Origin: Desulfovibrio psychrotolerans
GTDB lineage: Bacteria; Desulfobacterota; Desulfovibrionia; Desulfovibrionales; Desulfovibrionaceae
Direction: 5' to 3'
Length of the DNA: 64,000 bases
NCBI RefSeq assembly: GCF_013340305.1
Contig: NZ_BLVP01000008.1
Coordinates: 545,408-609,407 of the forward strand
In this document: positions 1 to 64,000 of the stretch, piece by piece
How the letters are laid out: every line of letters begins with the position of its first letter
Position numbering within the stretch: position 1 is the stretch's first letter
Position numbers and translations under genes: made by a program
The notes under the pieces: generated by a model
Seen by the model: the letters and a program-made list of their open reading frames with translations, nothing else
Database searches by the model: none
Told to the model about the DNA's origin: nothing

Positions 1-230
1 TATCTGGACAATTCTTCAGTCCAGACCGCAGCTCCCGAACCGCTTGTGAAATGCGTGAGCACATAGCGGTAGGCGGTCTGGAAGGTGATAAAGGCGATGA
101 TGGACAGCAGGCCGGCCACGAGAAATATCTTCTCGAAGTTGTTGTCCAGCCAGAGCCATGCCTTTTTCAGGGCAGATGCGTCGGTCGTATCGTTAATGGG
201 CATTGTGTTGCAGATAATTTCCTGGCTCAT
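1..230 (-). CDS. dctQ: TRAP transporter small membrane subunit DctQ (3' part outside window)
   Basis: Only the first 76 codons are present; the gene reads leftward off the window start. Translation begins MSQEIICNTM, contains a hydrophobic helix (IFLVAGLLSIIAFITF) and then the segment VWTEELSR, which is typical of the DctQ family of tripartite ATP-independent periplasmic transporters. A good Shine-Dalgarno (GGGAGG) lies 4 bases before the ATG. It follows dctP in the same direction across a 215-base gap, so dctP is the first gene and dctQ the second of a dctPQM operon, with dctM expected beyond the edge. In the cytoplasmic membrane DctQ pairs with DctM to move the solute delivered by DctP. Next to islA the likely substrate is isethionate (inference). 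Confidence 0.88.
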   Translation of the reverse strand, partial: MSQEIICNTMPINDTTDASALKKAWLWLDNNFEKIFLVAGLLSIIAFITFQTAYRYVLTHFTSGSGAAVWTEELSR

Positions 231-410
231 AAAGCCTCCCTCAACCCGGATAGGCCGGGACCGTGTTCCTGTGTCTGTCCACGCAGGCCGGTGGCTGCCG
301 CATTGCGGGCATAACGCCGCCGGTTAGCCGGGACGGGCACCCCTTTCCCGCTCATGCCGGGAATCTGTTATCTCTTACCCGCCCCGGCAGCGGGGCGGGC
401 AGGAACAAGG

Positions 411-440
411 CTGCCCGCTTTTCCGGAGAAAAGCGGGCAG
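411..440 (-). other. Intercistronic hairpin between dctP and dctQ
   Basis: A perfect 13-bp stem (CTGCCCGCTTTTC at 411-423 with its complement at 428-440) lies 5 bases beyond the dctP stop codon. A second GC-only stem (CCCGCCCC at 378-385, partner 392-399) follows. There is no clean T-run, so this looks less like a full terminator than a partial terminator or 3'-end stabiliser that keeps periplasmic binding protein mRNA in excess over membrane subunit mRNA. Confidence 0.6.
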
Positions 441-445
441 GGGGG

Positions 446-1933
<1,488 letters not shown>

Positions 1934-1950
1934 TCAGCGTGTTGCGATGT

Positions 1951-1967
1951 TTGGCACAAACCGTGCT
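1951..1967 (+). promoter_or_regulatory. Sigma-54 promoter for islA
   Basis: TTGGCACAAACCGTGCT has GG and GC separated by 10 bases. The -24 element TGGCAC is perfect and the -12 element is GTGC instead of TTGC. It lies about 155 bases before the islA ATG, leaving a leader of roughly 145 bases. Confidence 0.65.
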
Positions 1968-2121
1968 CACAGGGTTTTCAAAGCGGGCGGGAGTTCCGCA
2001 AGGCACAAGCCCCGCAGTACACGCACCAGCCTGACACACGCGTAAACCGCACAGGGCATGGTGGCAAACTGGGCGCAGAGTCCAAGCTTCGTAACACCAA
2101 AAATAGTCCAGGAGTATTCGC

Positions 2122-4617
2122 ATGACAAGAATCACGTGTGCGTGCATGTCGCCGCAGGAACAGCGTCTGCATGATAAGATCGCGGGCAAGGAAGACAAAT
2201 TCCGCAAGACGCACAGCCGCGTCTTTAAGCTGCTTGAGCGTTTTGACGGCCAGAAGCCGCGCATAGACATTGAACGCGCTCTGTATTTCACCCAGTCCAT
2301 GAAGCAGACTGAGGGCCAGCCGCTGGTACTGCGCTGGGCCAAGGCGCTTAAGCACATTGCTGAAAACATGACCGTCTATGTGCAGGAAGACCAGCTGATT
2401 CTTGGCCGTGCAGGCTGCGACGGACGCTATGGTATTCTGTATCCCGAACTGGACGGCGACTTCCTTGACATTGCCGTGCGCGACCTGCCCACGCGCAAGC
2501 AGTCTCCCGCCACCATCACCCCCGAAGACGCCAAGATCGTCATCGAAGAAATCGCACCGTTCTGGAAAGGCAAGACCTACCACGAGGCGCTGAACGCCGC
2601 CCTGCCCCCGGAAGTGCACAAGCTCACCTACGATGATCCGCAGGGGCTGACCTCGCGTTTCATCGTCAACGAAACCTCTTCCTTCCGTTCATCCATCCAG
2701 TGGGTGCACGACTATGAAAAGATTCTCAAGCGCGGTTTCAACGGCATCCGTCAGGAGGCACTGGACAAGCTGGCAACGCTGGACCCGCTGAGCCCCGTGG
2801 ACAGCTGCGAGAAGAAGCCCTTCCTCGAAGCCGTGGTCATTGTGTGCGAAGCCATTGTGCTGTGGGCCAAGCGTCACGCCGTGGTCGCCCGCGAAGCAGC
2901 CGCAAAGGAAGCCGATCCCGCGCGCAAGCAGGAGCTGCTGCTTATGGCAGACATGGCCGAGCATGTGCCCGGCAACCCCGCCCGCAACTTCTATGAAGCC
3001 GTGCAGAGCCAGTGGTTCACCCAGATGTTCTCGCGCATAGAGCAGAAGACCGGCACCACCATTTCCAACGGCCGCATGGACCAGTACTTCTATCCTTTCT
3101 ACATCAAGGATATTGAAGCAGGCGTGCTGACCGAAGACAAGGCCATGGAACTGCTTGAGTGCATGTGGGTGGGCATGGCCGAATTCATCGACATGTACAT
3201 CTCTCCCACCGGCGGCGCCTTCAACGAAGGGTACGCACACTGGGAAGCAGTGACCGTGGGCGGCCAGACTCCGGACGGACGCGACGCCACCAACGAACTG
3301 ACTCACCTTATCCTCAAGTCCAAGCGCGAATTCCCGCTGCATTACCCGGACCTTGCGGCGCGTATCCATTCCCGTTCGCCGGAAGCCTACCTGTGGGACG
3401 TGGCGGAAACCATCAAGGACGGTTCCGGTTTCCCCAAGCTGATTAACGATGAAGAAATCGTGCCCCTCTACGTTTCCAAGGGCGCGACCTTTGAAGAGGC
3501 GCTGGACTACGCCGTTTCCGGCTGCACCGAAGCGCGTATGCCCAACCGCGATACCTACACCTCCGGCGGGGCCTACATCAACTTTGCCGCCGCTGTGGAA
3601 ATGGTGCTGCGCAACGGCCGTATGAAGAAGTTCGGCGACGAGCAGCTGGGTATGGAAACCGGCGACCCCAGAAACTTTGCCACGTGGGATGAGTTCTGGA
3701 ACGCCTATGTGCAGCAGCACCTGCTGTTCCTCAGAACCGCCTTTGTGCAGCAGTACCTCATCAACAACATCCGTGCCCGCCACTTTGCGCAGCCCATGGG
3801 TTCCGCCATGCACGACCTGTGCATGAAGCACTGCATGGACCTGCACCAGACTCATATTCCGGAAGGCATCAACCTCGGCTACTTCGAGTTCATGGGCCTG
3901 GGCACGGTGGTGGACTCCCTTTCGGCCATTAAGAAGCTTGTGTTTGAAGACAAGAAGCTGACCATGGACGAGATTCTCTCCGCCATCGACAACGACTTCG
4001 AAGGCTGCGAGGACGTGCATGCCATGCTGCGCTCCGCTCCCTGCTACGGCAACAACGACGAGTATGCAGACGCCATAGGCCGCGAGCTGGACCGCATTTC
4101 CGTGGAATACGGCGGCAAATACAGCAAGGAACTGGGCATTCACAACGACCTGCGTTACGTGCCCTTCACCTCGCATGTGCCCTTCGGCAAGGTGGTTTCC
4201 GCCACGCCCAACGGACGCAAGGGCTTTACCCCCCTGTCCGACGGCTCCTCCGCCTCTCATGGTGCAGACGTGAACGGCCCCACCGCCATTCTGCTCTCCA
4301 ACTACAACACCAAGAACATGAGCAAGCGCGACCGCGCGGCACGCATGCTGAACATCAAGTTCACCCCCAAGAGCCTTGAGGGTGAGCAGGGAACGGAAAA
4401 GCTGGTGTCGTTCATCCGCACCTTCTGCGACCTGAAGCTGTGGCATGTGCAGTTCAACGTCATTAACCGCGACACGCTCATTGCTGCCAAGAAGGACCCG
4501 CAGAAGTACCGCAACCTCATCGTGCGTATTGCGGGCTACAGCGCCTACTTTGTGGACCTGTCGCCCGACTTGCAGAATGACCTTATCGCACGCACCGAGC
4601 ATGAAGCGATAGCATAA
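2122..4617 (+). CDS. islA: Isethionate sulfite-lyase, glycyl radical enzyme
   Basis: 831 residues. It cleaves the C-S bond of isethionate to sulfite and acetaldehyde by glycyl radical chemistry, in the cytoplasm. With the ATG preceded by CAGGAG, the catalytic cysteine is C468 and the base E470 (motif GCTEAR), and the glycyl radical site is G805 (RIAGYSA). R189, Q193 and R678 also fall where I recall the sulfonate-binding residues of characterised Desulfovibrio/Bilophila IslA (IseG). This exact numbering supports both function and start. GCTE separates it from choline and diol lyases, which carry GCVE. The adjacent islB activase, TRAP transporter and sigma-54 activator complete the pathway. 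Sulfite would feed dissimilatory sulfite reduction and acetaldehyde would go to acetyl-CoA or ethanol; those genes are not in the window. Confidence 0.95.
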
Positions 4618-4657
4618 CCTCCTCCGCCATCCGGTAACTCCCGGCAACACACGGCAA

Positions 4658-4687
4658 GCGGGGCGGGCCGATAACGGCCCGTCCCGC
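4658..4687 (+). other. Hairpin between islA and islB
   Basis: A 13-bp stem (4658-4670 with 4675-4687, one G-T pair) around the loop ATAA lies 40 bases after the islA stop and 75 before islB. No T-run follows, so read-through into islB is expected. It probably lowers islB expression relative to islA or protects the islA 3' end, in keeping with an activase needed in small amounts. Confidence 0.6.
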
Positions 4688-4762
4688 GCTGCCTGATGGA
4701 GCAGGGGGTGCGCGTTGCCCCGCCCCGGAGTCCCAACCATTCTCAGCCAGCCAGAGGGAAGC

Positions 4763-5710
4763 ATGAGCGTTCTTGAAGACAAGAAGAAACGAGGCATAGT
4801 ATTCAATATTCAGAAATACTCGGTGCATGACGGGCCGGGCATACGCACCATCGTGTTCCTGAAGGGCTGCCCCCTTGCCTGCCGCTGGTGCAGCAACCCG
4901 GAATCGCAGCAGCGGGAGCCGGAACTGGCGTATCACACCGGGCGGTGCCTCACCTTTGCCAAGTGTACGCGCTGCCTGCAGGCCTGCCTGCGGGGTGCCA
5001 TCATACGCGAACCGGACGATACCCTGCGCATAGACCGCGCGCTGTGCGAGGGCTGCCCCAAGCATTGTGCCGAAGCCTGCCCCGCGCAGGGCCTCATCGT
5101 CTACGGGCAGGAACGCACTGTGGATGATGTGCTCAAGGTGGTGGAGCAGGACGCGGCCTTTTATACCCGTTCCAGCGGCGGCCTTACCCTTTCCGGCGGC
5201 GAGCCGCTCATGCAGGCCGAATATGTGCTTGCCCTGCTGCGCGAGGCACGCAGGCGCAGAATAAAGACCGCCGTGGAAACCTGCGGCATGGTGCCGTGGA
5301 AGACCATGGAGGCCGCGGCTCCCTATCTGAATTACATCCTCTACGACATCAAGCATATGGACAGCGCCATGCATGAGGAGCATACCGGATGCCCCAACGC
5401 GCTGATTCTGGACAATTTCCGCAAGCTGATGGAACTGGTGCCCGATACCCCCGTGCTTGCCCGTACCCCCATCATTCCCGGTTTTAACGACACGGAAGAA
5501 GCAGTGGCAGCCATTGCGGAATTTCTGCGGCCGTACCCTGCGGTGCGGTATGAGATGCTGCCCTATCACCGGCTGGGAACGCAGAAGTATGTGTTCCTTG
5601 ACCGTACGCCGCCCATGGCGGATGTGACGCTGGGCAAGGATGTCATGCCCAGGCTGGTTGCTGTTGCACGGGGCATTCTGGGCGACAGGGTCGAGGCAGC
5701 GCACGCCTAG
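4763..5710 (+). CDS. islB: Isethionate lyase-activating radical-SAM enzyme
   Basis: 315 residues. It is a glycyl radical enzyme activase: it uses SAM and a [4Fe-4S] cluster to install the radical on G805 of IslA. The radical-SAM cysteines are C36, C40 and C43 (GCPLACRWC, the CX3CX2C spacing of activases), and a ferredoxin-like insert follows with two cysteine groups (CTRCLQAC and CEGCPKHC). SGGEPL is the SAM-binding GGE motif. The start ATG at 4763 is chosen because GAGGGA precedes it and residues SVLEDKKKRG lead straight into the conserved core; the longer frame from 4715 has no ribosome site. Function as the IslA partner is inferred from adjacency and family. Confidence 0.93.
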   Translation: MSVLEDKKKRGIVFNIQKYSVHDGPGIRTIVFLKGCPLACRWCSNPESQQREPELAYHTGRCLTFAKCTRCLQACLRGAIIREPDDTLRIDRALCEGCPKHCAEACPAQGLIVYGQERTVDDVLKVVEQDAAFYTRSSGGLTLSGGEPLMQAEYVLALLREARRRRIKTAVETCGMVPWKTMEAAAPYLNYILYDIKHMDSAMHEEHTGCPNALILDNFRKLMELVPDTPVLARTPIIPGFNDTEEAVAAIAEFLRPYPAVRYEMLPYHRLGTQKYVFLDRTPPMADVTLGKDVMPRLVAVARGILGDRVEAAHA

Positions 5711-5862
5711 TCTGCCGCAGCCGGAGACAGCACGGGCGGGCGAACGTGCCTGCGAGCCTGCCCGTGCTCCGGCAGCAGGGCATATGTGACGAAGGGAGAG
5801 GCGGCCCGCAAGGGTTGCCTTTTTCCAACACCCGTGACAAGGGAGCCTGACGAGGGAGCCCC

Positions 5863-7257
5863 ATGGTACACCGTTCCGCGAACATTCTTGCCAAACATTT
5901 CGAGAGCATTCTCGATGCCCTGCCCGACGGGGTGTTTATCTCCGATGCCTCAGGCGTGGCGTTGCGGGTGAACCGCATGTATGAGCAGCTTACCGGGCTG
6001 AAGCAGGACTACGTGCAGGGCAAGCAGGTGCGCACGCTGGTGGAGGAGGGGGTTTTCGACCGGGTGCTCAATCCGGAGATCGTGCGAACGGGAAGGCCCG
6101 CCACCCATGTGCAGCAGTTGCAGGACGGTAAGCGGCTGGTGCTTTCCGGTTTTCCCGTGTTCAACGAGGCAGGGGACCTGCGGCTTGTGGTCACTTTTGT
6201 CCGCGACATTACCATGATTACGCGGATAAATGAGCAGATGGAGGAGCAGCGCCAGCTCATCGACCAGTTCCACAAGCAGATGGCCTATCTTGCCAACGAG
6301 CAGAACCGCGCCCTTGCTCCCGTGTTCGAAAGCCACGCCATGCGCGCGGTGGTGGACATGCTGGAGACCGTGGCACCCACGGATGCCTCCATTCTCATTC
6401 TGGGAGAAACAGGAGTGGGCAAGGACGTGTTTGCCCGTCTTACCCACGCCAAAAGCGCCCGCAAGGATAAGATTTTTCTTAAGGTGGACTGCGGCGGCAT
6501 TTCGGAAACCCTTACGGAGTCGGAGATGTTCGGGTATATGCCCGGCGCGTTTACGGGGGCTTCCAGTAAGGGCAAGGCCGGGTTCTTTGAACTGGCGGAA
6601 GGCGGTACGGTCTTTCTGGATGAAATAGGCGAATTGCCCCTTTCCATGCAGACAAGGCTGCTGCGGGTGCTGCAGGACCGCGAGATCATGCGCGTGGGCG
6701 GAACCCGCCCCACCAAGGTGGATGTGCGCATTATCGCCGCCACCAACAAGAATCTGGCGGAATGCGTGGAGGCGGGCACCTTCCGGCGCGACCTCTACTA
6801 TCGGCTGAACGTGGCGGAGGTGACCATTCCCGCCCTGCGGGACCGTGCGGAAGACATCCGCCCTCTGGTTGAGCATTTCCTGCGTCATTATTCCACCAAG
6901 TACCACAAGAGTCTGGCCATGATGGAGGTTGTGCACGGCATCCTTTCCGGGTACCAGTGGCCCGGCAACGTGCGCGAACTGCAGAACATGGTGCACGGTC
7001 TGGTCATCACCCACAAGGGGCCGCTCATCTCCCCCCGGGATCTGCCATCGCACATCGTGGAGGACAATGCGCGGGAACAGTCCTATGCCGACCTCATCCT
7101 CGGGGGCGGAAGACCGCTGAAAAGCATTGTTGCCGAAATGGAGCGCGATCTGCTGCGGCAGGCCATTGAGTTTCACGGCTCGGTGCAGAAGGTGGCGGAG
7201 GTGTTTCAGGTGGACCGCAGCACCATCTTCCGCAAAATTCAGAAAGCGGACTCATGA
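5863..7257 (+). CDS. PAS-domain sigma-54-dependent activator (probable regulator of isl/dct)
   Basis: 464 residues, start ATG after GAGGGAG. Order of parts: an N-terminal PAS sensor (about 10-120), a short coiled linker, an AAA+ domain with Walker A GETGVGKD near 183, the sigma-54-contacting GAFTGA loop near 228, Walker B VFLDEIGEL near 250, and a C-terminal Fis-type helix-turn-helix ending the protein (KVAEVFQVDRSTIFRKIQ). It has no receiver domain, so it probably responds to a small molecule or redox cue through PAS. It lies directly downstream of islB and is the obvious activator for the paired -24/-12 promoters upstream of islA and dctP. Target and ligand are inference. Confidence 0.9.
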   Translation: MVHRSANILAKHFESILDALPDGVFISDASGVALRVNRMYEQLTGLKQDYVQGKQVRTLVEEGVFDRVLNPEIVRTGRPATHVQQLQDGKRLVLSGFPVFNEAGDLRLVVTFVRDITMITRINEQMEEQRQLIDQFHKQMAYLANEQNRALAPVFESHAMRAVVDMLETVAPTDASILILGETGVGKDVFARLTHAKSARKDKIFLKVDCGGISETLTESEMFGYMPGAFTGASSKGKAGFFELAEGGTVFLDEIGELPLSMQTRLLRVLQDREIMRVGGTRPTKVDVRIIAATNKNLAECVEAGTFRRDLYYRLNVAEVTIPALRDRAEDIRPLVEHFLRHYSTKYHKSLAMMEVVHGILSGYQWPGNVRELQNMVHGLVITHKGPLISPRDLPSHIVEDNAREQSYADLILGGGRPLKSIVAEMERDLLRQAIEFHGSVQKVAEVFQVDRSTIFRKIQKADS

Positions 7258-7390
7258 ATTTGTGAGAACCCGCGAAGCATGAATGGTGGCGATTCCCGAA
7301 TTTCCGGCAGGGCAGGCCGGCAGTCGGGAGCTGCTTCTGTTTTTTCCGTATATCCCCCCGGAACACATTACTCTGCAAACGGATACATGC

Positions 7391-8119
7391 ATGTTTGAAA
7401 CCGGACTTTCCCTTACCACCTATGCGCTTGCCTTCGGAACCGTTTTTCTGGGTGCCCTTGCACAGGGCGTGGCGGGATTCGGCCTTGCCCTTATCATCGG
7501 GCCGCTGCTGGTGCTGATAAGCCCTGTTTTCCTGCCCGGCCCGGTGGTTTTGCTTGTGGCCGTCATCACATCCGTAATGGCCATACGGGGACGCAGCAAT
7601 ATTGAGCCGCGCAACGTGCGCCGCACCATAGGCGGGTATCTTGCCGGTACTGTTGTTGCTGCCATGCTGCTGAGCAACCTGCCCCCGCGGGAGACAGGTC
7701 TGCTGCTCGGCGGGTTGATTCTTGCGGCTGTGGGCATGAGCGTTTCCGGCATTTCGCTGCCCGCCACGGGGCGGGTGCTGTTTTCCGCAGGGATATTCGG
7801 GGGCCTTATGGGCACTGTGAGCGGCGTGGGGTTGCCGCCCGTGGCCCTTGTGTTGCAGAACGAGCCGGGGCCGAGGCTGCGCGGCACCCTTGCCTGTGTG
7901 GGGTTTATCTCCATCCTCATGGCGGTGGTCGCCCTTTCGCTGGTGGGCCGTATAGGACAGACCGAACTGCTGCTTGCCGCCATGCTGACACCGGCGGTGC
8001 TGCTTGGCTATATGGCATCCATTCCCGTTGCCGCATACTGTGATGCGGGCTACACCCGTCCCGCCGTTTTTCTGCTCTCTGCCGTCAGCGCGGTTACGCT
8101 TATCGTGCGGAGCGTGTAG
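7391..8119 (+). CDS. TauE/SafE-family membrane protein
   Basis: 242 residues from the ATG at 7391; an in-frame ATG at 7283 would add 36 residues lacking a hydrophobic character, and neither start has a strong ribosome site. About seven to eight hydrophobic segments with small-residue repeats (GALAQGVAGFG, GGLMGTVSGVG) match the TauE/SafE anion exporter family. Members of this family near sulfonate-degrading genes are proposed sulfite or sulfonate exporters. Here it follows the islAB regulator, so sulfite overflow or a C2-sulfonate are reasonable substrates (inference). It could form the last gene of the islAB-regulator unit. Confidence 0.82.
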   Translation: MFETGLSLTTYALAFGTVFLGALAQGVAGFGLALIIGPLLVLISPVFLPGPVVLLVAVITSVMAIRGRSNIEPRNVRRTIGGYLAGTVVAAMLLSNLPPRETGLLLGGLILAAVGMSVSGISLPATGRVLFSAGIFGGLMGTVSGVGLPPVALVLQNEPGPRLRGTLACVGFISILMAVVALSLVGRIGQTELLLAAMLTPAVLLGYMASIPVAAYCDAGYTRPAVFLLSAVSAVTLIVRSV

Positions 8120-9070
8120 CTCCTGAATCCGCACTGTGCTCGGACATTCCGCAAGCTCCTTCCGGACCGCATGCCGGCACCACGGTACCCTCCCCATTCT
8201 TAGTGGCCTGAAAAGCAAAGGCTGTGCAGCCGTTCTGATTTTCCGGGCGGGAGAGATGCTCCCGGTCTTCATGTGGGGGCGCATCCCCTGTTGGCAAAAC
8301 ATTCCCCTAGGTGGAATGTTTTTGTTGTTTTGCAGGGGGCGACGGGAGTGTCGCTCTTTCGGCCCGCAGAAGCATCCCGTATGTGTCGCCATGGAAGGGC
8401 GTTTCGCTAAGAGCGCGGTGATTCCCTCTGCACTGTGCTGATACCATTCATTTTTCTTTGGACAGCTTCCGGTTTTTCAGGGCGCGCAGGTCATCGGGTG
8501 GGGATGCCTGTATTTGATAATGCGACAGGTGTGACCTGTTGGCGCATGTCCATGGCAGGAGGCGGCCAACCGGGGTGTATGGGGCAGCTGAATAATTTAT
8601 CTGACGAAGTATGAAAAATTACATGGTGTTATGATTTAGATTCCCCTTATGGGGAAAGTGGAAAAAGGTGTTGACTTTTCCCTGCGGGGAAGGGGGTATT
8701 TTCATAAAACGCAGGCCGGATGCCGCATGTTTCTGCCCTGCGGGGCAGGGAGCGGCCAAAGGTTTGCCACCCGTCTGCCAAGGCACTATGCAGAGATGCC
8801 GCCGGGTGCGCCTGTGCCGGGGCGTGTCTTCTGCCGCACGGGCAATGGCACAATGTTGTGCTTTGTGCGGCATGAATGTGGGCGGCCCTGATGTGGACGG
8901 AAGGGGACGGAAAGGATTTTTCAACAGTCAGGTGGGGCTGCTGCCGGAGCAGGCCTGATGGCCTGATGGCATGTGGTTTTGGTTTCTTCCGCCATGCCTG
9001 TTGCCGGAGTAATCCGGGCAGCGGGGGCGGTGGTGAAGCGGCCCGGTGACATACCGGAAAGGGCAGAACC
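8120..9070. other. 950-base non-coding gap between TauE/SafE gene and pduS
   Basis: No frame on either strand looks like a gene. It contains an AT-closed hairpin (8296-8322), an AT-rich stretch around 8590-8640, and three short hairpins in a row: 8641-8656 (TTCCCC/GGGGAA), 8678-8691 (TTCCC/GGGAA) and 8733-8748 (CTGCCC/GGGCAG), the last two with the same TGCG loop. A TTGACT at 8671 has no well-spaced -10. No -24/-12 element was seen for pduST. Confidence 0.6.
8296..8322 (+). terminator. Hairpin, possible terminator after the TauE/SafE gene
   Basis: A 10-bp perfect stem, AAAACATTCC (8296-8305) with GGAATGTTTT (8313-8322), loop CCTAGGT, followed by TGTTGTTTT. It is AT-rich at its base and could act in both directions. 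It lies 177 bases after the stop codon, so a role as an operator cannot be excluded. Confidence 0.45.
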
Positions 9071-10396
9071 ATGCGAGAGCATATAGTTGATACGATACGA
9101 AGCGCAGGGGTAGTGGGAGCTGGCGGAGCCGGTCTGCCTACCCATGTGAAGGCCGCTGCAACGGTGGATACCGTTCTGGTAAACGGGGCTTCCTGTGAGC
9201 CGTTGCTGGCGAGTGACCCGTATCTTCTTGAGTCGGAAGTGGAAACCGTGGTGCGCGGGCTGGAAGCCGTGATGGAATGCACCGGCGCGAGTCGCGGTGT
9301 CATCTGCCTGAAGGCGAAGCACGGCAAGGCGATGGAAGCGGTAAAGGCCGCCGTTGCGAAAGCGGCAGGCGGCAGGCTGGACGTTTTTGCGCTGAAGGAT
9401 TTCTATCCGGCCGGTGATGAGCATGTGCTGGTGCATGAGGTGCTGGGACGTACTGTGCCGGAACGCGGCATTCCCCTGCAGGTGGGGGCCGTGGTGAGCA
9501 ACGTGGAGACCCTGTTTAATGTTGCCCGGGCCATGCAGGGTGCGCCTGTTACCCATCGGTATCTCACGGTGACGGGAGCGGTGCGTAATCCCATGGTGGT
9601 GAAGGTGCCCGTGGGCACGCCCGTGGCCGATGTCATTGCCTTTGCCGGCGGGGCCGCCATTTCCGAGTACCGCATTGTGGACGGTGGCCCCATGATGGGC
9701 CGCGTGCTGCCGGAGGGTAACCCGTCCGTGACCAAGACCACCAGCGGGCTGCTTCTGCTGCCGTCGGACCATACCGTGGTGGCGGGCAAGAGCATGGACC
9801 CGGTCCGGCTGCGCCGCATAACCAATACCGTGTGCTGCCAGTGTACCCGCTGTACCGATCTGTGTCCCAGAAACCTGCTGGGGCACACCCTGCACCCGCA
9901 CCGGCTTATGCGCATCCCGGATACGCTGGTGGCTAGCAGTCCGGTTGCCAGAGAGGCGTTGCTTTGTTCCGAATGCGGGCTGTGCGAGAAGTTTGCCTGC
10001 CCCATGCAGGTATCTCCCAGAGAGGTCAACGCCCAGATCAAGAAGGTGCTCATGGCGGCCGGTGTGAAATGGGAATCCGCCGGGGAGGAATTGCGGGGGA
10101 ATGCCTTCCGCGTTGTCCGGCAGGTGCCCACCTCGCGGTTGCTGCAGAGGCTTGATCTTGAGCGGTATGACGCGCATCCGGCCTATGCCGGGGAATTTAC
10201 ACCCTCTGTTGTGCGCATTCGTCTGGGGCAGCATATCGGCGCACCCGCGCAATGCGTGGTGGCAACGGGCGACCGCGTACGCTGCGGGGACCTGATAGGC
10301 GAGATTCCGGAAAAGGCCATGGGAGCCCGGGTTCACGCCAGCATGGACGGCGTGGTGGAAGCCATCTGCGATGGCGTGGTAACAATCAGGGCTTGA
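9071..10396 (+). CDS. pduS: PduS-type flavin/iron-sulfur reductase of microcompartments (RnfC-like)
   Basis: 441 residues. The N-terminal RnfC-like part holds GAGGAGLPTHVK (about 15-26, flavin/NADH site region); a SLBB-like segment follows (about 155-200), then two [4Fe-4S] motifs: CCQCTRCTDLC (about 255) and CSECGLCEKFAC (about 300). The C-terminal tail resembles a barrel-sandwich fold. PduS proteins reduce cobalamin or pass electrons across a microcompartment shell, working with PduT. RnfC is a weaker alternative: no rnfDGEAB genes follow and a pduT gene does. It is separated from pduT by 18 bases. Placed near isethionate lyase it might serve acetaldehyde redox chemistry, but no direct evidence links them. 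Confidence 0.85.
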   Translation: MREHIVDTIRSAGVVGAGGAGLPTHVKAAATVDTVLVNGASCEPLLASDPYLLESEVETVVRGLEAVMECTGASRGVICLKAKHGKAMEAVKAAVAKAAGGRLDVFALKDFYPAGDEHVLVHEVLGRTVPERGIPLQVGAVVSNVETLFNVARAMQGAPVTHRYLTVTGAVRNPMVVKVPVGTPVADVIAFAGGAAISEYRIVDGGPMMGRVLPEGNPSVTKTTSGLLLLPSDHTVVAGKSMDPVRLRRITNTVCCQCTRCTDLCPRNLLGHTLHPHRLMRIPDTLVASSPVAREALLCSECGLCEKFACPMQVSPREVNAQIKKVLMAAGVKWESAGEELRGNAFRVVRQVPTSRLLQRLDLERYDAHPAYAGEFTPSVVRIRLGQHIGAPAQCVVATGDRVRCGDLIGEIPEKAMGARVHASMDGVVEAICDGVVTIRA

Positions 10397-10414
10397 TAGG
10401 AGCAGGTGAAGGAT

Positions 10415-10966
10415 ATGAATCTTCGCACCATCGGTTGTGTGGAACTGAACAGCGTGGCTTTGGGCATGCTGGCGGCGGATGCCATGGTAAAGGCGGCTGC
10501 CGTGGAAATAGTGATTGCCCGTCCTACCTGTCCCGGGCGGTATCTTGTGATTGTGACCGGCGATACGGGAGCGGTGGAGAGTTCCGTGAAGGCGGGGCGT
10601 GCTGCGGGGGGCGACCTGATGGTGGACTGGTTCACCATTCCCAGCGTGCATCCTGACGTTATTCCGGCTCTCAGCGGCACAACGCAGACCGGCCCCATAG
10701 GCGCGCTGGGCATTATCGAAACCTGTACCGCCGCCTCCTGCATTCTTGCGGCCGATGCCGCAGCCAAGTCTGCGCTGGTGTCGCTGATTGAAATTCGCAT
10801 TGCCGCAGGGCTGGCAGGCAAGGCCTTTGTGGTGATGACGGGCGATGTGGCCTCTGTGGAATCTGCCGTGCAGTCCGGTGTGGCTGGCGTGGGTGATGCC
10901 GGTCCGGTACTGAGCCATGTGGTTATTCCGTCTCCCAGTCCGGGACTGAAGGCCCAGTTGCTGTAA
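10415..10966 (+). CDS. pduT: PduT-type trimeric microcompartment shell protein with Fe-S site
   Basis: 183 residues made of two tandem BMC domains (about 3-88 and 95-180; the second opens with GALGIIET). A single cysteine, C39 in RPTCPGRY, sits at the position where PduT trimers bind a central [4Fe-4S] cluster at the pore. The ATG at 10415 is preferred over a GTG at 10406 because the latter is only 3 bases from AGGAG and because the length then equals the usual PduT. The pair PduS-PduT is the electron conduit known from propanediol-type compartments. No BMC-H or BMC-P gene is present within the window, so either the shell is encoded elsewhere or the pair acts alone. Confidence 0.9.
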   Translation: MNLRTIGCVELNSVALGMLAADAMVKAAAVEIVIARPTCPGRYLVIVTGDTGAVESSVKAGRAAGGDLMVDWFTIPSVHPDVIPALSGTTQTGPIGALGIIETCTAASCILAADAAAKSALVSLIEIRIAAGLAGKAFVVMTGDVASVESAVQSGVAGVGDAGPVLSHVVIPSPSPGLKAQLL

Positions 10967-10992
10967 TACGGGACAGGGTATCATGACGTAAT

Positions 10993-11035
10993 CGGCGGGG
11001 AGGAGGAGCACATTGCTCCCTCTCCCCGCCGTTTT
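10993..11035 (+). terminator. Rho-independent terminator after pduT
   Basis: A 17-bp stem with one mismatch and one G-T pair (10993-11009 with 11015-11031), loop ACATT, followed by TTTT at 11032-11035. It lies 26 bases after the pduT stop, between convergent genes, and ends the pduST unit. Confidence 0.85.
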
Positions 11036-11067
11036 CTGTCTGCACGCTAACGTCCGGCCGCAGGCAT

Positions 11068-13773
11068 CTATTCCCGCAGAGCAAGGCGCAGCCAGTTTTC
11101 CGCTATGGTGCGGCAGAAACGCTCAGACTGCTCCGCAAGGACGGGGAGGTCCGCACGCAGGTTGCGGAAGAAGGCTTCATCGTACTGTGCGGTTTTGGCG
11201 TTCGCGGGGCGGTGGCGGAACAGCCGTATCCAGTTGTCGGCTATGGCGGCGTCTGCCTCCAGATGGAACTGGAATCCGTAGGAGGCGTTGCCCACGCGGA
11301 AGCACTGGTTGGGGCATTGGTCCCCGCGGACAAGCAGGGTGGCGGTCTGCGGCAGGCCGAAGGCATCCTCATGGTAGGACATGAGGGGAGGGATGGCATC
11401 CACGCCGTGGAAGACGGAATCAAGCCGTGCCGCGTCAGTGGGGGTAAAGCGGATGAAGCCGAACTCGGGCGCGTCCATGGTCCGCAGGGTGCCGCCCCAC
11501 GCCCGCGCAAGCAACTGGCTGCCGAGGCATATGCCTGCCACAGGTTTGCGGGCAGCATCGAAGGCACGCATAAGGTGCAGAAGCGCGGGGAAATGCGGCG
11601 AGCCCGCATCATCACCGGCATGCTGCGCACCGCCCAGCACCACCAGCCCGTCCCATTCTTCCGGTGTTTGCGGGAGCCCGTGCGCCTCTGCTGCTCCTTT
11701 GGTTTTGCCGGGCATGACGGTGGCAAGCCGTGCTCCCGCCCGTTCCAGAGATTTGCAGAAATTGCCGCCGGGGGCGTCTTCATCGTGCTGCACGACGAGG
11801 ATGCGCGGTGCAGGCGGGCCTGAAGAAGGCTCTACCGCCACGCAGGTTTCGTAATAGGGCGTGCCCAGCCCCACCAAACTGGCAAGGTCTCGGGTGAGCC
11901 GGTTCAGGCCGTGCCCCGCCTTCATCCAGCCGCCGCGTTCCGCCACCAGCACATCGGGGCGCTGCCCTTGCTGCGTGCGCAGGGTGGCGCGTATGGCTCC
12001 CACCGCACTGCGCACGGTGACGGTATCCCCTTGCGCAAGGCCCTGCCGGGCAGCTTCCGCCGGAGCGAGAATGACCACCGGCAGAGGGGTGTGTTCCGTC
12101 ATGGTGCGTTCCGAACAGATGGCACCGTGCGGCGCGATGGTGAGCAGGCGGAAGGGATAGGCCGGGTCGGTCTTTTCCAGCAACTCCGGGGAAAATTCCG
12201 TCATGAACTGATAGTTGCCGGAAGGGGTGGCAAAGGTTTTATCCGCATAGGGGACCATGGGCGCGGGATAGCGGAAGGCGGCGTTGGCAAGGGCATCCAG
12301 ATCGCAGCCGTGCGCCCGGAGCGGTGCGCAGAGGTCGTGCAGCCAGTCCCTGACCGGGCGGCGGAACCGTTCTGCAAAGGGAAAGCGGACGGCCAGATCG
12401 TGGAACATGTGAAATTCTGACCGGCACAGGCCCACGGGGGCTATGGCCTGATTTACTGCCCCCACGTAGTTGTGGCCGTAGCTGGCCATGACATCCTGTT
12501 CTTCCAGAAAGGTGGTGGCGGGCAGGAACACATGGGCATGGTCGGCCGTATCGTCCATGAAATGACCTGAATAGACGACAAATTCCGCCTGCGAGAAGGC
12601 CTGCGCCACCTTGCCGGAGTTGGGCGCCATGCACACGGGGTTGGATGCCGTGACGTAAATCATGCGGATGGGCGGCTCGTGGGCGTTCAGGATATCTTCG
12701 CCGATGGTGGGCATGCGCAGGGACCGGCGGGGCGGATTGAGGCTGTCTCCCCAATAGTGCTGGTCGTAGGGCCCGTATTCCTCAAACCCCTGGCTCACGC
12801 CGCCCCCGGCAATGCCTATGTTGCCGGAAATGGCTCCCAGCGCGTCTATGGCGCGCAGCGAATAGTGGGCGTGTTCATGGCGGTGCAGGCCCCAGCCCAG
12901 AAGTATGGAGGTGGGCTTCTGCCGCATGAGGGTTTCTGCCAGAAGTTGCGCGTCTGCAACCGGAACGCCGCTGCGCTGGCACAGGTCTTCCACGCTGAAC
13001 TGGGCAAGGATACCCAGATATTCCGGTGCGCCCGCACTGTGCTGCGCAAGGAAGGTGCGGTCTTCCGCCCCGGCGGCAAGGATGAGCTTGGCGGCGGCCA
13101 TGGCAAGAAAGGCGTCTGTGCCTGCCTTGGGGCGGATGTGGCGGGTGGCCAGCGGCACGGTTTTGCTGTGTGCCGGATCCACCACAATGACGCTGCCGCC
13201 GCGTTTGCGGATGTCGTGGATGACGGGCACAAGGCTGATGTTGGTGGAGACGGGATTGCGCGCCCACAGAATCATGGAGGCGCTGTTGTAGTGGTCCAGC
13301 GGGTCGTGGGAGACGCGTTCGCCGAAGTCCAGATTTTGCGAGGCCTGCCCCGTGCCGCCGCACAGGGAGCCGCGCGTGGTGGTAACGCCGCCGAAGAGGT
13401 TGAAGAAGTATCTGTTCAGCAGTTTAAGGGCCGTGCGTTCGCCGTAGCCCTGATAATACAGGATGGCTTCCGGGCCGGAGGCATCGCGTATGGCGGTCAT
13501 GCGCAGGGCGATAAGGTCAAGGACCTCGTCCCATGTGGCGCGTCGCCACGGGGCCTTTGTGCTGGGCCTGACCATGGGGTGGGTTACGCGCTCCGGGCTG
13601 TAGACCCGGTGGACATAGCGGGCGCATTTCACGCAGGCGGCCCCGCGCGTGAGGGGGTGGCCGGGGTCGCCGGAAAGCCGTATGAGGCGGCCGTCTTCTA
13701 CCGTGGCGGTAAGCCCGCATGTGTTGGGACAGTCTCTGGTGCAGGTGGTGATGATATGCCTGCGTTCACCCAT
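11068..13773 (-). CDS. Molybdopterin oxidoreductase fused to a class-I glutamine amidotransferase domain
   Basis: 901 residues; AGGAGG lies 7 bases before the ATG. The N-terminal ~650 residues are a DMSO-reductase-family catalytic subunit: [4Fe-4S] ligands C11, C15, C19 and C47, a candidate molybdenum ligand C138 in RGSLCGG, WARNPVSTN, and a C-terminal dinucleotide-binding domain. No twin-arginine signal is seen, so it is probably cytoplasmic. From about residue 654 a GATase-1 domain follows, with nucleophile C near 748 (GICLGSQ) and the His-Glu pair near 836 (FQFHLEAD), so the triad looks intact. Separately encoded GMP-synthase-like amidotransferases are common; fusion to a molybdoenzyme is unusual to me. 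No electron-transfer subunit is adjacent. Substrate unknown. Confidence 0.85.
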   Translation of the reverse strand: MGERRHIITTCTRDCPNTCGLTATVEDGRLIRLSGDPGHPLTRGAACVKCARYVHRVYSPERVTHPMVRPSTKAPWRRATWDEVLDLIALRMTAIRDASGPEAILYYQGYGERTALKLLNRYFFNLFGGVTTTRGSLCGGTGQASQNLDFGERVSHDPLDHYNSASMILWARNPVSTNISLVPVIHDIRKRGGSVIVVDPAHSKTVPLATRHIRPKAGTDAFLAMAAAKLILAAGAEDRTFLAQHSAGAPEYLGILAQFSVEDLCQRSGVPVADAQLLAETLMRQKPTSILLGWGLHRHEHAHYSLRAIDALGAISGNIGIAGGGVSQGFEEYGPYDQHYWGDSLNPPRRSLRMPTIGEDILNAHEPPIRMIYVTASNPVCMAPNSGKVAQAFSQAEFVVYSGHFMDDTADHAHVFLPATTFLEEQDVMASYGHNYVGAVNQAIAPVGLCRSEFHMFHDLAVRFPFAERFRRPVRDWLHDLCAPLRAHGCDLDALANAAFRYPAPMVPYADKTFATPSGNYQFMTEFSPELLEKTDPAYPFRLLTIAPHGAICSERTMTEHTPLPVVILAPAEAARQGLAQGDTVTVRSAVGAIRATLRTQQGQRPDVLVAERGGWMKAGHGLNRLTRDLASLVGLGTPYYETCVAVEPSSGPPAPRILVVQHDEDAPGGNFCKSLERAGARLATVMPGKTKGAAEAHGLPQTPEEWDGLVVLGGAQHAGDDAGSPHFPALLHLMRAFDAARKPVAGICLGSQLLARAWGGTLRTMDAPEFGFIRFTPTDAARLDSVFHGVDAIPPLMSYHEDAFGLPQTATLLVRGDQCPNQCFRVGNASYGFQFHLEADAAIADNWIRLFRHRPANAKTAQYDEAFFRNLRADLPVLAEQSERFCRTIAENWLRLALRE

Positions 13774-13883
13774 GGTGCTGCCTCCTGCGTGTACGGAAGG
13801 GCTGTGTTCGGCACGCTTTTTCAGCCGGTGCGGGGGCGCTGTGTGCCTGTTGCTGAGCGGGCAGCCGCTGTGCCGGGAATGGG

Positions 13884-14738
13884 CTAATAGACCTTGCGGC
13901 GCGAGAATCCCTGCCCCAGCACAGAGAACGTGTTTTCCACGATGAAAAAGGCGTTGGGGTCGCGCGTGAAGGTGATCTCTTCCAGTTTTTTGAGCTGGAT
14001 GTTGTTTATCACGGTCATGAGCACATCGCGGTTTTGCCCTGTATAGGCTCCTTTGCCTTCAAGGAAGGTGCCGGACCGGTTCAGTTGGTCGCGTATGTCG
14101 TCGTAGATGGCCTTGGCGTGGTCAGAGATGATGAAGACCACCTTGCGCTGGTTGAACAGGGATATCACCGAGTCTATGGTGGTGGAGGCGATGAACACGT
14201 TGATGATGGACGCCACCACAAGGTCCGGCTTGAGCACCGAAAGCGAGAGCGAGAACAGCAGCAGGTTGAAGGCGAAAAAGGTTTTGCCCACACCGATGTT
14301 ATATTTCTGGTTCAGCATAACGGCAACTATGTCCATGCCGCCGCCTGAACCAAGAGAACGCAGGATGAGCCCGCTGCCAAGACCGCCCATAACGCCCGCG
14401 GCAACAGTGGCGTAAAATTCGTTTTCAATATTGATGGGTATGTTCAGCACCTGATACGCCACTGTGGAAAAGCACATGGCGTACAGGCTGTACAGACAGA
14501 ACCGTTTGCTTATTTTGAACCAGCCGAGGGCGAAGAGCGGCAGGTTAAGCAGAAAGAACCATAGGGAGGGGTCAAGCAGTTCCGTAAAGTAGTAGACAAT
14601 GGAACCAAGCCCGAAAATCCCGCCGGGAATAAACCCATGCACGTAGGCAATGGATTTGATGCTTACTGCATAGATGCAGGAGCCCAGAGTGATAATGAAA
14701 ATGTTCCACGGAATGGAATAGGTGAAGTCACGGTTCAT
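13884..14738 (-). CDS. YitT-family (DUF161/DUF2179) membrane protein
   Basis: 284 residues. The first ~180 residues hold about five to six membrane segments (WNIFIITLGSCIYAVSIK, WFFLLNLPLFALGWF and others) with the glycine-rich GSGGGMD motif of the YitT family. The C-terminal ~90 residues are a soluble DUF2179 domain (KLEEITFTRDPNAFFIVE). The family has no agreed function; some members are suspected transporters. It lies 110 bases downstream of the molybdoenzyme gene's start on the same strand, and probably has its own promoter in the 440 bases before it. Confidence 0.85.
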   Translation of the reverse strand: MNRDFTYSIPWNIFIITLGSCIYAVSIKSIAYVHGFIPGGIFGLGSIVYYFTELLDPSLWFFLLNLPLFALGWFKISKRFCLYSLYAMCFSTVAYQVLNIPINIENEFYATVAAGVMGGLGSGLILRSLGSGGGMDIVAVMLNQKYNIGVGKTFFAFNLLLFSLSLSVLKPDLVVASIINVFIASTTIDSVISLFNQRKVVFIISDHAKAIYDDIRDQLNRSGTFLEGKGAYTGQNRDVLMTVINNIQLKKLEEITFTRDPNAFFIVENTFSVLGQGFSRRKVY

Positions 14739-15103
14739 TGTTCTGCTTTGGTTTGCCTAGCTTACAGGGTTTGCACGGTAAGCACAGTGTGTACGGTTCG
14801 TGCGGATTGAAGTGGAGGCACACCCCGGTGCGTGGCACAGATGCGTCATTTACGCCGGATAGTCAACTGGTGAACGCAGGGTACTCAATTTGGTGCCGAC
14901 AAGGCTCCGTACAGTTCTTCAGGACAGCCCGCTGAAAAGCGTTTGGGATGATCATCCGGGACCATCTGCCATGCGCATTATTCCGGTACATGGGGGTGCT
15001 GCATGGCACAATACCATCATTTACCGAATAATGCCAACCGCAGGCAGGCACAGGCCCCGCCCGCCCGCCCCCGGTAGCGCATTCTCCCGCCTGTAACGGA
15101 AAA
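14739..15103. other. Non-coding gap between the YitT-family gene and the lon terminator
   Basis: About 365 bases with no supported gene on either strand. It must hold the minus-strand promoter of the YitT-family gene, but no -35/-10 pair stands out. Nothing else was recognised. Confidence 0.5.
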
Positions 15104-15132
15104 ACGGCAGGCGCCGCATGGCCGCCTGCCGT
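15100..15132 (-). terminator. Rho-independent terminator of lon
   Basis: A perfect 10-bp stem (15104-15113 with 15123-15132; ACGGCAGGCG and complement), 9-base loop. On the minus strand it is followed by a run of Ts (15104-15100). It lies 50 bases beyond the lon stop codon. Confidence 0.88.
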
Positions 15133-15181
15133 GATATGTTGTCCGGCTGTTAAAAAGCGATGGTTCCTGAACGGCGGAACG

Positions 15182-17716
15182 TTATTTGGAGAAAGCCAGC
15201 GGGAGCAGGTCTTCTATTCTTTCTGCCGTGTGCACGGTTATCTTCCGCAGCAGTTCCGCCGGAACGTCTTCCAGATCCTTCACGTTCTGGCGGGGAATGA
15301 TCACGTGCCCCAGCCCGCGCGCTACGCCGGCGAGAATCTTCTCCTTTATGCCACCCACGGGCAGCACCCTGCCGCGCAGTGTGATTTCGCCTGTCATGCA
15401 CAGATCGCTGTTCACCGACTTGCCGGTAAGGGCGGATATGAGTGCGATCATCAGCGTTACGCCTGCCGAAGGGCCGTCCTTGGGAGTGGCTCCGGCGGGA
15501 ACATGGATGTGGATATCCAGCTTTTCCAGAAAATCCGGGTCCACGCCGAGTTCGCCCGCGTGGGCGCGCGCGTAGCTGAGCGCCGCCTGTGCGGATTCCT
15601 TCATAACCTCGCCGAGCTGCCCGGTGAGGGTAAGCTTGCCCTTTCCGGTCATGGTGGTCACTTCTATGTGCAGAATCTCACCGCCGAAGGGGGTCCATGC
15701 AAGGCCCATGGCCACGCCGGGCATGAGTTCCTTGTCGCCTTCCTCTTCCAGATAGCGGGGCACGCCGAGCAGGCCCTGCAGGTTTTTGACCGAGACCTTG
15801 AAGGGGCCCTTGGCGCCCTCTGCCTTTTTGCGTGCAAGCTTGCGGCAGATGGTGCCGATTTCCCGTTCCAGATTTCTCAGGCCCGCCTCGCGGGTGTATT
15901 CCTGAATGACCTTGGTGATGACCGAATCCGGGATGACGGTTTCTTCCACGGTAAGGCCGTTCTCTTCTGTCTGGCGGGGAATAAGGTACTTCCGCGCTAT
16001 GCTGGCCTTTTCCTGCATGGTGTAGCCGGGAATCTGGATGATCTCCATGCGGTCGCGCAGGGGCGCGGGAATGGTGTCCAGCTGGTTGGCCGTGCAGATG
16101 AACATGACCTTGGAAAGATCAAAGGGCACGTTCAGGTAATGGTCCGAGAAGGAGAAGTTCTGTTCAGGGTCCAGCACCTCCAGCAGGGCGGAGGACGGAT
16201 CGCCCCGGAAATCCGAACCCAGCTTGTCTATCTCGTCCAGCATGATGACCGGGTTGCGTGTGCCCAGTTGCTTAATAATCTGGATGATGCGGCCCGGCAT
16301 GGCGCCTATGTAGGTGCGCCTGTGGCCGCGGATTTCTGCCTCGTCGCGCATGCCGCCCAGAGAAACACGGCTGAACTTGCGGCCCAGCGCACGGGCTATG
16401 GAGCGGCCCAGCGAGGTTTTGCCCACACCGGGAGGGCCCGCGAAGCACAGGATAGGCCCCTTGGACTTGGGGTTGAGCTTGCGCACGGAAAGATATTCCA
16501 GAATGCGGTCCTTCACCTTGGCAAGCCCGTAGTGGTCTTCATTGAGGATGGCTTCTGCCACGGGAATATCCAGTCTGTCGCGGGACATCTTCTTCCACGG
16601 CAATTCGCCGAACCATTCCAGATAGGTGCGCACAACCGAGGCTTCAGACGCATCGGGGTGCATGGAGGCAAGCCGCCGCAACTGTTTGTCCGCCTCTTTG
16701 CGTACGTCCTTGGGCAGGCCCGCCTTGTCCAGCATGCGGGCAAGGTCTTCAAGGTCGTCGTCGCCGGAGTCGCCCTCACCCAGTTCACGCCGTATGGCCT
16801 TGAGCTGTTCGCGCAGGTAATAGTCTTTCTGCGCTTTGTCCATGCCCTCGCGGGCCATGGTCTGAATCTTGGCCTGCATGGCGGCCACTTCGGTTTCCTT
16901 GACCAGCTGCGTGTTCACAAGGTGCAGGCGTTCCAGCGGGTCGGTGCATTCCAGAATCTTCTGGGCCTCCTGCACCTTCATGCGCAGGTTTGCGGCGATA
17001 AGGTCGGCCAGCCTGCCGGGATCGTTCACGCTGTTCAGCACCGCCATGATGTCGGACGTGGCCACGCCGCGCAGGGAGAGAATGCGCTCGCTCTGTTCGC
17101 GGGCGGCGCGCATCATGGCTTCCTGCTCCACGTTCAGCATCTCCACTTCCGGCTCGTGAACAGCCTCCACCTCTGCCATCAGGAAAGGCGTTTCGGATAC
17201 AAAACGGCGTACCACGGCACGGCTTATGCCCTGTACAAGCACCTTGAGCCTGCCGTCGGGCATTTTGAGCATGCGCATGATCATGACCACGGTGCCTGTG
17301 GTGTGCAGGTCATCCGGCCCAGGATCTTCCGTGGATTCTTCCTTCTGGGTGGTGATCATCAGGTAGCGGCTGCCGTTCAGCGCGGCGTCCACGGCCTGTA
17401 CGGATTTTTCTCTGCCCACGAACAGGGGGAGAATCATGTAATTGAAGACCACAATGTCGCGCACCGGCAGCACCGGCAGTTCGGAAGGAAACTCCGGCAG
17501 CGCGCCTTCCATGTCGTCCTGCAGGGCCTGGGGCACCTCGTCTTCCAGTTCATGCTCCGTTGCGCTGTCTGCGCGCTGAATGGGGCTGTCTGCGTTCTGC
17601 GCTTTTTGCACTGGCGCGCTGTCTGCGCTCTGTGCTGAGGTATCGTCGGATTCGTTGTCCGATCCGGAGGAGAGAGGGGAAAGCGGGGAATGTGGGGAGA
17701 GTGTATCATCGCTCAT
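15182..17716 (-). CDS. lon: ATP-dependent protease Lon
   Basis: 844 residues, cytoplasmic AAA+ serine protease. After a low-complexity acidic leader (about 1-75, rich in S, D, A and Q with repeated ADSA), the LON substrate-binding domain starts at ELPVLPVRDIVVF. The ATPase has Walker A GPPGVGKTS (near 425), and the protease domain has catalytic serine in DGPSAG with the partner lysine in GGIKEKILAG. The leader is longer than in most Lon proteins, where LPVLP is near residue 10. The C-terminus is complete. Its own terminator follows. An acylphosphatase gene ends 39 bases upstream. Confidence 0.96.
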   Translation of the reverse strand: MSDDTLSPHSPLSPLSSGSDNESDDTSAQSADSAPVQKAQNADSPIQRADSATEHELEDEVPQALQDDMEGALPEFPSELPVLPVRDIVVFNYMILPLFVGREKSVQAVDAALNGSRYLMITTQKEESTEDPGPDDLHTTGTVVMIMRMLKMPDGRLKVLVQGISRAVVRRFVSETPFLMAEVEAVHEPEVEMLNVEQEAMMRAAREQSERILSLRGVATSDIMAVLNSVNDPGRLADLIAANLRMKVQEAQKILECTDPLERLHLVNTQLVKETEVAAMQAKIQTMAREGMDKAQKDYYLREQLKAIRRELGEGDSGDDDLEDLARMLDKAGLPKDVRKEADKQLRRLASMHPDASEASVVRTYLEWFGELPWKKMSRDRLDIPVAEAILNEDHYGLAKVKDRILEYLSVRKLNPKSKGPILCFAGPPGVGKTSLGRSIARALGRKFSRVSLGGMRDEAEIRGHRRTYIGAMPGRIIQIIKQLGTRNPVIMLDEIDKLGSDFRGDPSSALLEVLDPEQNFSFSDHYLNVPFDLSKVMFICTANQLDTIPAPLRDRMEIIQIPGYTMQEKASIARKYLIPRQTEENGLTVEETVIPDSVITKVIQEYTREAGLRNLEREIGTICRKLARKKAEGAKGPFKVSVKNLQGLLGVPRYLEEEGDKELMPGVAMGLAWTPFGGEILHIEVTTMTGKGKLTLTGQLGEVMKESAQAALSYARAHAGELGVDPDFLEKLDIHIHVPAGATPKDGPSAGVTLMIALISALTGKSVNSDLCMTGEITLRGRVLPVGGIKEKILAGVARGLGHVIIPRQNVKDLEDVPAELLRKITVHTAERIEDLLPLAFSK

Positions 17717-17755
17717 ATGTGGTGCTCCGTTGGTGCTGATCTGGTAAAAGTGTCA

Positions 17756-18076
17756 TCATGCGCGGATGATGAACCGGGCGGAACCGCCTGAGGAAGGGGA
17801 GCCTGCCATGGAAAGATTGCCGGAAGAATGGTCGGGCGGGGGGCAGGGGACGCATTGTACTTTTGTAACCCGGCTGTATGGCGGGCCTTCGTGCAGCAGG
17901 TCTTGCAGGGCGCGCAGGGAATCTTCCGGGCCAAAGGCTTCCAGTTCCACCGTGCCGTCCGGCAGGTTGCGGACCCAGCCTTCCAGATGCAGGGCGCGCG
18001 CCGCGTCGCGGGTCCAGTACCGGAAACCGACCCCCTGAACGATACCGGAGATAATGCATCGGCATCCCGTGTTCAT
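17756..18076 (-). CDS. acyP: Acylphosphatase
   Basis: 106 residues. It hydrolyses acyl phosphates such as acetyl phosphate or 1,3-bisphosphoglycerate. The active-site loop GIVQGVGFR supplies the phosphate-binding arginine, and GWVRNLPDGTVE supplies the catalytic asparagine. The core ends near residue 88; a Pro/Ser/Gly-rich tail of about 20 residues is extra. GAGGGGAACC precedes the ATG. It lies between radC and lon on the same strand with small gaps, so it may be cotranscribed with them. Confidence 0.92.
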   Translation of the reverse strand: MNTGCRCIISGIVQGVGFRYWTRDAARALHLEGWVRNLPDGTVELEAFGPEDSLRALQDLLHEGPPYSRVTKVQCVPCPPPDHSSGNLSMAGSPSSGGSARFIIRA

Positions 18077-18105
18077 GGTTCCCCTCCGTGCGCGGGCGGA
18101 AATGG

Positions 18106-18783
18106 TTACAGATGTCCTTCATCCCGCAGGCTGTAATGCGTGTCTTCCGTGACGATAATGTGGTCCAGCACCCGTATGCCCAGCGTTTTGCCGGACTGCA
18201 CGAGCTGTCGCGTTATCTCGATATCCGGCGTGGAGGGAAACGGATTCCCGCCCGGGTGGTTGTGCACCACCACAAGGGAGCTTGCCTTGTGCCCCAGCGC
18301 CTTTTCCATGAGGTCGCGCGGGTAAATCATGGTGGTGTTCACCGTGCCGGTTGTAACCCGCTCCCACGCGAGCAGGCGATTCTGGTTATCCAGAAAGGCC
18401 GCCCAGAATTCCTCATGGGCAAGGTTACCCAGCCGCGCGCGGGCCATGTTCACGATATCCGAAGGCCCGGAGAGCACGGCGCGTTCGCGGGCGGGGGATT
18501 CATGACACCGGGCCATCAGTTCCCGCAGGAGCATCCAGTGCGCCTGCAACGAAGGACCGAATCCCGGCACGGCACGCAGCTCGGACGGGCGGGCGTTCAG
18601 CACGCCGTGCAGAGTGCGGAACCTGAACAGCAATTCCTTGGCAAGGGGTTTTGTATCTCTGCGCAGCAGAACGGTTCCCAATACCAGTTCAAGAACCTCG
18701 TAGTCCGCAAGCTGTGTCGCATCCTTGCGGAGTTTTTCCCGTAGCCGGTCCCTGTGACCGTGGTAGTGCGGTTTGCTGTCCAT
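18106..18783 (-). CDS. radC: RadC-family JAB/MPN-domain protein
   Basis: 225 residues from the ATG at 18783; a GTG at 18819 would add 12 residues, and neither has a clear ribosome site. The N-terminal ~90 residues are the helix-hairpin-helix-like RadC part (GHRDRLREKL, VPGFGPSLQ). The C-terminal part is the JAMM metal site: E within the strand, then VVVHNHPGGNPFPSTPDIE with two histidines and the aspartate. The historical link to DNA repair is doubtful for the family; metal-dependent hydrolase activity is more likely. It lies 75 bases after holA. Confidence 0.88.
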   Translation of the reverse strand: MDSKPHYHGHRDRLREKLRKDATQLADYEVLELVLGTVLLRRDTKPLAKELLFRFRTLHGVLNARPSELRAVPGFGPSLQAHWMLLRELMARCHESPARERAVLSGPSDIVNMARARLGNLAHEEFWAAFLDNQNRLLAWERVTTGTVNTTMIYPRDLMEKALGHKASSLVVVHNHPGGNPFPSTPDIEITRQLVQSGKTLGIRVLDHIIVTEDTHYSLRDEGHL

Positions 18784-18858
18784 GATAAGCAGTTCATAGC
18801 GTGAAGCAAGCGGAAGCACGAGAAAAAAGTGGTCCGCTTCAGGAAAAAAAGGTCTGAA

Positions 18859-19908
18859 TCAGCGAAAATGCGTGGAAGAACGGCTTTGTGAAGGCTTTCT
18901 CGGGTCGGAAGGGGGGCTGAACAGGGCTATCAGGCCGGCAACGAGCAGTTCCATGGCTTGTTCCGGCCTGCGTTCGCCGGTTTTTATGCCCTTGTCCGCC
19001 TCCAGCGCCAGATCCCATATGCGGCACAGGCGTGCGCGCCCCAGCGAACGGGCCAGCCGTTCCTTGGCCTGCTTCACGTTGCCGGGCAGAAAGGCCTGCT
19101 CGCCTGCCAGCAACTGCCACAACAGCCTCGCTTCGCGCAGGAGCATGGCAAGGAAGGGGAAGACCATCTCCTCACCGCCTGCCTGACTGTGCATGACCTT
19201 GTGCCACACCTTGTGCAGGGAGGCGTTGCCGCCGGTCTGTCCTGAACCGGCGTTTTGCAGGGCGTTTATGAAGGCGAAGACATCCATTTCCGGTTCGTGG
19301 GAAAGGTCGGCGGCTATCTCTGCCGTTATGGTGCGCGAATCGCCGGCGGCAAGAGCCAGCTTTTCCAGTTCGCGGGTTGCTGCGGTGGCGTCCGGGGGAA
19401 GCTTGTGCGAAAGGGTTTGCAGCACGGGCGGAAGAATGGTCACGCCATTGCGGGTTGCCCATGCGGAGGCGAATCCGCGCATGGTCTGCGGGGTGAGGCC
19501 GGGGGATGTCCATATCCAGCCCTGCTTGTCGGCGAAGGTCCAGCATTGCAGGGATGAGACAGCCTTTGCCACCTTGGGACCGCCTTTTTCAAAGGGAACC
19601 TCCATGCACAGAAAAGCCCACGCCAGCGGGTTGAAGCGGCCCAGCGTCTGGCTCAGCTTTTTCCAGTCATCCGTGGCAAGGTTCTGGGCGTTGCGGACCA
19701 CAAGGCACTTGGGAGCGGCGAACAATCCTTGCAGGGTCAGGTTTTCCCAGAAGACGGCGGGCAGCCCTTCATCTCCCCAGTAGGCATGACGCTGCCAGGG
19801 CCCTTCTGCCGCAGGATGGGCGGCGAGGAGCGATTCCACCTGTTCCTTGATGAGCTGCGCATCGGGGCAGACGCAGATGCTGAATCCGGGGCGTGTGGTG
19901 TGGGGCAT
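18859..19908 (-). CDS. holA: DNA polymerase III delta subunit (clamp loader)
   Basis: 349 residues. The protein is diverged but has the delta-subunit layout: an N-terminal module with AAPKCLVVRNAQNL, a central AAA+-like fold without a functional Walker A, and a helical C-terminal collar (LLREARLLWQLLAGE). The delta subunit opens the sliding clamp. It lies downstream of lptE, the same order as the common lptE-holA pairing in proteobacteria, which supports the call. The Pro/Ser/Arg-rich last 20 residues are probably a disordered tail. Confidence 0.85.
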   Translation of the reverse strand: MPHTTRPGFSICVCPDAQLIKEQVESLLAAHPAAEGPWQRHAYWGDEGLPAVFWENLTLQGLFAAPKCLVVRNAQNLATDDWKKLSQTLGRFNPLAWAFLCMEVPFEKGGPKVAKAVSSLQCWTFADKQGWIWTSPGLTPQTMRGFASAWATRNGVTILPPVLQTLSHKLPPDATAATRELEKLALAAGDSRTITAEIAADLSHEPEMDVFAFINALQNAGSGQTGGNASLHKVWHKVMHSQAGGEEMVFPFLAMLLREARLLWQLLAGEQAFLPGNVKQAKERLARSLGRARLCRIWDLALEADKGIKTGERRPEQAMELLVAGLIALFSPPSDPRKPSQSRSSTHFR

Positions 19909-20051
19909 GTCGTTGGGAGCCTGCGGCTGTTGGATGGTTATGGTCTTTCTCTTCTGAGGTTGGCAGAATGTTCGGCAAAGGGTGCATGACCGTTGTGCTG
20001 TGGCGGCACGTCTGATTGCCGTCTGCGGAAGGTGGTCTTGCGCGGCAGGAA

Positions 20052-20080
20052 AACGGCCTGAAAGCGTTGGCTTTCAGGCC
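20052..20080 (-). terminator. Hairpin terminator between lptE and holA
   Basis: A perfect 10-bp stem (GGCCTGAAAG at 20055-20064 with 20071-20080), loop of 6, followed on the minus strand by GTTTT. It lies about 200 bases after lptE and 150 before holA, so holA may be transcribed partly from its own promoter. Confidence 0.7.
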
Positions 20081-20124
20081 GAATATATACCATGCCGTGC
20101 CGGGGGTCCAGCCATGGCCGTGTG

Positions 20125-20260
20125 ACCGTCAAAATCCGTCAAAATCCGCCAAGGTCCGGCTAAATCCGGCAACGGCCGGCAAATCCGTCAAAGTCTGGCA
20201 AACTCCGGCAAAGTCGCCAATATCAGATTATGCCGGGTGATGCCGGGTGATATTTGGTGA
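20125..20260. repeat. Degenerate 10-bp tandem repeats in the lptE-holA gap
   Basis: From 20125 to about 20219 the sequence runs as roughly nine copies of a decamer close to CCGTCAAAAT / CCGGCAAAGT, with one copy a base short. From 20231 a second decamer, TGCCGGGTGA, occurs twice exactly, followed by TATTTGGTGA. The two sets fill most of the 370-base gap 19909-20278, which holds no gene. Period 10 is about one helical turn. Confidence 0.8.
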
Positions 20261-20278
20261 CCGGCTGCGCGTTCTTTG

Positions 20279-20797
20279 TCAGAAGCTGTGACGCATGCGG
20301 TCAGCCACGCGCTGCACCAGCAGGGACGCCGCATCGGTACCGGCCTCTTCCGCGTTTTTGGAATCATACGTCCGGGAGAGGTATTCCTTGCCGGACCGCC
20401 ACACCACGCTGTTGGTTGTTCCGCTGTAGACAATGGCCTCAAAACCCAGCGTGGCCGAGTAGAGCAGGGTGGTGTCGCTGGCATCGCGTGTGTGGCTGCG
20501 CAGCCGGAATTCGCTGATGATGATGCGCATGGAGTAGTCCGAGGGGCTTGTATCCACCCACCGGGCCAGATTGCGCTTATGTACTTCATCGCGCATGAGC
20601 GAGCGCAGCCGGTGCGGAAGCCACGGGTACATGGTGGGGTTTTCTACCTCCACCATGCGCAGCGTGGACGAAGGATCGCCGAAAATGCCCTTTTCCTTGC
20701 CCGCAAACTGGTAGCCCGCGCAGCCAGAAAGCAACGCCAGCGACGACAGGACAGTCAGCAGCAGGACGGCCAGCAGAGCGAAGGACCGGCGGGCCAT
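20279..20797 (-). CDS. lptE: LPS-assembly lipoprotein LptE
   Basis: 172 residues from the ATG at 20797 (MARRSFALLAVLLL), which opens a lipoprotein signal peptide with lipobox LLSGC; the in-frame ATG at 20836 inside the leuS end would add 13 residues. LptE plugs the LptD beta-barrel in the outer membrane and helps LPS delivery. The mature protein shows the family pattern (GYQF after the cysteine, TMYPWLPHRLRS, a late acidic helix AEEAGTDAASLLVQRVADRM). The gene follows leuS directly, the same leuS-lptE-holA order as in many Gram-negative bacteria. Confidence 0.87.
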   Translation of the reverse strand: MARRSFALLAVLLLTVLSSLALLSGCAGYQFAGKEKGIFGDPSSTLRMVEVENPTMYPWLPHRLRSLMRDEVHKRNLARWVDTSPSDYSMRIIISEFRLRSHTRDASDTTLLYSATLGFEAIVYSGTTNSVVWRSGKEYLSRTYDSKNAEEAGTDAASLLVQRVADRMRHSF

Positions 20798-20819
20798 GGG
20801 AGCCGCAGGGCGTATGGTG

Positions 20820-23309
20820 TCAGTTGGCAACCACATTGACGAGTTTCCCGGGAATGACGATGACCTTGCGCACGGTCATCCCTTCCACATGCTTGGCTAC
20901 GTTTTCATCGCGCAGGGCGAGTTCCTGCACGGCCTGCTGTCCGGCATCGGAGGGAACCTCCAGCCGGGCGCGGACCTTGCCGTTCACCTGCACCACCACG
21001 GTTACCACATCCTTGACCAGTGCGTCATCACGGAATGCGGGCCACGGCTGCAGCGCAAGACGACCTGTATGGCCGAGAATCTGCCACAGTTCCTCGCACA
21101 GGTGCGGGGTAATGGGCGACATGACAGCAAGCACCGTGGCAATGGCGGAAGAGAGCACGGCGGGGCCGTTTTCTTCTTCACGCAGGGCATCCTTGTGCTG
21201 GTAAAGATCGTTCACCAGTTCCATGGCGGCGGAAATGGCGGTGTTGAACTGGAACCGCAGGCGGATGTCGTCCCCCGCCTTCTTCACCGTGGCGTGCTCC
21301 TTGTGGCGGATGGCCTTTGCGTTTTCGCCTGTGCACTGAGCCGCCGTGGAGGAGCAGGGAGCCACAGGGGTGAGCACGTCCTGCAACTCTTCCACCAGCC
21401 GCCAGATGCGTTTGACAAAGCGGTTGGCTCCTTCAATGCCCGAGTCGGACCAGTCGAAGTCGCGCTCCGGGGGAGCGGCGAAGAGGCAGAAAAGGCGCAC
21501 CGTGTCTGCACCGTATCGGGCGATCATTTCCGTGGGGTCCACCACGTTGCCCTTGGACTTGGACATTTTTGTGCCGTCCATGAGCACCATGCCCTGCGTG
21601 AGCAGGTTGCGGAACGGCTCGTCAAAATTCAGGAATCCGCAGTCGCGCAGCGCCTTGGTGAAGAAGCGCGCGTAGAGCAGATGCAGAATGGCGTGTTCCA
21701 CGCCGCCGATGTACTGGTCCACGGGTGACCAGTAGGAAAGCGCTTCCGGTGTGAAGGGGGCCGTATCCAGACGTGCGTCCGTGTAGCGCGCGAAGTACCA
21801 TGAAGACTCCACAAAGGTGTCCATGGTGTCGGTTTCGCGGCGGGCCTTCTGCCCGCACTTGGGGCACTCGCAGGCGTAGAATTCCGGGCTGTCCACAAGG
21901 GGGGAGCGTCCGTCCGGATGAGTCTGGATATCCAGCGGCAGCACGATGGGAAGGTTTTCTTCCTTTTCCGGAACAATGCCGCACGTATCGCAGTAGACCA
22001 TGGGGATGGGGCTGCCCCAGTACCGCTGGCGCGAGATGTTCCAGTCGCGCAGGCGGTAGTTTGTGGTGCGCTTGCCGCGCCCGCTCTCCTGCAGCCAGTC
22101 GGCCACGCGGGCCTTGCCGTCTTCATTGGGGGTGCCGTCAAACTGTCCGGAATTGACCATGCATCCGGAGCCGGTATAGGCCTCGGTCATGGCTTTGGGG
22201 TCCAGAGCCGGGCCTTCCGGCTGGATGACGACCTGCACCGGCAGGTTGTACTTGCGGGCGAACTCGAAATCGCGCTGGTCGTGGGCGGGAACCGCCATCA
22301 CCGCACCCGTGCCGTAGCTTACAAGCACGAAGTTGGCGACATACACGGGGATTTTCGCTCCGTTCAGGGGATTGATGCAGTATGCGCCGGTGAAGACGCC
22401 TTCTTTTTCCAGCGTCTCGGAGGTGCGCTCAATGCGGTCCATGTTGCGGATGCGGTCCACAAATGCCCGCACGGCAGCGGCTTCCGGCTTGCCTGCGATG
22501 AGCTTTTCCACCAGCGGATGCTCCGGGGCAAGGCTCATGAACGTGGCTCCGAACACGGTATCCGGCCGGGTGGTAAATACGGTTATGGCGTCTTCGCCGT
22601 CCGCCACGTCAAAGGTTATCTCCGCACCTACGGACTTGCCTATCCAGTTTTCCTGCATGGAGATAACGCGTTCCGGCCAGCCGCCTTTGAGCTTTTCGAG
22701 GTCGGCCAGCAATTCTTCGGCGTAGTCGGTTATCTTCAGGAACCACTGGGCCAGTTCCTTTTGTTCTACCACGGCATCGCAGCGCCAGCACAGGCCGTCT
22801 TCCACCTGTTCGTTGGCGAGCACGGTGTTGCAGGTGGGGCACCAGTTCTGAGGCTGCTTTTTGCGGTAGAGCAGGCCTTTTTCAAAGAAACGCAGGATGA
22901 AGAGTTGCTCCCAGCGGTAATACTCCCTGTCGCAGGTGGCGAGTTCGCGCTGCCAGTCGTAGGAGTAGCCCAGCCGCTTTAACTGGGTGCGCATGTTGTC
23001 AATGTTGGCGTACGTCCATTTGGCGGGGTGGATGTTGTGCTTGATGGCGGCGTTTTCCGCCGGCAGCCCGAAGGCATCCCAGCCCATGGGGTGCATGACG
23101 TTGCATCCTTCCATACGCTTGAAGCGTGCCACCACGTCGCCTATGGAATAGTTGCGCACGTGGCCCATGTGAATGTTCCCGGAAGGATAGGGGAACATTT
23201 CCAGCACGTAATACTTTTCCTTGTCCGAATTGTGGTCGCTGTGAAAGTCGCCGTTTTCATCCCAAATGCGCTGCCATTTGGTTTCTATGGCCTGCGGATC
23301 GTACTTCAT
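20820..23309 (-). CDS. leuS: Leucyl-tRNA synthetase
   Basis: 829 residues. It charges tRNA-Leu. Start MKYDPQAIETKWQ at 23309 follows AAGGAA. The class-I signatures are HMGH (in YPSGNIHMGHVRNY, near residue 49) and MSKSKGN (near 590). The CP1 editing domain (TRPDT motif) lies between, and zinc-site cysteines are seen in CPTCN and CECPKCG. The C-terminal anticodon domain is complete. It lies between nusB and lptE on the same strand. Confidence 0.97.
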   Translation of the reverse strand: MKYDPQAIETKWQRIWDENGDFHSDHNSDKEKYYVLEMFPYPSGNIHMGHVRNYSIGDVVARFKRMEGCNVMHPMGWDAFGLPAENAAIKHNIHPAKWTYANIDNMRTQLKRLGYSYDWQRELATCDREYYRWEQLFILRFFEKGLLYRKKQPQNWCPTCNTVLANEQVEDGLCWRCDAVVEQKELAQWFLKITDYAEELLADLEKLKGGWPERVISMQENWIGKSVGAEITFDVADGEDAITVFTTRPDTVFGATFMSLAPEHPLVEKLIAGKPEAAAVRAFVDRIRNMDRIERTSETLEKEGVFTGAYCINPLNGAKIPVYVANFVLVSYGTGAVMAVPAHDQRDFEFARKYNLPVQVVIQPEGPALDPKAMTEAYTGSGCMVNSGQFDGTPNEDGKARVADWLQESGRGKRTTNYRLRDWNISRQRYWGSPIPMVYCDTCGIVPEKEENLPIVLPLDIQTHPDGRSPLVDSPEFYACECPKCGQKARRETDTMDTFVESSWYFARYTDARLDTAPFTPEALSYWSPVDQYIGGVEHAILHLLYARFFTKALRDCGFLNFDEPFRNLLTQGMVLMDGTKMSKSKGNVVDPTEMIARYGADTVRLFCLFAAPPERDFDWSDSGIEGANRFVKRIWRLVEELQDVLTPVAPCSSTAAQCTGENAKAIRHKEHATVKKAGDDIRLRFQFNTAISAAMELVNDLYQHKDALREEENGPAVLSSAIATVLAVMSPITPHLCEELWQILGHTGRLALQPWPAFRDDALVKDVVTVVVQVNGKVRARLEVPSDAGQQAVQELALRDENVAKHVEGMTVRKVIVIPGKLVNVVAN

Positions 23310-23451
23310 TCCCAACAGTTCCTTTTGGTTGCCCGTTATCAAGGTGCGCCGGGAGCGCGATGCGCAGGACGGGTATGCCTGCTGAATCCTGCTTCCGCGC
23401 CCGTTTGCCGCGCGTGCGGGCCGGACGGTATCCGGCCTTTGCGGCGGCCTG

Positions 23452-23916
23452 TCAGAATTTCTTTTCCAGCGAGCCGTCCTGCAAGGCTTTGGCGGCGGCA
23501 TCCAGAATGCCGTTGATAAAGCCGCGGGCCTTTTCATCGCCGAACTGCTTCGCCAGTTCAACGGCCTCGTTGATGGCCACCTTGGGCGGCACGTCATCGC
23601 GGTAGATCATTTCGTACATGGCGAGGCGCAGAAGGGTGATTTCTATCTTGCCTATGCGCTCCACACGCCAGTGCTTGGCAAAGCGGGTAATCACATCGTC
23701 AAGGGCGCGGTGGTTGCTCCACACGCCTTCGATGATCTCCCACGCAAATCCGTCCGGGTTTGCGGGGTCTATGGGCTTGTCCGCATTGTCCGGCGAGCCG
23801 GCATACGCCTCGCCCAATGCTTCCAGCGTGAGGGCGGGAGAGAAGTTCAGCCCGTAAAGAACCTGAAATGCCTGTGCCCGCGCAAGTCTGCGGGGCTGGG
23901 GTTTTCCTTTGGACAT
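23452..23916 (-). CDS. nusB: Transcription antitermination factor NusB
   Basis: 154 residues. It binds boxA RNA with S10 in rRNA antitermination. The start MSKGKPQPRRLARAQAFQVLYG is 4 bases after the ribH stop. The helical NusB fold is recognisable by the ARAQAFQVLY start, DDVITRFAKHWRVERIGKIEITLLRLA and PPKVAINEAVELAKQFGDEKARGFINGILD, each broken here by intervening residues. ribH-nusB is a widely conserved pair. Confidence 0.94.
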   Translation of the reverse strand: MSKGKPQPRRLARAQAFQVLYGLNFSPALTLEALGEAYAGSPDNADKPIDPANPDGFAWEIIEGVWSNHRALDDVITRFAKHWRVERIGKIEITLLRLAMYEMIYRDDVPPKVAINEAVELAKQFGDEKARGFINGILDAAAKALQDGSLEKKF

Positions 23917-23920
23917 GGGG

Positions 23921-24391
23921 TTATATCTGCTCCAGCACACGGATGGTTTCGAGCATGGCCGATGCGGCTTCCACACCCTTGTTGCCCGCCTTGGAACCGG
24001 CGCGTTCTATGGCCTGATCCAGCGTGTCGCAGGTGAGCAGGCCAAAGCCCACGGGAATGCCGGAATCCATGGATACCTGAGCAAGGCCCTTGGCTGCCTC
24101 GTTACAGACAAAGTCAAAATGGGGGGTGGCGCCGCGTATCACCGCGCCCAGCGCGACGATGCCGTGAAACGCGCCGGAACGTGCCAGCTTCTGCGCGGCT
24201 ATGGGCATTTCGAATGCGCCGGGCAGGCGGACAATGGTCAGGTCTTCGCGGGAAGCGCCGTGCCGCACAAGGTAGTCCACCGCGCCGCCCACAAGGCGGT
24301 CCACGATAAAGTCGTTGAATCGGGTGGCGATAATGGCCACCTTCATGCCCTTGGCGTCAAACTGGCCTTCAATGGTCCGTATATGGTGCAT
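23921..24391 (-). CDS. ribH: 6,7-dimethyl-8-ribityllumazine synthase
   Basis: 156 residues. It condenses the RibD/RibA product with dihydroxybutanone phosphate to give lumazine. Motifs: ATRFNDFI (substrate-binding F), LPGAFEMP, and [12 protein letters not shown] with the catalytic histidine. AAGGAG lies before the ATG. It is the last riboflavin gene of the cluster, after ribD-ribE-ribBA, and sits 4 bases before nusB. Confidence 0.96.
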
Positions 24392-24452
24392 ACTCGGTTC
24401 TCCTTATGGGAACGGTGTTCCCGTGGCGTATCGGTCCGGTACTATAGAACAC

Positions 24453-24492
24453 GCTCCCGCCCCTGAAAAGTCTTAAAATCAGGGGAGGGAGC
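24453..24492 (-). other. Hairpin between ribBA and ribH
   Basis: Arms GCTCCC-G-CCCCTG (24453-24465) and CAGGGG-A-GGGAGC (24480-24492), one mismatch, 14-base AT-rich loop. It fills the 129-base ribBA-ribH gap. There is no T-run after it, so an attenuator or processing site is more likely than a full stop. It does not resemble an FMN riboswitch. Confidence 0.5.
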
Positions 24493-24520
24493 ATGGGGGT
24501 AATTGTATTGGCGCAACGGC

Positions 24521-25744
24521 CTACTTACGGAAGCCTTCGTCCAGATGTTCCAGTATGTGGCCCATCTTGTCCTTTTTGGTCCGCAGATATTCCGCGTTGA
24601 ATTCGCAGGCGTTCATCTCTATGGGAATGCGCTCCACCACTTCGATGCCGTATCCTTCTATACCCACGATTTTCTTGGGGTTGTTGGTCATCATGCGCAT
24701 TTTGCGCACGCCAAGGTCCACCAGCATCTGCGCACCGATGCCGTAGTCGCGCAGGTCGGCCTTAAAGCCGAGCTTCTTGTTCGCTTCCACGGTATCGTAG
24801 CCCTGATCCTGCAAGGCATAGGCGCGGATTTTGTTGGCAAGGCCTATGCCGCGTCCTTCCTGACGCATGTAAAGCAGCACGCCCTTTTCCGCCTGCGAGA
24901 TGGTGCACATGGCGTTGGCGAGCTGGTCGCCGCAATCGCAGCGGACAGAGCCGAGCACATCGCCGGTAAGGCATTCGCTGTGCACGCGCACGAGCACCGG
25001 CTCGTCGCCCTTTATCTCGCCCTTCACAAGGGCAATGTGGGTGGAGGGTTCCAGCTCGTTTTCATAGGCAATGACCTTGAACTCGCCCCACTTGGTGGGC
25101 ATTTTCGCCTCAGCCACGCGCTTTACGGAAAGTTGGTCGGGCTGCATGCGGTAGCGGATGAGATCGCGTATGGTGGCGATCTTCATATCGTGTTTCTTGG
25201 CGAATTCGATGAGGTCGGGCATGCGGGCCATTTCGCCGTCGTCCTTGATGATTTCGCAGATAACGGCCGCAGGCTTGAGACCGGCAAGGCGCGAGAGGTC
25301 CACCGAGCCTTCGGTCTGTCCGGCGCGGACCAGCACGCCGCCCTTCTGGGCGCGCAGGGGGAAGATATGGCCGGGGGTGACTATGTCTTCCGGCACCACA
25401 TCGTCCTTAACCGCCGTGAGGATGGTGGTTGCCCGGTCAGAGGCGGAAATGCCCGTGGTAACGCCATGGCGCGCTTCAATGGACACGGTGAAATTGGTGC
25501 CGAATTTGGAACCGTTGCGCCGTGCCATAAGCGGCAGTTGCAGCTTATCCACCCAATCGGGCGAAAGGGCAAGGCAGATGAGGCCGCGCCCGTGCATGGC
25601 CATGAAGTTGATGACTTCCGGGGTTATGTGCTCGGCGGCGATGGTCAGGTCGCCTTCGTTCTCGCGGTCTTCGTCGTCCACAAGAATGAGCATCCGGCCT
25701 TTCCGTATTTCCTCAATGGCCTCTTCGGCAGTGCAGATGGGCAT
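24521..25744 (-). CDS. ribBA: Bifunctional DHBP synthase / GTP cyclohydrolase II
   Basis: 407 residues. The N-terminal half makes 3,4-dihydroxy-2-butanone 4-phosphate (acidic loop [19 protein letters not shown]). The C-terminal half is GTP cyclohydrolase II with the zinc cysteines in [15 protein letters not shown] and the [12 protein letters not shown] loop. The start [11 protein letters not shown] at 25744 has GAGGT upstream. Both halves look catalytically intact. It lies 83 bases after ribE in the same direction. Confidence 0.96.
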
Positions 25745-25827
25745 GTTGGTACCTCGTGAATGTTTCTCTGATGCGCCGCAGTGCGGTGGGCATGGCCCGC
25801 TGCGCGCCGGCGCGGCGCAAAAATGTA

Positions 25828-26505
25828 TCAGAATCCGTGCTTGCGCAGGAACTCTTCCGTTATGACTCCGGACGCGGTGCCTGCGCCCTGCGTGCCGTGC
25901 GCGGCGGGGGTTCCCTGCCATGCGCCCAGCATGCGCTGAACATATTTGCCGATGACGTCGGTTTCCAGATTCACCCTGTATCCCGTCGTCCATGCGGCTA
26001 TGGTGGTTACCTTCTGCGTTTCCGGGATGATGTTCACCTCTAGAAAATCAGGGCCGCAATCATTGACCGTAAGGCTGATGCCGTCAAGAGCTACGGAGCC
26101 TTTAGCGATGATTTGGGGGCCGAACTGGGCGGGAAAGGCCAGCCGGTAGACTTTGGAAAGTCCTGCGGGACGTACGGAAACCACCTGTGCCACGCAGTCC
26201 ACATGCCCGCTTACAATATGGCCGCCCAGTCGGTCGCCCACGGCAAGGGCGCGTTCCAGATTGACCAGACTGCCGGTGCGCAGGTCGCCCAGATTGGTAA
26301 GGCGCATGCTTTCCGCCGAGGCGTAGACCGAGAACCAGTCCGGTCCGAAGGTTTCCACCGTCAGGCATACGCCGTTCACGGCAATGGATTCCCCAGGCAC
26401 AAAGTCCGCAAGGGGGCACAGCGGGCGCACGGTAAGCCGGGTCTCCCTGCCCATGCCTTGTACGGCGCGAATCTCTCCCTGTCCGAGCACTAGTCCTGTG
26501 AACAT
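25828..26505 (-). CDS. ribE: Riboflavin synthase alpha subunit
   Basis: 225 residues. It dismutates two lumazines to riboflavin. The two homologous halves each carry a lumazine-binding signature: MFTGLV at the start with [11 protein letters not shown], and [12 protein letters not shown] in the second half. The start overlaps the end of ribD by 16 bases. The last ~20 residues after the trimerisation helix are an additional tail. Confidence 0.95.
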
Positions 26506-27641
26506 AGTTCTTCCCGGCGGCGCAGGGTGATGATCACATCGTCGCCGCTTTTTTCCGTTGCAGTCATGCGCAGGCCCAGCACTTCTTCCATGGTGGCGGG
26601 GTTGCGTCCGTCAAACAGGCCGGGAGCCTTGGAATCCGCCATGATCTTGGGGGCCATGTGCAGCTGGAATTCCTGCGCCAGTCCCAGTTCCAGCATGGTA
26701 AGGGCAAGCTTGCCGCCTCCCTCGCACAGGGTGTACAGGCAGCCGTGGTGGCTGCGCAGCCACGCAAGGCCGTGTGCTATGTCGCGCGCGCCGTGTGTGG
26801 TGTCTGCCGTGGAGGGCAGTGCCATTACCGTGCAGCCGCGTTCGCGCAGTACCTCTGCGGCGCGGCTTTGGGCCGCATCGTCCGTGGTCCAGAAAACGGT
26901 CTGTTCCGGCCTCTCCCGCAGCAGTTTGAACGATTCTGGCACGTTGGGCAACTGCGAAGTGATGACCACCGCCAGCGGCTGCTGCAACGCGCCGTCCGTC
27001 TCATCCAGACGGCAGGTGAGCTGGGGGTCGTCCTTGCGGAAGGTGGTGCCGCCCACAATGACGGCTCCCACCCGGCGGCGCAGCTCATGCACGCGGGCTC
27101 TGGATTCCGGGCCGCTTATCCAGCGCGAGTTGCCGCTTCTGGTGGCTATTTTGCCGTCCAGCGTGGAAGCCAGCTTAAGAATGGTATAGGGCAGGGGGGT
27201 CGCCACCCATGTCAGAAAATCCGTTATCTGGTCGCGGCATTCCTGTTCCAGAATGCCGGTTTCCACATGCACGCCGTGCCCGCGAAGAAAATCTGCTCCG
27301 CCGGCCGCCTTTGGGTTGGGGTCGCAAAAGCCCACCACCACGTTCCGTATGCCCGCTTCCAGAATGGCCTGTGTGCAGGGAGGGGTTTTGCCGTGGTGGT
27401 TGCAGGGCTCCAGCGTGACCACCAGCGTGCATTCTGCGGGGTCCACGTTGTTGCGGGCGGCATCGCGCAGGCATTCCACCTCTGCGTGGGGCTGCCCGCA
27501 GGCGGTGTGCCAGCCGCGGGCCACAACGGCTCCTTGGTGCACCAGCACGGCTCCCACCGTGGGATTGGGCGCGGCATGCCAGCGGCCCTTTTCGGCAAGG
27601 GCCATGGCCTCGCGCATGAACGGTTCCATGGGGTGACCCAT
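26490..27641 (-). CDS. ribD: Bifunctional diaminohydroxyphosphoribosylaminopyrimidine deaminase / reductase
   Basis: 383 residues from the ATG at 27641, whose A is the last base of the preceding gene's TGA and which has AGAGG 6 bases upstream; ATGs at 27647 and 27629 are less well placed. The N-terminal deaminase has the zinc site HAEVECLRDA and PCNHHGKTPPC. The C-terminal reductase starts near KLASTLDGKIAT. It performs the second and third steps from the GTP cyclohydrolase product. Confidence 0.95.
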   Translation of the reverse strand: MGHPMEPFMREAMALAEKGRWHAAPNPTVGAVLVHQGAVVARGWHTACGQPHAEVECLRDAARNNVDPAECTLVVTLEPCNHHGKTPPCTQAILEAGIRNVVVGFCDPNPKAAGGADFLRGHGVHVETGILEQECRDQITDFLTWVATPLPYTILKLASTLDGKIATRSGNSRWISGPESRARVHELRRRVGAVIVGGTTFRKDDPQLTCRLDETDGALQQPLAVVITSQLPNVPESFKLLRERPEQTVFWTTDDAAQSRAAEVLRERGCTVMALPSTADTTHGARDIAHGLAWLRSHHGCLYTLCEGGGKLALTMLELGLAQEFQLHMAPKIMADSKAPGLFDGRNPATMEEVLGLRMTATEKSGDDVIITLRRREELCSQD

Positions 27642-28105
27642 CAGCATCCTCTTCTGGTATAATCAAGCTTTTTGAACAGTACGCCGGATTCCGCAACCAT
27701 GTCGGCGGCAAGAGGGTCGTCGTACCCTTCCGTGTAATAGACCGCCTTCACGCCGCAGTTGAGCAGCATCTTGGTGCAGATGAGGCAGGGCATGGTGGTG
27801 CAGTAAATTTCGGCCCCGGCCAGCGAAACACCGTGCACGGCGGCCTGAATGATCACGTTCTGTTCCGCGTGCAGTCCCCGGCATATCTCGTGCCGCTGAC
27901 CGGAGGGAATGCCCAGTTGCTCGCGCAGGCAGCCCGTGTCCAGACAGTGGGATACATTGGCGGGGGCACCGTTGTATCCGGTGGCGAGGATACGCTTGTC
28001 TTTAACGGCGATGGCCCCCACCTTGCGGCGGGTGCAGGTGGAGCGTTCTGCCACCATGTAGGTGATATCCATGAAATACTGTGGCCACGGCATGCGTTCG
28101 TGCAT
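27641..28105 (-). CDS. dCMP deaminase (ComEB-like)
   Basis: 154 residues. It deaminates dCMP to dUMP, the substrate for thymidylate synthase. Zinc site: HAEQNVI and [10 protein letters not shown], with [13 protein letters not shown] at the N-terminus. AAGGA lies before the ATG at 28105. Its stop overlaps the ribD start. The ThyX gene at 49829 would use the dUMP. Assignment as dCMP rather than another cytidine-type deaminase rests on length and the typical GYNG-P-CLREQ stretch. Confidence 0.9.
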
Positions 28106-28253
28106 GGGGATGTCCTTCTTGGTAGGCCGAAATTCTGTTGTCCCGGCAGGGCGGAAGCGCGCTTTTTCCGTATAATACGGACGCGCCGCAAAGGCCAGTC
28201 CGCCCGTGCGGCGCGTCTCCGGCAGAGCCGGAAAAGCAGTGGTATGCGTTGCG

Positions 28254-29492
28254 TTACCAGGCAAAGAGGGGGAAGCGGCGGGAATAGGCTGCCACATCCT
28301 TGCGGATTTCGCGGATTCTGGTTTCGTTGTCTATGTTACGCAGCACATCGATGATCCAGCCCGCCACCTGTTCCATGTCGGCTCCCTTCATGCCGCGCGT
28401 GGTAAGCGCGGGAGTGCCGATGCGGATACCGGAGGTGACGAAGGGGCTGCGCGTTTCAAAGGGAACGGTATTTTTGTTGACGGTAATGCCCGCCTCATCC
28501 AGCGCAAGCTGCGCCGCCTTGCCGGTAATGTCGGTTTCGGTAAGGTCCATGAGCATAAGGTGGTTGTCCGTGCCGCCGGAAACGAGCTTGTAGCCTGCAT
28601 CGGTGAGGCACTTGGCAAGGGTTTGCGCGTTGTCCACAACCTGCCGCTGGTAGGCGGCGAATTCGGGGCGCAGCGCCTCGCCGAAGGCAACGGCCTTGGC
28701 GGCGATAACGTGCATGAGCGGGCCGCCCTGAATGCCGGGGAAAATCTGGCTGTTCAGGGTCTTACCAAGGTCTTCGGTGCTCAGAATCATGCCGCCGCGG
28801 GGACCGCGCAGGGTCTTGTGCGTGGTAGTGGTGGTGATGTGGGCGTGGGGAATGGGCGATTCGTGCACTCCGGCAGCCACCAGGCCTGCGATGTGGGCCA
28901 TATCCACCATGAGCTTTGCGCCCACCTCGTCGGCAATGGCGCGGAAACGGGCAAAGTCTATGGAGCGGGGATAGGCGCTGGCGCCTGCAACGATGACGGT
29001 GGGCTTGTGCTCCTTGGCCAGAGAGAGCACCTGCTCGTAGTTAATGCGTCCGGTTTCGCGTTCCACGCCGTAGAAGACCACATTGAAGAACCGCCCGGAA
29101 AAGTTCACGGGGCTGCCGTGCGTAAGGTGCCCGCCGTGAGACAGGTCCATGCCGAGGATGGTGTCGCCGGGATTGGCTATGGCAAAGTAGGCCGCCATAT
29201 TGGCCTGACTGCCGGAGTGCGGCTGCACGTTGGCATACTGCGCGCCGAAAATGGTGCATGCGCGGCTTATGGCAAGTTCTTCGGCAATATCCACGTATTC
29301 GCAGCCACCGTAGTAGCGCTTGCCGGGATATCCTTCTGCGTATTTGTGCGTCATCACGCTGCCCTGCGCCTGACGCACGGCGGAAGAGACGAAGTTCTCG
29401 GATGCGATAAGCTCAAGACCGCCTGTCTGGCGTTCTATCTCCAGATACATTGCCCGGGCTACTTCCGGGTCTTGCAAGAACAGTTCGTCCAT
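28254..29492 (-). CDS. glyA: Serine hydroxymethyltransferase
   Basis: 412 residues. It is a PLP enzyme converting serine and tetrahydrofolate to glycine and methylene-tetrahydrofolate. The PLP lysine is in [14 protein letters not shown] (near 227). IASENF near the N-terminus and GGCEYVD complete the signature. GGAAGGTGG lies before the ATG at 29492. It is separated from fabF by a hairpin and probably begins the glyA-dCMP deaminase-rib transcription unit. Methylene-tetrahydrofolate also feeds ThyX. Confidence 0.97.
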
Positions 29493-29517
29493 ATTCCACC
29501 TTCCGGTATGTATTGTG

Positions 29518-29546
29518 AAAGCCGTGCGCCATGACTGGCGCACGGC
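29518..29546 (-). terminator. Hairpin terminator after fabF
   Basis: A perfect 11-bp stem (GCCGTGCGCCA at 29521-29531 with 29536-29546), loop TGAC, followed on the minus strand by TTTC. It separates the fatty acid genes from glyA. A smaller stem AACCCG/CGGGTT (29564-29579) lies closer to the fabF stop. Confidence 0.7.
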
Positions 29547-29600
29547 CCGATGCAAACCCGGTGAACCCGGATGCGGGTTATCTTGCGGAACTCGTCCGCA

Positions 29601-30848
29601 CTACGCCTCGTAGCGCTTGAAAAGCACGCTGGCGTTGGTGCCGCCGAATCCGAAGTTATTGCTCAGCACGTAGCGTGCCTGATATTCCTCCGGCCCGCTG
29701 CCCATATAATTGAGGTCGCAGTCCGGGTCGGGGGTGGTATAGTTGGCAGTGCCAGGCACAATGCCCTTGTACAGCGTAAGGCATGAGAACACGCCCTCCA
29801 TGCCGCCTGCAGCGCCGAGCAGGTGCCCGGTCTGCGACTTGTTGGCGGAAATGCGCAGCTTGTAGGCGTGTTCGCCGAACACGGTCTTCATGCCTAGTGT
29901 TTCCGCCTTGTCGTTCAGGCTGGTGGAGGTGCCGTGCGCGTTGACGGCGTCCACGTCTTCGGGGTGGATGCCCGCCTCGTCAATGGCTGCCTTCATGCAG
30001 CGCGCCATGCCGTCCGCATCTTCACGCGGGGCGGTCATGTGGTATGCGTCGCCGGTGGAGCCGGTGCCCACCACCTCTGCATAGATGCGCGCGCCGCGTG
30101 CCAGAGCGTGTTCCAGCGATTCCAGCATGAGGAAGCCGGAGCCTTCGCCGATGACAAAGCCGGATCGCTCTGCGTCAAACGGACGGGAGGCCGCTTCCGG
30201 CTCATCATTGCGGTTGCTGCACAGGGCCTTCAGCGAGGTGAAGCCGGAAACGCCCATGGGGGTGATGGTGGCTTCCACGCCGCCCGTGATGGCCGCGTCG
30301 CACCGTCCCATGACGATTTCCGTATAGGCATGACCTATGGCGTGTGTGCCGGAGGCGCATGCGCTGGTAAACACCACGTTGGGGCCTTTGGCACCCGTGA
30401 AAATGGATACCTGTCCCGGAGCCATGTTAGAAATGAGCATGGGGATCATGAACGGGCTTATCTTGTTGGGGCCCGATTCCATGAGCTTGGTGTGAAAAAC
30501 CTCTATGGTATCCAGTCCGCCCAGACCTACGCCCAGCAGAACGCCCACGCGGTGCGCGTTCTCATCCGTGATGGCAAGGCCGGAGTCCTGAATGAGCATG
30601 TTGCCGGTTGCCACGGCAAACTGGACGAAGCGGTCCATACGGCGCGCTTCCTTGACGGGCATGTGGGCGGATGCGTCAAAGTCTTTGACCTGTCCCGCGA
30701 TGCGGGAAGAGAACTCCGATGCATCGAAGGCGGTAATGGGACTGATGCCGGACTTGCCCGCAATGAGGTTGCTCCAGCTGGTTTCCAGATCATTCCCCAG
30801 CGGGTTCAGGGTGGCAAGACCGGTAACAACAACTCGTTTTTTCGTCAT
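29601..30848 (-). CDS. fabF: 3-oxoacyl-[acyl-carrier-protein] synthase II
   Basis: 415 residues. It extends acyl-ACP by condensation with malonyl-ACP. The catalytic Cys is in TSACASGTHAIG (near 165), and the two histidines are in NAHGTSTSLND and the later SNKSQTGHLLGAAGG. Start MTKKRVVVTGLA at 30848. It follows acpP across 175 bases containing a hairpin, the last of the plsX-fabH-fabG-acpP-fabF run. Confidence 0.97.
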   Translation of the reverse strand: MTKKRVVVTGLATLNPLGNDLETSWSNLIAGKSGISPITAFDASEFSSRIAGQVKDFDASAHMPVKEARRMDRFVQFAVATGNMLIQDSGLAITDENAHRVGVLLGVGLGGLDTIEVFHTKLMESGPNKISPFMIPMLISNMAPGQVSIFTGAKGPNVVFTSACASGTHAIGHAYTEIVMGRCDAAITGGVEATITPMGVSGFTSLKALCSNRNDEPEAASRPFDAERSGFVIGEGSGFLMLESLEHALARGARIYAEVVGTGSTGDAYHMTAPREDADGMARCMKAAIDEAGIHPEDVDAVNAHGTSTSLNDKAETLGMKTVFGEHAYKLRISANKSQTGHLLGAAGGMEGVFSCLTLYKGIVPGTANYTTPDPDCDLNYMGSGPEEYQARYVLSNNFGFGGTNASVLFKRYEA

Positions 30849-30968
30849 TATGGCGTTCCTTGGGGCTTGCGGCGTAGTCCGGGGCAGGTCATGCGGCGCG
30901 GGCCGCTTGCATGAATACGTGCACCGTGTGCCCACGAGGGGCGGGACGCGGCCGGAAGAAACGGGTCA

Positions 30969-30998
30969 GGCGTCTTATGATTAAGGTCATAAGACGCC
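30969..30998 (-). other. Hairpin between acpP and fabF
   Basis: A perfect 12-bp stem (GGCGTCTTATGA at 30969-30980 with 30987-30998), loop of 6, 26 bases after the acpP stop. No T-run follows directly. It probably gives an excess of acpP transcript over fabF, as ACP is needed in large amount. Confidence 0.6.
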
Positions 30999-31023
30999 CG
31001 TGAATATCGCGTACAGCCGTCGT

Positions 31024-31254
31024 CTACTGCTTGCTGGCGATGTAGTCGATTGCGTCCTTGACCTTCAGCATCTTCTGGGCATCGTCATCGTCGATTTCGG
31101 TGCCGAATTCTTCTTCCATGGCCATGATGAGTTCGGTCAGGTCCAGGGAGTCTGCGCCGAGGTCTTCGACAAAGGATGCTTCCGGAACGACTTCCTCGGC
31201 GGAAACGCCGAGCTGGTCAACGATGATCTGCTTAACTTTTGCTTCGATAGACAT
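31024..31254 (-). CDS. acpP: Acyl carrier protein
   Basis: 76 residues, strongly acidic. The phosphopantetheine attachment serine is S36 in [10 protein letters not shown]. Helices and length match AcpP exactly. GGAGG lies before the ATG. It is flanked by fabG and fabF on the same strand. Confidence 0.97.
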
Positions 31255-31338
31255 GGATTCCTCCAGAGGATTGTTTCTTCGTTTGTACCGCGTATGTTCT
31301 ACGGGGTGGTGTCGCGAAAAGGGGCAAAAATTCCTTGG

Positions 31339-32082
31339 CTAGCAGTACATGCCGCCATTTACCGCAAGAACTTGGCCGGTGATGTATGCGGCCTTGGGCG
31401 AGGCCAGAAAACTCACGGCCTCCGCAATATCCTCAACGCTGCCGAACCGCTTCATGGGAATGGCGTTCTGGTATTCGGTCCGGACGGCATCGGGCAGGGC
31501 GCGAGTCATGTCGGTTTCAATGAATCCGGGAGCCACTGCGTTTACGGTGACATTGCGTGCGGCCAGTTCCTTGCCCAGAGCCTTGGTTAGGCCTATGAGG
31601 CCAGCCTTGGCGGCAGAGTAGTTGGCCTGCCCTGCGTTGCCCATCTGTCCCACCACCGAAGTGATGTTGACGATGCGCCCGTAGCGCTGTTTGGTCATGA
31701 TCTTGGCGGCTTCCCGCGCGGCTATGAAGGCTCCGCGCAGATTGATGCCGAGAACGGCGTCGAAGTCTTCGTCTTTCATGCGCAGCACAAGACCGTCCTT
31801 CGTTATGCCGGCGTTGTTCACCAGCACGTCCAGCCGGACCTTGTCCCGTATTTCGCTCTGGAAGAAGTCCGTCACCTCGTCCGCGTTGCCAACGTTCAGC
31901 CGGAACGCCGCAGCCTTGCCGCCCGCATCGGTGATGGACTGGGCAACGGCCTGCGCTTCTTCCGGCTTGGAAACGTAGGTCAGATAGACCTGAAAACCGG
32001 CTTTACCCAGCGTTTCTGCAATGGCTTTGCCAATGCCTCTGGAGCCGCCAGTTACCAGTGCCGTAGAGAGTAATTCAGTCAT
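31339..32082 (-). CDS. fabG: 3-oxoacyl-[acyl-carrier-protein] reductase
   Basis: 247 residues, short-chain dehydrogenase. It reduces 3-oxoacyl-ACP with NADPH. TGGSRGIGKA is the cofactor-binding loop (near 12-21), NNAG follows (near 90), and the Ser-Tyr-Lys set is S in NITSV, then YSAAK (near 155). Position between fabH and acpP fixes the role. Confidence 0.96.
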   Translation of the reverse strand: MTELLSTALVTGGSRGIGKAIAETLGKAGFQVYLTYVSKPEEAQAVAQSITDAGGKAAAFRLNVGNADEVTDFFQSEIRDKVRLDVLVNNAGITKDGLVLRMKDEDFDAVLGINLRGAFIAAREAAKIMTKQRYGRIVNITSVVGQMGNAGQANYSAAKAGLIGLTKALGKELAARNVTVNAVAPGFIETDMTRALPDAVRTEYQNAIPMKRFGSVEDIAEAVSFLASPKAAYITGQVLAVNGGMYC

Positions 32083-32218
32083 AGTCGCTTCACGTTTTGG
32101 GTTAGGTTGCGAAAAGCACTGCCTTATACCCTAAAGAAAGTATAACTTCAATTGCCAAAACGCCTCATCACATCACGGGGGTAATGCGCCGTGATTACAG
32201 GGTGATCCGCGTGTTGCC

Positions 32219-33208
32219 TCAGAACTTGAGCAGGGCAGATCCCCACGTGAACCCACCCCCGAAGGTGGTGAGCAGCACGTTCATGCCCGGCCGTATGCGT
32301 CCCTGCGCCCGTGCATCGGCCAGGGCAAGCGGAATGGAGGCGGCAGAGGTGTTTCCGTACTTATGCAGGTTCACGAAGACATTCTCCGCAGGTAATTCCA
32401 GCTTTTTGCCCACGGCTTCCACAATGCGCATATTGGCCTGATGGGGGATGAGCAGGTCTACGTCCGCAGTGGTAAGGCCGTTGCGTTGCAGCACCGTTTC
32501 GCACACGCCGGTCATGCTGCGTACGGCGTGCTTGAACACCTCGCGCCCCTGCATGAGGATGAAGTGCTCGGCGGGTACAGGCTGGTTCAGGGTATACGGC
32601 ATGGAGGAACCGCCGCCCGTAATGGTGAGCAGGTCGCGCAGGGAGCCGTCGGAAGACAGCTCAATATCCACAATCTGCGCACTGTCCGGTCCGGGTTCGG
32701 ATGTAATGACCACAGCCCCGGCTCCATCGCCGAAGAGCACGCAGGTGTTCCGGTCTTCCCAGTTCACGCGGCTGGTCATGGTCTCGCCGCCGGAAAGCAG
32801 CACCACAGCGTCGGGCTTGCAGCAGACCATGGCTCTGGCTACGTCCAGCCCGTACACAAAGCCGGAGCAGGCGGCGCTTATGTCAAGCGCCATCAGGCCC
32901 TTGACTCCGAGCTTGTCTTCCACCACGCAGGCTGTGTTGGGGCAGTAGGCATCGGGGGTGCAGGTGGCCACAATGATGTGGCTGAGGTTCTGCGCCTGCA
33001 TGCCTGCATCGGCAAGGGCGGCGCGTGCGGCTTCCGCCACGAGGTCGGAGGTGCACTGTCCTTCCACCACCACGTGACGCTGCTCAATACCCGTGCGGGA
33101 TATGATCCACTCGTCGCTGGTGTCTACGATTTTTTCAAGGTCGCGGTTGGTCAGCAGCTTTGCCGGGGCAAAGGAGCCGAATCCCCTGATATAGCATGGC
33201 TTGGTCAT
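32219..33208 (-). CDS. fabH: 3-oxoacyl-[acyl-carrier-protein] synthase III
   Basis: 329 residues. It starts fatty acid synthesis by joining acetyl-CoA with malonyl-ACP. The catalytic Cys is in DISAACSGFVYGLD (near 113), His in LIPHQAN (near 250), Asn in NLHKYGNTSAAS (near 280). The terminal GGGFTWGS motif is present. It lies 54 bases after plsX; a 7-bp hairpin lies in the fabH-fabG gap. Confidence 0.97.
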   Translation of the reverse strand: MTKPCYIRGFGSFAPAKLLTNRDLEKIVDTSDEWIISRTGIEQRHVVVEGQCTSDLVAEAARAALADAGMQAQNLSHIIVATCTPDAYCPNTACVVEDKLGVKGLMALDISAACSGFVYGLDVARAMVCCKPDAVVLLSGGETMTSRVNWEDRNTCVLFGDGAGAVVITSEPGPDSAQIVDIELSSDGSLRDLLTITGGGSSMPYTLNQPVPAEHFILMQGREVFKHAVRSMTGVCETVLQRNGLTTADVDLLIPHQANMRIVEAVGKKLELPAENVFVNLHKYGNTSAASIPLALADARAQGRIRPGMNVLLTTFGGGFTWGSALLKF

Positions 33209-33262
33209 GGCAGATGTCCGGAACGCAGTCCGGCGGCACTGTGCGTGCCGCCGGACTGGCGA

Positions 33263-34315
33263 TCAATTCTTAACGGCCTTGCCGAAGCTGGTCAGTTCCT
33301 CGTTGGCACTGATCGCTTCCACAAGTCGTTCATTGGTTTTCTTTTCCACGAAGGCGGCTGCCATTTTGACCGCATTGGTAATGGCCTTGGCGTTGGATGC
33401 TCCGTGGCAGACAATGGCTATGCCTTTCAGACCGAGCACGGGTGCCCCGCCGTATTCGGCATAATCCACCATGCGCGCAAAACGTTTGAAGGCGCTTTTG
33501 GCAAGCAGGGTGCCTATTTTTGCCAGCAGGCTGGACAGCAACTCCCGCTTGAGGATGCGGCTCATGGACGAACTGAGTCCCTCGCTGAGCTTGAGCGCCA
33601 CATTGCCCACAAAGCCGTCGCACACGATGATATCCACATCGCCGGTGAAAAGGTCGCGCCCTTCCACATTGCCGACGAACCGGATGTTCTTTGCCATCTT
33701 GAACAGGTCATACGCTTCTTTAACCTGCGAGTTGCCCTTGCCTTCCTCTTCGCCGATGGACAAAAGCCCGATGCGGGGAGAGGGGCAGTCGAGCAGGTCG
33801 CGGGTAAAGGCGTCTGCCATAAGGCCGAACTGAAACAGGTGGTGCGGCTTGCAGTCCACGTTGGCACCCACGTCCAGCAGGACGATGGGCTTTTTCTCGG
33901 TGGGCATGACACTGGCAAGCGCCGGTCGGTCCACACCGGGAATACGTCCCATGATGAACATGCCGCAGGCCACCGTGGCTCCGGAGTTGCCCGCGCTTAC
34001 CACACCGTCGGCCTTGCCTTCCTTTACCAGACGGCAGGCCACCTGAATGGACGCGTTTTTCTTGCGGCGCAGGATGTCGGACGGCTTTTCGTCCATGCCC
34101 GCCACTTCGTCGGTATGGACAATGTCATAGACCACCTTCCCGGAAAGGGTCCCGGAAGGCAGTTTGTCCAGCTCGGCCTGAATTTTCTCCGAATCGCCTA
34201 CAAGCGCGAGGCGGATACCGTATGCACGGGCTGCCTCGATGGCACCGGGAATATTAACGGCGGGGCCGTGGTCCCCACCCATCACGTCCACGGCGATAAC
34301 GGGGGTGTTAGGCAT
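33263..34315 (-). CDS. plsX: Phosphate acyltransferase PlsX
   Basis: 350 residues. It makes acyl-phosphate from acyl-ACP, the first step of phospholipid synthesis with PlsY. The N-terminal VDVMGGDHGP signature and central AGNSGATVA are seen, followed by LLDVGANVDCKP. The start overlaps the rpmF stop by 8 bases (ATGCCTAA), so the two are translationally coupled. rpmF-plsX-fabH is a classical arrangement. Confidence 0.97.
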   Translation of the reverse strand: MPNTPVIAVDVMGGDHGPAVNIPGAIEAARAYGIRLALVGDSEKIQAELDKLPSGTLSGKVVYDIVHTDEVAGMDEKPSDILRRKKNASIQVACRLVKEGKADGVVSAGNSGATVACGMFIMGRIPGVDRPALASVMPTEKKPIVLLDVGANVDCKPHHLFQFGLMADAFTRDLLDCPSPRIGLLSIGEEEGKGNSQVKEAYDLFKMAKNIRFVGNVEGRDLFTGDVDIIVCDGFVGNVALKLSEGLSSSMSRILKRELLSSLLAKIGTLLAKSAFKRFARMVDYAEYGGAPVLGLKGIAIVCHGASNAKAITNAVKMAAAFVEKKTNERLVEAISANEELTSFGKAVKN

Positions 34316-34484
34316 TTTCCTTGATCATCTGGCGGCCGTTGTAGGCACCGCAGGCGGCACACACACGGTGGGGCAGGGCGGCTTCGCCGCACTGGCAGAA
34401 TACGATGGTGGGAATGGCCACACGATGGTGGGAACGGCGCATACCCTTCTTGGACTTGGATTTTTTTGCCTGAGCTACAGCCAT
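34308..34484 (-). CDS. rpmF: 50S ribosomal protein L32
   Basis: 58 residues, starting MAVAQAKKSKSKKGMRRSHH. It carries four zinc-type cysteines in the pattern CQCG...CAACG and ends NGRQMIKENA. GAGAGGG lies before the ATG at 34484. Its stop codon lies inside the start of plsX. Confidence 0.96.
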   Translation of the reverse strand: MAVAQAKKSKSKKGMRRSHHRVAIPTIVFCQCGEAALPHRVCAACGAYNGRQMIKENA

Positions 34485-34537
34485 GACTATCCCTCTCTTG
34501 TTTTCCTTCCGGTGTGTTGCCCGGAAAGGCAGTAGTG

Positions 34538-35068
34538 CTACTTGTTAATTTTCAGGTTCCGCAACACCGCAAGGCGGGGGTCTTCCGTTCCGCTCTCGCA
34601 GTTGCAGGGTTCAGTATTAAGGTCGGCACCGCACTGGGGGCACAGACCCTTGCACGTTTCGCTGCACAAAGGTTTGATGGGCAGTGAAACGAGAAATTCT
34701 TCCCAGAGCAGCGAGCCCACTTCTATTTCCAGTCCCTGCCCGTCCAGGGCGGGGCGGATGGCGGGTTCTTCTCCCGGGTCACGCAGGTCTTCCTGCATGG
34801 AGAAGAGTTCGCTGAACCGCTGGTCTACCGTTACCATCGCTTCTTCGGCGCAACGGTCGCAGGGCACGGCAACAGTGCCGGAAACGCGGCCACGCACAAG
34901 GCAGCCTTCTTCCTGCGGAGTAAGGTGCAACGTGGCGGCAGGCGCTTGGGCAATGCGGTAGGGCAGCTTGAACTCGGCTATGGGTTCAAGCCATATGGAC
35001 TGGTTGTCCACAACAATCTCCCCGCCTTCTGCGGGGATGTCTTTCAATGGTATCCAGATTTGCGGCAT
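34538..35068 (-). CDS. DUF177/YceD-family protein
   Basis: 176 residues from the ATG at 35068 (MPQIWIPLKD), which has AAGGA upstream. The family signature is the cysteine set VPCDRCAEE (near 90) and CKGLCPQCGADLN (near 145). YceD is found next to rpmF in most bacteria and is linked to 23S rRNA processing or L32 supply; the mechanism is not settled. It lies 53 bases before rpmF and is presumably the first gene of the long minus-strand fab cluster. Confidence 0.9.
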   Translation of the reverse strand: MPQIWIPLKDIPAEGGEIVVDNQSIWLEPIAEFKLPYRIAQAPAATLHLTPQEEGCLVRGRVSGTVAVPCDRCAEEAMVTVDQRFSELFSMQEDLRDPGEEPAIRPALDGQGLEIEVGSLLWEEFLVSLPIKPLCSETCKGLCPQCGADLNTEPCNCESGTEDPRLAVLRNLKINK

Positions 35069-35288
35069 ATGTGTATCCTTGCGGAAGGCGATTTCTACAT
35101 GCGACCAGTTCAGTTTGTCAAGGAAAGGGTTTAAGAAAAAGGTTGCCTTTTTTGTACCGAGGGTATAATACACCCATCTCTTTGCAGGTACACCGGGTTG
35201 GGAAGCGGCCCGCCGCGCGCGCTCCGTTTGCTACCATGCCTGCGCTGATGCGAACCAGATATTTTTTCATCATATATGGAGGATCGTC

Positions 35289-35498
35289 ATGTCCAAAGAA
35301 TGTGCAATGTGCGGCAAGAAACCCCAGACAGGTCACCTTGTTTCCCACTCCAACATCAAGACCAAGCGTCGTTTCCTGCCCAACCTGCAGAGCGTGCGCC
35401 ATCAGCTGCCCAACGGTGAAGTTCGCCGCATCAGCGTATGCACCCGCTGCATCCGCTCCGGTGCTGTGATTAAGCCTGTGGCAGCCAAGAAAGCCTAG
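35289..35498 (+). CDS. rpmB: 50S ribosomal protein L28
   Basis: 69 residues: [16 protein letters not shown] at the start with a CXXC pair, then the basic [13 protein letters not shown] core and a second CTRC pair, so this is a zinc-type L28. GGAGGATCGTC precedes the ATG. It is divergent from the DUF177 gene and has its own terminator. Confidence 0.97.
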
Positions 35499-35527
35499 TT
35501 TTTCCGCGATCCTTCGAGGATGAAAAC

Positions 35528-35552
35528 GCCCCGGCCCGGCCGGGGCTTTTTT
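35528..35552 (+). terminator. Rho-independent terminator of rpmB
   Basis: Stem GCCCCGG (35528-35534) with CCGGGGC (35540-35546), 5-base loop, followed by six Ts. It lies 30 bases after the stop codon. Confidence 0.92.
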
Positions 35553-35657
35553 CGTGCTTTCTGTTCCCGCGTGAGCCTGCCGTCCGGAACCATGCAGCCG
35601 GGGCCCGTGTGCTGTCCCGGCCAGAAGCAGCTTTGGGCTGCACGTTCTTGGGGCGGG

Positions 35658-35729
35658 CTGGCATACGTTCTGGCACTCGTTCTGGCACTCGTTCTGGCAT
35701 CCGTTCGGGTATCCGTTCTGGCATCCGGG
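35658..35729. repeat. 12-bp tandem repeat, six units
   Basis: Six contiguous 12-base units close to CTGGCATCCGTT, two of them (35670-35693) identical CTGGCACTCGTT; the fifth and sixth are the most altered. It lies in the 384-base gap 35553-35936 between rpmB and the EamA gene. No gene was supported in that gap; frames through the repeat give only a repetitive R/P/E or S/G/I peptide. Confidence 0.85.
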
Positions 35730-35936
35730 CTTCCATCCATACAGGGGCAGGCCATACGTCCGGCACCTGGTCGGGCATCCGGCTGGCATTCGGCTCCGGA
35801 GACAGCAGAATCCTGCCCGACATTTTTTGTGCGGCCTGAAGATGGCTTTCCCAGCAGATACTCTATGCGTATTGTGACGCTTCCGGCATGATTATTCCGT
35901 GCCGTTGGGGTATTCGCCATCGAAAGGAGGCCGTTC

Positions 35937-36806
35937 ATGCTGTGGTTTGTGCTTTCGTTGGGAACCGCCTTTTTCTCCGCCCTTGAGGCGGCTGTCACCA
36001 AGCGTTGGCTGGGGCATCTTTCCCGCTGGGATATGCTGGCCTGCTTTCTGGGGTGGAGCTGGCTCCTGTTCGCGCTCTATATAATGATACATGGGTGGCA
36101 GCCGCTGGCTCCCGCCTACTGGAGCAATCTGCTCTTTATGGTTCCGCTCAACATGGCGGGCACGTATCTGCAGTACGAGGCCATACGCGCCGCGCCGCTT
36201 GCTCTGACCATGCCGTTCATGGCGTTCACTCCGGTTTTCATGATTCTTACCGGCCACCTGTTTCTGGGGGAGCTGCCCACAGTATGGGGCGTGGCGGGCA
36301 TGGGGCTTATTGTGGCCGGAAGCTGGGTGCTCAGCGCAGGCGGAAACGGGAGCCGGGCCTTCTGGGAACCTTTCCGGGCCATCGTGCGCGAACGCGGATC
36401 GCGCTATGCCCTTGCGGCTTCCTTTATCTGGGCTGTGGCCTCGGTTATCTCCAAGCGGCTTGCCCTTTCCGGCGACCCGGTCTACGCCGGGGCCATGTTT
36501 TTTGTCATTCACAACGCCCTGTTCGTGGTGGGACTATTTGCGTTGCGCAAGGCGTCCCCCGCGGTGCTGTTGCGGCATCCTGTGGCCGGTCTTGCTTCCG
36601 GGTTTGTGCTGCTGGCGCATATTGCCTGCCATTATTCCGCCATAACCATGGTGGCTGCGGCGTACATGATATCCATAAAACGTCTGAATGGCGTTATTGC
36701 GGTTATTCTGGGCGGCGTGCTCTTTAAAGATCCCTACGTGCGCGGCAGGTTAACCGGGGCCGCCGTCATGGCCTCGGGAGCCATGGTCATTGCGCTGTGG
36801 GGGTGA
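35937..36806 (+). CDS. EamA-family (drug/metabolite transporter) permease
   Basis: 289 residues with about ten hydrophobic segments in two homologous halves (about 1-135 and 145-289), the EamA layout. The N-terminal repeat holds ALEAAVTKRWLG and the second ALAASFIWAVASVISKR, the equivalent helix. AAAGGAGG lies 8 bases before the ATG. The substrate cannot be told from sequence; family members export amino acids, sugars or other small metabolites. It stands alone between rpmB and fxsA. Confidence 0.88.
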   Translation: MLWFVLSLGTAFFSALEAAVTKRWLGHLSRWDMLACFLGWSWLLFALYIMIHGWQPLAPAYWSNLLFMVPLNMAGTYLQYEAIRAAPLALTMPFMAFTPVFMILTGHLFLGELPTVWGVAGMGLIVAGSWVLSAGGNGSRAFWEPFRAIVRERGSRYALAASFIWAVASVISKRLALSGDPVYAGAMFFVIHNALFVVGLFALRKASPAVLLRHPVAGLASGFVLLAHIACHYSAITMVAAAYMISIKRLNGVIAVILGGVLFKDPYVRGRLTGAAVMASGAMVIALWG

Positions 36807-37059
36807 GCCTGTTCCGGTTATCTGAATTGCCCCGACCTGCCGGACCCGGCAGGAATGGTATCTGTGCCGCAAGCGGACCTGTTTGTGTTGTGCGCTATTT
36901 CCTGACAAACCGGTGCGTTCTGGTTCCTGCGCCTGACCGGCTGATCCGAAAGGACTTGCCTTCCGTGGCAGAATGGTTACCAATGTCGGAACCCAATCGC
37001 GCCGGAATGTCCGCATACACAAGGCTCGGAGCGCGGAGAACGTCAACACGGGACGCGGG

Positions 37060-37743
37060 ATGTTTCCAAAACTGCTGCTACTGTTTATTCTTGTTCCCAT
37101 CATTGAACTGTACCTCCTGGTGCAGGTCGGCTCTGTTCTGGGAGCCGGAACCACCATATTGCTGGTCATTGCCACCGGCGTTGCCGGGGCGTGGCTCGCC
37201 CGCACCGAAGGCTTTAACACCATGATGAAGGTGCGGGAGAATGTGAATCTGGGCAAGATGCCCGCTGATGAACTGGTGGAGGGCCTGCTTATTCTTGTGG
37301 CTGGCCTGATGCTGCTTACTCCCGGCCTGATAACGGATGCGGCAGGACTTGTGCTGTTGCTGCCCCCTTCGCGGCGGCGTATTGCCCGCTGGCTGCGCAA
37401 GGAATTCGGTGAAGCGGTGCGCGTGCATGGTGCTGGTATGCAGGGGGGAGCCGGTGGTGCCGGGTTCACCTACTATACGTGGCATTCTACCCGGCAATAC
37501 GGTGACAGGCGCGAGAGCTTTCTCCGTGACGCGGGCAGGGAAGACGGCGCGGCTTCGCGCATTCGGGATGCGGAAAACTCCGGAACTGCGGGAACTGCGG
37601 GAACAACGGGAGCAGCAGGAATGACGGGGGTCAGAGACGGCGGCAATCTTCCGCCACGCCGGGCCGTTGTCATAGACTGTGAACCTGTTCATCCCTCCGC
37701 AGAGTCCGATACCCGCACCGATGACAACGGTTCCGGTAAATAA
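37060..37743 (+). CDS. fxsA: FxsA-family membrane protein
   Basis: 227 residues from the ATG at 37060 (MFPKLLLLFILVPIIELYLL), which is the usual FxsA beginning; the frame is open from 36973 but the extra 29 residues look non-coding. The core (about 1-110) has the FxsA helices and conserved LVAGLMLLTPGLITDAAG split by short loops and RRRIARWLRK. The rest is a Gly/Thr/Ala-rich low-complexity tail with repeated GTAGTTGAAG, longer than usual. FxsA in E. coli influences F-plasmid exclusion of phage T7; in general its role is unknown. Confidence 0.82.
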   Translation: MFPKLLLLFILVPIIELYLLVQVGSVLGAGTTILLVIATGVAGAWLARTEGFNTMMKVRENVNLGKMPADELVEGLLILVAGLMLLTPGLITDAAGLVLLLPPSRRRIARWLRKEFGEAVRVHGAGMQGGAGGAGFTYYTWHSTRQYGDRRESFLRDAGREDGAASRIRDAENSGTAGTAGTTGAAGMTGVRDGGNLPPRRAVVIDCEPVHPSAESDTRTDDNGSGK

Positions 37744-37798
37744 CCCGACTGAACAGCACGTGCCGTTTTTGCGCGAGGCAATGACAGGCCTTGTAATT

Positions 37799-37840
37799 GT
37801 TAACTGGCTGCGCCTTATAACAGGCCAACAGCCGGTTAAC
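37799..37840. terminator. Inverted repeat between convergent fxsA and kinase genes
   Basis: Arms GTTAACTGGCTG (37799-37810) and CAGCCGGTTAAC (37829-37840) form 12 bp with one G-T pair around an 18-base loop. It lies midway between two stop codons (37743 and 37874) and may stop transcription from both sides, although no T-run is present. Confidence 0.45.
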
Positions 37841-37873
37841 CGCAGCTCTGCAGGGACAGGTGCTGCTGTGGCA

Positions 37874-39484
37874 TTATGATGAGCGTGCGGTGGGGCGGTG
37901 CACGGCGCGCACGGCATCCAGCAATTCCTGCCGCGAATAGGGCTTGGCCAGCACGCCCTGAATGCCGCTTGCCCCTGCCAGCAGACGCCTGTTATCCGCA
38001 AAGGCGGTAAGTGCGATAATGGGTACGGTTGCCGAGGCTTCCCCGCATTCTCCGGCACGGATGCGCCCCGCCACCTCTAGCCCGTCCGGGCCGGGCATCT
38101 GAATATCCATGAGCACGGCGTCGAAAGTCATTTTCCGCAGCATGGTCATGGCCTCTGTGCCATCCTGCGCCACGGTTACGCTGTGCCCGTCCAGTTCCAG
38201 CAGTCCTTTGCCTGCCGCCTGACTTACCACATCGTCTTCCACCAGCAGGATGTTCAGTGGCCCTGGCTGTTCCGTTGCCTTTTCCGCAGCGGTTTCACCC
38301 TGCTGCACAGAGCTTTGTACTGCCTCAAACGGGAGCAGTATGAAAAACGTGCTCCCTTTGGCCTCCTCACTTTCCACCCATATGCGTCCGCCCATGGCGC
38401 GGGCCAGATTCTTGCTTATGGCCAGCCCAAGCCCGGCCCCGCCGAATTCCTTGGTGATAAAGTCCTCAGCAATGGTAAAGCTTTTGAATATGTGCTTTTG
38501 CGCCTGCGGGGCAATGCCTATGCCTGTGTCCTTCACTGTGAACAGCAGGTTGATGAAGCGTGATGATGAGGCGTGCTGTTCGCCGTTGGTGCTGATGCTG
38601 AACTCGACGCTGCCCTTCTTGGTGTAGCGCACGGCGTTGGACAGCACGTTGGAGAGAATCTGCTTCACGCCGCCGGGGTCGCCGATCATTTCTTCCGGGA
38701 CGGAAGGGAATATGCTGGTGCGGAATTCCAGCCCCTTTACGCGGGCCTGTTCGCGGATGATGTCCAGAATGGGGTTGAGGGTTTCCTTCAGGTTCATGTT
38801 GCGGCGTTCCGGGCGCAGTTTGCCCGTCTCTATATGTGAGAGTTCCAGAAGCGAAGCCACAAGCGAGGCGAGACGGACCGCCGAGTGGTTGAGGAAAGAG
38901 AGCAGTTCCTTCTGTTCCGGCGAGAGCGGGCTGCCATCCAGCAACTGTGCCATGCCCTGTATGCCGTTGAGCGGGGTGCGCAGTTCGTGGCTGATATTGG
39001 CAAGAAAGATGCTTTTGGCCTGACTTGCCGCTTCCGCCGCTTCCTTGGCAACGGTGAGTTCCGCTGTGCGGCGGACCACCTGTTCCTCCAGAACCCTGTT
39101 CTGGTTGTAGAGAGCCAGATGGGTCTTGATGCGGGCAAGCACGATGGGCGGGCTGAAGGGTTTGGAAATGAAGTCCACTGCGCCGAGGCCGAACCCCTTT
39201 TCCTCATCCTCGCTGCTGCTCAGGGCGGTGACAAAGATGACGGGCACCGCAGCGGTTTCAGGTGATTCCTTCATGCGGCGGCAGACTTCGTATCCGTCCA
39301 TGCCGGGCATGACGATATCGAGCAGCACGATATCCGGGGGATGGGCGCGTGCCAGTTCCAGCGCATCTGCCCCGTTCATGGCCACATTTACAGCATATTC
39401 CGGCTGGAGAATGGCGTAGAGCATCTCTATGTTTGCGGGCGTGTCGTCCACAACAAGTACACGATAGGGCGTGTGCCGGATCAT
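37874..39484 (-). CDS. Receiver-histidine kinase-receiver hybrid protein
   Basis: 536 residues, soluble. Order: receiver domain (1-125; VVDDTP, phospho-Asp in [11 protein letters not shown]), a coiled linker (about 130-165), HisKA with [10 protein letters not shown] (near 175), an ATPase domain ([20 protein letters not shown] near 355), and a second receiver (about 405-530, [10 protein letters not shown]). No membrane segment or Hpt is seen, so its C-terminal phosphate probably passes to a separate Hpt. The kinase gene directly upstream encodes an Hpt domain, making a shared relay likely (inference). The gap between the two is 93 bases in the same direction. Confidence 0.92.
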
Positions 39485-39577
39485 GCCTCATCTCCTTTTC
39501 CGCCGTCGGTATTGTTCACGTGGCGGTGGTATTGCTGGTTACGCTTGTGCATCTGTACAGTCTTCGCTGTTCCGGGA

Positions 39578-42500
39578 CTATGGTTTCTGTTTCTCTGCCG
39601 GAACGTCTTCTTCTTCTTCTTCTTTCTGCGCGCCGCCTTCCCTTGTCATGGTGGTCAGGGCGGCAAGGCGCAATCCTGCTTTTTTAAAAGCAAAGGCGGC
39701 AAGTTCCTGACCCAGTCGTTCGGTTTCCGCTTTGTCGCGCTGCTCCAGCGCGGTGCGCAATGTTTCGAAGAGGGTCAGGGAGTTCATGTCGTGCGTGGCA
39801 ATGTGCTGCGCCAGTTCGCGCACTGCCATGGCAAATTCGCTGCTCTCCAGCCCGCCGGTGACAGCGGCGGATGTGGATGCTTCCGGTCCGCCATGCGTGG
39901 AGGGCTTCTTCGGGGTATTAGGCGTTGGCGCTTTCTGTGCGCTGCCCGATGTGGTCGCCTTGGGGGCGGCATCCCGTGCGGGAGCCTGTTCTCCCGAATC
40001 TGCCGCGGAGTTGTCCGCCTGTGCCGCTGTTGCGCTTCCTGCGGCGGTAAACGACTCCAGAATGTGGGTGGCGGCCATTTCTGCGCGTCGAATGGTGCTT
40101 TCCACTTCTGTGAGCAGGGGGGGGATGTCCTGCCTGCGCTGTTTAATGGCGTCTGCCAGAGCGGCTGCCGCCTCATGCACCTGCATGGCCCCTATGTTTC
40201 CCGCAACGCCTTTCAGTGTATGTGCAAGCCGAAAGGCGGTGTCTCTGCTTTCATGGTTCAGGCAGTGCAGAATCCGCTCCGTGACGTTGGCGTTCTCCCG
40301 AAGGAAATCCGAGAGCAGCCGTGTGTACAGGGCTGCATTGCCACGCACCCTGCGCAAGCCTTCCGCCATTGCAATCTCATCACCGTACGGCGGCACGGTT
40401 GTTTCTTTGGAGGCTGCCTGTGCAGATTCTCCGCCCGCGTCATCGGGCATTCCGGTCCGGGCAGTTCCGCTCACAGGTTCCCATCCGCCCGAAGCTATCC
40501 ACCTGCCCAGCACGGCAAGCAGTTCGTCCGGGTCAATAGGCTTGTTCACATGGGCGTTCATGCCCGTTTGCAGGCTCATTTCCCTATCCGTGTTCATAGC
40601 GTGGGCCGTCATGGCAATAATGGGCAGCCCCTGCAGGCTGGGAATTTCACGTATCAGCCGGGTGGCTTCCAGTCCGTCCATCACGGGCATCTGCACATCC
40701 ATGAGAACGGCCTGAAATTCTTGCCTGCGTACACGGTCCAGCGCTTCCTGCCCGTTTCGCGCCAGTGTAACGTGCAACCCGCTGCCCTGAAGAAGTTCCG
40801 TGGCAACCTGCTGGTTCAGTTCATTGTCTTCTACAAGCAGGATTCGGGCACCCCGGATGTGCTGCGGTACACGGGGGGCAAACGTCCCGCCTCCGGTGGC
40901 GCATTCTTCCGCCATGTCGTACCGGGCGGATGCGATGGTGCCATTTACCGGTTCCGCCGCGCTGTGGGAGATTTGCGCCTCCTGTCCCGGTGCCTGACCC
41001 TGTGTATTTCCGTCGCAGGCTGTGCTGAGCACGTCCACCAGGGTGTTGAAAAGCAGAGAGCGGTTGACAGGTTTGAGCAGCATTCCGTCCAGTTTTTCTG
41101 TTTTTACCCTGTGGCGCACCTCGTCCCGCCCGTAGGCGGTAATCATGATGAATCGCGGCAGCCGCTGGACATTCGGCATCTCCCGTATGGCGCGTATGCA
41201 GGCGAATCCGTCCATGTCCGGCATTTTCCAGTCAATGAGCACAAGGTCAAACGGCGGTTCCGCGTGCTGCACCGCCTCGAGTGCCTCTGAACCGCCTGAA
41301 GCCAGATCCGCACGCAACCCGAACGAGGCAAGGATATCCCGCATTATCTGCCGCGCGGTGGCGTTGTCATCCACCACCAGTATGCGGCATTTTCTGAGAG
41401 TCTGCGGGGCCATGGGCTGTTTGTGCTGCACATCTGCCAGCGGGAAATGCAGTGTGAAGTGGAATTCGCTTCCCAGACCCTGCGTGCTTTGGCAGTTCAG
41501 TTCGCCGCCCATAAGCTCCACCAGTTTTTTGGAAATGCTCAGCCCAAGGCCCGTGCCTCCGTACAGGCGCGTGGTGGAGCCATCGGCCTGCGTGAAAGGC
41601 GTGTAGAGTTGTGCCATGTGTTCCTGGGAAAGCCCTATGCCCGTGTCCCGCACGGAAAAGCGGAGGTTCCCCCCTTCCGGAGTTCTGTTTTCAACAGAAA
41701 CGGACACGACAACCTCGCCTTCTTCCGTGAACTTTATGGCGTTGTTGGCAAGGTTGATGAGCACCTGACCCAGGCGCAGCGAATCGCCGTACAACCCGGC
41801 GGGCACATCGCTGTCTACGGCTAGCAACAGTTCTATGCCCTTTTCTTCTGCAGGCAGGCAGACAATATTGACGGTGTTTTCCATGACGGCATGCAGGGAG
41901 AAGGGGCTGGGGTCCACCTCCAGCCTGCCTGCCTCAATCTTGGAGAAGTCCAGAATGTCGTTGATGATGCCGAGCAGCGAGTTGGCAGACTGCTTGATCT
42001 TGAGCAGGTAATCCTGCTGCTTGGGGGTCAGCTCGGTGCGCAGGGCAAGGTAGGTCATGCCCAGAATGGCATTCATGGGGGTGCGTATTTCATGGCTCAT
42101 GCGGGCAAGAAATTCACTTTTTGCCATGTTGGCCGTTTCTGCCTGCATACGGGCGTTTTCCAGTTCCCTGTCGTTGAGAATCCTGTCTGTCACGTCGCGT
42201 GAGATGCCGCGTATTCCCGTCAGGGAGCCTGAATCGTCAAAGACGGGGTTCCCTGTTGTGTGCAGCCAGACGGTGTGTCCTTCCCTGTGCGCGGCGGCTT
42301 CATCCCAGTGAAAATGTTCGGGCAGTGCTTGCAGGGGGGCACCGCCTTGCACCGCAGAGAGAAGAGAATCCACAGTGAAGGGGCTGCGGCCCAGCACCTC
42401 TTCCTGTGTGAAACCCAGAATGTCATGTACGCGGGGGCTGACATAGGTGATACGGCCCTGCTGGTCCGCTTCCCAAATGATATCCCACGATGAATCTACA

Positions 42501-43594
42501 ATCTGTTTGAAGCGGCTCTGGCTTTGTTGAATGGCCTTAAGGCTGGCGGCTTTTTCCAGCAGACGCCGGGCGTTCAGAAAGGCGGCCGTGCCTATGAGCA
42601 GCGTGATGACCGTAAACACGTACAGGAACCGGTTGTAAATGGTGCCGATAAGCAGCGATATCTGCTCCGGCGCGACAATACTTACCAGTTTCCACGCGAT
42701 GGGCGAGGTAAGCGCTATTTGTGCGTCATGTGGCGGAAGGAAGTGGACGGTGCTGAAGGTGAAGAGTGCCCCTTCGTGCATAAACTGTCCGTTCAGTGTG
42801 TCACGGATGTTGCTCCACGCCTCGGGGTAGCGGCTGGCAAAGGTGCGGTTCTGTCTTTCTGGATACATGAATGCCCACGCGTCCTCCGGGTGCGGAGAGT
42901 ACAGCCAGTAGCCGTTCTTGTTCAGCAGCATGGTGTGGGAGCGTTCCAGTTCGCTGGAACGGGCAATGGTATCCAGCAGCCCTTGCGCCAGATAGTTGAG
43001 CATGAGAACGCCCTTGCGGTCGCCCTTGGCGTCAAAGCAAGGCGTGGCAACGCGGACCATCGGTTTGATGGGAGTTTCCAGCTTTCCGTTTTCTACGTTC
43101 AGGTCCATTTCAGATACGAAAACGTTGTTGGGGGGCAGGTCTTTGCTTTCCACAAAATAGTAGCGGCTGGCTTTATCCTGCAAAGACTTGCGGGAAACCA
43201 CGGCGGCTCCCCTGCGCTGCTTGTTGACGCGGATATCCTCCATGCCGGAGAGGAGCAGCAGGCGCACCTGATCGTATTTGCGGTTGTTGCGGATGAAGGC
43301 GAAGTATTCGGCTTCCAGCTTGCGGCGGTAGTCTTCTGAAAAATCAGCCAGATAGTCCTGCAGCCCCGCCTGATGGGACAGGTTGACCAGGTCTTGCAAA
43401 ATGGATTGCAGTTCCAGTTCCGTGGACTTGGCCACAAAATCTACATGCACGCTCTGCCTGCGTTTCAGCAGCGATTCGCGCAGGGAGGCTTCGTTATGTG
43501 CCACGTAGGCGATGATGATGCCCGCAATAAGGGTGACGGGCAGAAAGAACTTGCCCGCCTCTTTAAAGAGCTGCTGTTTATCAAGTGTGCGCAT
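39578..43594 (-). CDS. Membrane-bound hybrid histidine kinase with PAS, two receivers and Hpt
   Basis: 1338 residues from the ATG at 43594 (MRTLDKQQLFKE). Order: TM1 (about 18-34), a periplasmic Cache-type sensor (about 40-325), TM2 (about 330-350), PAS (about 365-480), HisKA MSHEIRTPMNAIL (near 515), HATPase (ends GGTGLGLSISKKLVELMGG near 710), receiver 1 (IDWKMPDMDG), receiver 2 (MDVQMPVMDG), Hpt with AHTLKGVAGN (near 1155), then an Ala/Pro/Thr-rich linker and a short helical tail. All phosphate-relay residues are present, as in BarA/EvgS-type kinases. The ligand is unknown. The soluble hybrid kinase gene follows it directly. Confidence 0.93.
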   Translation of the reverse strand: MRTLDKQQLFKEAGKFFLPVTLIAGIIIAYVAHNEASLRESLLKRRQSVHVDFVAKSTELELQSILQDLVNLSHQAGLQDYLADFSEDYRRKLEAEYFAFIRNNRKYDQVRLLLLSGMEDIRVNKQRRGAAVVSRKSLQDKASRYYFVESKDLPPNNVFVSEMDLNVENGKLETPIKPMVRVATPCFDAKGDRKGVLMLNYLAQGLLDTIARSSELERSHTMLLNKNGYWLYSPHPEDAWAFMYPERQNRTFASRYPEAWSNIRDTLNGQFMHEGALFTFSTVHFLPPHDAQIALTSPIAWKLVSIVAPEQISLLIGTIYNRFLYVFTVITLLIGTAAFLNARRLLEKAASLKAIQQSQSRFKQIVDSSWDIIWEADQQGRITYVSPRVHDILGFTQEEVLGRSPFTVDSLLSAVQGGAPLQALPEHFHWDEAAAHREGHTVWLHTTGNPVFDDSGSLTGIRGISRDVTDRILNDRELENARMQAETANMAKSEFLARMSHEIRTPMNAILGMTYLALRTELTPKQQDYLLKIKQSANSLLGIINDILDFSKIEAGRLEVDPSPFSLHAVMENTVNIVCLPAEEKGIELLLAVDSDVPAGLYGDSLRLGQVLINLANNAIKFTEEGEVVVSVSVENRTPEGGNLRFSVRDTGIGLSQEHMAQLYTPFTQADGSTTRLYGGTGLGLSISKKLVELMGGELNCQSTQGLGSEFHFTLHFPLADVQHKQPMAPQTLRKCRILVVDDNATARQIMRDILASFGLRADLASGGSEALEAVQHAEPPFDLVLIDWKMPDMDGFACIRAIREMPNVQRLPRFIMITAYGRDEVRHRVKTEKLDGMLLKPVNRSLLFNTLVDVLSTACDGNTQGQAPGQEAQISHSAAEPVNGTIASARYDMAEECATGGGTFAPRVPQHIRGARILLVEDNELNQQVATELLQGSGLHVTLARNGQEALDRVRRQEFQAVLMDVQMPVMDGLEATRLIREIPSLQGLPIIAMTAHAMNTDREMSLQTGMNAHVNKPIDPDELLAVLGRWIASGGWEPVSGTARTGMPDDAGGESAQAASKETTVPPYGDEIAMAEGLRRVRGNAALYTRLLSDFLRENANVTERILHCLNHESRDTAFRLAHTLKGVAGNIGAMQVHEAAAALADAIKQRRQDIPPLLTEVESTIRRAEMAATHILESFTAAGSATAAQADNSAADSGEQAPARDAAPKATTSGSAQKAPTPNTPKKPSTHGGPEASTSAAVTGGLESSEFAMAVRELAQHIATHDMNSLTLFETLRTALEQRDKAETERLGQELAAFAFKKAGLRLAALTTMTREGGAQKEEEEEDVPAEKQKP

Positions 43595-43803
43595 GATTGA
43601 GTGCAATGTGCCGATTTTAATTGTTTATCCAATAGGGTTGGCAATTATCCTATAGATTACCGTATTATTTCGGCTGGAACAATATGATTCGTGAAAATAA
43701 TAATGAAGTATGCGTACGGGTGGTGTGCTGCCAGTGGTGGTTGCGGGTGGCGGCAAGGTTACCCGATACCGTGAAAGACCGGATGGGAAAAGGCGCCGGA
43801 TCA

Positions 43804-43853
43804 GGAGCCGACCGGAGCCGACCGGAGCCGACCGGAGCCGACCGGAGCCGATG
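43804..43853. repeat. 10-bp tandem repeat, five units
   Basis: GGAGCCGACC occurs four times in exact tandem from 43804, with a fifth copy ending in ATG instead of ACC. It sits in the 332-base gap 43595-43926 between the kinase and the glycosyltransferase gene. The gap shows no gene; near 43610-43690 it is AT-rich and probably holds the kinase promoter. Confidence 0.92.
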
Positions 43854-43926
43854 TGCATCGGGTGTATGTGGTGCCGTGAGGGGCGGATTGGAAAGACGGT
43901 TCCGCAATGCGGACGGTTGGGCAGGG

Positions 43927-45621
43927 TCAGGAAGCAAATACGGCGGCAAGAACCTGCCGGACGCGGTGGCGGTAGGTGTGACCGTTCAGTATGACATTCC
44001 GCCACATGCTCCGTAGTTCTTTTGTGCTGTCGGGAGTGGCGCGCCATGCCGCCATGCGCTCCGGCAGTTCATCGGCGCGGTGGTAGGTCACCGCCTGCGC
44101 AAGATGGGCGGGGAAGATGTGCATGCCGGGATTGGCATCGGTGAGCAGCAGCCCGCCTGCGGCCCAGACGTCAAAGTGACGTTGTGTGAGCCCGCCCGGG
44201 AGCAGCAGGCCGGTGATGTTCAGGGTTATGCCCGCCTTCCTGTAAATGGCGGGAAGACGGGTGTAGTAGTCTACGGGCGGGTGCAGGCGGCGCAGGCCGG
44301 GCACAGCGGTATGCCAACCCTGGTCCCCGAAGACCGTTAGGCCATGGGGGAGGGCCTGTTCAAGGCACAGGGCCCGCCAGCGTCGGGAGGCCTCTTCTGC
44401 TCCGGCACCTGCGTGGCGCGGGGTGTCGGGCCAGAAGCCGGTAATGCCGAGTTGTCGTGTCCACCAGTGATAGTCCGGCCTTTCTCCTGTGCTGAGCATC
44501 TGCGTGGCTTTGGCCATAAGGGCGGAATCGGGCACAAGCCCGGAGAAGTATTTGCGCCGTTCGGGAAATTCAGAGCGTCCCACAAAGACGGCCGCCTGCG
44601 CAAGTTCATGGTCCTGAGGGGCGTCATGCTGCCTTTCGGCTGTTGCATCAGAGGGGGAAAAGATGCGCGGGTCGGTGGCCAGAGGCAGGTGATGCACGTC
44701 TGTGCCGCCCGTCGCCCGCAGGTCCGGAAGGAAGGTGTCGTCCGTGACGAACAGGTGCGTATCTTTCCAGAAAGGGGCCTTGCAGCCGGAGAGGATGTGC
44801 CACGGCGTATCCACGCACCATGCCGCCACCTCGGTTCCGGCGGCACGCAGCAGGTGGTGGCGTTCGCCGAACATGTCCAGTCCCTGAAAGTTCACGCTGA
44901 AGAAAAGCCGGGGTGAATGCTGCGCCAGCAGCCGGGGCAGGGTGGTTGCCATGTCCTGCGGCGGTACCGTGAGCACATGCCAGCCTTCATCGGTAAAGGC
45001 TTCGCGCAGTTCGCGTATGAGCAGGCCCTGCTCTGTGCCCGGCAGGATGACGGTGCGGTCTGCCGATTCCGCAGATTTTGCCGATTTTTCCCGAGATGTC
45101 GGACATGCAGGAGACGCTGAGGAAGCCGGGGATGGCGTAGGTGCGTCGACGGCGGCACAGGCAGTGTTGTGCCGCAGGTGTTCCCATTGGGCGGCGGCCA
45201 GCAAAGGCCCCCAGAAAGAGGGAAAAAGTCGTGTGTTCTGGCGGTAGAACAGCGTTGTGCTGCGTGCCAGCAGTTCCGGCGTGCATTGCTGCGGGGATAT
45301 GCGTTGCCAGTGGCCGGGTATGGCGGCTGCCCAATGCGCGGGCATCTGGCGTTCAAACTCCGGACATTCCACATAGTGTACGGTTTTGCGCGGGGCGGCG
45401 GCGTCCGGGGCAGGGCCGCAGGGGCCGGCAACGGAGCATACAGCCGCTGCGGCAACGGCAGGGTCGGGACCAAGCCCGAGCAGGAGCATGTCTGCACAGA
45501 AAGATGCCCTGTCCGGCAGAATGGCGGGGCCGTATCGGTCGAACTGGTCTTCGCCCGCAGGCAGTGATTGGGGCTTGCCAAGTTCGTGTATGATGCGTAT
45601 CCGTTCCGGGCGTCGGTCCAT
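43927..45621 (-). CDS. CgeB-like glycosyltransferase family protein
   Basis: 564 residues from the ATG at 45621, with CAAGG upstream (a GTG at 45645 would add 8). The N-terminal half is variable and includes an Ala/Pro/Ser-rich linker around 170-205. The middle contains PRLFFSVNFQGLDMFGE and WCVDTPWHIL, and the end has LNITGLLLPGGLTQRHFDVWAAGG, the type of C-terminal donor-binding region seen in CgeB/DUF3880 glycosyltransferases. Such genes in Desulfovibrio often act in surface or flagellar glycosylation; neither donor nor acceptor can be named here. It is divergent from rlmE with only 53 bases between starts. Confidence 0.75.
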   Translation of the reverse strand: MDRRPERIRIIHELGKPQSLPAGEDQFDRYGPAILPDRASFCADMLLLGLGPDPAVAAAAVCSVAGPCGPAPDAAAPRKTVHYVECPEFERQMPAHWAAAIPGHWQRISPQQCTPELLARSTTLFYRQNTRLFPSFWGPLLAAAQWEHLRHNTACAAVDAPTPSPASSASPACPTSREKSAKSAESADRTVILPGTEQGLLIRELREAFTDEGWHVLTVPPQDMATTLPRLLAQHSPRLFFSVNFQGLDMFGERHHLLRAAGTEVAAWCVDTPWHILSGCKAPFWKDTHLFVTDDTFLPDLRATGGTDVHHLPLATDPRIFSPSDATAERQHDAPQDHELAQAAVFVGRSEFPERRKYFSGLVPDSALMAKATQMLSTGERPDYHWWTRQLGITGFWPDTPRHAGAGAEEASRRWRALCLEQALPHGLTVFGDQGWHTAVPGLRRLHPPVDYYTRLPAIYRKAGITLNITGLLLPGGLTQRHFDVWAAGGLLLTDANPGMHIFPAHLAQAVTYHRADELPERMAAWRATPDSTKELRSMWRNVILNGHTYRHRVRQVLAAVFAS

Positions 45622-45674
45622 GTGCGGCCTTGGCGTTACAGGCACTTTGCGTTACAAGTGCCGCAGGTGAAACA

Positions 45675-46322
45675 ATGAAAGTATATCGTGACCATTATTT
45701 CAAGAAGGCCAAGCAGGAAAACTATCCTGCCCGGTCTGTCTACAAGCTCAAGGAAATAGACAAGCGTTTCCACCTGTTCAGGCCGGGAATGCGCGTTTTG
45801 GACCTTGGCGCGGCGCCGGGGTCCTGGTCGCTGGGCGCAGCTGAAATCATCGGCCCGCAGGGCAGGGTGCTCGGCGCTGACCTTCAGACCACTCAAACAC
45901 GGTTTCCCGCCAATGTCACCTTTATGCAGGAGGACGTGTTTGAGCGTTCTCAGGCGTTTGAAGACGCCCTTGCGGCTATGAGCCCGCTGCATATCGTGAT
46001 GAGCGACATGGCCCATAACACCACAGGGCACCGTTTTACGGATCAGGCCCGTTCTGCGGCCCTGTGCCGCGAAGCACTTGCCGTGGCCGCCAGATACCTG
46101 ATACATGGCGGCAGCTTTATCGTGAAAATTTTCATGGGGCCGGATTTCCACGAGTTCGCGGCGGAAATGCGCGTGCACTTCACCTCGGTGAAGACCTTTA
46201 AGCCCAAAAGCTCCCGTGCCGAGAGCAAGGAAATATTCTACATCGGCATGGGTTTCAAGGGTGGACAGGAAAACGCGGATGATTCTGCGGGACACGCAGC
46301 CGGACCCGATGCAGACCAATAA
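45675..46322 (+). CDS. rlmE: 23S rRNA (uridine-2'-O-)-methyltransferase RlmE (FtsJ)
   Basis: 215 residues from the ATG at 45675 (MKVYRDHYFKKAKQ). It methylates U2552 of 23S rRNA. Motif I is VLDLGAAPGSWS; the catalytic K-D-K-E set is seen as YKLKE, SDMAHN, FIVKIF and SRAESKE. The last ~18 residues are an acidic tail. yebC follows 73 bases later. Confidence 0.95.
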   Translation: MKVYRDHYFKKAKQENYPARSVYKLKEIDKRFHLFRPGMRVLDLGAAPGSWSLGAAEIIGPQGRVLGADLQTTQTRFPANVTFMQEDVFERSQAFEDALAAMSPLHIVMSDMAHNTTGHRFTDQARSAALCREALAVAARYLIHGGSFIVKIFMGPDFHEFAAEMRVHFTSVKTFKPKSSRAESKEIFYIGMGFKGGQENADDSAGHAAGPDADQ

Positions 46323-46395
46323 CCCGGCGCGCAGAAGCAACTGCGCTGCCAGCGGGCGCACCCAGATGTGCGCCGTATGATTTTAAGGAGGAAAC

Positions 46396-47139
46396 ATGGC
46401 CGGACATAGTAAATGGGCGAACATCCAGCATCGCAAGGGACGCCAGGACGCAAAGCGTTCCAAGGCCTTCACCAAGGCTGCCAAGGAAATCATCATTGCA
46501 GCGAAAGGTGGCGGCGACCCAGCTGGTAACGCCCGTCTGCGCGCCGCCATTGCCGCCGCCAAGACGGTGAACCTCCCCAAGGATAAAATTGAGAATGCCA
46601 TAAAGAAGGGAACCGGCGAGTTGGCCGGTGGCGACATTGCGGAAGTGATGTACGAAGGCTACGGACCGGGCGGCGTGGCCCTGCTTATTGAAGCAGCCAC
46701 GGACAATCGCAACCGCACCGTTGCGGAAGTGCGCCATCTGCTCAACAAGGGCGGCGGTTCCATGGGCGAAGCGGGCTGCGTGGGTTGGATGTTCGACCGC
46801 AAAGGCGTGGTTACCGTGACCAAGGAAAAAATATCCGAGGAACAGGTGATGGAACTCGGACTGGAAGCCGGTGCTGAAGACGTGGTCGATCAGGGTTCCG
46901 TGTGGGAAGTGCGCGCCGCACTTGCCGACTTTGAAGCTGTGCGCGCGGCCTTTGAGGCGGCGGGCATAGAGGTGGATTCGGCGGAACTGGCCATGATTCC
47001 CCAGAACAGCATAGAGGTGGACGCGCAGGTGGGGCAGAAGGTGCTGAACCTTATTGACCTGCTGGAAGACAACGATGATGTGCAGAACGTCTGGGCAAAC
47101 TTTGACATGTCCGACGAGGTTCTGGCGCAACTGAGCTAG
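46396..47139 (+). CDS. yebC: YebC/TACO1-family protein
   Basis: 247 residues: [18 protein letters not shown] start, [26 protein letters not shown], and C-terminal [26 protein letters not shown], each only a part of the conserved stretch. AAGGAGG lies before the ATG. The family acts in translation of proline-rich stretches and/or as transcription regulators; it is usually next to ruvC, as here. Its terminator (47157-47183) separates it from ruvCAB. Confidence 0.95.
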
Positions 47140-47156
47140 CAGCAACGCCTGCCGAT

Positions 47157-47183
47157 GCCCGCCGGATGACGGCGGGCTTTTTT
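47157..47183 (+). terminator. Rho-independent terminator of yebC
   Basis: A perfect 8-bp stem GCCCGCCG/CGGCGGGC (47157-47164 with 47170-47177), loop GATGA, six Ts following. Confidence 0.93.
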
Positions 47184-47216
47184 GCCTGCGTACGTTCGTT
47201 CTGACGGGAATGCTCG

Positions 47217-47272
47217 CATCCGTGACACCCGTGGCATCCGTGGAATCCGTGGAACACTGGTGGCACCCGTGG
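47217..47272. repeat. 9-bp degenerate tandem repeat before ruvC
   Basis: Units CATCCGTGA, CACCCGTGG, CATCCGTGG, AATCCGTGG, an 11-base variant, and CACCCGTGG run head to tail between the yebC terminator and the ruvC start. Confidence 0.75.
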
Positions 47273-47304
47273 ACGATAACGAACCGGAGCGGAACAGGAG
47301 CAGC

Positions 47305-47820
47305 ATGACGCAAGATTGTACCGTTCTGGGTATAGACCCCGGCTCCCGCATTACCGGCTGGGGTGTGGTGCGCGAGGTTTCCGGCGTGGTCACGCTGGTG
47401 GACTGCGGCACCGTGCGCACGGCGGAGCCGGACATGGCCCGCCGTATGGGAATTATCTTTCGCGGTGTGACAGATGTAATAACCGCGCTGCGCCCGGATG
47501 AGGCGGCGGTGGAAGAGGTGTTCACCGCCCGCAATCCCGCCTCTGCCCTCAAGCTGGGGCAGGCGCGCGGGGCCGCGTTGGCGGCTTGTGCCGTGCAGGA
47601 TATTGCCGTGCACGGCTATGAACCCACTAAGGTGAAGCAGGCTATCGTGGGTGTGGGCAGGGCGGAAAAGCAGCAGGTAGCCTTTATGGTGGCCACCATT
47701 CTCGGCGTGAAAAAGCCTTCGTGGGCTGTGGACGCAAGCGATGCGCTGGCTGTGGCCCTGTGCCATCTGACCATGCGCCGCTACAACAGGCTGGCACGGC
47801 TGAACGGAGGCCGCCTGTAA
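47305..47820 (+). CDS. ruvC: Holliday junction endonuclease RuvC
   Basis: 171 residues from the ATG at 47305, with CAGGAG upstream. It cuts Holliday junctions. Catalytic acids: D in GIDPGSRITG, E in AVEEVF, and the pair in VDASDALAVA. The K/R-rich C-terminus is present. First of ruvCAB. Confidence 0.96.
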   Translation: MTQDCTVLGIDPGSRITGWGVVREVSGVVTLVDCGTVRTAEPDMARRMGIIFRGVTDVITALRPDEAAVEEVFTARNPASALKLGQARGAALAACAVQDIAVHGYEPTKVKQAIVGVGRAEKQQVAFMVATILGVKKPSWAVDASDALAVALCHLTMRRYNRLARLNGGRL

Positions 47821-47965
47821 CCGGACGAGCCGGGCAGGTGCCGCTTCGTTGCCTGCCGGTCTGCTTTGCGGTTTCCCTCAGGGAAGCTGTCTTCCGGGAT
47901 TGATTTTCAACGGGCTGTTAACTTTGGGCGGGGATTGCGCTACAACCCGTGACGAGGGCACAGAC

Positions 47966-48571
47966 ATGATAGCATATCTGGAAGGACGTCTCGCGGAAGT
48001 CGCGGAAAACGCCGTGGTGCTGGTTACTGCCGGCGGCGTGGGATATCTTGTCCATCTGCCCGTGCACACGCTGGCACGGCTGCCCGCCAGTGGCGAACCG
48101 CTGGCCGTATTCACCTATACCGTGGTCCGCGAAGATGCGCTGGAGCTGTACGGGTTTCATACCTGGGACGAGCGCCAGACCTTTGCGGTGCTCATTTCCA
48201 TTTCCAAGGTGGGAGCCAGAACCGCCCTTGCCATTCTTTCCCAGTTCCGGCCCGCCGATTTGCGGCAGGTGGTGGCGGAGGATGATGTGACGGCGCTGAC
48301 GCGTGTTTCCGGTATTGGCAAGAAGAGCGCGCAGCATATTTTTCTGGAACTCAAGTACAAGCTCAAGGTGGAGAGCGTTCCCGGAGGAGCCGTGCTCAGT
48401 GGTGCTGCGCCTGGCTCGTTGTTCCGCGATGCCTTGGCGGGGTTGTGCAATCTTGGCTACTCCGAGGACGAGGCCGCTCCGGTGCTGAAGAACGTACTAA
48501 AGGAAGAACCGGACCTTGATGTGGGCGGGGCGTTGCGTGCCGCGCTCAAGGCGCTGGGCAGGGGGCGCTGA
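47966..48571 (+). CDS. ruvA: Holliday junction helicase subunit RuvA
   Basis: 201 residues from ATG 47966 ([12 protein letters not shown]). It binds the four-way junction. The N-terminal OB domain (GYLVHLP), two HhH motifs ([25 protein letters not shown]) and a C-terminal RuvB-binding domain (LGYSEDEA) are all seen. The stop overlaps the ruvB start (TGATG). Confidence 0.96.
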
Positions 48572-49554
48572 TGCAGATGGATGACGACGCCTGCCGCATG
48601 CCCTCATGCGTGGATGACACCGTGCGCCCCCCTTCTCTGGACGAGTTTATCGGACAGGAGGAGCTGAGGGCCAATCTGCATGTGTATCTGCAGGCCGCCC
48701 GTGCGCGCGGGCAGGCAATGGACCACACTCTTTTCTACGGCAATCCGGGGCTGGGCAAGACCACCCTTTCGCAGATTATGGCCAGCGAACTGGGGGTGAA
48801 CCTTGTCTCCACATCCGGTCCCGTGCTGGAGCGCAGCGGTGATCTGGCGGCGATTCTGACCAATCTGGGCCGTCATGATATTCTGTTTGTGGATGAGATA
48901 CACCGCATGCCGCCCGCCGTGGAAGAGGTGCTTTATCCCGCGCTGGAAGATTTCAAGCTCGATCTCGTCATCGGGCAGGGACCGGGAGCGCGTACGGTTA
49001 AGATTGAGCTGGAACCCTTTACCCTTGTGGGGGCTACCACGCGCATCGGCCTGCTCTCTTCTCCTCTGCGCGACCGTTTCGGGTGTATTTTCCGACTGGA
49101 GTTCTACAGCCCTGAGGAGCTTGCCCGCATTGTGGCGCGCACGGCCCGTATTCTGCGTGTGGACCTGACACCTGACGGGGCTTTGGAGATAGGCCGCCGT
49201 TCGCGGGGCACGCCGCGCATAGCCAACAGGCTGCTGCGGCGGGTGCGCGATTTCGCCAGCGTGAAGGGGAACGGTGCCGTGGACACGGAACAGGCTGCGG
49301 AAGCCCTGTGCCGGATGGACGTGGACGAGAGCGGATTGGACCAGATGGACCGCAAGCTGCTCACCGTGCTCATAGAGCATTTTGGCGGCGGGCCGGTGGG
49401 GGTGAAAACCCTTGCGGTGGCCTGTTCCGAAGAAGTGCGCACCATAGAAGATATTTATGAGCCGTATCTGATCCAGTGCGGCTTTCTCAAGCGCACGTCG
49501 CGCGGGAGAATGGCAACGGCCCGTGCCTACCGTCATCTGAACCTGCTGGCCTGA
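48571..49554 (+). CDS. ruvB: Holliday junction branch migration ATPase RuvB
   Basis: 327 residues. Walker A is [12 protein letters not shown] (near 58-69), Walker B is LFVDEIHRM, sensor and arginine finger regions [18 protein letters not shown] follow, and the winged-helix C-terminus ends [12 protein letters not shown]. The conserved [10 protein letters not shown] opens the AAA+ part. It is translationally coupled to ruvA. Confidence 0.97.
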
Positions 49555-49828
49555 GGGCGGCTTACTGCTGCGCAGGTTGCTCACGCGCCTTTACTGCGCC
49601 TGCTAAGCGTCAGTTATGTGCCTGCAAAGCGCCAGCTAGGTGCGCCAGTTAGGTGCCTGTTCAGCACCTGTTCAACGCCAGTTCAGTGCTTGTTCTGTGA
49701 CTGGCACGTGCCCGACTCGTGACGATTACGTACTGGTTTCCGACTGTTCCCCCGCACCGCGGCGCATCGTTTTATGCGCTCCGTGTAAACGGACTGCCCA
49801 CGCAACGTTTTTCAAGGTGGAGTTCCCC

Positions 49829-50551
49829 ATGCCGCAGACGACATGCCGTGTGAGCCTGCTCGCGTCCACGCCGGACCCGACTTCATTAATATATGCTGCC
49901 TTCCGCCAATGCTATCACGCCGGATTTGTGGGCGACATGTGGCCCCGTCTGCTGGCGGGAGAGGTGGCTCATGACAAGCAACGGGCCTTTATCGCCAAGG
50001 TCATGGAGTCCGGGCACACCAGCCCCATTGAGCATGTGAGCTTTACCTTTGCGGCGGAAGGGGTTTCCCGCGCGCTTACGCACCAGCTTGTGCGACACAG
50101 AATTGCCTCGTATTCGCAGCAGAGCCAGCGCTATGTGGACGGGTCGGATTGTGACTATATTCTGCCCCCTGCCATTGCCCGTATTCCTGAGGCCAAGGCC
50201 CGCTTTGAAGCCTTTATGGCTGAGGTGGGAAGTGCCTACCGTGACCTGAAAGCCATATTGGAGGCCAATGGCCGGGGAGACAAGGCCAAGGAGGATGCCC
50301 GGTTTGTGCTGCCGCAGGCTGCTGAATCCAAGATTGTTTTCACCATGAACTGCCGTAGCCTTATCAATTTTTTTGAACACCGCTGCTGCACCCGTGCGCA
50401 GTGGGAAATACGCTCCATGGCAAACGGCATGCTGGGCATCTGCCGTGAGGTGCTGCCTGTCATTTTCGACGTGGCGGGAGCGCGTTGCGAACGGCTGGGA
50501 TACTGCCCGGAAGGGGAAAAGTTCACCTGCGGTAAGTATCCGCTTCCCTAA
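49829..50551 (+). CDS. thyX: FAD-dependent thymidylate synthase ThyX
   Basis: 240 residues from the ATG at 49829, with AAGGTGGAG upstream. It methylates dUMP to dTMP with FAD, NADPH and methylene-tetrahydrofolate. The ThyX motif is present as RHRIASYSQQSQRY (near 90), and HRCCTRAQWEIR near the C-terminus binds dUMP. The 274-base gap between ruvB and this gene holds loosely repeated GCGCCAG-TAGGTGC segments (about 49606-49690) and no gene. Confidence 0.95.
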   Translation: MPQTTCRVSLLASTPDPTSLIYAAFRQCYHAGFVGDMWPRLLAGEVAHDKQRAFIAKVMESGHTSPIEHVSFTFAAEGVSRALTHQLVRHRIASYSQQSQRYVDGSDCDYILPPAIARIPEAKARFEAFMAEVGSAYRDLKAILEANGRGDKAKEDARFVLPQAAESKIVFTMNCRSLINFFEHRCCTRAQWEIRSMANGMLGICREVLPVIFDVAGARCERLGYCPEGEKFTCGKYPLP

Positions 50552-50909
50552 AAAGCCTTGGCTGCCATACATGGAGACGTGTTACGCATCTGTATGGTAG
50601 GAAAAATTCCCGTTAGTCTTCAGGGCGAATGTAAAATTTAATCAGAGCATTCGAAAAACGGAGATAATGGGTTTAATGGGTGTGGAAAACTTTTTCTTCA
50701 TCCTGTGGAGAGAGTGTGGATAACGTGGGGAAATGCTTGCGCGTCAAGGCTTCATGGCGATGCTGGAATTCCGCCGCATAGAGAGAATGTTTAACGATTA
50801 AAGCGTGTTGCCATCTGTGTGGTGGTGGGGAAATCATGCCTGATACCGTGGGGCTTCAGGCAGTATTCGCACATTGCGCTCAGGGCTGATAGAACGTAGA
50901 AAGCCTCCT
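50552..50909. promoter_or_regulatory. AT-rich region before dnaA with DnaA-box-like sites
   Basis: 358 bases without a gene. TGTGGATAA at 50715-50723 is an exact DnaA box (TTATCCACA on the other strand); TGTGGAAAA at 50681-50689 differs by one base, and TGTGGAGAG at 50704-50712 by two. The three lie in the same direction within 43 bases, beside an AT-rich stretch (50620-50700). Autoregulation of dnaA or a replication origin are both possible. Confidence 0.6.
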
Positions 50910-52469
50910 ATGATTGAAATTTGGCCGCATATTCAGCAGATTCTGCAAAAAAGACTCACTCCGGGCCTGTTCAAGGTCTGGATAACGCCGCTTGCAGCCG
51001 AGGTGTCAGGGAAGGAAATCCGCCTGACCGCCCCTAATGATTTTGTGGCATCCTGGGTGCGCGACAGGCTGCTTGATGATATTACCGCAGCGGCTGCCGA
51101 AGTAATGAGTTTGTCGCAGAATGACCTTTCTGCAACGGGAGAGATGCCCGTTGTGACGGTGTGCGCCAGCAAGACTCCGCAGCAGGCTCCTGCACGTACT
51201 CTCACTCAGGCCGGAGTTCTGCCTTTGAATCAGGCGGACCATGCGGAGGCTGCGTTTGGTGCAAAGACCGTTGCGGATTGGCGTATCTGCGATGCCGGCG
51301 AGGTGGCGAACGGATTTGCCGCGTCCGGCGAACGGTTCGGCGTTGCCGGTGGCACCCAGTATTCCATGACGCAGCAGGCAGGTTTTGCGGAAACCCGGCA
51401 GATGTCGCTGCCCATAAGCCAGCCGTTGGTGAGCAGGGTCGTTGACTGGCGGTTCGATTTTGAGAGCTTTGTGGTGGGGCCCAGCAACAATCTGGCATTT
51501 GCCGCCTCGCAAGGCATAACCCGCTCGTCGCAGTCCGCCGACACGCTGTTTTTGAGTTCCGGGCCGGGGCTGGGCAAGACGCATCTTATGCAGGCTGTGG
51601 GCAACGAGCTGTGCCGCAGCAGCAACCGGAGCCGTGTGCGGGTGGAGTATCTTACGGCGGAAGAGTTCGGCACCCGGCTTATAGCCGCCCTGAAGAGCCG
51701 TGAGGTGGACCGGTTTAAGGCCCGATACCGCGATGTGGACCTGCTGCTGCTGGAAGATGTGCACTTTCTGCAGGGCAAGGAACGTATGCAGGACGAGGTG
51801 CTTGCCACCATTAAAGCCCTGCAGTCACGCGGCTCGCGCGTGGTGCTTTCCAGTTCTTTTGCTCCCCGTGACCTGAAGGAATTGGACAGCCAGCTTGTAT
51901 CCCGGTTCTGCTCCGGATTTCTTGCCGCCATTGAGCGGCCTGACTTTGCCACCCGACGGGACATTCTGCGCCGCAAAGCCAGCCAGTATCAGGTTACGCT
52001 GCCGGACAACGTGACCGACCTGCTGGCTGAGAATATTAGGGCCGATGTGCGGCAGATTGAAAGCTGCCTGCACAATCTTATTCTGAAGGCCCGCATTCTC
52101 AATCAGCAGATTTCCATGAACATTGCGTGGGAGGTGATCAGCCAGTACGCCTCGCACGAAACCGTCATGGATATGGAAAGCATTGTCCGTTGCGTGTGCA
52201 ACGGGTTTGACCTGTCGCCGTCGCAGCTCAACTCGCGCAGCCGCCGCCGTGAACTGGTGGTGGCCCGCAACACGGTCTTTTATCTGGCCCGGAAACATAC
52301 GGATATGTCCCTCAAGGATATCGGAGACCACTTTAACCGCAAGCACTCCACCGTGCTCAAGGGTATTACCAACCTTGAACGCGAGATGAGCCGCGAAACC
52401 CCCATCGGGCGGCAGGTTGCCAGCACGGTGGCCTTGATTGAGCGCAACGGGCGGGTTCTTTACACCTGA
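50910..52469 (+). CDS. dnaA: DnaA-type replication initiator ATPase
   Basis: 519 residues from the ATG at 50910 ([12 protein letters not shown]); the ribosome site is weak. Domain I (1-75) has FKVWITPL. Domain II is long (about 80-185) and unconserved. Domain III has Walker [10 protein letters not shown] (near 217) and Walker [14 protein letters not shown]. Domain IV ends with [18 protein letters not shown] (near 470-487). The usual DnaA signature there is GGRDHTTVLHA; here the aspartate that contacts the DnaA box is lysine and the glycines are Asn-Arg. The gene is not followed by dnaN or gyrB. It may be a second, specialised DnaA rather than the main initiator (inference). Confidence 0.88.
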
Positions 52470-52730
52470 CCGGAACAGACGGTTAGTTTTTTTCCGGCAC
52501 GGCCTGCATGAATGCGGACGTTCCGGAATTTGTTTTTTACGCAGAGAAGGCATAACCGTTGGCGGTTGTGCCTTTTTGCCGTTTGCGGGCCTTTTCAACC
52601 GTTGCGGAAATGGGTACAGAAATAGACCGTTTGCGTTTGGCCGTATGCAACGCGGGCAGCGCCAAGGGATGAGTGCGGGCCTAGGCCGCAGTTCCGGGGA
52701 CTATCCCTCTGTTTGTCACAAGGAGTGTGT

Positions 52731-53288
52731 ATGGAAAGGGGACAGGCGTATGTTGAAATAGCCCCGAGGCTTATGGGGCTGAGGGAGTCTGTGGGGCTTA
52801 CCGTGGAGGAATTGGCCGCCAAGGTGGGAGTGCGTCCGCAGACAGTGGTGTTGTATGAAGAAGGCGAATCCGAGATACCGGTAAGTTATCTCAAGGATGT
52901 GGCCGCTGCCTGTGGTGTGGACTTGACAGCCCTTATTGCCGGGCATGAGGCGCACCTGCATGATTATACCATTGTGCGCAAAGGGCAGGGCTTGAGCGTA
53001 GCGCGGCGGGCGGATTACGACTATTTTCACCTGGCTTCCCGGTTCACTCATAAGCATATGGAGCCGTTTTTGGTGACGGTGCCGCCCAAGGACGAAAACG
53101 AGCTTGTATGGAACGAGCACGGCGGGCAGGAATTTATTTATATGCTTAAGGGCACGCTGGAGATATGGCTTGACCAGCGCAGGCATGAGCTTGAGGTGGG
53201 CGATTCCATCTATTTTGATTCCACCATCCCCCACGCGCTGCGCGGTCTGAACGAGGAGGAAGCGGTGTTTCTGGATGTGATTAGCTAG
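52731..53288 (+). CDS. XRE-type helix-turn-helix / cupin regulator
   Basis: 185 residues. AAGGAG lies 8 bases before the ATG. Residues 1-70 are an XRE DNA-binding domain (LTVEELAAKVGVRPQTVVLYEEGE); 105-185 form a cupin barrel (WNEHGGQEFIYMLKGTLEIW, then VGDSIYFDSTIPHALRG). Regulators of this type sense a small molecule in the cupin pocket. The acyl-CoA synthetase gene 290 bases downstream on the same strand is the likely target; this pairing is inference from adjacency. Confidence 0.9.
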   Translation: MERGQAYVEIAPRLMGLRESVGLTVEELAAKVGVRPQTVVLYEEGESEIPVSYLKDVAAACGVDLTALIAGHEAHLHDYTIVRKGQGLSVARRADYDYFHLASRFTHKHMEPFLVTVPPKDENELVWNEHGGQEFIYMLKGTLEIWLDQRRHELEVGDSIYFDSTIPHALRGLNEEEAVFLDVIS

Positions 53289-53578
53289 TTTCCATCCGGG
53301 CATGGCGGTAAGCCGCCGTGCCGGTGTTCCCGCCGGGCGTGCTCCGGAAGTTGTTCCGTGAGCTGTGCGGCGTGTTCATATCAGCCCTTGCCCTGAAGGC
53401 GGCTGATGCACCCGGATGGAAACAGGCCCGCGCGGCCCGGCTTTTCCGGCAGAGACTGGCGGCGACTGCGCCGCACCCGTGTTCATGGCGGCGTATCGTT
53501 TTATGACGAATCCTGAGACAAATTTACTGAAAAACTACAGGACGATCGCCCCGCCCTTCATTTTCAAGGATGCAGACC

Positions 53579-55243
53579 ATGCAGAAACTTTCCTGTTCCA
53601 GCTATAAGGACCTGCTCGCGCGTTTTGCGCTGGAGCTTCCTTCCCGTTATAATTTTGCCTTTGATCATCTGGACCGCATGGCGGACGGGCAGACGGAGTT
53701 TGCCAATCCGCTGGCCATCGTTCATGTGGACGATGATGGCATACGCCGGGATTATACCTTCGCGTGGCTTAAGGAGGCTTCTGCCCGGCTTGCCAATGCC
53801 CTGCGCGACAAAGGGTTGCGCAAGGGCGACCGTGTGATGCTGGTTTTGTACCGGCGTATTGAGTTCTGGGTATCCATGCTTGCCTGCCATAAGCTGGGAT
53901 TGGTGCCTGTTCCTTCACCCGCTCAGCTTACTCCCAAGGACATTGTGTTCCGGGTGAACAGGGCGGCCATTCGCGGTATGATTGTGGACAGTTCCATCAC
54001 CGGGCGGGTGGAAGCGGCCAGGCCGGAATGTGAAAGCCTCCATTGCCTTGTGCAGGTGGGGGGGGGAAACCTGCCCGAAGGCTGGCACGACTATGAAGCC
54101 TTGTCCCGCGAGGCATCGCCGGTTTTCCCCAAACCGGAAGGGGATGCGCTGGCATGCGACACTGACCCTCTGCTCATCTTTTTTTCTTCCGGCACCACAG
54201 GTATGCCCAAGATGGTGGAGCACATTCACACCTATCCGCTGGGCCATTTTGTTACCGGGGCGTACTGGCACGACCTGCGGGAGGGTGACCTGCATCTGAC
54301 CTTGGCTGATACCGGATGGGGCAAGGCTGTGTGGGGCAAGTTTTACGGGCAGTGGATGTCCGGTGCCACGGTTTTTGTCTGGGATTTTCGCGGCAAGTTT
54401 GAACCTGCGCGCCTGCTGGAGCAGGTTGCGGAGCATGGTATAACCACGTTTTGCGCGCCGCCCACCGTCTACAGGTTTCTGGTGCGTGAGGAGCTTGCCC
54501 GCTACGACCTTTCCCGGCTGCGCCACTGCACCACGGCAGGGGAACTGCTCAACGACAGCGTATTCCGCGACTGGAAACGGCTGACCGGGCTGCCCATTTA
54601 TGAAGGGTACGGCCAGACGGAGACTACCCTGCAGATATGTACGCTGCCGTTTATGGAGGCCAAGCCCGGCTCTATTGGCCGTGCTGCGCCGGGGTGGGAC
54701 ATTGTTCTGCGTGATGCGGAGGGCAATGAGTGTCCTCCCGGTGAGGAAGGGGAGATATGCGTCCGGGTGGCGGAAGGTGCACCCGTGGGGCTGTTCACCG
54801 GCTATCTGGAAGACCCGGAGAAGACGGCATCCGTGATGCTGAACGGCTACTACCATACCGGTGACAAGGCGTGGATGGACGGGGACGGGTACTTCTGGTT
54901 TCTCGGACGGGTGGACGACCTCATCAAGTCTTCCGGCTACCGCATAGGGCCTTTTGAGGTGGAATCTGCGCTGGTATCGCACCCCTCGGTGGTGGAGGCG
55001 GCGGTGACGGGCGTTCCTGATGAACTGCGCGGGCAGATAGTCAAGGCAACCGTGGTGCTGGCTCCCGGATTCGCACCCTCGGAAGAACTGACCAAGGCGT
55101 TGCAGGATCATGTGAAGCAGGTGACCGCGCCGTACAAGTATCCGCGCATCATCGACTATGTGTCTGAATTGCCCAAGACCATTTCCGGCAAGATACGCCG
55201 GGTGGAGATTCGCCAGCGGGACGAGGCTGCTTCCAAGGCATAG
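53579..55243 (+). CDS. AMP-forming acyl-CoA synthetase
   Basis: 554 residues from the ATG at 53579, which has AAGGA 8 bases upstream; the ATG at 53570 abuts that site. It activates a carboxylic acid through an acyl-adenylate to the CoA thioester. Motifs: phosphate-binding FFSSGTTGMPKMVEH (near 195), YEGYGQTET (near 340), YHTGDKAW (near 425), and PKTISGKIRR with the C-terminal catalytic lysine. The DTGWGKAVWGKFYG segment is close to the medium-chain/benzoate-like synthetases rather than acetyl-CoA synthetase. The true acid is not known. Regulated probably by the XRE-cupin protein before it. Confidence 0.88.
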   Translation: MQKLSCSSYKDLLARFALELPSRYNFAFDHLDRMADGQTEFANPLAIVHVDDDGIRRDYTFAWLKEASARLANALRDKGLRKGDRVMLVLYRRIEFWVSMLACHKLGLVPVPSPAQLTPKDIVFRVNRAAIRGMIVDSSITGRVEAARPECESLHCLVQVGGGNLPEGWHDYEALSREASPVFPKPEGDALACDTDPLLIFFSSGTTGMPKMVEHIHTYPLGHFVTGAYWHDLREGDLHLTLADTGWGKAVWGKFYGQWMSGATVFVWDFRGKFEPARLLEQVAEHGITTFCAPPTVYRFLVREELARYDLSRLRHCTTAGELLNDSVFRDWKRLTGLPIYEGYGQTETTLQICTLPFMEAKPGSIGRAAPGWDIVLRDAEGNECPPGEEGEICVRVAEGAPVGLFTGYLEDPEKTASVMLNGYYHTGDKAWMDGDGYFWFLGRVDDLIKSSGYRIGPFEVESALVSHPSVVEAAVTGVPDELRGQIVKATVVLAPGFAPSEELTKALQDHVKQVTAPYKYPRIIDYVSELPKTISGKIRRVEIRQRDEAASKA

Positions 55244-55324
55244 AGCCGGATTGCGGGAAAGGAAGGGGCTGTTCGTCCACCCTGCGCCCCATGGGTTCGC
55301 TGACAAGTTTATGGTATGAGACAT

Positions 55325-55360
55325 CGCCCCGCCGTGCGGTACAGACCGCACGGCGGGGCG
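55325..55360. terminator. Long perfect hairpin between convergent acyl-CoA synthetase and tex
   Basis: A 16-bp uninterrupted GC-rich stem (55325-55340 with 55345-55360), loop ACAG, lies midway between two converging genes (stops at 55243 and 55388). There is no T-run on either side, but the stability and position suggest a bidirectional terminator. Confidence 0.7.
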
Positions 55361-55387
55361 TTATGTATGGGAAGAGGCAAGGGGCGG

Positions 55388-57562
55388 CTACGCGCGAAGC
55401 CCCTTCATGGACAGGCTGATGCGCTTGCGGGGGGCGTCCACCTCCAGCACACGCACCTGCACCCGCTGCTGCACCCGCACGACCTGCGCGGGGTCCTTCA
55501 CGAAGGTGTCGGCAAGTTGGGAGACGTGGACAAGGCCGTCCTGATGCACGCCGATATCCACGAACGCTCCGAACTTGGTGACGTTGGTGACGATACCGGG
55601 CAGGACCATGCCGGGGGAGAGGTCGCTGATCTCGTGCACGCCTTCCGCAAAGGAGAAGGCGGTGAAGGGGGGCCGGGGATCGCGCCCGGGGCGGGCAAGT
55701 TCAGCCATGATATCACGTAGTGTGGGCAGGCCCACGTTGCCCGAAACATAGCGTTCCAGATGGATTTTGTCGCGCAGGGCAGCATCGCGCATGAGATCGG
55801 CCACATGGCAGCCCAGTTCTTTGGCCATAGCCTGCACCACAGGGTACGATTCGGGGTGCACGGCCGAGGCGTCCAGCGGGTCGGCCGCATCATGGATGCG
55901 CAGAAACCCTGCGCACTGTTCAAAGGCCTTGGGACCGAGCCGTTTGACCTTCAGGAGTTCTTTGCGTGACCGGAAAGGGCCGTTCTCTGTGCGGTGCGCC
56001 ACGATATTCTGCGCAAGGGCAGGCCCCAGACCGGAAACATGGGACAGCAGCTCAGCACTGGCCGTGTTCAGTTCCACGCCCACGCTGTTCACGCAGGAGA
56101 CGACCACGTCTTCCAGCGCCTTTTTAAGCGCGGCTTGATCCACGTCATGCTGGTACTGCCCTACGCCGATGGATTTGGGGTCGATTTTCACCAGCTCTGC
56201 CAGCGGGTCGGCAAGGCGCCTGCCGATGGAGGCCGCGCCGCGCACAGTGATATCGTGATCGGGAAATTCGCGGCGGGCTGTTTCGGATGCGGAATAGACC
56301 GATGCTCCGCTTTCATTGACCATGACCACAGGAATGGCGGCAGGGAGCCCAAGCGAGCGGACAAAGGCTTCCGTCTCGCGGGAGGCGGTGCCGTTGCCTA
56401 TGGCGATGGCCTCCACAGCGAAGCGCTCCACGAGAGAGCGCACGCGCACGCTGGCTTCTTCTGCGCGCGGGCCGCCAGTGACGGGGTAGATGGTCTCCGT
56501 GTGCAGCAGGGCGCCCTGCGCATCCAGACAGACCAGCTTGGCTCCGGTACGGAAGCCGGGGTCCAGTGCGAGAATGCGTTTTTGCCCCAGCGGGGGGGCG
56601 AGCAGGAGTTCGCGCAGGTTGGCTGCGAATACGGCGATGGCTTCTTCATCGGCCCTGGTTTTGAGCAGGGTGCGGGTTTCGTTTTCCATGGAGGGAGCGA
56701 GCAGGCGTCGGTAACCGTCTTCCACGGCAAGGGCCACTTCGCGCGAGCAGGCATTGGCAGTGGTGATAAAATGCCCTTTCAGCGCTGTGAGGGCCTGTGC
56801 TTCATCCGGGCGGACGGAAAGAGAGAGCACGTTTTCCCGTTCACCCCGCAGCATGGCCAGAATGCGGTGGCCGGGCGCGGTGCGCACAGGTTCTTTCCAC
56901 TCGAAGTAGTCACGGTAGGTGGCGGAGGGGTCATCTTTACCCTTTGCCTGTGATTCGCCGGCGGTTTCCTTGGTTGTTCTTGCACGGGTGGAAACTATTT
57001 CGCCGCGCATGGTGAACATGAGGCGCATAACCCTGCGTGTTTCTGCGTCTTCGCTGATGCGTTCCGCAAGGATGTCGCGGGCACCGGCGAGGGCGGTCTC
57101 CGCATCGGGAACATCATTCTGCGGTGCGATGAAGGCTTCTGCCAGACGGGCGGGAATGTCTTCCGGCGACTGCCGCCACAGCAGGTCTGCCAGCGGTTCC
57201 AGACCGCGCTCCCGGGCGATTTGGGCGCGGGTGCGCCGTTTGGGGCGGTAAGGCAGGTAGATGTCTTCAAGGACGGCAAGGGTTTGGGCGTTGCCAAGGG
57301 CTGTCTGCAATGCAGGAGTGAGCAGCTCGCGTTCCTGCAGAGACTGCATGATGGCCGTGCGACGTTTTTCCAGTTCAATAATCTGCTCGTGGCGGTCACG
57401 CAGGGCTGCGAGGACCACTTCGTCCATGCCGCCGGTAAGCTCTTTGCGGTAGCGCGCCATGAAGGGGATGGTTGCCCCTTCCTGCAGCAGGGCTATTACG
57501 GCGTCTACTTTGGAGGCGGAGAGCTTCAGTTCTTCGGCAATGCGTAGTGTGCTGGCATTCAT
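55388..57562 (-). CDS. tex: Tex-family RNA-binding protein
   Basis: 724 residues from the ATG at 57562 (MNASTLRIAEELKLS); an ATG at 57580 adds 6 residues and lacks a ribosome site. Tex proteins bind nucleic acid and affect transcription. The order is an N-terminal helical part with FMARYRKELTGGMDE, a YqgF-like nuclease fold (LALDPGFRTGAKL near 325), HhH motifs (SHVSGLGPALAQNIV near 500), and a C-terminal S1 domain (GAFVDIGVHQDGLVHVSQLAD near 650, broken here by family variation). The gene is divergent from the small hypothetical at 57677. Confidence 0.95.
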   Translation of the reverse strand: MNASTLRIAEELKLSASKVDAVIALLQEGATIPFMARYRKELTGGMDEVVLAALRDRHEQIIELEKRRTAIMQSLQERELLTPALQTALGNAQTLAVLEDIYLPYRPKRRTRAQIARERGLEPLADLLWRQSPEDIPARLAEAFIAPQNDVPDAETALAGARDILAERISEDAETRRVMRLMFTMRGEIVSTRARTTKETAGESQAKGKDDPSATYRDYFEWKEPVRTAPGHRILAMLRGERENVLSLSVRPDEAQALTALKGHFITTANACSREVALAVEDGYRRLLAPSMENETRTLLKTRADEEAIAVFAANLRELLLAPPLGQKRILALDPGFRTGAKLVCLDAQGALLHTETIYPVTGGPRAEEASVRVRSLVERFAVEAIAIGNGTASRETEAFVRSLGLPAAIPVVMVNESGASVYSASETARREFPDHDITVRGAASIGRRLADPLAELVKIDPKSIGVGQYQHDVDQAALKKALEDVVVSCVNSVGVELNTASAELLSHVSGLGPALAQNIVAHRTENGPFRSRKELLKVKRLGPKAFEQCAGFLRIHDAADPLDASAVHPESYPVVQAMAKELGCHVADLMRDAALRDKIHLERYVSGNVGLPTLRDIMAELARPGRDPRPPFTAFSFAEGVHEISDLSPGMVLPGIVTNVTKFGAFVDIGVHQDGLVHVSQLADTFVKDPAQVVRVQQRVQVRVLEVDAPRKRISLSMKGLRA

Positions 57563-57676
57563 GTACGTTTCTTTTTGCATCAGGAGGTTGTCGTGTGCTA
57601 GTATGTGCTTACATTGTTTTTCGTGAAGGGTGCTGTACCCTCAGGTGGTGCGTACGCAACGAAAAGGAGGATGGGC

Positions 57677-57916
57677 ATGAACTATACTGATTCTGATTTC
57701 CCCGTTTGTATCCGGGAGGCCGAGATGGCTACGCTGGCCGGAGGCATGGTGGTGCGCTACGAGGAAAGCGGCGGCGCGAGGGATGTATTTGTGGATGACG
57801 AATGGTCCTCGCGGGCAACGCTTTTTCCGGGCATGAACCTTGAACTGGAAAGTGGCGGCACGCGCTACCTTCTTTCCGCAGACGACAACGGACTGCGCGT
57901 GGAGCGTATGGCCTGA
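57677..57916 (+). CDS. Small acidic protein of unknown function
   Basis: 79 residues from the ATG at 57677, with AAAAGGAGG 6-8 bases upstream; that strong ribosome site is the main evidence of a gene. No membrane segment, signal or cysteine pair; one cysteine (PVCIRE). The composition is acidic with a regular beta-like pattern (VVRYEESG, VFVDDEWSS, LELESGGTRYLLSADDNG). Not recognised. It stands alone between tex and the gene at 58038. Confidence 0.7.
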   Translation: MNYTDSDFPVCIREAEMATLAGGMVVRYEESGGARDVFVDDEWSSRATLFPGMNLELESGGTRYLLSADDNGLRVERMA

Positions 57917-58037
57917 TACAGTGAGGCAGTCCGGCGGGAGGCTGTCCTTCATGTTCCTGCGCTGAAGGTATGGGCGGCCTGTCCGGTTTGTCAGCAACAC
58001 GATAAGCCTTTGCAGCGGGGCCGCATGAGCGGTCCCG

Positions 58038-58490
58038 CTATTGCGGCGGCAGGTCTCCGCGCATGCTGGCAAGCTTGGCCCGAAGATACTCTGCCAGCGT
58101 GTTGCCCACATCGTCCTGCTCTGCCTGCTCCATGCCCAGACGGGCAAGGTCCTCAGCCACCTGTTTTTCCATACGCTCCGATTCCATGAACATGACATAT
58201 ACCAGCGCGATGGTGGCGTTGTTTTCTTCTGTTCCGCCGCATAGTTCTGTCAGTTGCTCAATCGGCACGGTTTCCAGCAGACGGTCGGCGAACATACCTA
58301 CCCACTTTGCATACACGGCGGCGGGAATTTCCGGCACCAGCGGGGAAATCTGACGGGCGGCGCGTCCGTCCACGGAAGGCATGGTCACGCCCATGAAATC
58401 ATCCAGCGCCTCGGCGCGGCGAAGGTTGGAATCGGACAGGCGGGCAAGTACGGTGCGTGAGATGTGTTCGCGAATGTCGTGCGTGTTCAT
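58038..58490 (-). CDS. Conserved-type hypothetical protein, soluble helical
   Basis: 150 residues from ATG 58490 (MNTHDIREHISRTVLARL), with AAGGA upstream. It is mostly helical, lacks signal or membrane segments, and its length and codon use look genuine. Repeated acidic and Glu/Gln-rich helices form the second half (ESERMEKQVAEDLARLGMEQ). One cysteine (LCGGTEEN). The family is not recognised and nothing adjacent suggests a role. Confidence 0.75.
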   Translation of the reverse strand: MNTHDIREHISRTVLARLSDSNLRRAEALDDFMGVTMPSVDGRAARQISPLVPEIPAAVYAKWVGMFADRLLETVPIEQLTELCGGTEENNATIALVYVMFMESERMEKQVAEDLARLGMEQAEQDDVGNTLAEYLRAKLASMRGDLPPQ

Positions 58491-58846
58491 GGCGTGGTCC
58501 TTCGGTACAATGGGCGTGGTGCTACGTACGTCTTTTGCTTGTGGCACTGTTTGCTGCGAATCCCCTGAAACTCCTTGCAGCGCCGCTTTGGAGCGCTGAG
58601 AGGCGCGGTGAAGGGGATTGGCAGTGGTCGGTACAGGTTCTGTCTGCGGTTCTTTGCTGAGAGGCGAACCTACTGCATGCCGCTTTCAGACGCAAGCGCA
58701 GGGGCGGGAGATGGCCGGTCATTTGCCCTTGCGTGGGTGCGAGACGTGCAGGTATTAATTTGTACAAAAATGTAAAGGCGGTCACACAGAAGTGTAACCG
58801 CCTCTCTTCATTTTTGTGTGCACTCCTGTGCGGAGCGCTGCAAACA
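58491..58846. other. Non-coding gap between the 58038 gene and tpx, with nested stems
   Basis: 356 bases without a gene. It holds a nested structure (outer AATCCCCT 58559-58566 with 58612-58619; inner CAGCGC 58578-58583 with 58593-58598) and the tpx terminator. It also must hold the promoter of the minus-strand gene at 58038-58490. Confidence 0.5.
58765..58802 (-). terminator. Rho-independent terminator of tpx
   Basis: GGCGGT-C-ACAC (58777-58787) pairs with GTGT-A-ACCGCC (58792-58802), one mismatch, loop AGAA. On the minus strand it is followed by TTTACATTTTTG. It lies 45 bases after the tpx stop. Confidence 0.82.
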
Positions 58847-59362
58847 CTACATGGAGGCTCGGGCAGCCGCGATGACGGCATCGTAGTTGGGTTCGTGGGC
58901 TACCTCCGGCACGATTTGCAGGTAGGTGATCAGGCCCTGTTTGTCCACCACCAGAACAGCGCGTGTAAGCAGGCGCAGTTCTTTGATAATAAGCCCGTAG
59001 GCTGCGCCGAAGGACATATCTCTGTGGTCGGAAAGGGTGGTGACGGCGTCGATGCCCGCAGCACCGCACCAGCGGGACTGGGCGAAAGGAAGGTCGGCCG
59101 AGATGGTCAGAACAGCCACATCAGAGCCAAGTTTGGCTGCTTCCTGATTAAAGCGGCGTGTTTCCACATCGCATACGGGGGTGTCCAGTGAGGGGACGGC
59201 TGAGATGATAAGCACCTTTCCTTTGTAGTCTGCAAGGGTCTTGGGTGAGAGGTCGTTGCCCAGAACCGTGAAGTCCGGAGCTTTGTCTCCCACGGCAACG
59301 GGGGCTCCCTGCAGGGTCAGCGGGGTTCCTTTGAAGGTAATGGCGCCGGTACGTTCGATCAT
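58847..59362 (-). CDS. tpx: Thiol peroxidase Tpx
   Basis: 171 residues from the ATG at 59362, with GGAGA 6 bases upstream. It is an atypical two-cysteine peroxiredoxin that reduces hydrogen and alkyl peroxides using thioredoxin. The peroxidatic cysteine is C64 (SLDTPVCDVETRRF) and the resolving one C99 (QSRWCGAAG), the usual Tpx spacing. No signal peptide, so cytoplasmic. Protection against oxygen fits an anaerobe. Confidence 0.96.
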   Translation of the reverse strand: MIERTGAITFKGTPLTLQGAPVAVGDKAPDFTVLGNDLSPKTLADYKGKVLIISAVPSLDTPVCDVETRRFNQEAAKLGSDVAVLTISADLPFAQSRWCGAAGIDAVTTLSDHRDMSFGAAYGLIIKELRLLTRAVLVVDKQGLITYLQIVPEVAHEPNYDAVIAAARASM

Positions 59363-59805
59363 GAAAATTCTCCTTGAATGCAAGTGTGGTGTCTATTTTT
59401 TTCGACAGTGGAAGGTTTAAGGCCTGCACTGTGGATTGTGAACCACTGACTACTGACTATATGACATCGGAAGAAAAATGGGAACCATTCTCATCAAAAA
59501 AAGTTGGTAGCTGCCGTGCGTCAGTCAGATACAATTATGGATGTACAAAATCGAATGCTATTTAACAATTGTGTAAAACACTAACATGCAAAAATTACAA
59601 TTTTGAATAAAAAGACAAGTCGTGTGATGTGGCGTATTGCGCAAACTGTTGTCGTTGGTTGCTCGCCGGGTTCTGGCATGGCTCTTGCCTGTTACGCCGT
59701 TATGTCTGCGGGAGTGCGGGGTGCCGCTTTGTTGTCTGAGCAGTGCGGGACGAGCTTCTCCGGCCATTTTCACCAACCAGAACCGGTAAACGAGGAGGCT
59801 CCATT
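59363..59805. promoter_or_regulatory. Divergent control region between tpx and amtB
   Basis: 443 bases without a gene, distinctly AT-rich between about 59385 and 59640. It contains the sigma-54 promoter of amtB near its right end. The imperfect palindrome CAAAA-N7-TTTTG (59589-59605) is a possible operator. No -35/-10 pair for tpx could be chosen with confidence. Confidence 0.55.
59674..59689 (+). promoter_or_regulatory. Sigma-54 promoter for amtB-glnK
   Basis: TGGCATGGCTCTTGCC: TGGCAT as -24 and TTGC as -12, GG and GC separated by exactly 10 bases, matching the sigma-54 consensus at nearly every position. It lies 117 bases before the amtB ATG. Nitrogen-dependent sigma-54 control is usual for amtB-glnK. 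Confidence 0.85.
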
Positions 59806-61011
59806 ATGAACGCGGCGGATACCGCCTTTATCATCATCTGTGCGGCACTGGTTATGTTCATGACTCCCGGGCTGGCACTGTTTTACGGAGGGCTTGTACG
59901 CTCCAAGAACGTGCTTTCCACGGTCATGCACAGCTTTTTCCTGCTGGGTGTTGTCACTCTTGTCTGGGTGAGCGTGGGCTATTCCCTTTCGTTTGGTACG
60001 GACCATGGCGGCATCATAGGCGGTCTGGACTATCTGTTCCTCAATGGGGTGGGCGTGGAGCCCGGGCCTGCGGATACCATTCCGCACGCCCTGTTTATGA
60101 TTTTTCAGTGTATGTTCGCTATCATTACTCCGGCGCTTATCTCGGGTGCGTTTGCGGAACGCATCAAGTTCAGTTCCATGGTGGTGTTCAGCGTGCTGTG
60201 GATACTGCTGGTCTACGCGCCCATGTGTCACTGGGTGTGGGGCGGCGGCTGGATGCACAGCATGGGCGCTCTGGACTTTGCGGGCGGAGCCGTGGTGCAT
60301 ATGAGTTCCGCTGCAGCAGCCCTTGCCGCGGCGCATGTGCTGGGCCGCAGGCGCGGGTATGGAAAGATGGCCTTTGTGCCGCATAACCTGCCCATGACTG
60401 TGCTGGGCGCGGGTATTCTCTGGTTCGGCTGGTTCGGGTTTAACGCCGGTTCCGCACTTGCTGCAGACGGCGTGGCCGTGATGGCCTTTGTAACCACGCA
60501 TATCGCTGCCGCAGCCGCTGCAGTAAGCTGGGTGATTATAGAATGGATGCACAGCGGCAAGCCCACCACGCTGGGTGCGGCTTCCGGCGCAGTGGCGGGG
60601 CTTGTGGCCATAACCCCTGCGGCAGGTTTTGTGGGGCCCATGCCCGCACTCATTATCGGGCTTGGCGCAGGTGGACTCTGCTTCGGCGGTATTCTGCTCA
60701 AGAAGGTTTTCAAGTATGATGACGCCCTTGACGTGGTAGGTATTCACGGCGTGGGCGGCACGTGGGGCGCTCTTGCCACAGGCATATGGGCGGCCGAGCA
60801 GTATGGCGGCGTGAACGGCCTGCTGCATGGTGCTCCGGGCCAGCTCTGGGTGCAGTTCGTATCTGTTATCGCGACCTGGCTGTTCTGCTACCTGATGAGC
60901 CTGTTCCTCTTCAAGGCCATTGATCTGGTGATGGGGCTGCGTGTGGATGCCGATGCCGAGCAGGCCGGTCTGGACGTGAGCGAGCACAACGAAACCGCAT
61001 ATACCGGTTAG
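59806..61011 (+). CDS. amtB: Ammonium transporter AmtB
   Basis: 401 residues from ATG 59806, with GAGGAGG upstream. About eleven membrane segments. Amt signatures are clear: MFMTPGLALFYGGLVRSKN, DFAGGAVVHMSS, WFGWFGFNAGSAL, and the twin-His helix with VGIHGVGGTWGAL. The shared-pore residues and the FQCMFAIITPAL segment (phenylalanine gate) are present. No extra N-terminal signal peptide is seen. It works with GlnK, encoded 106 bases downstream. Confidence 0.97.
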   Translation: MNAADTAFIIICAALVMFMTPGLALFYGGLVRSKNVLSTVMHSFFLLGVVTLVWVSVGYSLSFGTDHGGIIGGLDYLFLNGVGVEPGPADTIPHALFMIFQCMFAIITPALISGAFAERIKFSSMVVFSVLWILLVYAPMCHWVWGGGWMHSMGALDFAGGAVVHMSSAAAALAAAHVLGRRRGYGKMAFVPHNLPMTVLGAGILWFGWFGFNAGSALAADGVAVMAFVTTHIAAAAAAVSWVIIEWMHSGKPTTLGAASGAVAGLVAITPAAGFVGPMPALIIGLGAGGLCFGGILLKKVFKYDDALDVVGIHGVGGTWGALATGIWAAEQYGGVNGLLHGAPGQLWVQFVSVIATWLFCYLMSLFLFKAIDLVMGLRVDADAEQAGLDVSEHNETAYTG

Positions 61012-61102
61012 GTTTTGACGGAATTGTTAATCTGGCCTAGGGTGAGAATACTGCGGGGCTGCAGCTCCGTTGCACAAGACCATCCGGCCCGGCACGGGCT
61101 GA

Positions 61103-61456
<354 letters not shown>

Positions 61457-61514
61457 GGCCCACCTCTGGCCGATGCGTAAACGCAGTCGGTGATGCCGCG
61501 AAAGGTGACATCTC

Positions 61515-61547
61515 ATGGCAAACTTGATACGCATTGCGCATGGTTAA
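61515..61547 (+). CDS. Ten-codon upstream reading frame overlapping the glnD start
   Basis: ATG at 61515 preceded by AAAGGTG at 7 bases reads MANLIRIAHG and stops at 61545-61547, overlapping the first eight bases of glnD (ATG at 61540). glnD itself has no ribosome site, so this mini-frame may deliver ribosomes by translational coupling. The frame is very short and may be chance. Confidence 0.35.
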   Translation: MANLIRIAHG

Positions 61548-64000
61548 AGACATTCTAAACCCGTCCGGCGGTGATGCCATAAAGGCTCTTGCCGCCGGAC
61601 GGGCTTCACTTATCCCCGATCTCAGTGCCTTGCCCTTATCGACAACCCAGCGTTTCGAAAGGGCTTTTTCCCGTTTGCTGGATACCTATTTCCAGACCCG
61701 CGTGGTGGAAACCGGCGCGGACAGGCTGAAACTGGCCCTTGTGGCCGTGGGCGGCTACGGGCGCGGGGAAATGTGCGTGGGATCTGACATTGATATCATC
61801 ATCCTGTGCCGACGCAGTATTCCTCCGCAGGCCATAGATGTTGCGCAGCCTCTGTTTCTGCCGCTGTGGGATGCCGGATACACGCTGGGGCACGGTTTTC
61901 GGACCATTGCGGATTGCGTGAAGCTGGGCGCCAAAGACAACAAGGTGCTCTGCTCGCTGCTGGACGCGCGGTTTGTGACGGGAGATGCTTCCATTTTTGA
62001 GGAACTGCAGGAGCGCATGCGCGAGAAGGTGCTTGCCCGGCGGGAAAAGGCCTTTCTGCAATGGCTGGACGAGGAGCATGCGCAGCGGCTGGCGACACAC
62101 GGCGACGGAGCCATGCTGCTGGAGCCGAACCTGAAGGAGGGCGTGGGCGGGCTGCGCGATTACCACAGGCTGCTGTGGCTTGCACGGCTGCGCGGAGGCA
62201 CGGGCGATGTATGCGGCGTGATGCGCCTCGCCGGATTCAGTGACGAGGATTACGCGCTGCTTGAGCGCAATGTGGATTTTCTGCACAGCGTGCGCAACCG
62301 CCTGCATGTGCTCAGCCGTCGCAAGAGCGATCAACTGCACGTTGACCTGCAACCGGAAATCGCCACGCGCATGGGCTACGCCGACAGGGACGGTATGCTG
62401 GCGGTGGAGCTTTTCCTGAGCGATCTGCACCGGTGTATGGGGGATATCAAGGCCCTTGCGGCAGCGTTCCGCTCTGTGGCAGGCGATGCGGACGAGGCTG
62501 TTCTTGGCTGCGCGCCTGCGGCAGGAAGTGTGCATGTGCAGGGCAACGTGGTGCATGTATGCCCCCCTCAGGCACTTTTTGAACAGCCGCATCTCGCATT
62601 GGAAGCGCTTACTCTTGCCGCCAATGTTCAGTGCGAAGGGATTCCCGTGCTGGCATGGGAAACGCGGCAGGTGCTGGCGCGTCTGGTGACAGAAGCCCCC
62701 GCCAGGCTGGCGGAACTGAGCGGCATACGCAACGTGCTGGTGACCATTCTCACTTCGGGGCGTGCCTTTGATATTCTGGAGCAGATGGTGGGCGTGGGCA
62801 TGCTCTCCGTGCTGCTGCCTGATTTTGGCAGAGTGCGCGACAGGGTGCAGTTTGACGGGTTTCATACCTATCCCGTGGGGCAGCATACCCTGTTTGCGCT
62901 TCGCTATCTGGAAAGCCTGCCGGTGGACGGACATCCCAAATTCACCCCGCTCTGGAACGGGCTGCGGGATACTACCACCCTGATGCTGGGAGCCCTGTTC
63001 CATGACCTTGGCAAGGGCGGGGCGGATGCCTCGTCCCATTCCGCCAAGGGAGCGGAGATGGCCCGGTCACAGCTTACGGCGTGGGGTATGCCGGAGGCCG
63101 TGGTGGACGAAGTGGTCTTTCTGGTGGAGCACCATCTGCTGCTCGCCCGTACCGCGCACAGGCGCGACCTTTCGGATGAGTCTGTGGTGGCGCACTGCGC
63201 CGGGATTATAGGCACGCAGGAGCGGCTGGACCTGTTGTATCTGCTCACCTACGGAGATTCCCGGGCAACCGGACCCAAGGCGTGGAGTCAGTGGTCCGCT
63301 TCGCTGCTGGAGGAGCTGTATGGTAAGGTTGCCAACATGCTGCGCGACAACACCCTTGCCACGCCGCTTTCTGCCCGGACCATAAACGATACCCGCCGCC
63401 GGGTGGAAGCGCTGCTCGGTCAGGGCGGTGCGCCCGTATCCGGCGATGAAGGGATGGCGTTGCTGGAAATGCTGCCCACCCGGTATGCGCTGGTGGTGGA
63501 TCCGGAAGACATTCTTCGGCATATGGCCCTTGCCCGTGAACTGGCGCGTGAGATTACTGATGCGAAACGGCGGCTCAGCGAGGAGAGGGCGGCACGGGGT
63601 ATTGTGCTGCTTGATCCAAGACCGCTGGAAGGAAGACAGAGTGATGTGTGGGAGCTTGTGGTGGTGGCCCGTGATCAGCACGGCCTTTTTGCCACGGTGG
63701 CAGGCGTGCTGGCACTGCACAACCTGCGCGTGTACGCAGCGGATGCCTTTGTCTGGCGTGACGGGACCGTTGTGGATATCTTTCATGTCTCCGCGCCCCC
63801 GGACCCCCTGTACGCACGGGAATTCTGGGTCAAAGTACGCGGGTCCATCCAGTACGCGCTTACCGGTAAGCTCTCGCTGGAGTACCGTATTGACCAGAAA
63901 CGGAGCACCTTTCCCGTGCATACGGGCCATAACGATGTGGCGGTGAACATAGACAACGGCCTGTCGGACTTCCACACCGTCATCGAGATAGCCGCCCCTG
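61540..64000 (+). CDS. glnD: PII uridylyltransferase/uridylyl-removing enzyme GlnD (3' end outside window)
   Basis: About 820 codons are visible, open to the window edge. Parts: nucleotidyltransferase with GGYGRGEM and GSDIDIII (about 71-88); LEPNLKEGVGGLRDYH (about 195-210); the HD hydrolase domain with FHDLGKGG (H488-D489); and a first ACT domain starting VVVARDQHGLF (about 707). A second ACT domain (VNIDNGLSDFHTVIEI) is cut off. GlnD adds UMP to GlnK/GlnB at low glutamine and removes it at high glutamine. The start has no Shine-Dalgarno of its own. It completes an amtB-glnK-glnD set. Confidence 0.94.
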   Translation, partial: MVKDILNPSGGDAIKALAAGRASLIPDLSALPLSTTQRFERAFSRLLDTYFQTRVVETGADRLKLALVAVGGYGRGEMCVGSDIDIIILCRRSIPPQAIDVAQPLFLPLWDAGYTLGHGFRTIADCVKLGAKDNKVLCSLLDARFVTGDASIFEELQERMREKVLARREKAFLQWLDEEHAQRLATHGDGAMLLEPNLKEGVGGLRDYHRLLWLARLRGGTGDVCGVMRLAGFSDEDYALLERNVDFLHSVRNRLHVLSRRKSDQLHVDLQPEIATRMGYADRDGMLAVELFLSDLHRCMGDIKALAAAFRSVAGDADEAVLGCAPAAGSVHVQGNVVHVCPPQALFEQPHLALEALTLAANVQCEGIPVLAWETRQVLARLVTEAPARLAELSGIRNVLVTILTSGRAFDILEQMVGVGMLSVLLPDFGRVRDRVQFDGFHTYPVGQHTLFALRYLESLPVDGHPKFTPLWNGLRDTTTLMLGALFHDLGKGGADASSHSAKGAEMARSQLTAWGMPEAVVDEVVFLVEHHLLLARTAHRRDLSDESVVAHCAGIIGTQERLDLLYLLTYGDSRATGPKAWSQWSASLLEELYGKVANMLRDNTLATPLSARTINDTRRRVEALLGQGGAPVSGDEGMALLEMLPTRYALVVDPEDILRHMALARELAREITDAKRRLSEERAARGIVLLDPRPLEGRQSDVWELVVVARDQHGLFATVAGVLALHNLRVYAADAFVWRDGTVVDIFHVSAPPDPLYAREFWVKVRGSIQYALTGKLSLEYRIDQKRSTFPVHTGHNDVAVNIDNGLSDFHTVIEIAAP

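Follow-up and report, generated by a model that had tools for sequence, protein, structure and literature searches.

The closest described relative of the system considered here is the GRM1 (type I cut) locus of D. alaskensis G20 (PMC4207490, PMC6325248), whose CutC and CutD, AldDH2 without catalytic cysteine, PduL, EutJ, EutN, EutP and shell genes all recur on a single contig, C3, of the genome under study; the difference is that pduS-pduT stands in the operon in seven mapped relatives, whereas in our genome it lies on another contig behind a predicted cut-type promoter of its own. Acetaldehyde in D. alaskensis is said to be disproportionated by microcompartment enzymes (PMC4215793), and that source makes no mention of PduS. 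The IslA (IseG/GUF) microcompartment of Bilophila and others has IslAB, a TRAP transporter and PduS-PduT in one neighbourhood (PMC8667426, PMC6453916), as found here, but the isl locus described below has no BMC-H or BMC-P gene and an extension-less amidohydrolase, and the PduS-PduT beside it is of cut type with a cut-type promoter. With the Pdu microcompartment the present pair has in common the PduS domain layout, the cluster cysteines and the PduT pore cysteine; in contrast, the host system uses a glycyl radical enzyme rather than B12, and the TIGR02526 cut-off for PduT is missed. Satellite BMC loci are incomplete contiguous sets of shell genes away from a main locus (PMC4207490, PMC8217296), as is the present locus, which differs from them in being an electron-conduit pair; some satellites are fissions of the main locus (PMC8217296). 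The roles of PduS, PduT and GrpU in glycyl-radical microcompartments are regarded as an open question (PMC6325248).

We analysed a stretch of 64,000 nucleotides (the window) from Desulfovibrio psychrotolerans, whose draft genome (G000) comprises 47 contigs; the window lies on contig C8 (876 kb), and C3 measures 56 kb. In our view pduS-pduT (hereafter pduST) is probably a satellite locus of the single GRM1 choline microcompartment of this genome, relocated from the cut operon.

The unit consists of pduS (9071-10396, +), an open reading frame of 441 aa identified by domain search as a flavin/Fe-S oxidoreductase, and pduT (10406-10966, +), encoding a tandem BMC shell protein of 186 aa from a GTG start, or of 183 aa from an alternative ATG at 10415. 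PduS has been defined as a four-domain protein of ∼49 kDa, and PduT by the pore motif C-[PSA]-G-[KRS]-[YF] (PMC6325248). The window protein carries Complex1_51K, SLBB, Fer4_17 and RnfC_N in that order, i.e. the 51K and SLBB domains, a 4Fe-4S dicluster and RnfC_N within one ∼49-kDa protein, and both tetracysteine sets are present (Cys 255/258/261/265 and 299/302/305/310), invariant in 12 aligned sequences; from its class it is predicted to bind FMN and oxidise NADH. In PduT the profile search recognised two BMC domains (142.5 bits; cut-off 24.5), and the pore motif is CPGRY, whose cysteine is Cys42 counted from the GTG at 10406 or Cys39 from the ATG at 10415 and is in register with 3nwg and 3pac in both alignments, so that the ligand for a putative pore [4Fe-4S] cluster is present. 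Against NCBIfam TIGR02526 it scores 133.5 bits, below the curated cut-off of 250.3. The first-pass annotation, which used the ATG numbering (C39), had judged both genes intact, and the domains, the eight cluster cysteines and the pore cysteine bear this out. It had also placed a strong terminator after pduT: a strong hairpin does close the unit at 10990-11034 (+; folding of 10960-11070 gives -50.5 kcal/mol, z -4.2), but with only a short run of T, and it is absent from the output of the terminator scan.

No shell gene of the BMC-H or BMC-P type had been seen nearby, and genome searches agree, since contig C8 yields just the two BMC domains of pduT and no EutN. Of the ten PF00936 domains in the genome, the remaining eight are on C3, as is the one PF03319 (EutN) gene; the shell set is thus found on C3, with C8 contributing pduT only. 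Profile searches placed there a GRM1 cut operon (C3:26134-41114, -) in the order BMC-T, AldDH2, CutC, CutD, BMC-H, AldDH1, BMC-H, PduL, EutJ, a 197-aa protein, EutN, BMC-T, a 142-aa protein, BMC-H, ADH, an EutS-like BMC protein and EutP, where EutJ was named by synteny, Pfam giving an Hsp70/FtsA-like fold. CutC scores 1667.6 bits with TIGR04394 (cut-off 1050), the match beginning at residue 60, and has a short N-terminal extension; the second AldDH lacks the catalytic cysteine (FDNGTVC in AldDH1, FDNGIAS in AldDH2). Both features fit the description of GRM1 (PMC4207490, PMC6325248). Besides pduT, the genome has a second BMC-T of this kind in the cut locus, with the pore CSGRY and 118.4 bits with TIGR02526, and therefore pduT may not be indispensable. 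Near the operon, a frame of 5238 codons (C3:8000-23713, -; L012), cut by the end of the stretch, looks nonribosomal-peptide-synthetase-like by eye.

The suggestion that pduST joins a shell encoded elsewhere is thereby borne out as far as genes go, the C3 operon being complete except for pduST. Between ADH and EutS there is a 202-bp gap with a continuous junction, and no remnant of pduST was found in it. The cut loci of seven relatives (G002, G009, G004, G121, G095, G044 and G097) have the C3 order with PduS-PduT directly before EutS, preceded by ADH or, in G004 and G097, by BMC-H, no ADH being found between BMC-H and PduS in these two. These seven fully mapped loci represent six of the 19 other family genomes with a PduS of at least 65% identity, plus G004; of the remaining 13, G148 shows the same order in its mapped part, G108 was mapped and differs, and for ten the PduS-EutN distance alone was read. 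In G050, seemingly the genome of locus L075 (identical PduS), the gene order also differs from the C3 type.

The region upstream of pduS also points to the cut operon. MerR-activated promoters have a dyad inside a -35/-10 spacer of 19-20 bp. This layout is found at the predicted pduST promoter (8671-8702, +), which consists of a -35 TTGACT, a 20-bp spacer with a dyad, and a -10 TATTTT; the promoter upstream of the first cut gene likewise has TTGACT and a -10, separated by a 20-bp spacer in which the dyad has an identical centre position, and activation by a MerR-type regulator is predicted for both. The two regions share a 40-bp match (window 8659-8698; 82.5%, E 1.2e-4). A consensus of cut promoters that left the window site out found one site in the window, 8671-8698, with three mismatches (0/100 shuffles); these are three specified positions, and pduST has another -10. 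The consensus has no mismatch upstream of cut in G002, G009 and G044, four in G097 and six in G121 and G095. A degenerate pattern covering both sites hit cut and pduST only, at up to three mismatches in 3.79 Mb (control 0), but as the window site contributed to its design, the consensus and a position weight matrix (PWM) are the fairer tests. The PWM, built from six cut promoters including that of G000 (G095 was left out, its spacer being one base shorter) and again without the window site, gave 46.0 for cut, 25.7 for pduST as the next score and 20.0 for an EamA promoter among 259,434 positions, i.e. both strands of the window and of four stretches, two pairs of which overlap by 4 kb. A cut-promoter scan allowing up to eight mismatches found no site in 11 of 27 stretches (L069, L071, L073, L074, L075, L077, L078, L083, L084, L086 and L156), some of which may not reach the start of a cut operon.

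Upstream of the pduST promoter lies a palindrome, TTCCCCTTATGGGGAA (8641-8656), which resembles the putative operators of the cut promoter and of the divergent EamA promoter on C3; its pattern occurs at four places genome-wide, one of them inside an open frame, against one for the control. The predicted leader is ∼360 nt for pduST and ∼95 nt for cut. A sigma-70 scan of 7900-11200, which permits spacers of 16-18 only, reported no promoter, and no Rfam match was found there at E <= 0.1. The candidate regulator, a MerR protein with a GyrI-like domain (C3:43725-44612), is encoded beside cut and has orthologs near cut in G002, G009, G044, G121 and G095; none was found in the G097 stretch. Among the papers listed in a literature search, none dealt with a choline MerR regulator of this kind, as judged by titles or the beginnings of abstracts. 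Co-regulation of pduST with a shell operon for another enzyme, such as a choline lyase, had been named earlier as the outcome that would speak against the first-pass reading: the operon is present, and the promoter design is shared as far as the sequence tells.

The neighbourhood of pduST nevertheless belongs to another pathway, and the isethionate link needs to be weighed. To its left are islA (2122-4617), its activase (4715-5710), a sigma-54 activator (5863-7257) and a TauE exporter (7283-8119), the last in the same direction as pduST (+), with pduS starting 951 bp downstream of tauE. A TRAP solute-binding gene (-) lies within the window, and a TRAP permease (-), recognised by eye, and an amidohydrolase (-) lie beyond it. 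The islA product was typed by profile and by comparison with PDB chains: it scores 1557 bits with NCBIfam NF048011 (HpsG; cut-off 1000), but its best chains are 7kq3 (isethionate sulfite-lyase; 1537 bits) and 5ymr (1509), both ahead of 6lon (1230), which we take to be HpsG. The 5YMR structure is that of the D. vulgaris isethionate lyase, IseG (PMC6453916). On the chain ranking and the identity of 5YMR we dropped the label HpsG (DHPS enzyme) for this protein, and the earlier naming of the neighbour as IslA-type stands. All eight active-site residues of Bilophila IslA (R189, Q193, W374, C468, E470, R678, F682 and G805; PMC8473560) are kept in the alignment, position 682 being Phe in the window protein and Ile in 6lon, and cleavage of isethionate is its predicted activity. 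Since NF048011 scores an IslA-type protein far above its cut-off, automated DHPS-enzyme labels of isethionate lyases may be wrong. Control of pduST by sigma-54 was considered and rejected, as no site with at most one mismatch occurs in 8120-9070; a match near islA (1952) is one of seven in the window, where 4.35 are expected.

To the right, a gene on the opposite strand (11068-13773, -) encodes a 901-aa protein in which a molybdopterin oxidoreductase is fused to a class I glutamine amidotransferase domain, with an ortholog of 75% identity in G004.

The possibility that pduST serves isethionate, with the acetaldehyde of IslA handled in the cut-type shell and the pair placed by islAB, alone or together with choline, is the best of the alternatives and still an unlikely one. 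IslA and CutC both yield acetaldehyde, and the short distance and common direction of tauE and pduST are as this possibility would have it. Moreover, cut-type PduST sits with islAB in three other assemblies: in L072 and L075 the shell set follows islAB, and in L078 islAB and a sigma-54 gene follow PduST-EutS-EutP. In G108, apparently the genome of L072, the genes for EutN, PduL, AldDH1 and PduST are missing from the CutC operon, and the search of that genome yielded one EutN. Therefore the family mixes both systems, and the adjacency in G000 may not be an accident. Against this, pduST has a cut-type promoter and genome-wide pattern searches found none near islA; a terminator-like hairpin with a T-rich tail (8296-8322, +) separates tauE from that promoter, the scan of 7900-11200 giving seven terminator-like sites with 3.2 expected from shuffles. 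G002, G009 and G004 keep PduST in cut while no IslA-grade GRE was found in them (G004 is 86% complete), and 9 of the 37 family genomes with PduS have no IslA/HpsG-grade GRE.

The amidohydrolase speaks in the same direction. In seven loci where the isl-linked amidohydrolase shares a stretch with shell genes (L072, L075, L078, L101, L104, L107 and L122) it has a C-terminal extension, helix-like by eye in all except L104, whereas it has none in G000, nor in L154 (a partial match), L155 and L158. The enzyme of L157 is cut by the stretch end, and in L149-L153 none was found. L156 is mixed: ∼4 kb separate a cut locus from its GRE (54% identity), and its amidohydrolase (42%) is without extension. This is an argument, though no proof, against encapsulation of isethionate breakdown in G000. 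Taken with the promoter and the hairpin at 8296-8322, it speaks against the link to isethionate that the first-pass annotation had drawn. A variant in which one shell serves both CutC and IslA, and the Fe-S outlet, freed and placed next to islAB under a promoter of its own, allows the count of exporting trimers per shell to be set separately from the shell itself, also seems doubtful to us.

Two observations on these loci stand apart. The IslA-linked Amidohydro_2 proteins (L078:623-1606; L072 from 2739; L163:6810-7643) have a targeting-like extension in shell-gene loci and none in most free-standing loci, and the extension in L078 resembles, by eye, the N-terminal extension of CutC. In the Mailhella MAG of L072 and L159 (apparently G108), the choline operon is seemingly split: some shell genes have stayed with CutC, but AldDH1, PduL, EutJ, the sole EutN found and PduST follow islAB, which suggests one shell with two lyases.

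Returning to relocation from the cut operon, the ancestry of the pair can be followed within the genus. PduS matches were limited to E <= 1e-60, chosen to leave out RnfC, and at this threshold G000 has one PduS. BMC domain totals are ten each in G000, G002 and G009. In a PduS tree of 34 rows (22 from family genomes, 12 from the 80 named loci), G000 groups with G002, G009 and L076, same-genus relatives, with support 100/99, a position that fits inheritance followed by relocation. Owing to the empty slot, the single PduS, the equal domain totals and the tree, the likeliest history of pduST is inheritance followed by a move inside the genome. A repeat search of the pduST site found short repeats only, with no clear flanking direct-repeat pair that would be the trace of a mobile element.

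That the pair is a decaying relic of the cut operon, no longer used, is improbable. It is out of its operon, and its PduS has diverged slightly faster, with 71.6% identity to outgroups against 74.2-75.0% for sister sequences; but both frames are intact, all eight ligand cysteines are kept, and a promoter and a closing hairpin are present.

An assembly artefact, with a misjoin of a pduST whose true place is the cut operon, would agree with its position in relatives and could arise in a draft genome of 47 contigs, and the insertion point has no empty-site counterpart for comparison (no islA was found in G002, G009 and G004, and the G004 contig ends ∼180 bp past the ortholog of the 901-aa gene). 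We regard it as very improbable, however, for both sites are interior to their contigs, the ADH-EutS junction is continuous, and the sequence upstream of pduS, which contains a cut-type promoter of its own, does not resemble the spacers between ADH and PduS in relatives.

Across the family, PduS, EutN and PF00936 are present in the same 37 of 149 genomes, with PduS in none of the 112 others. IslA/HpsG-grade GREs, counted together because NF048011 scores IslA-type proteins over its cut-off, occur in 48 genomes, 28 of them with PduS; from this co-occurrence in 149 genomes, PduS follows shell genes, not IslA. PduS lies less than 11 kb from EutN in 37 of 41 PduS matches. In G064, G112 and G137 (150-200 contigs each) the two are on separate contigs, and G000 is the sole match apart from EutN inside long contigs. 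Among the 80 named loci, 78 have an EutN or BMC domain beyond those directly after PduS; the exceptions are L080, where PduS begins 192 bp from the contig start, and L130, with a PduS-like gene and no PduT. The latter gene (L130:10001-11290), from an Ectothiorhodospiraceae MAG, has no pduT or BMC gene in the 15.5 kb covered. Contig-edge cases excepted, no second clear pduST satellite was found among the 40 other family PduS matches and the 80 named loci.

An electron-transfer module working in the cytosol without a shell, as had also been proposed, has the distance to the shell genes and the L130 gene in its favour and is the least probable reading of all, given that PduS tracks BMC genes perfectly in the family, that the genome holds a shell operon without just this pair, and that the pore cysteine and cluster ligands are retained.

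The history that we favour would thus begin with pduS-pduT as the segment before EutS in the cut operon, from which it would have moved intact beside islAB to be transcribed alone from a MerR-type promoter of cut-operon design. Because this design is common to cut and pduST, the MerR protein (C3:43725-44612) would induce pduST at the same time as CutC and the shell genes. In the choline shell PduT would then be a minor Fe-S trimer with PduS attached to its inner side, and the two would carry electrons from lumenal NADH, produced by acetaldehyde dehydrogenase, to acceptors outside; by an alternative route they would supply the CutC activase. Electron export via the pore cluster of PduT and feeding of the activase are published hypotheses (PMC6325248, PMC8667426). 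If transcribed separately, the pair would give the cell control over how many outlets each shell has.

In terms of the satellite definition of Axen 2014 (PMC4207490), the locus has insufficient contiguous shell genes, pduT being the only one on C8, whereas the definition asks for no other BMC-related gene beside it and pduS is BMC-related. It is therefore satellite-like in Axen's sense, and a satellite according to PMC8217296, which allows shell proteins with enzymes. Satellite formation by fission is a known phenomenon, and its history is unusually clear here; a relocated pduST like that of G000 is not described in the available part of PMC4207490.

The pair stands apart from the shell operon physically and, by sequence, transcriptionally, so that it could be removed, or its dosage varied, with no polar effect on either CutC or the shell; the idea of an electron outlet is therefore open to a direct test. 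From the common promoter there also emerges a small candidate choline regulon made up of the cut operon, an EamA-type transporter and pduST, with a candidate MerR regulator. MerR-type elements resembling the cut promoter also occur at cut loci outside the genus (L087, L159, L053, L052 and L055); that of L087, from Photobacterium alginatilyticum, is accompanied by a MerR gene, and PduST is elsewhere within the cut locus there.
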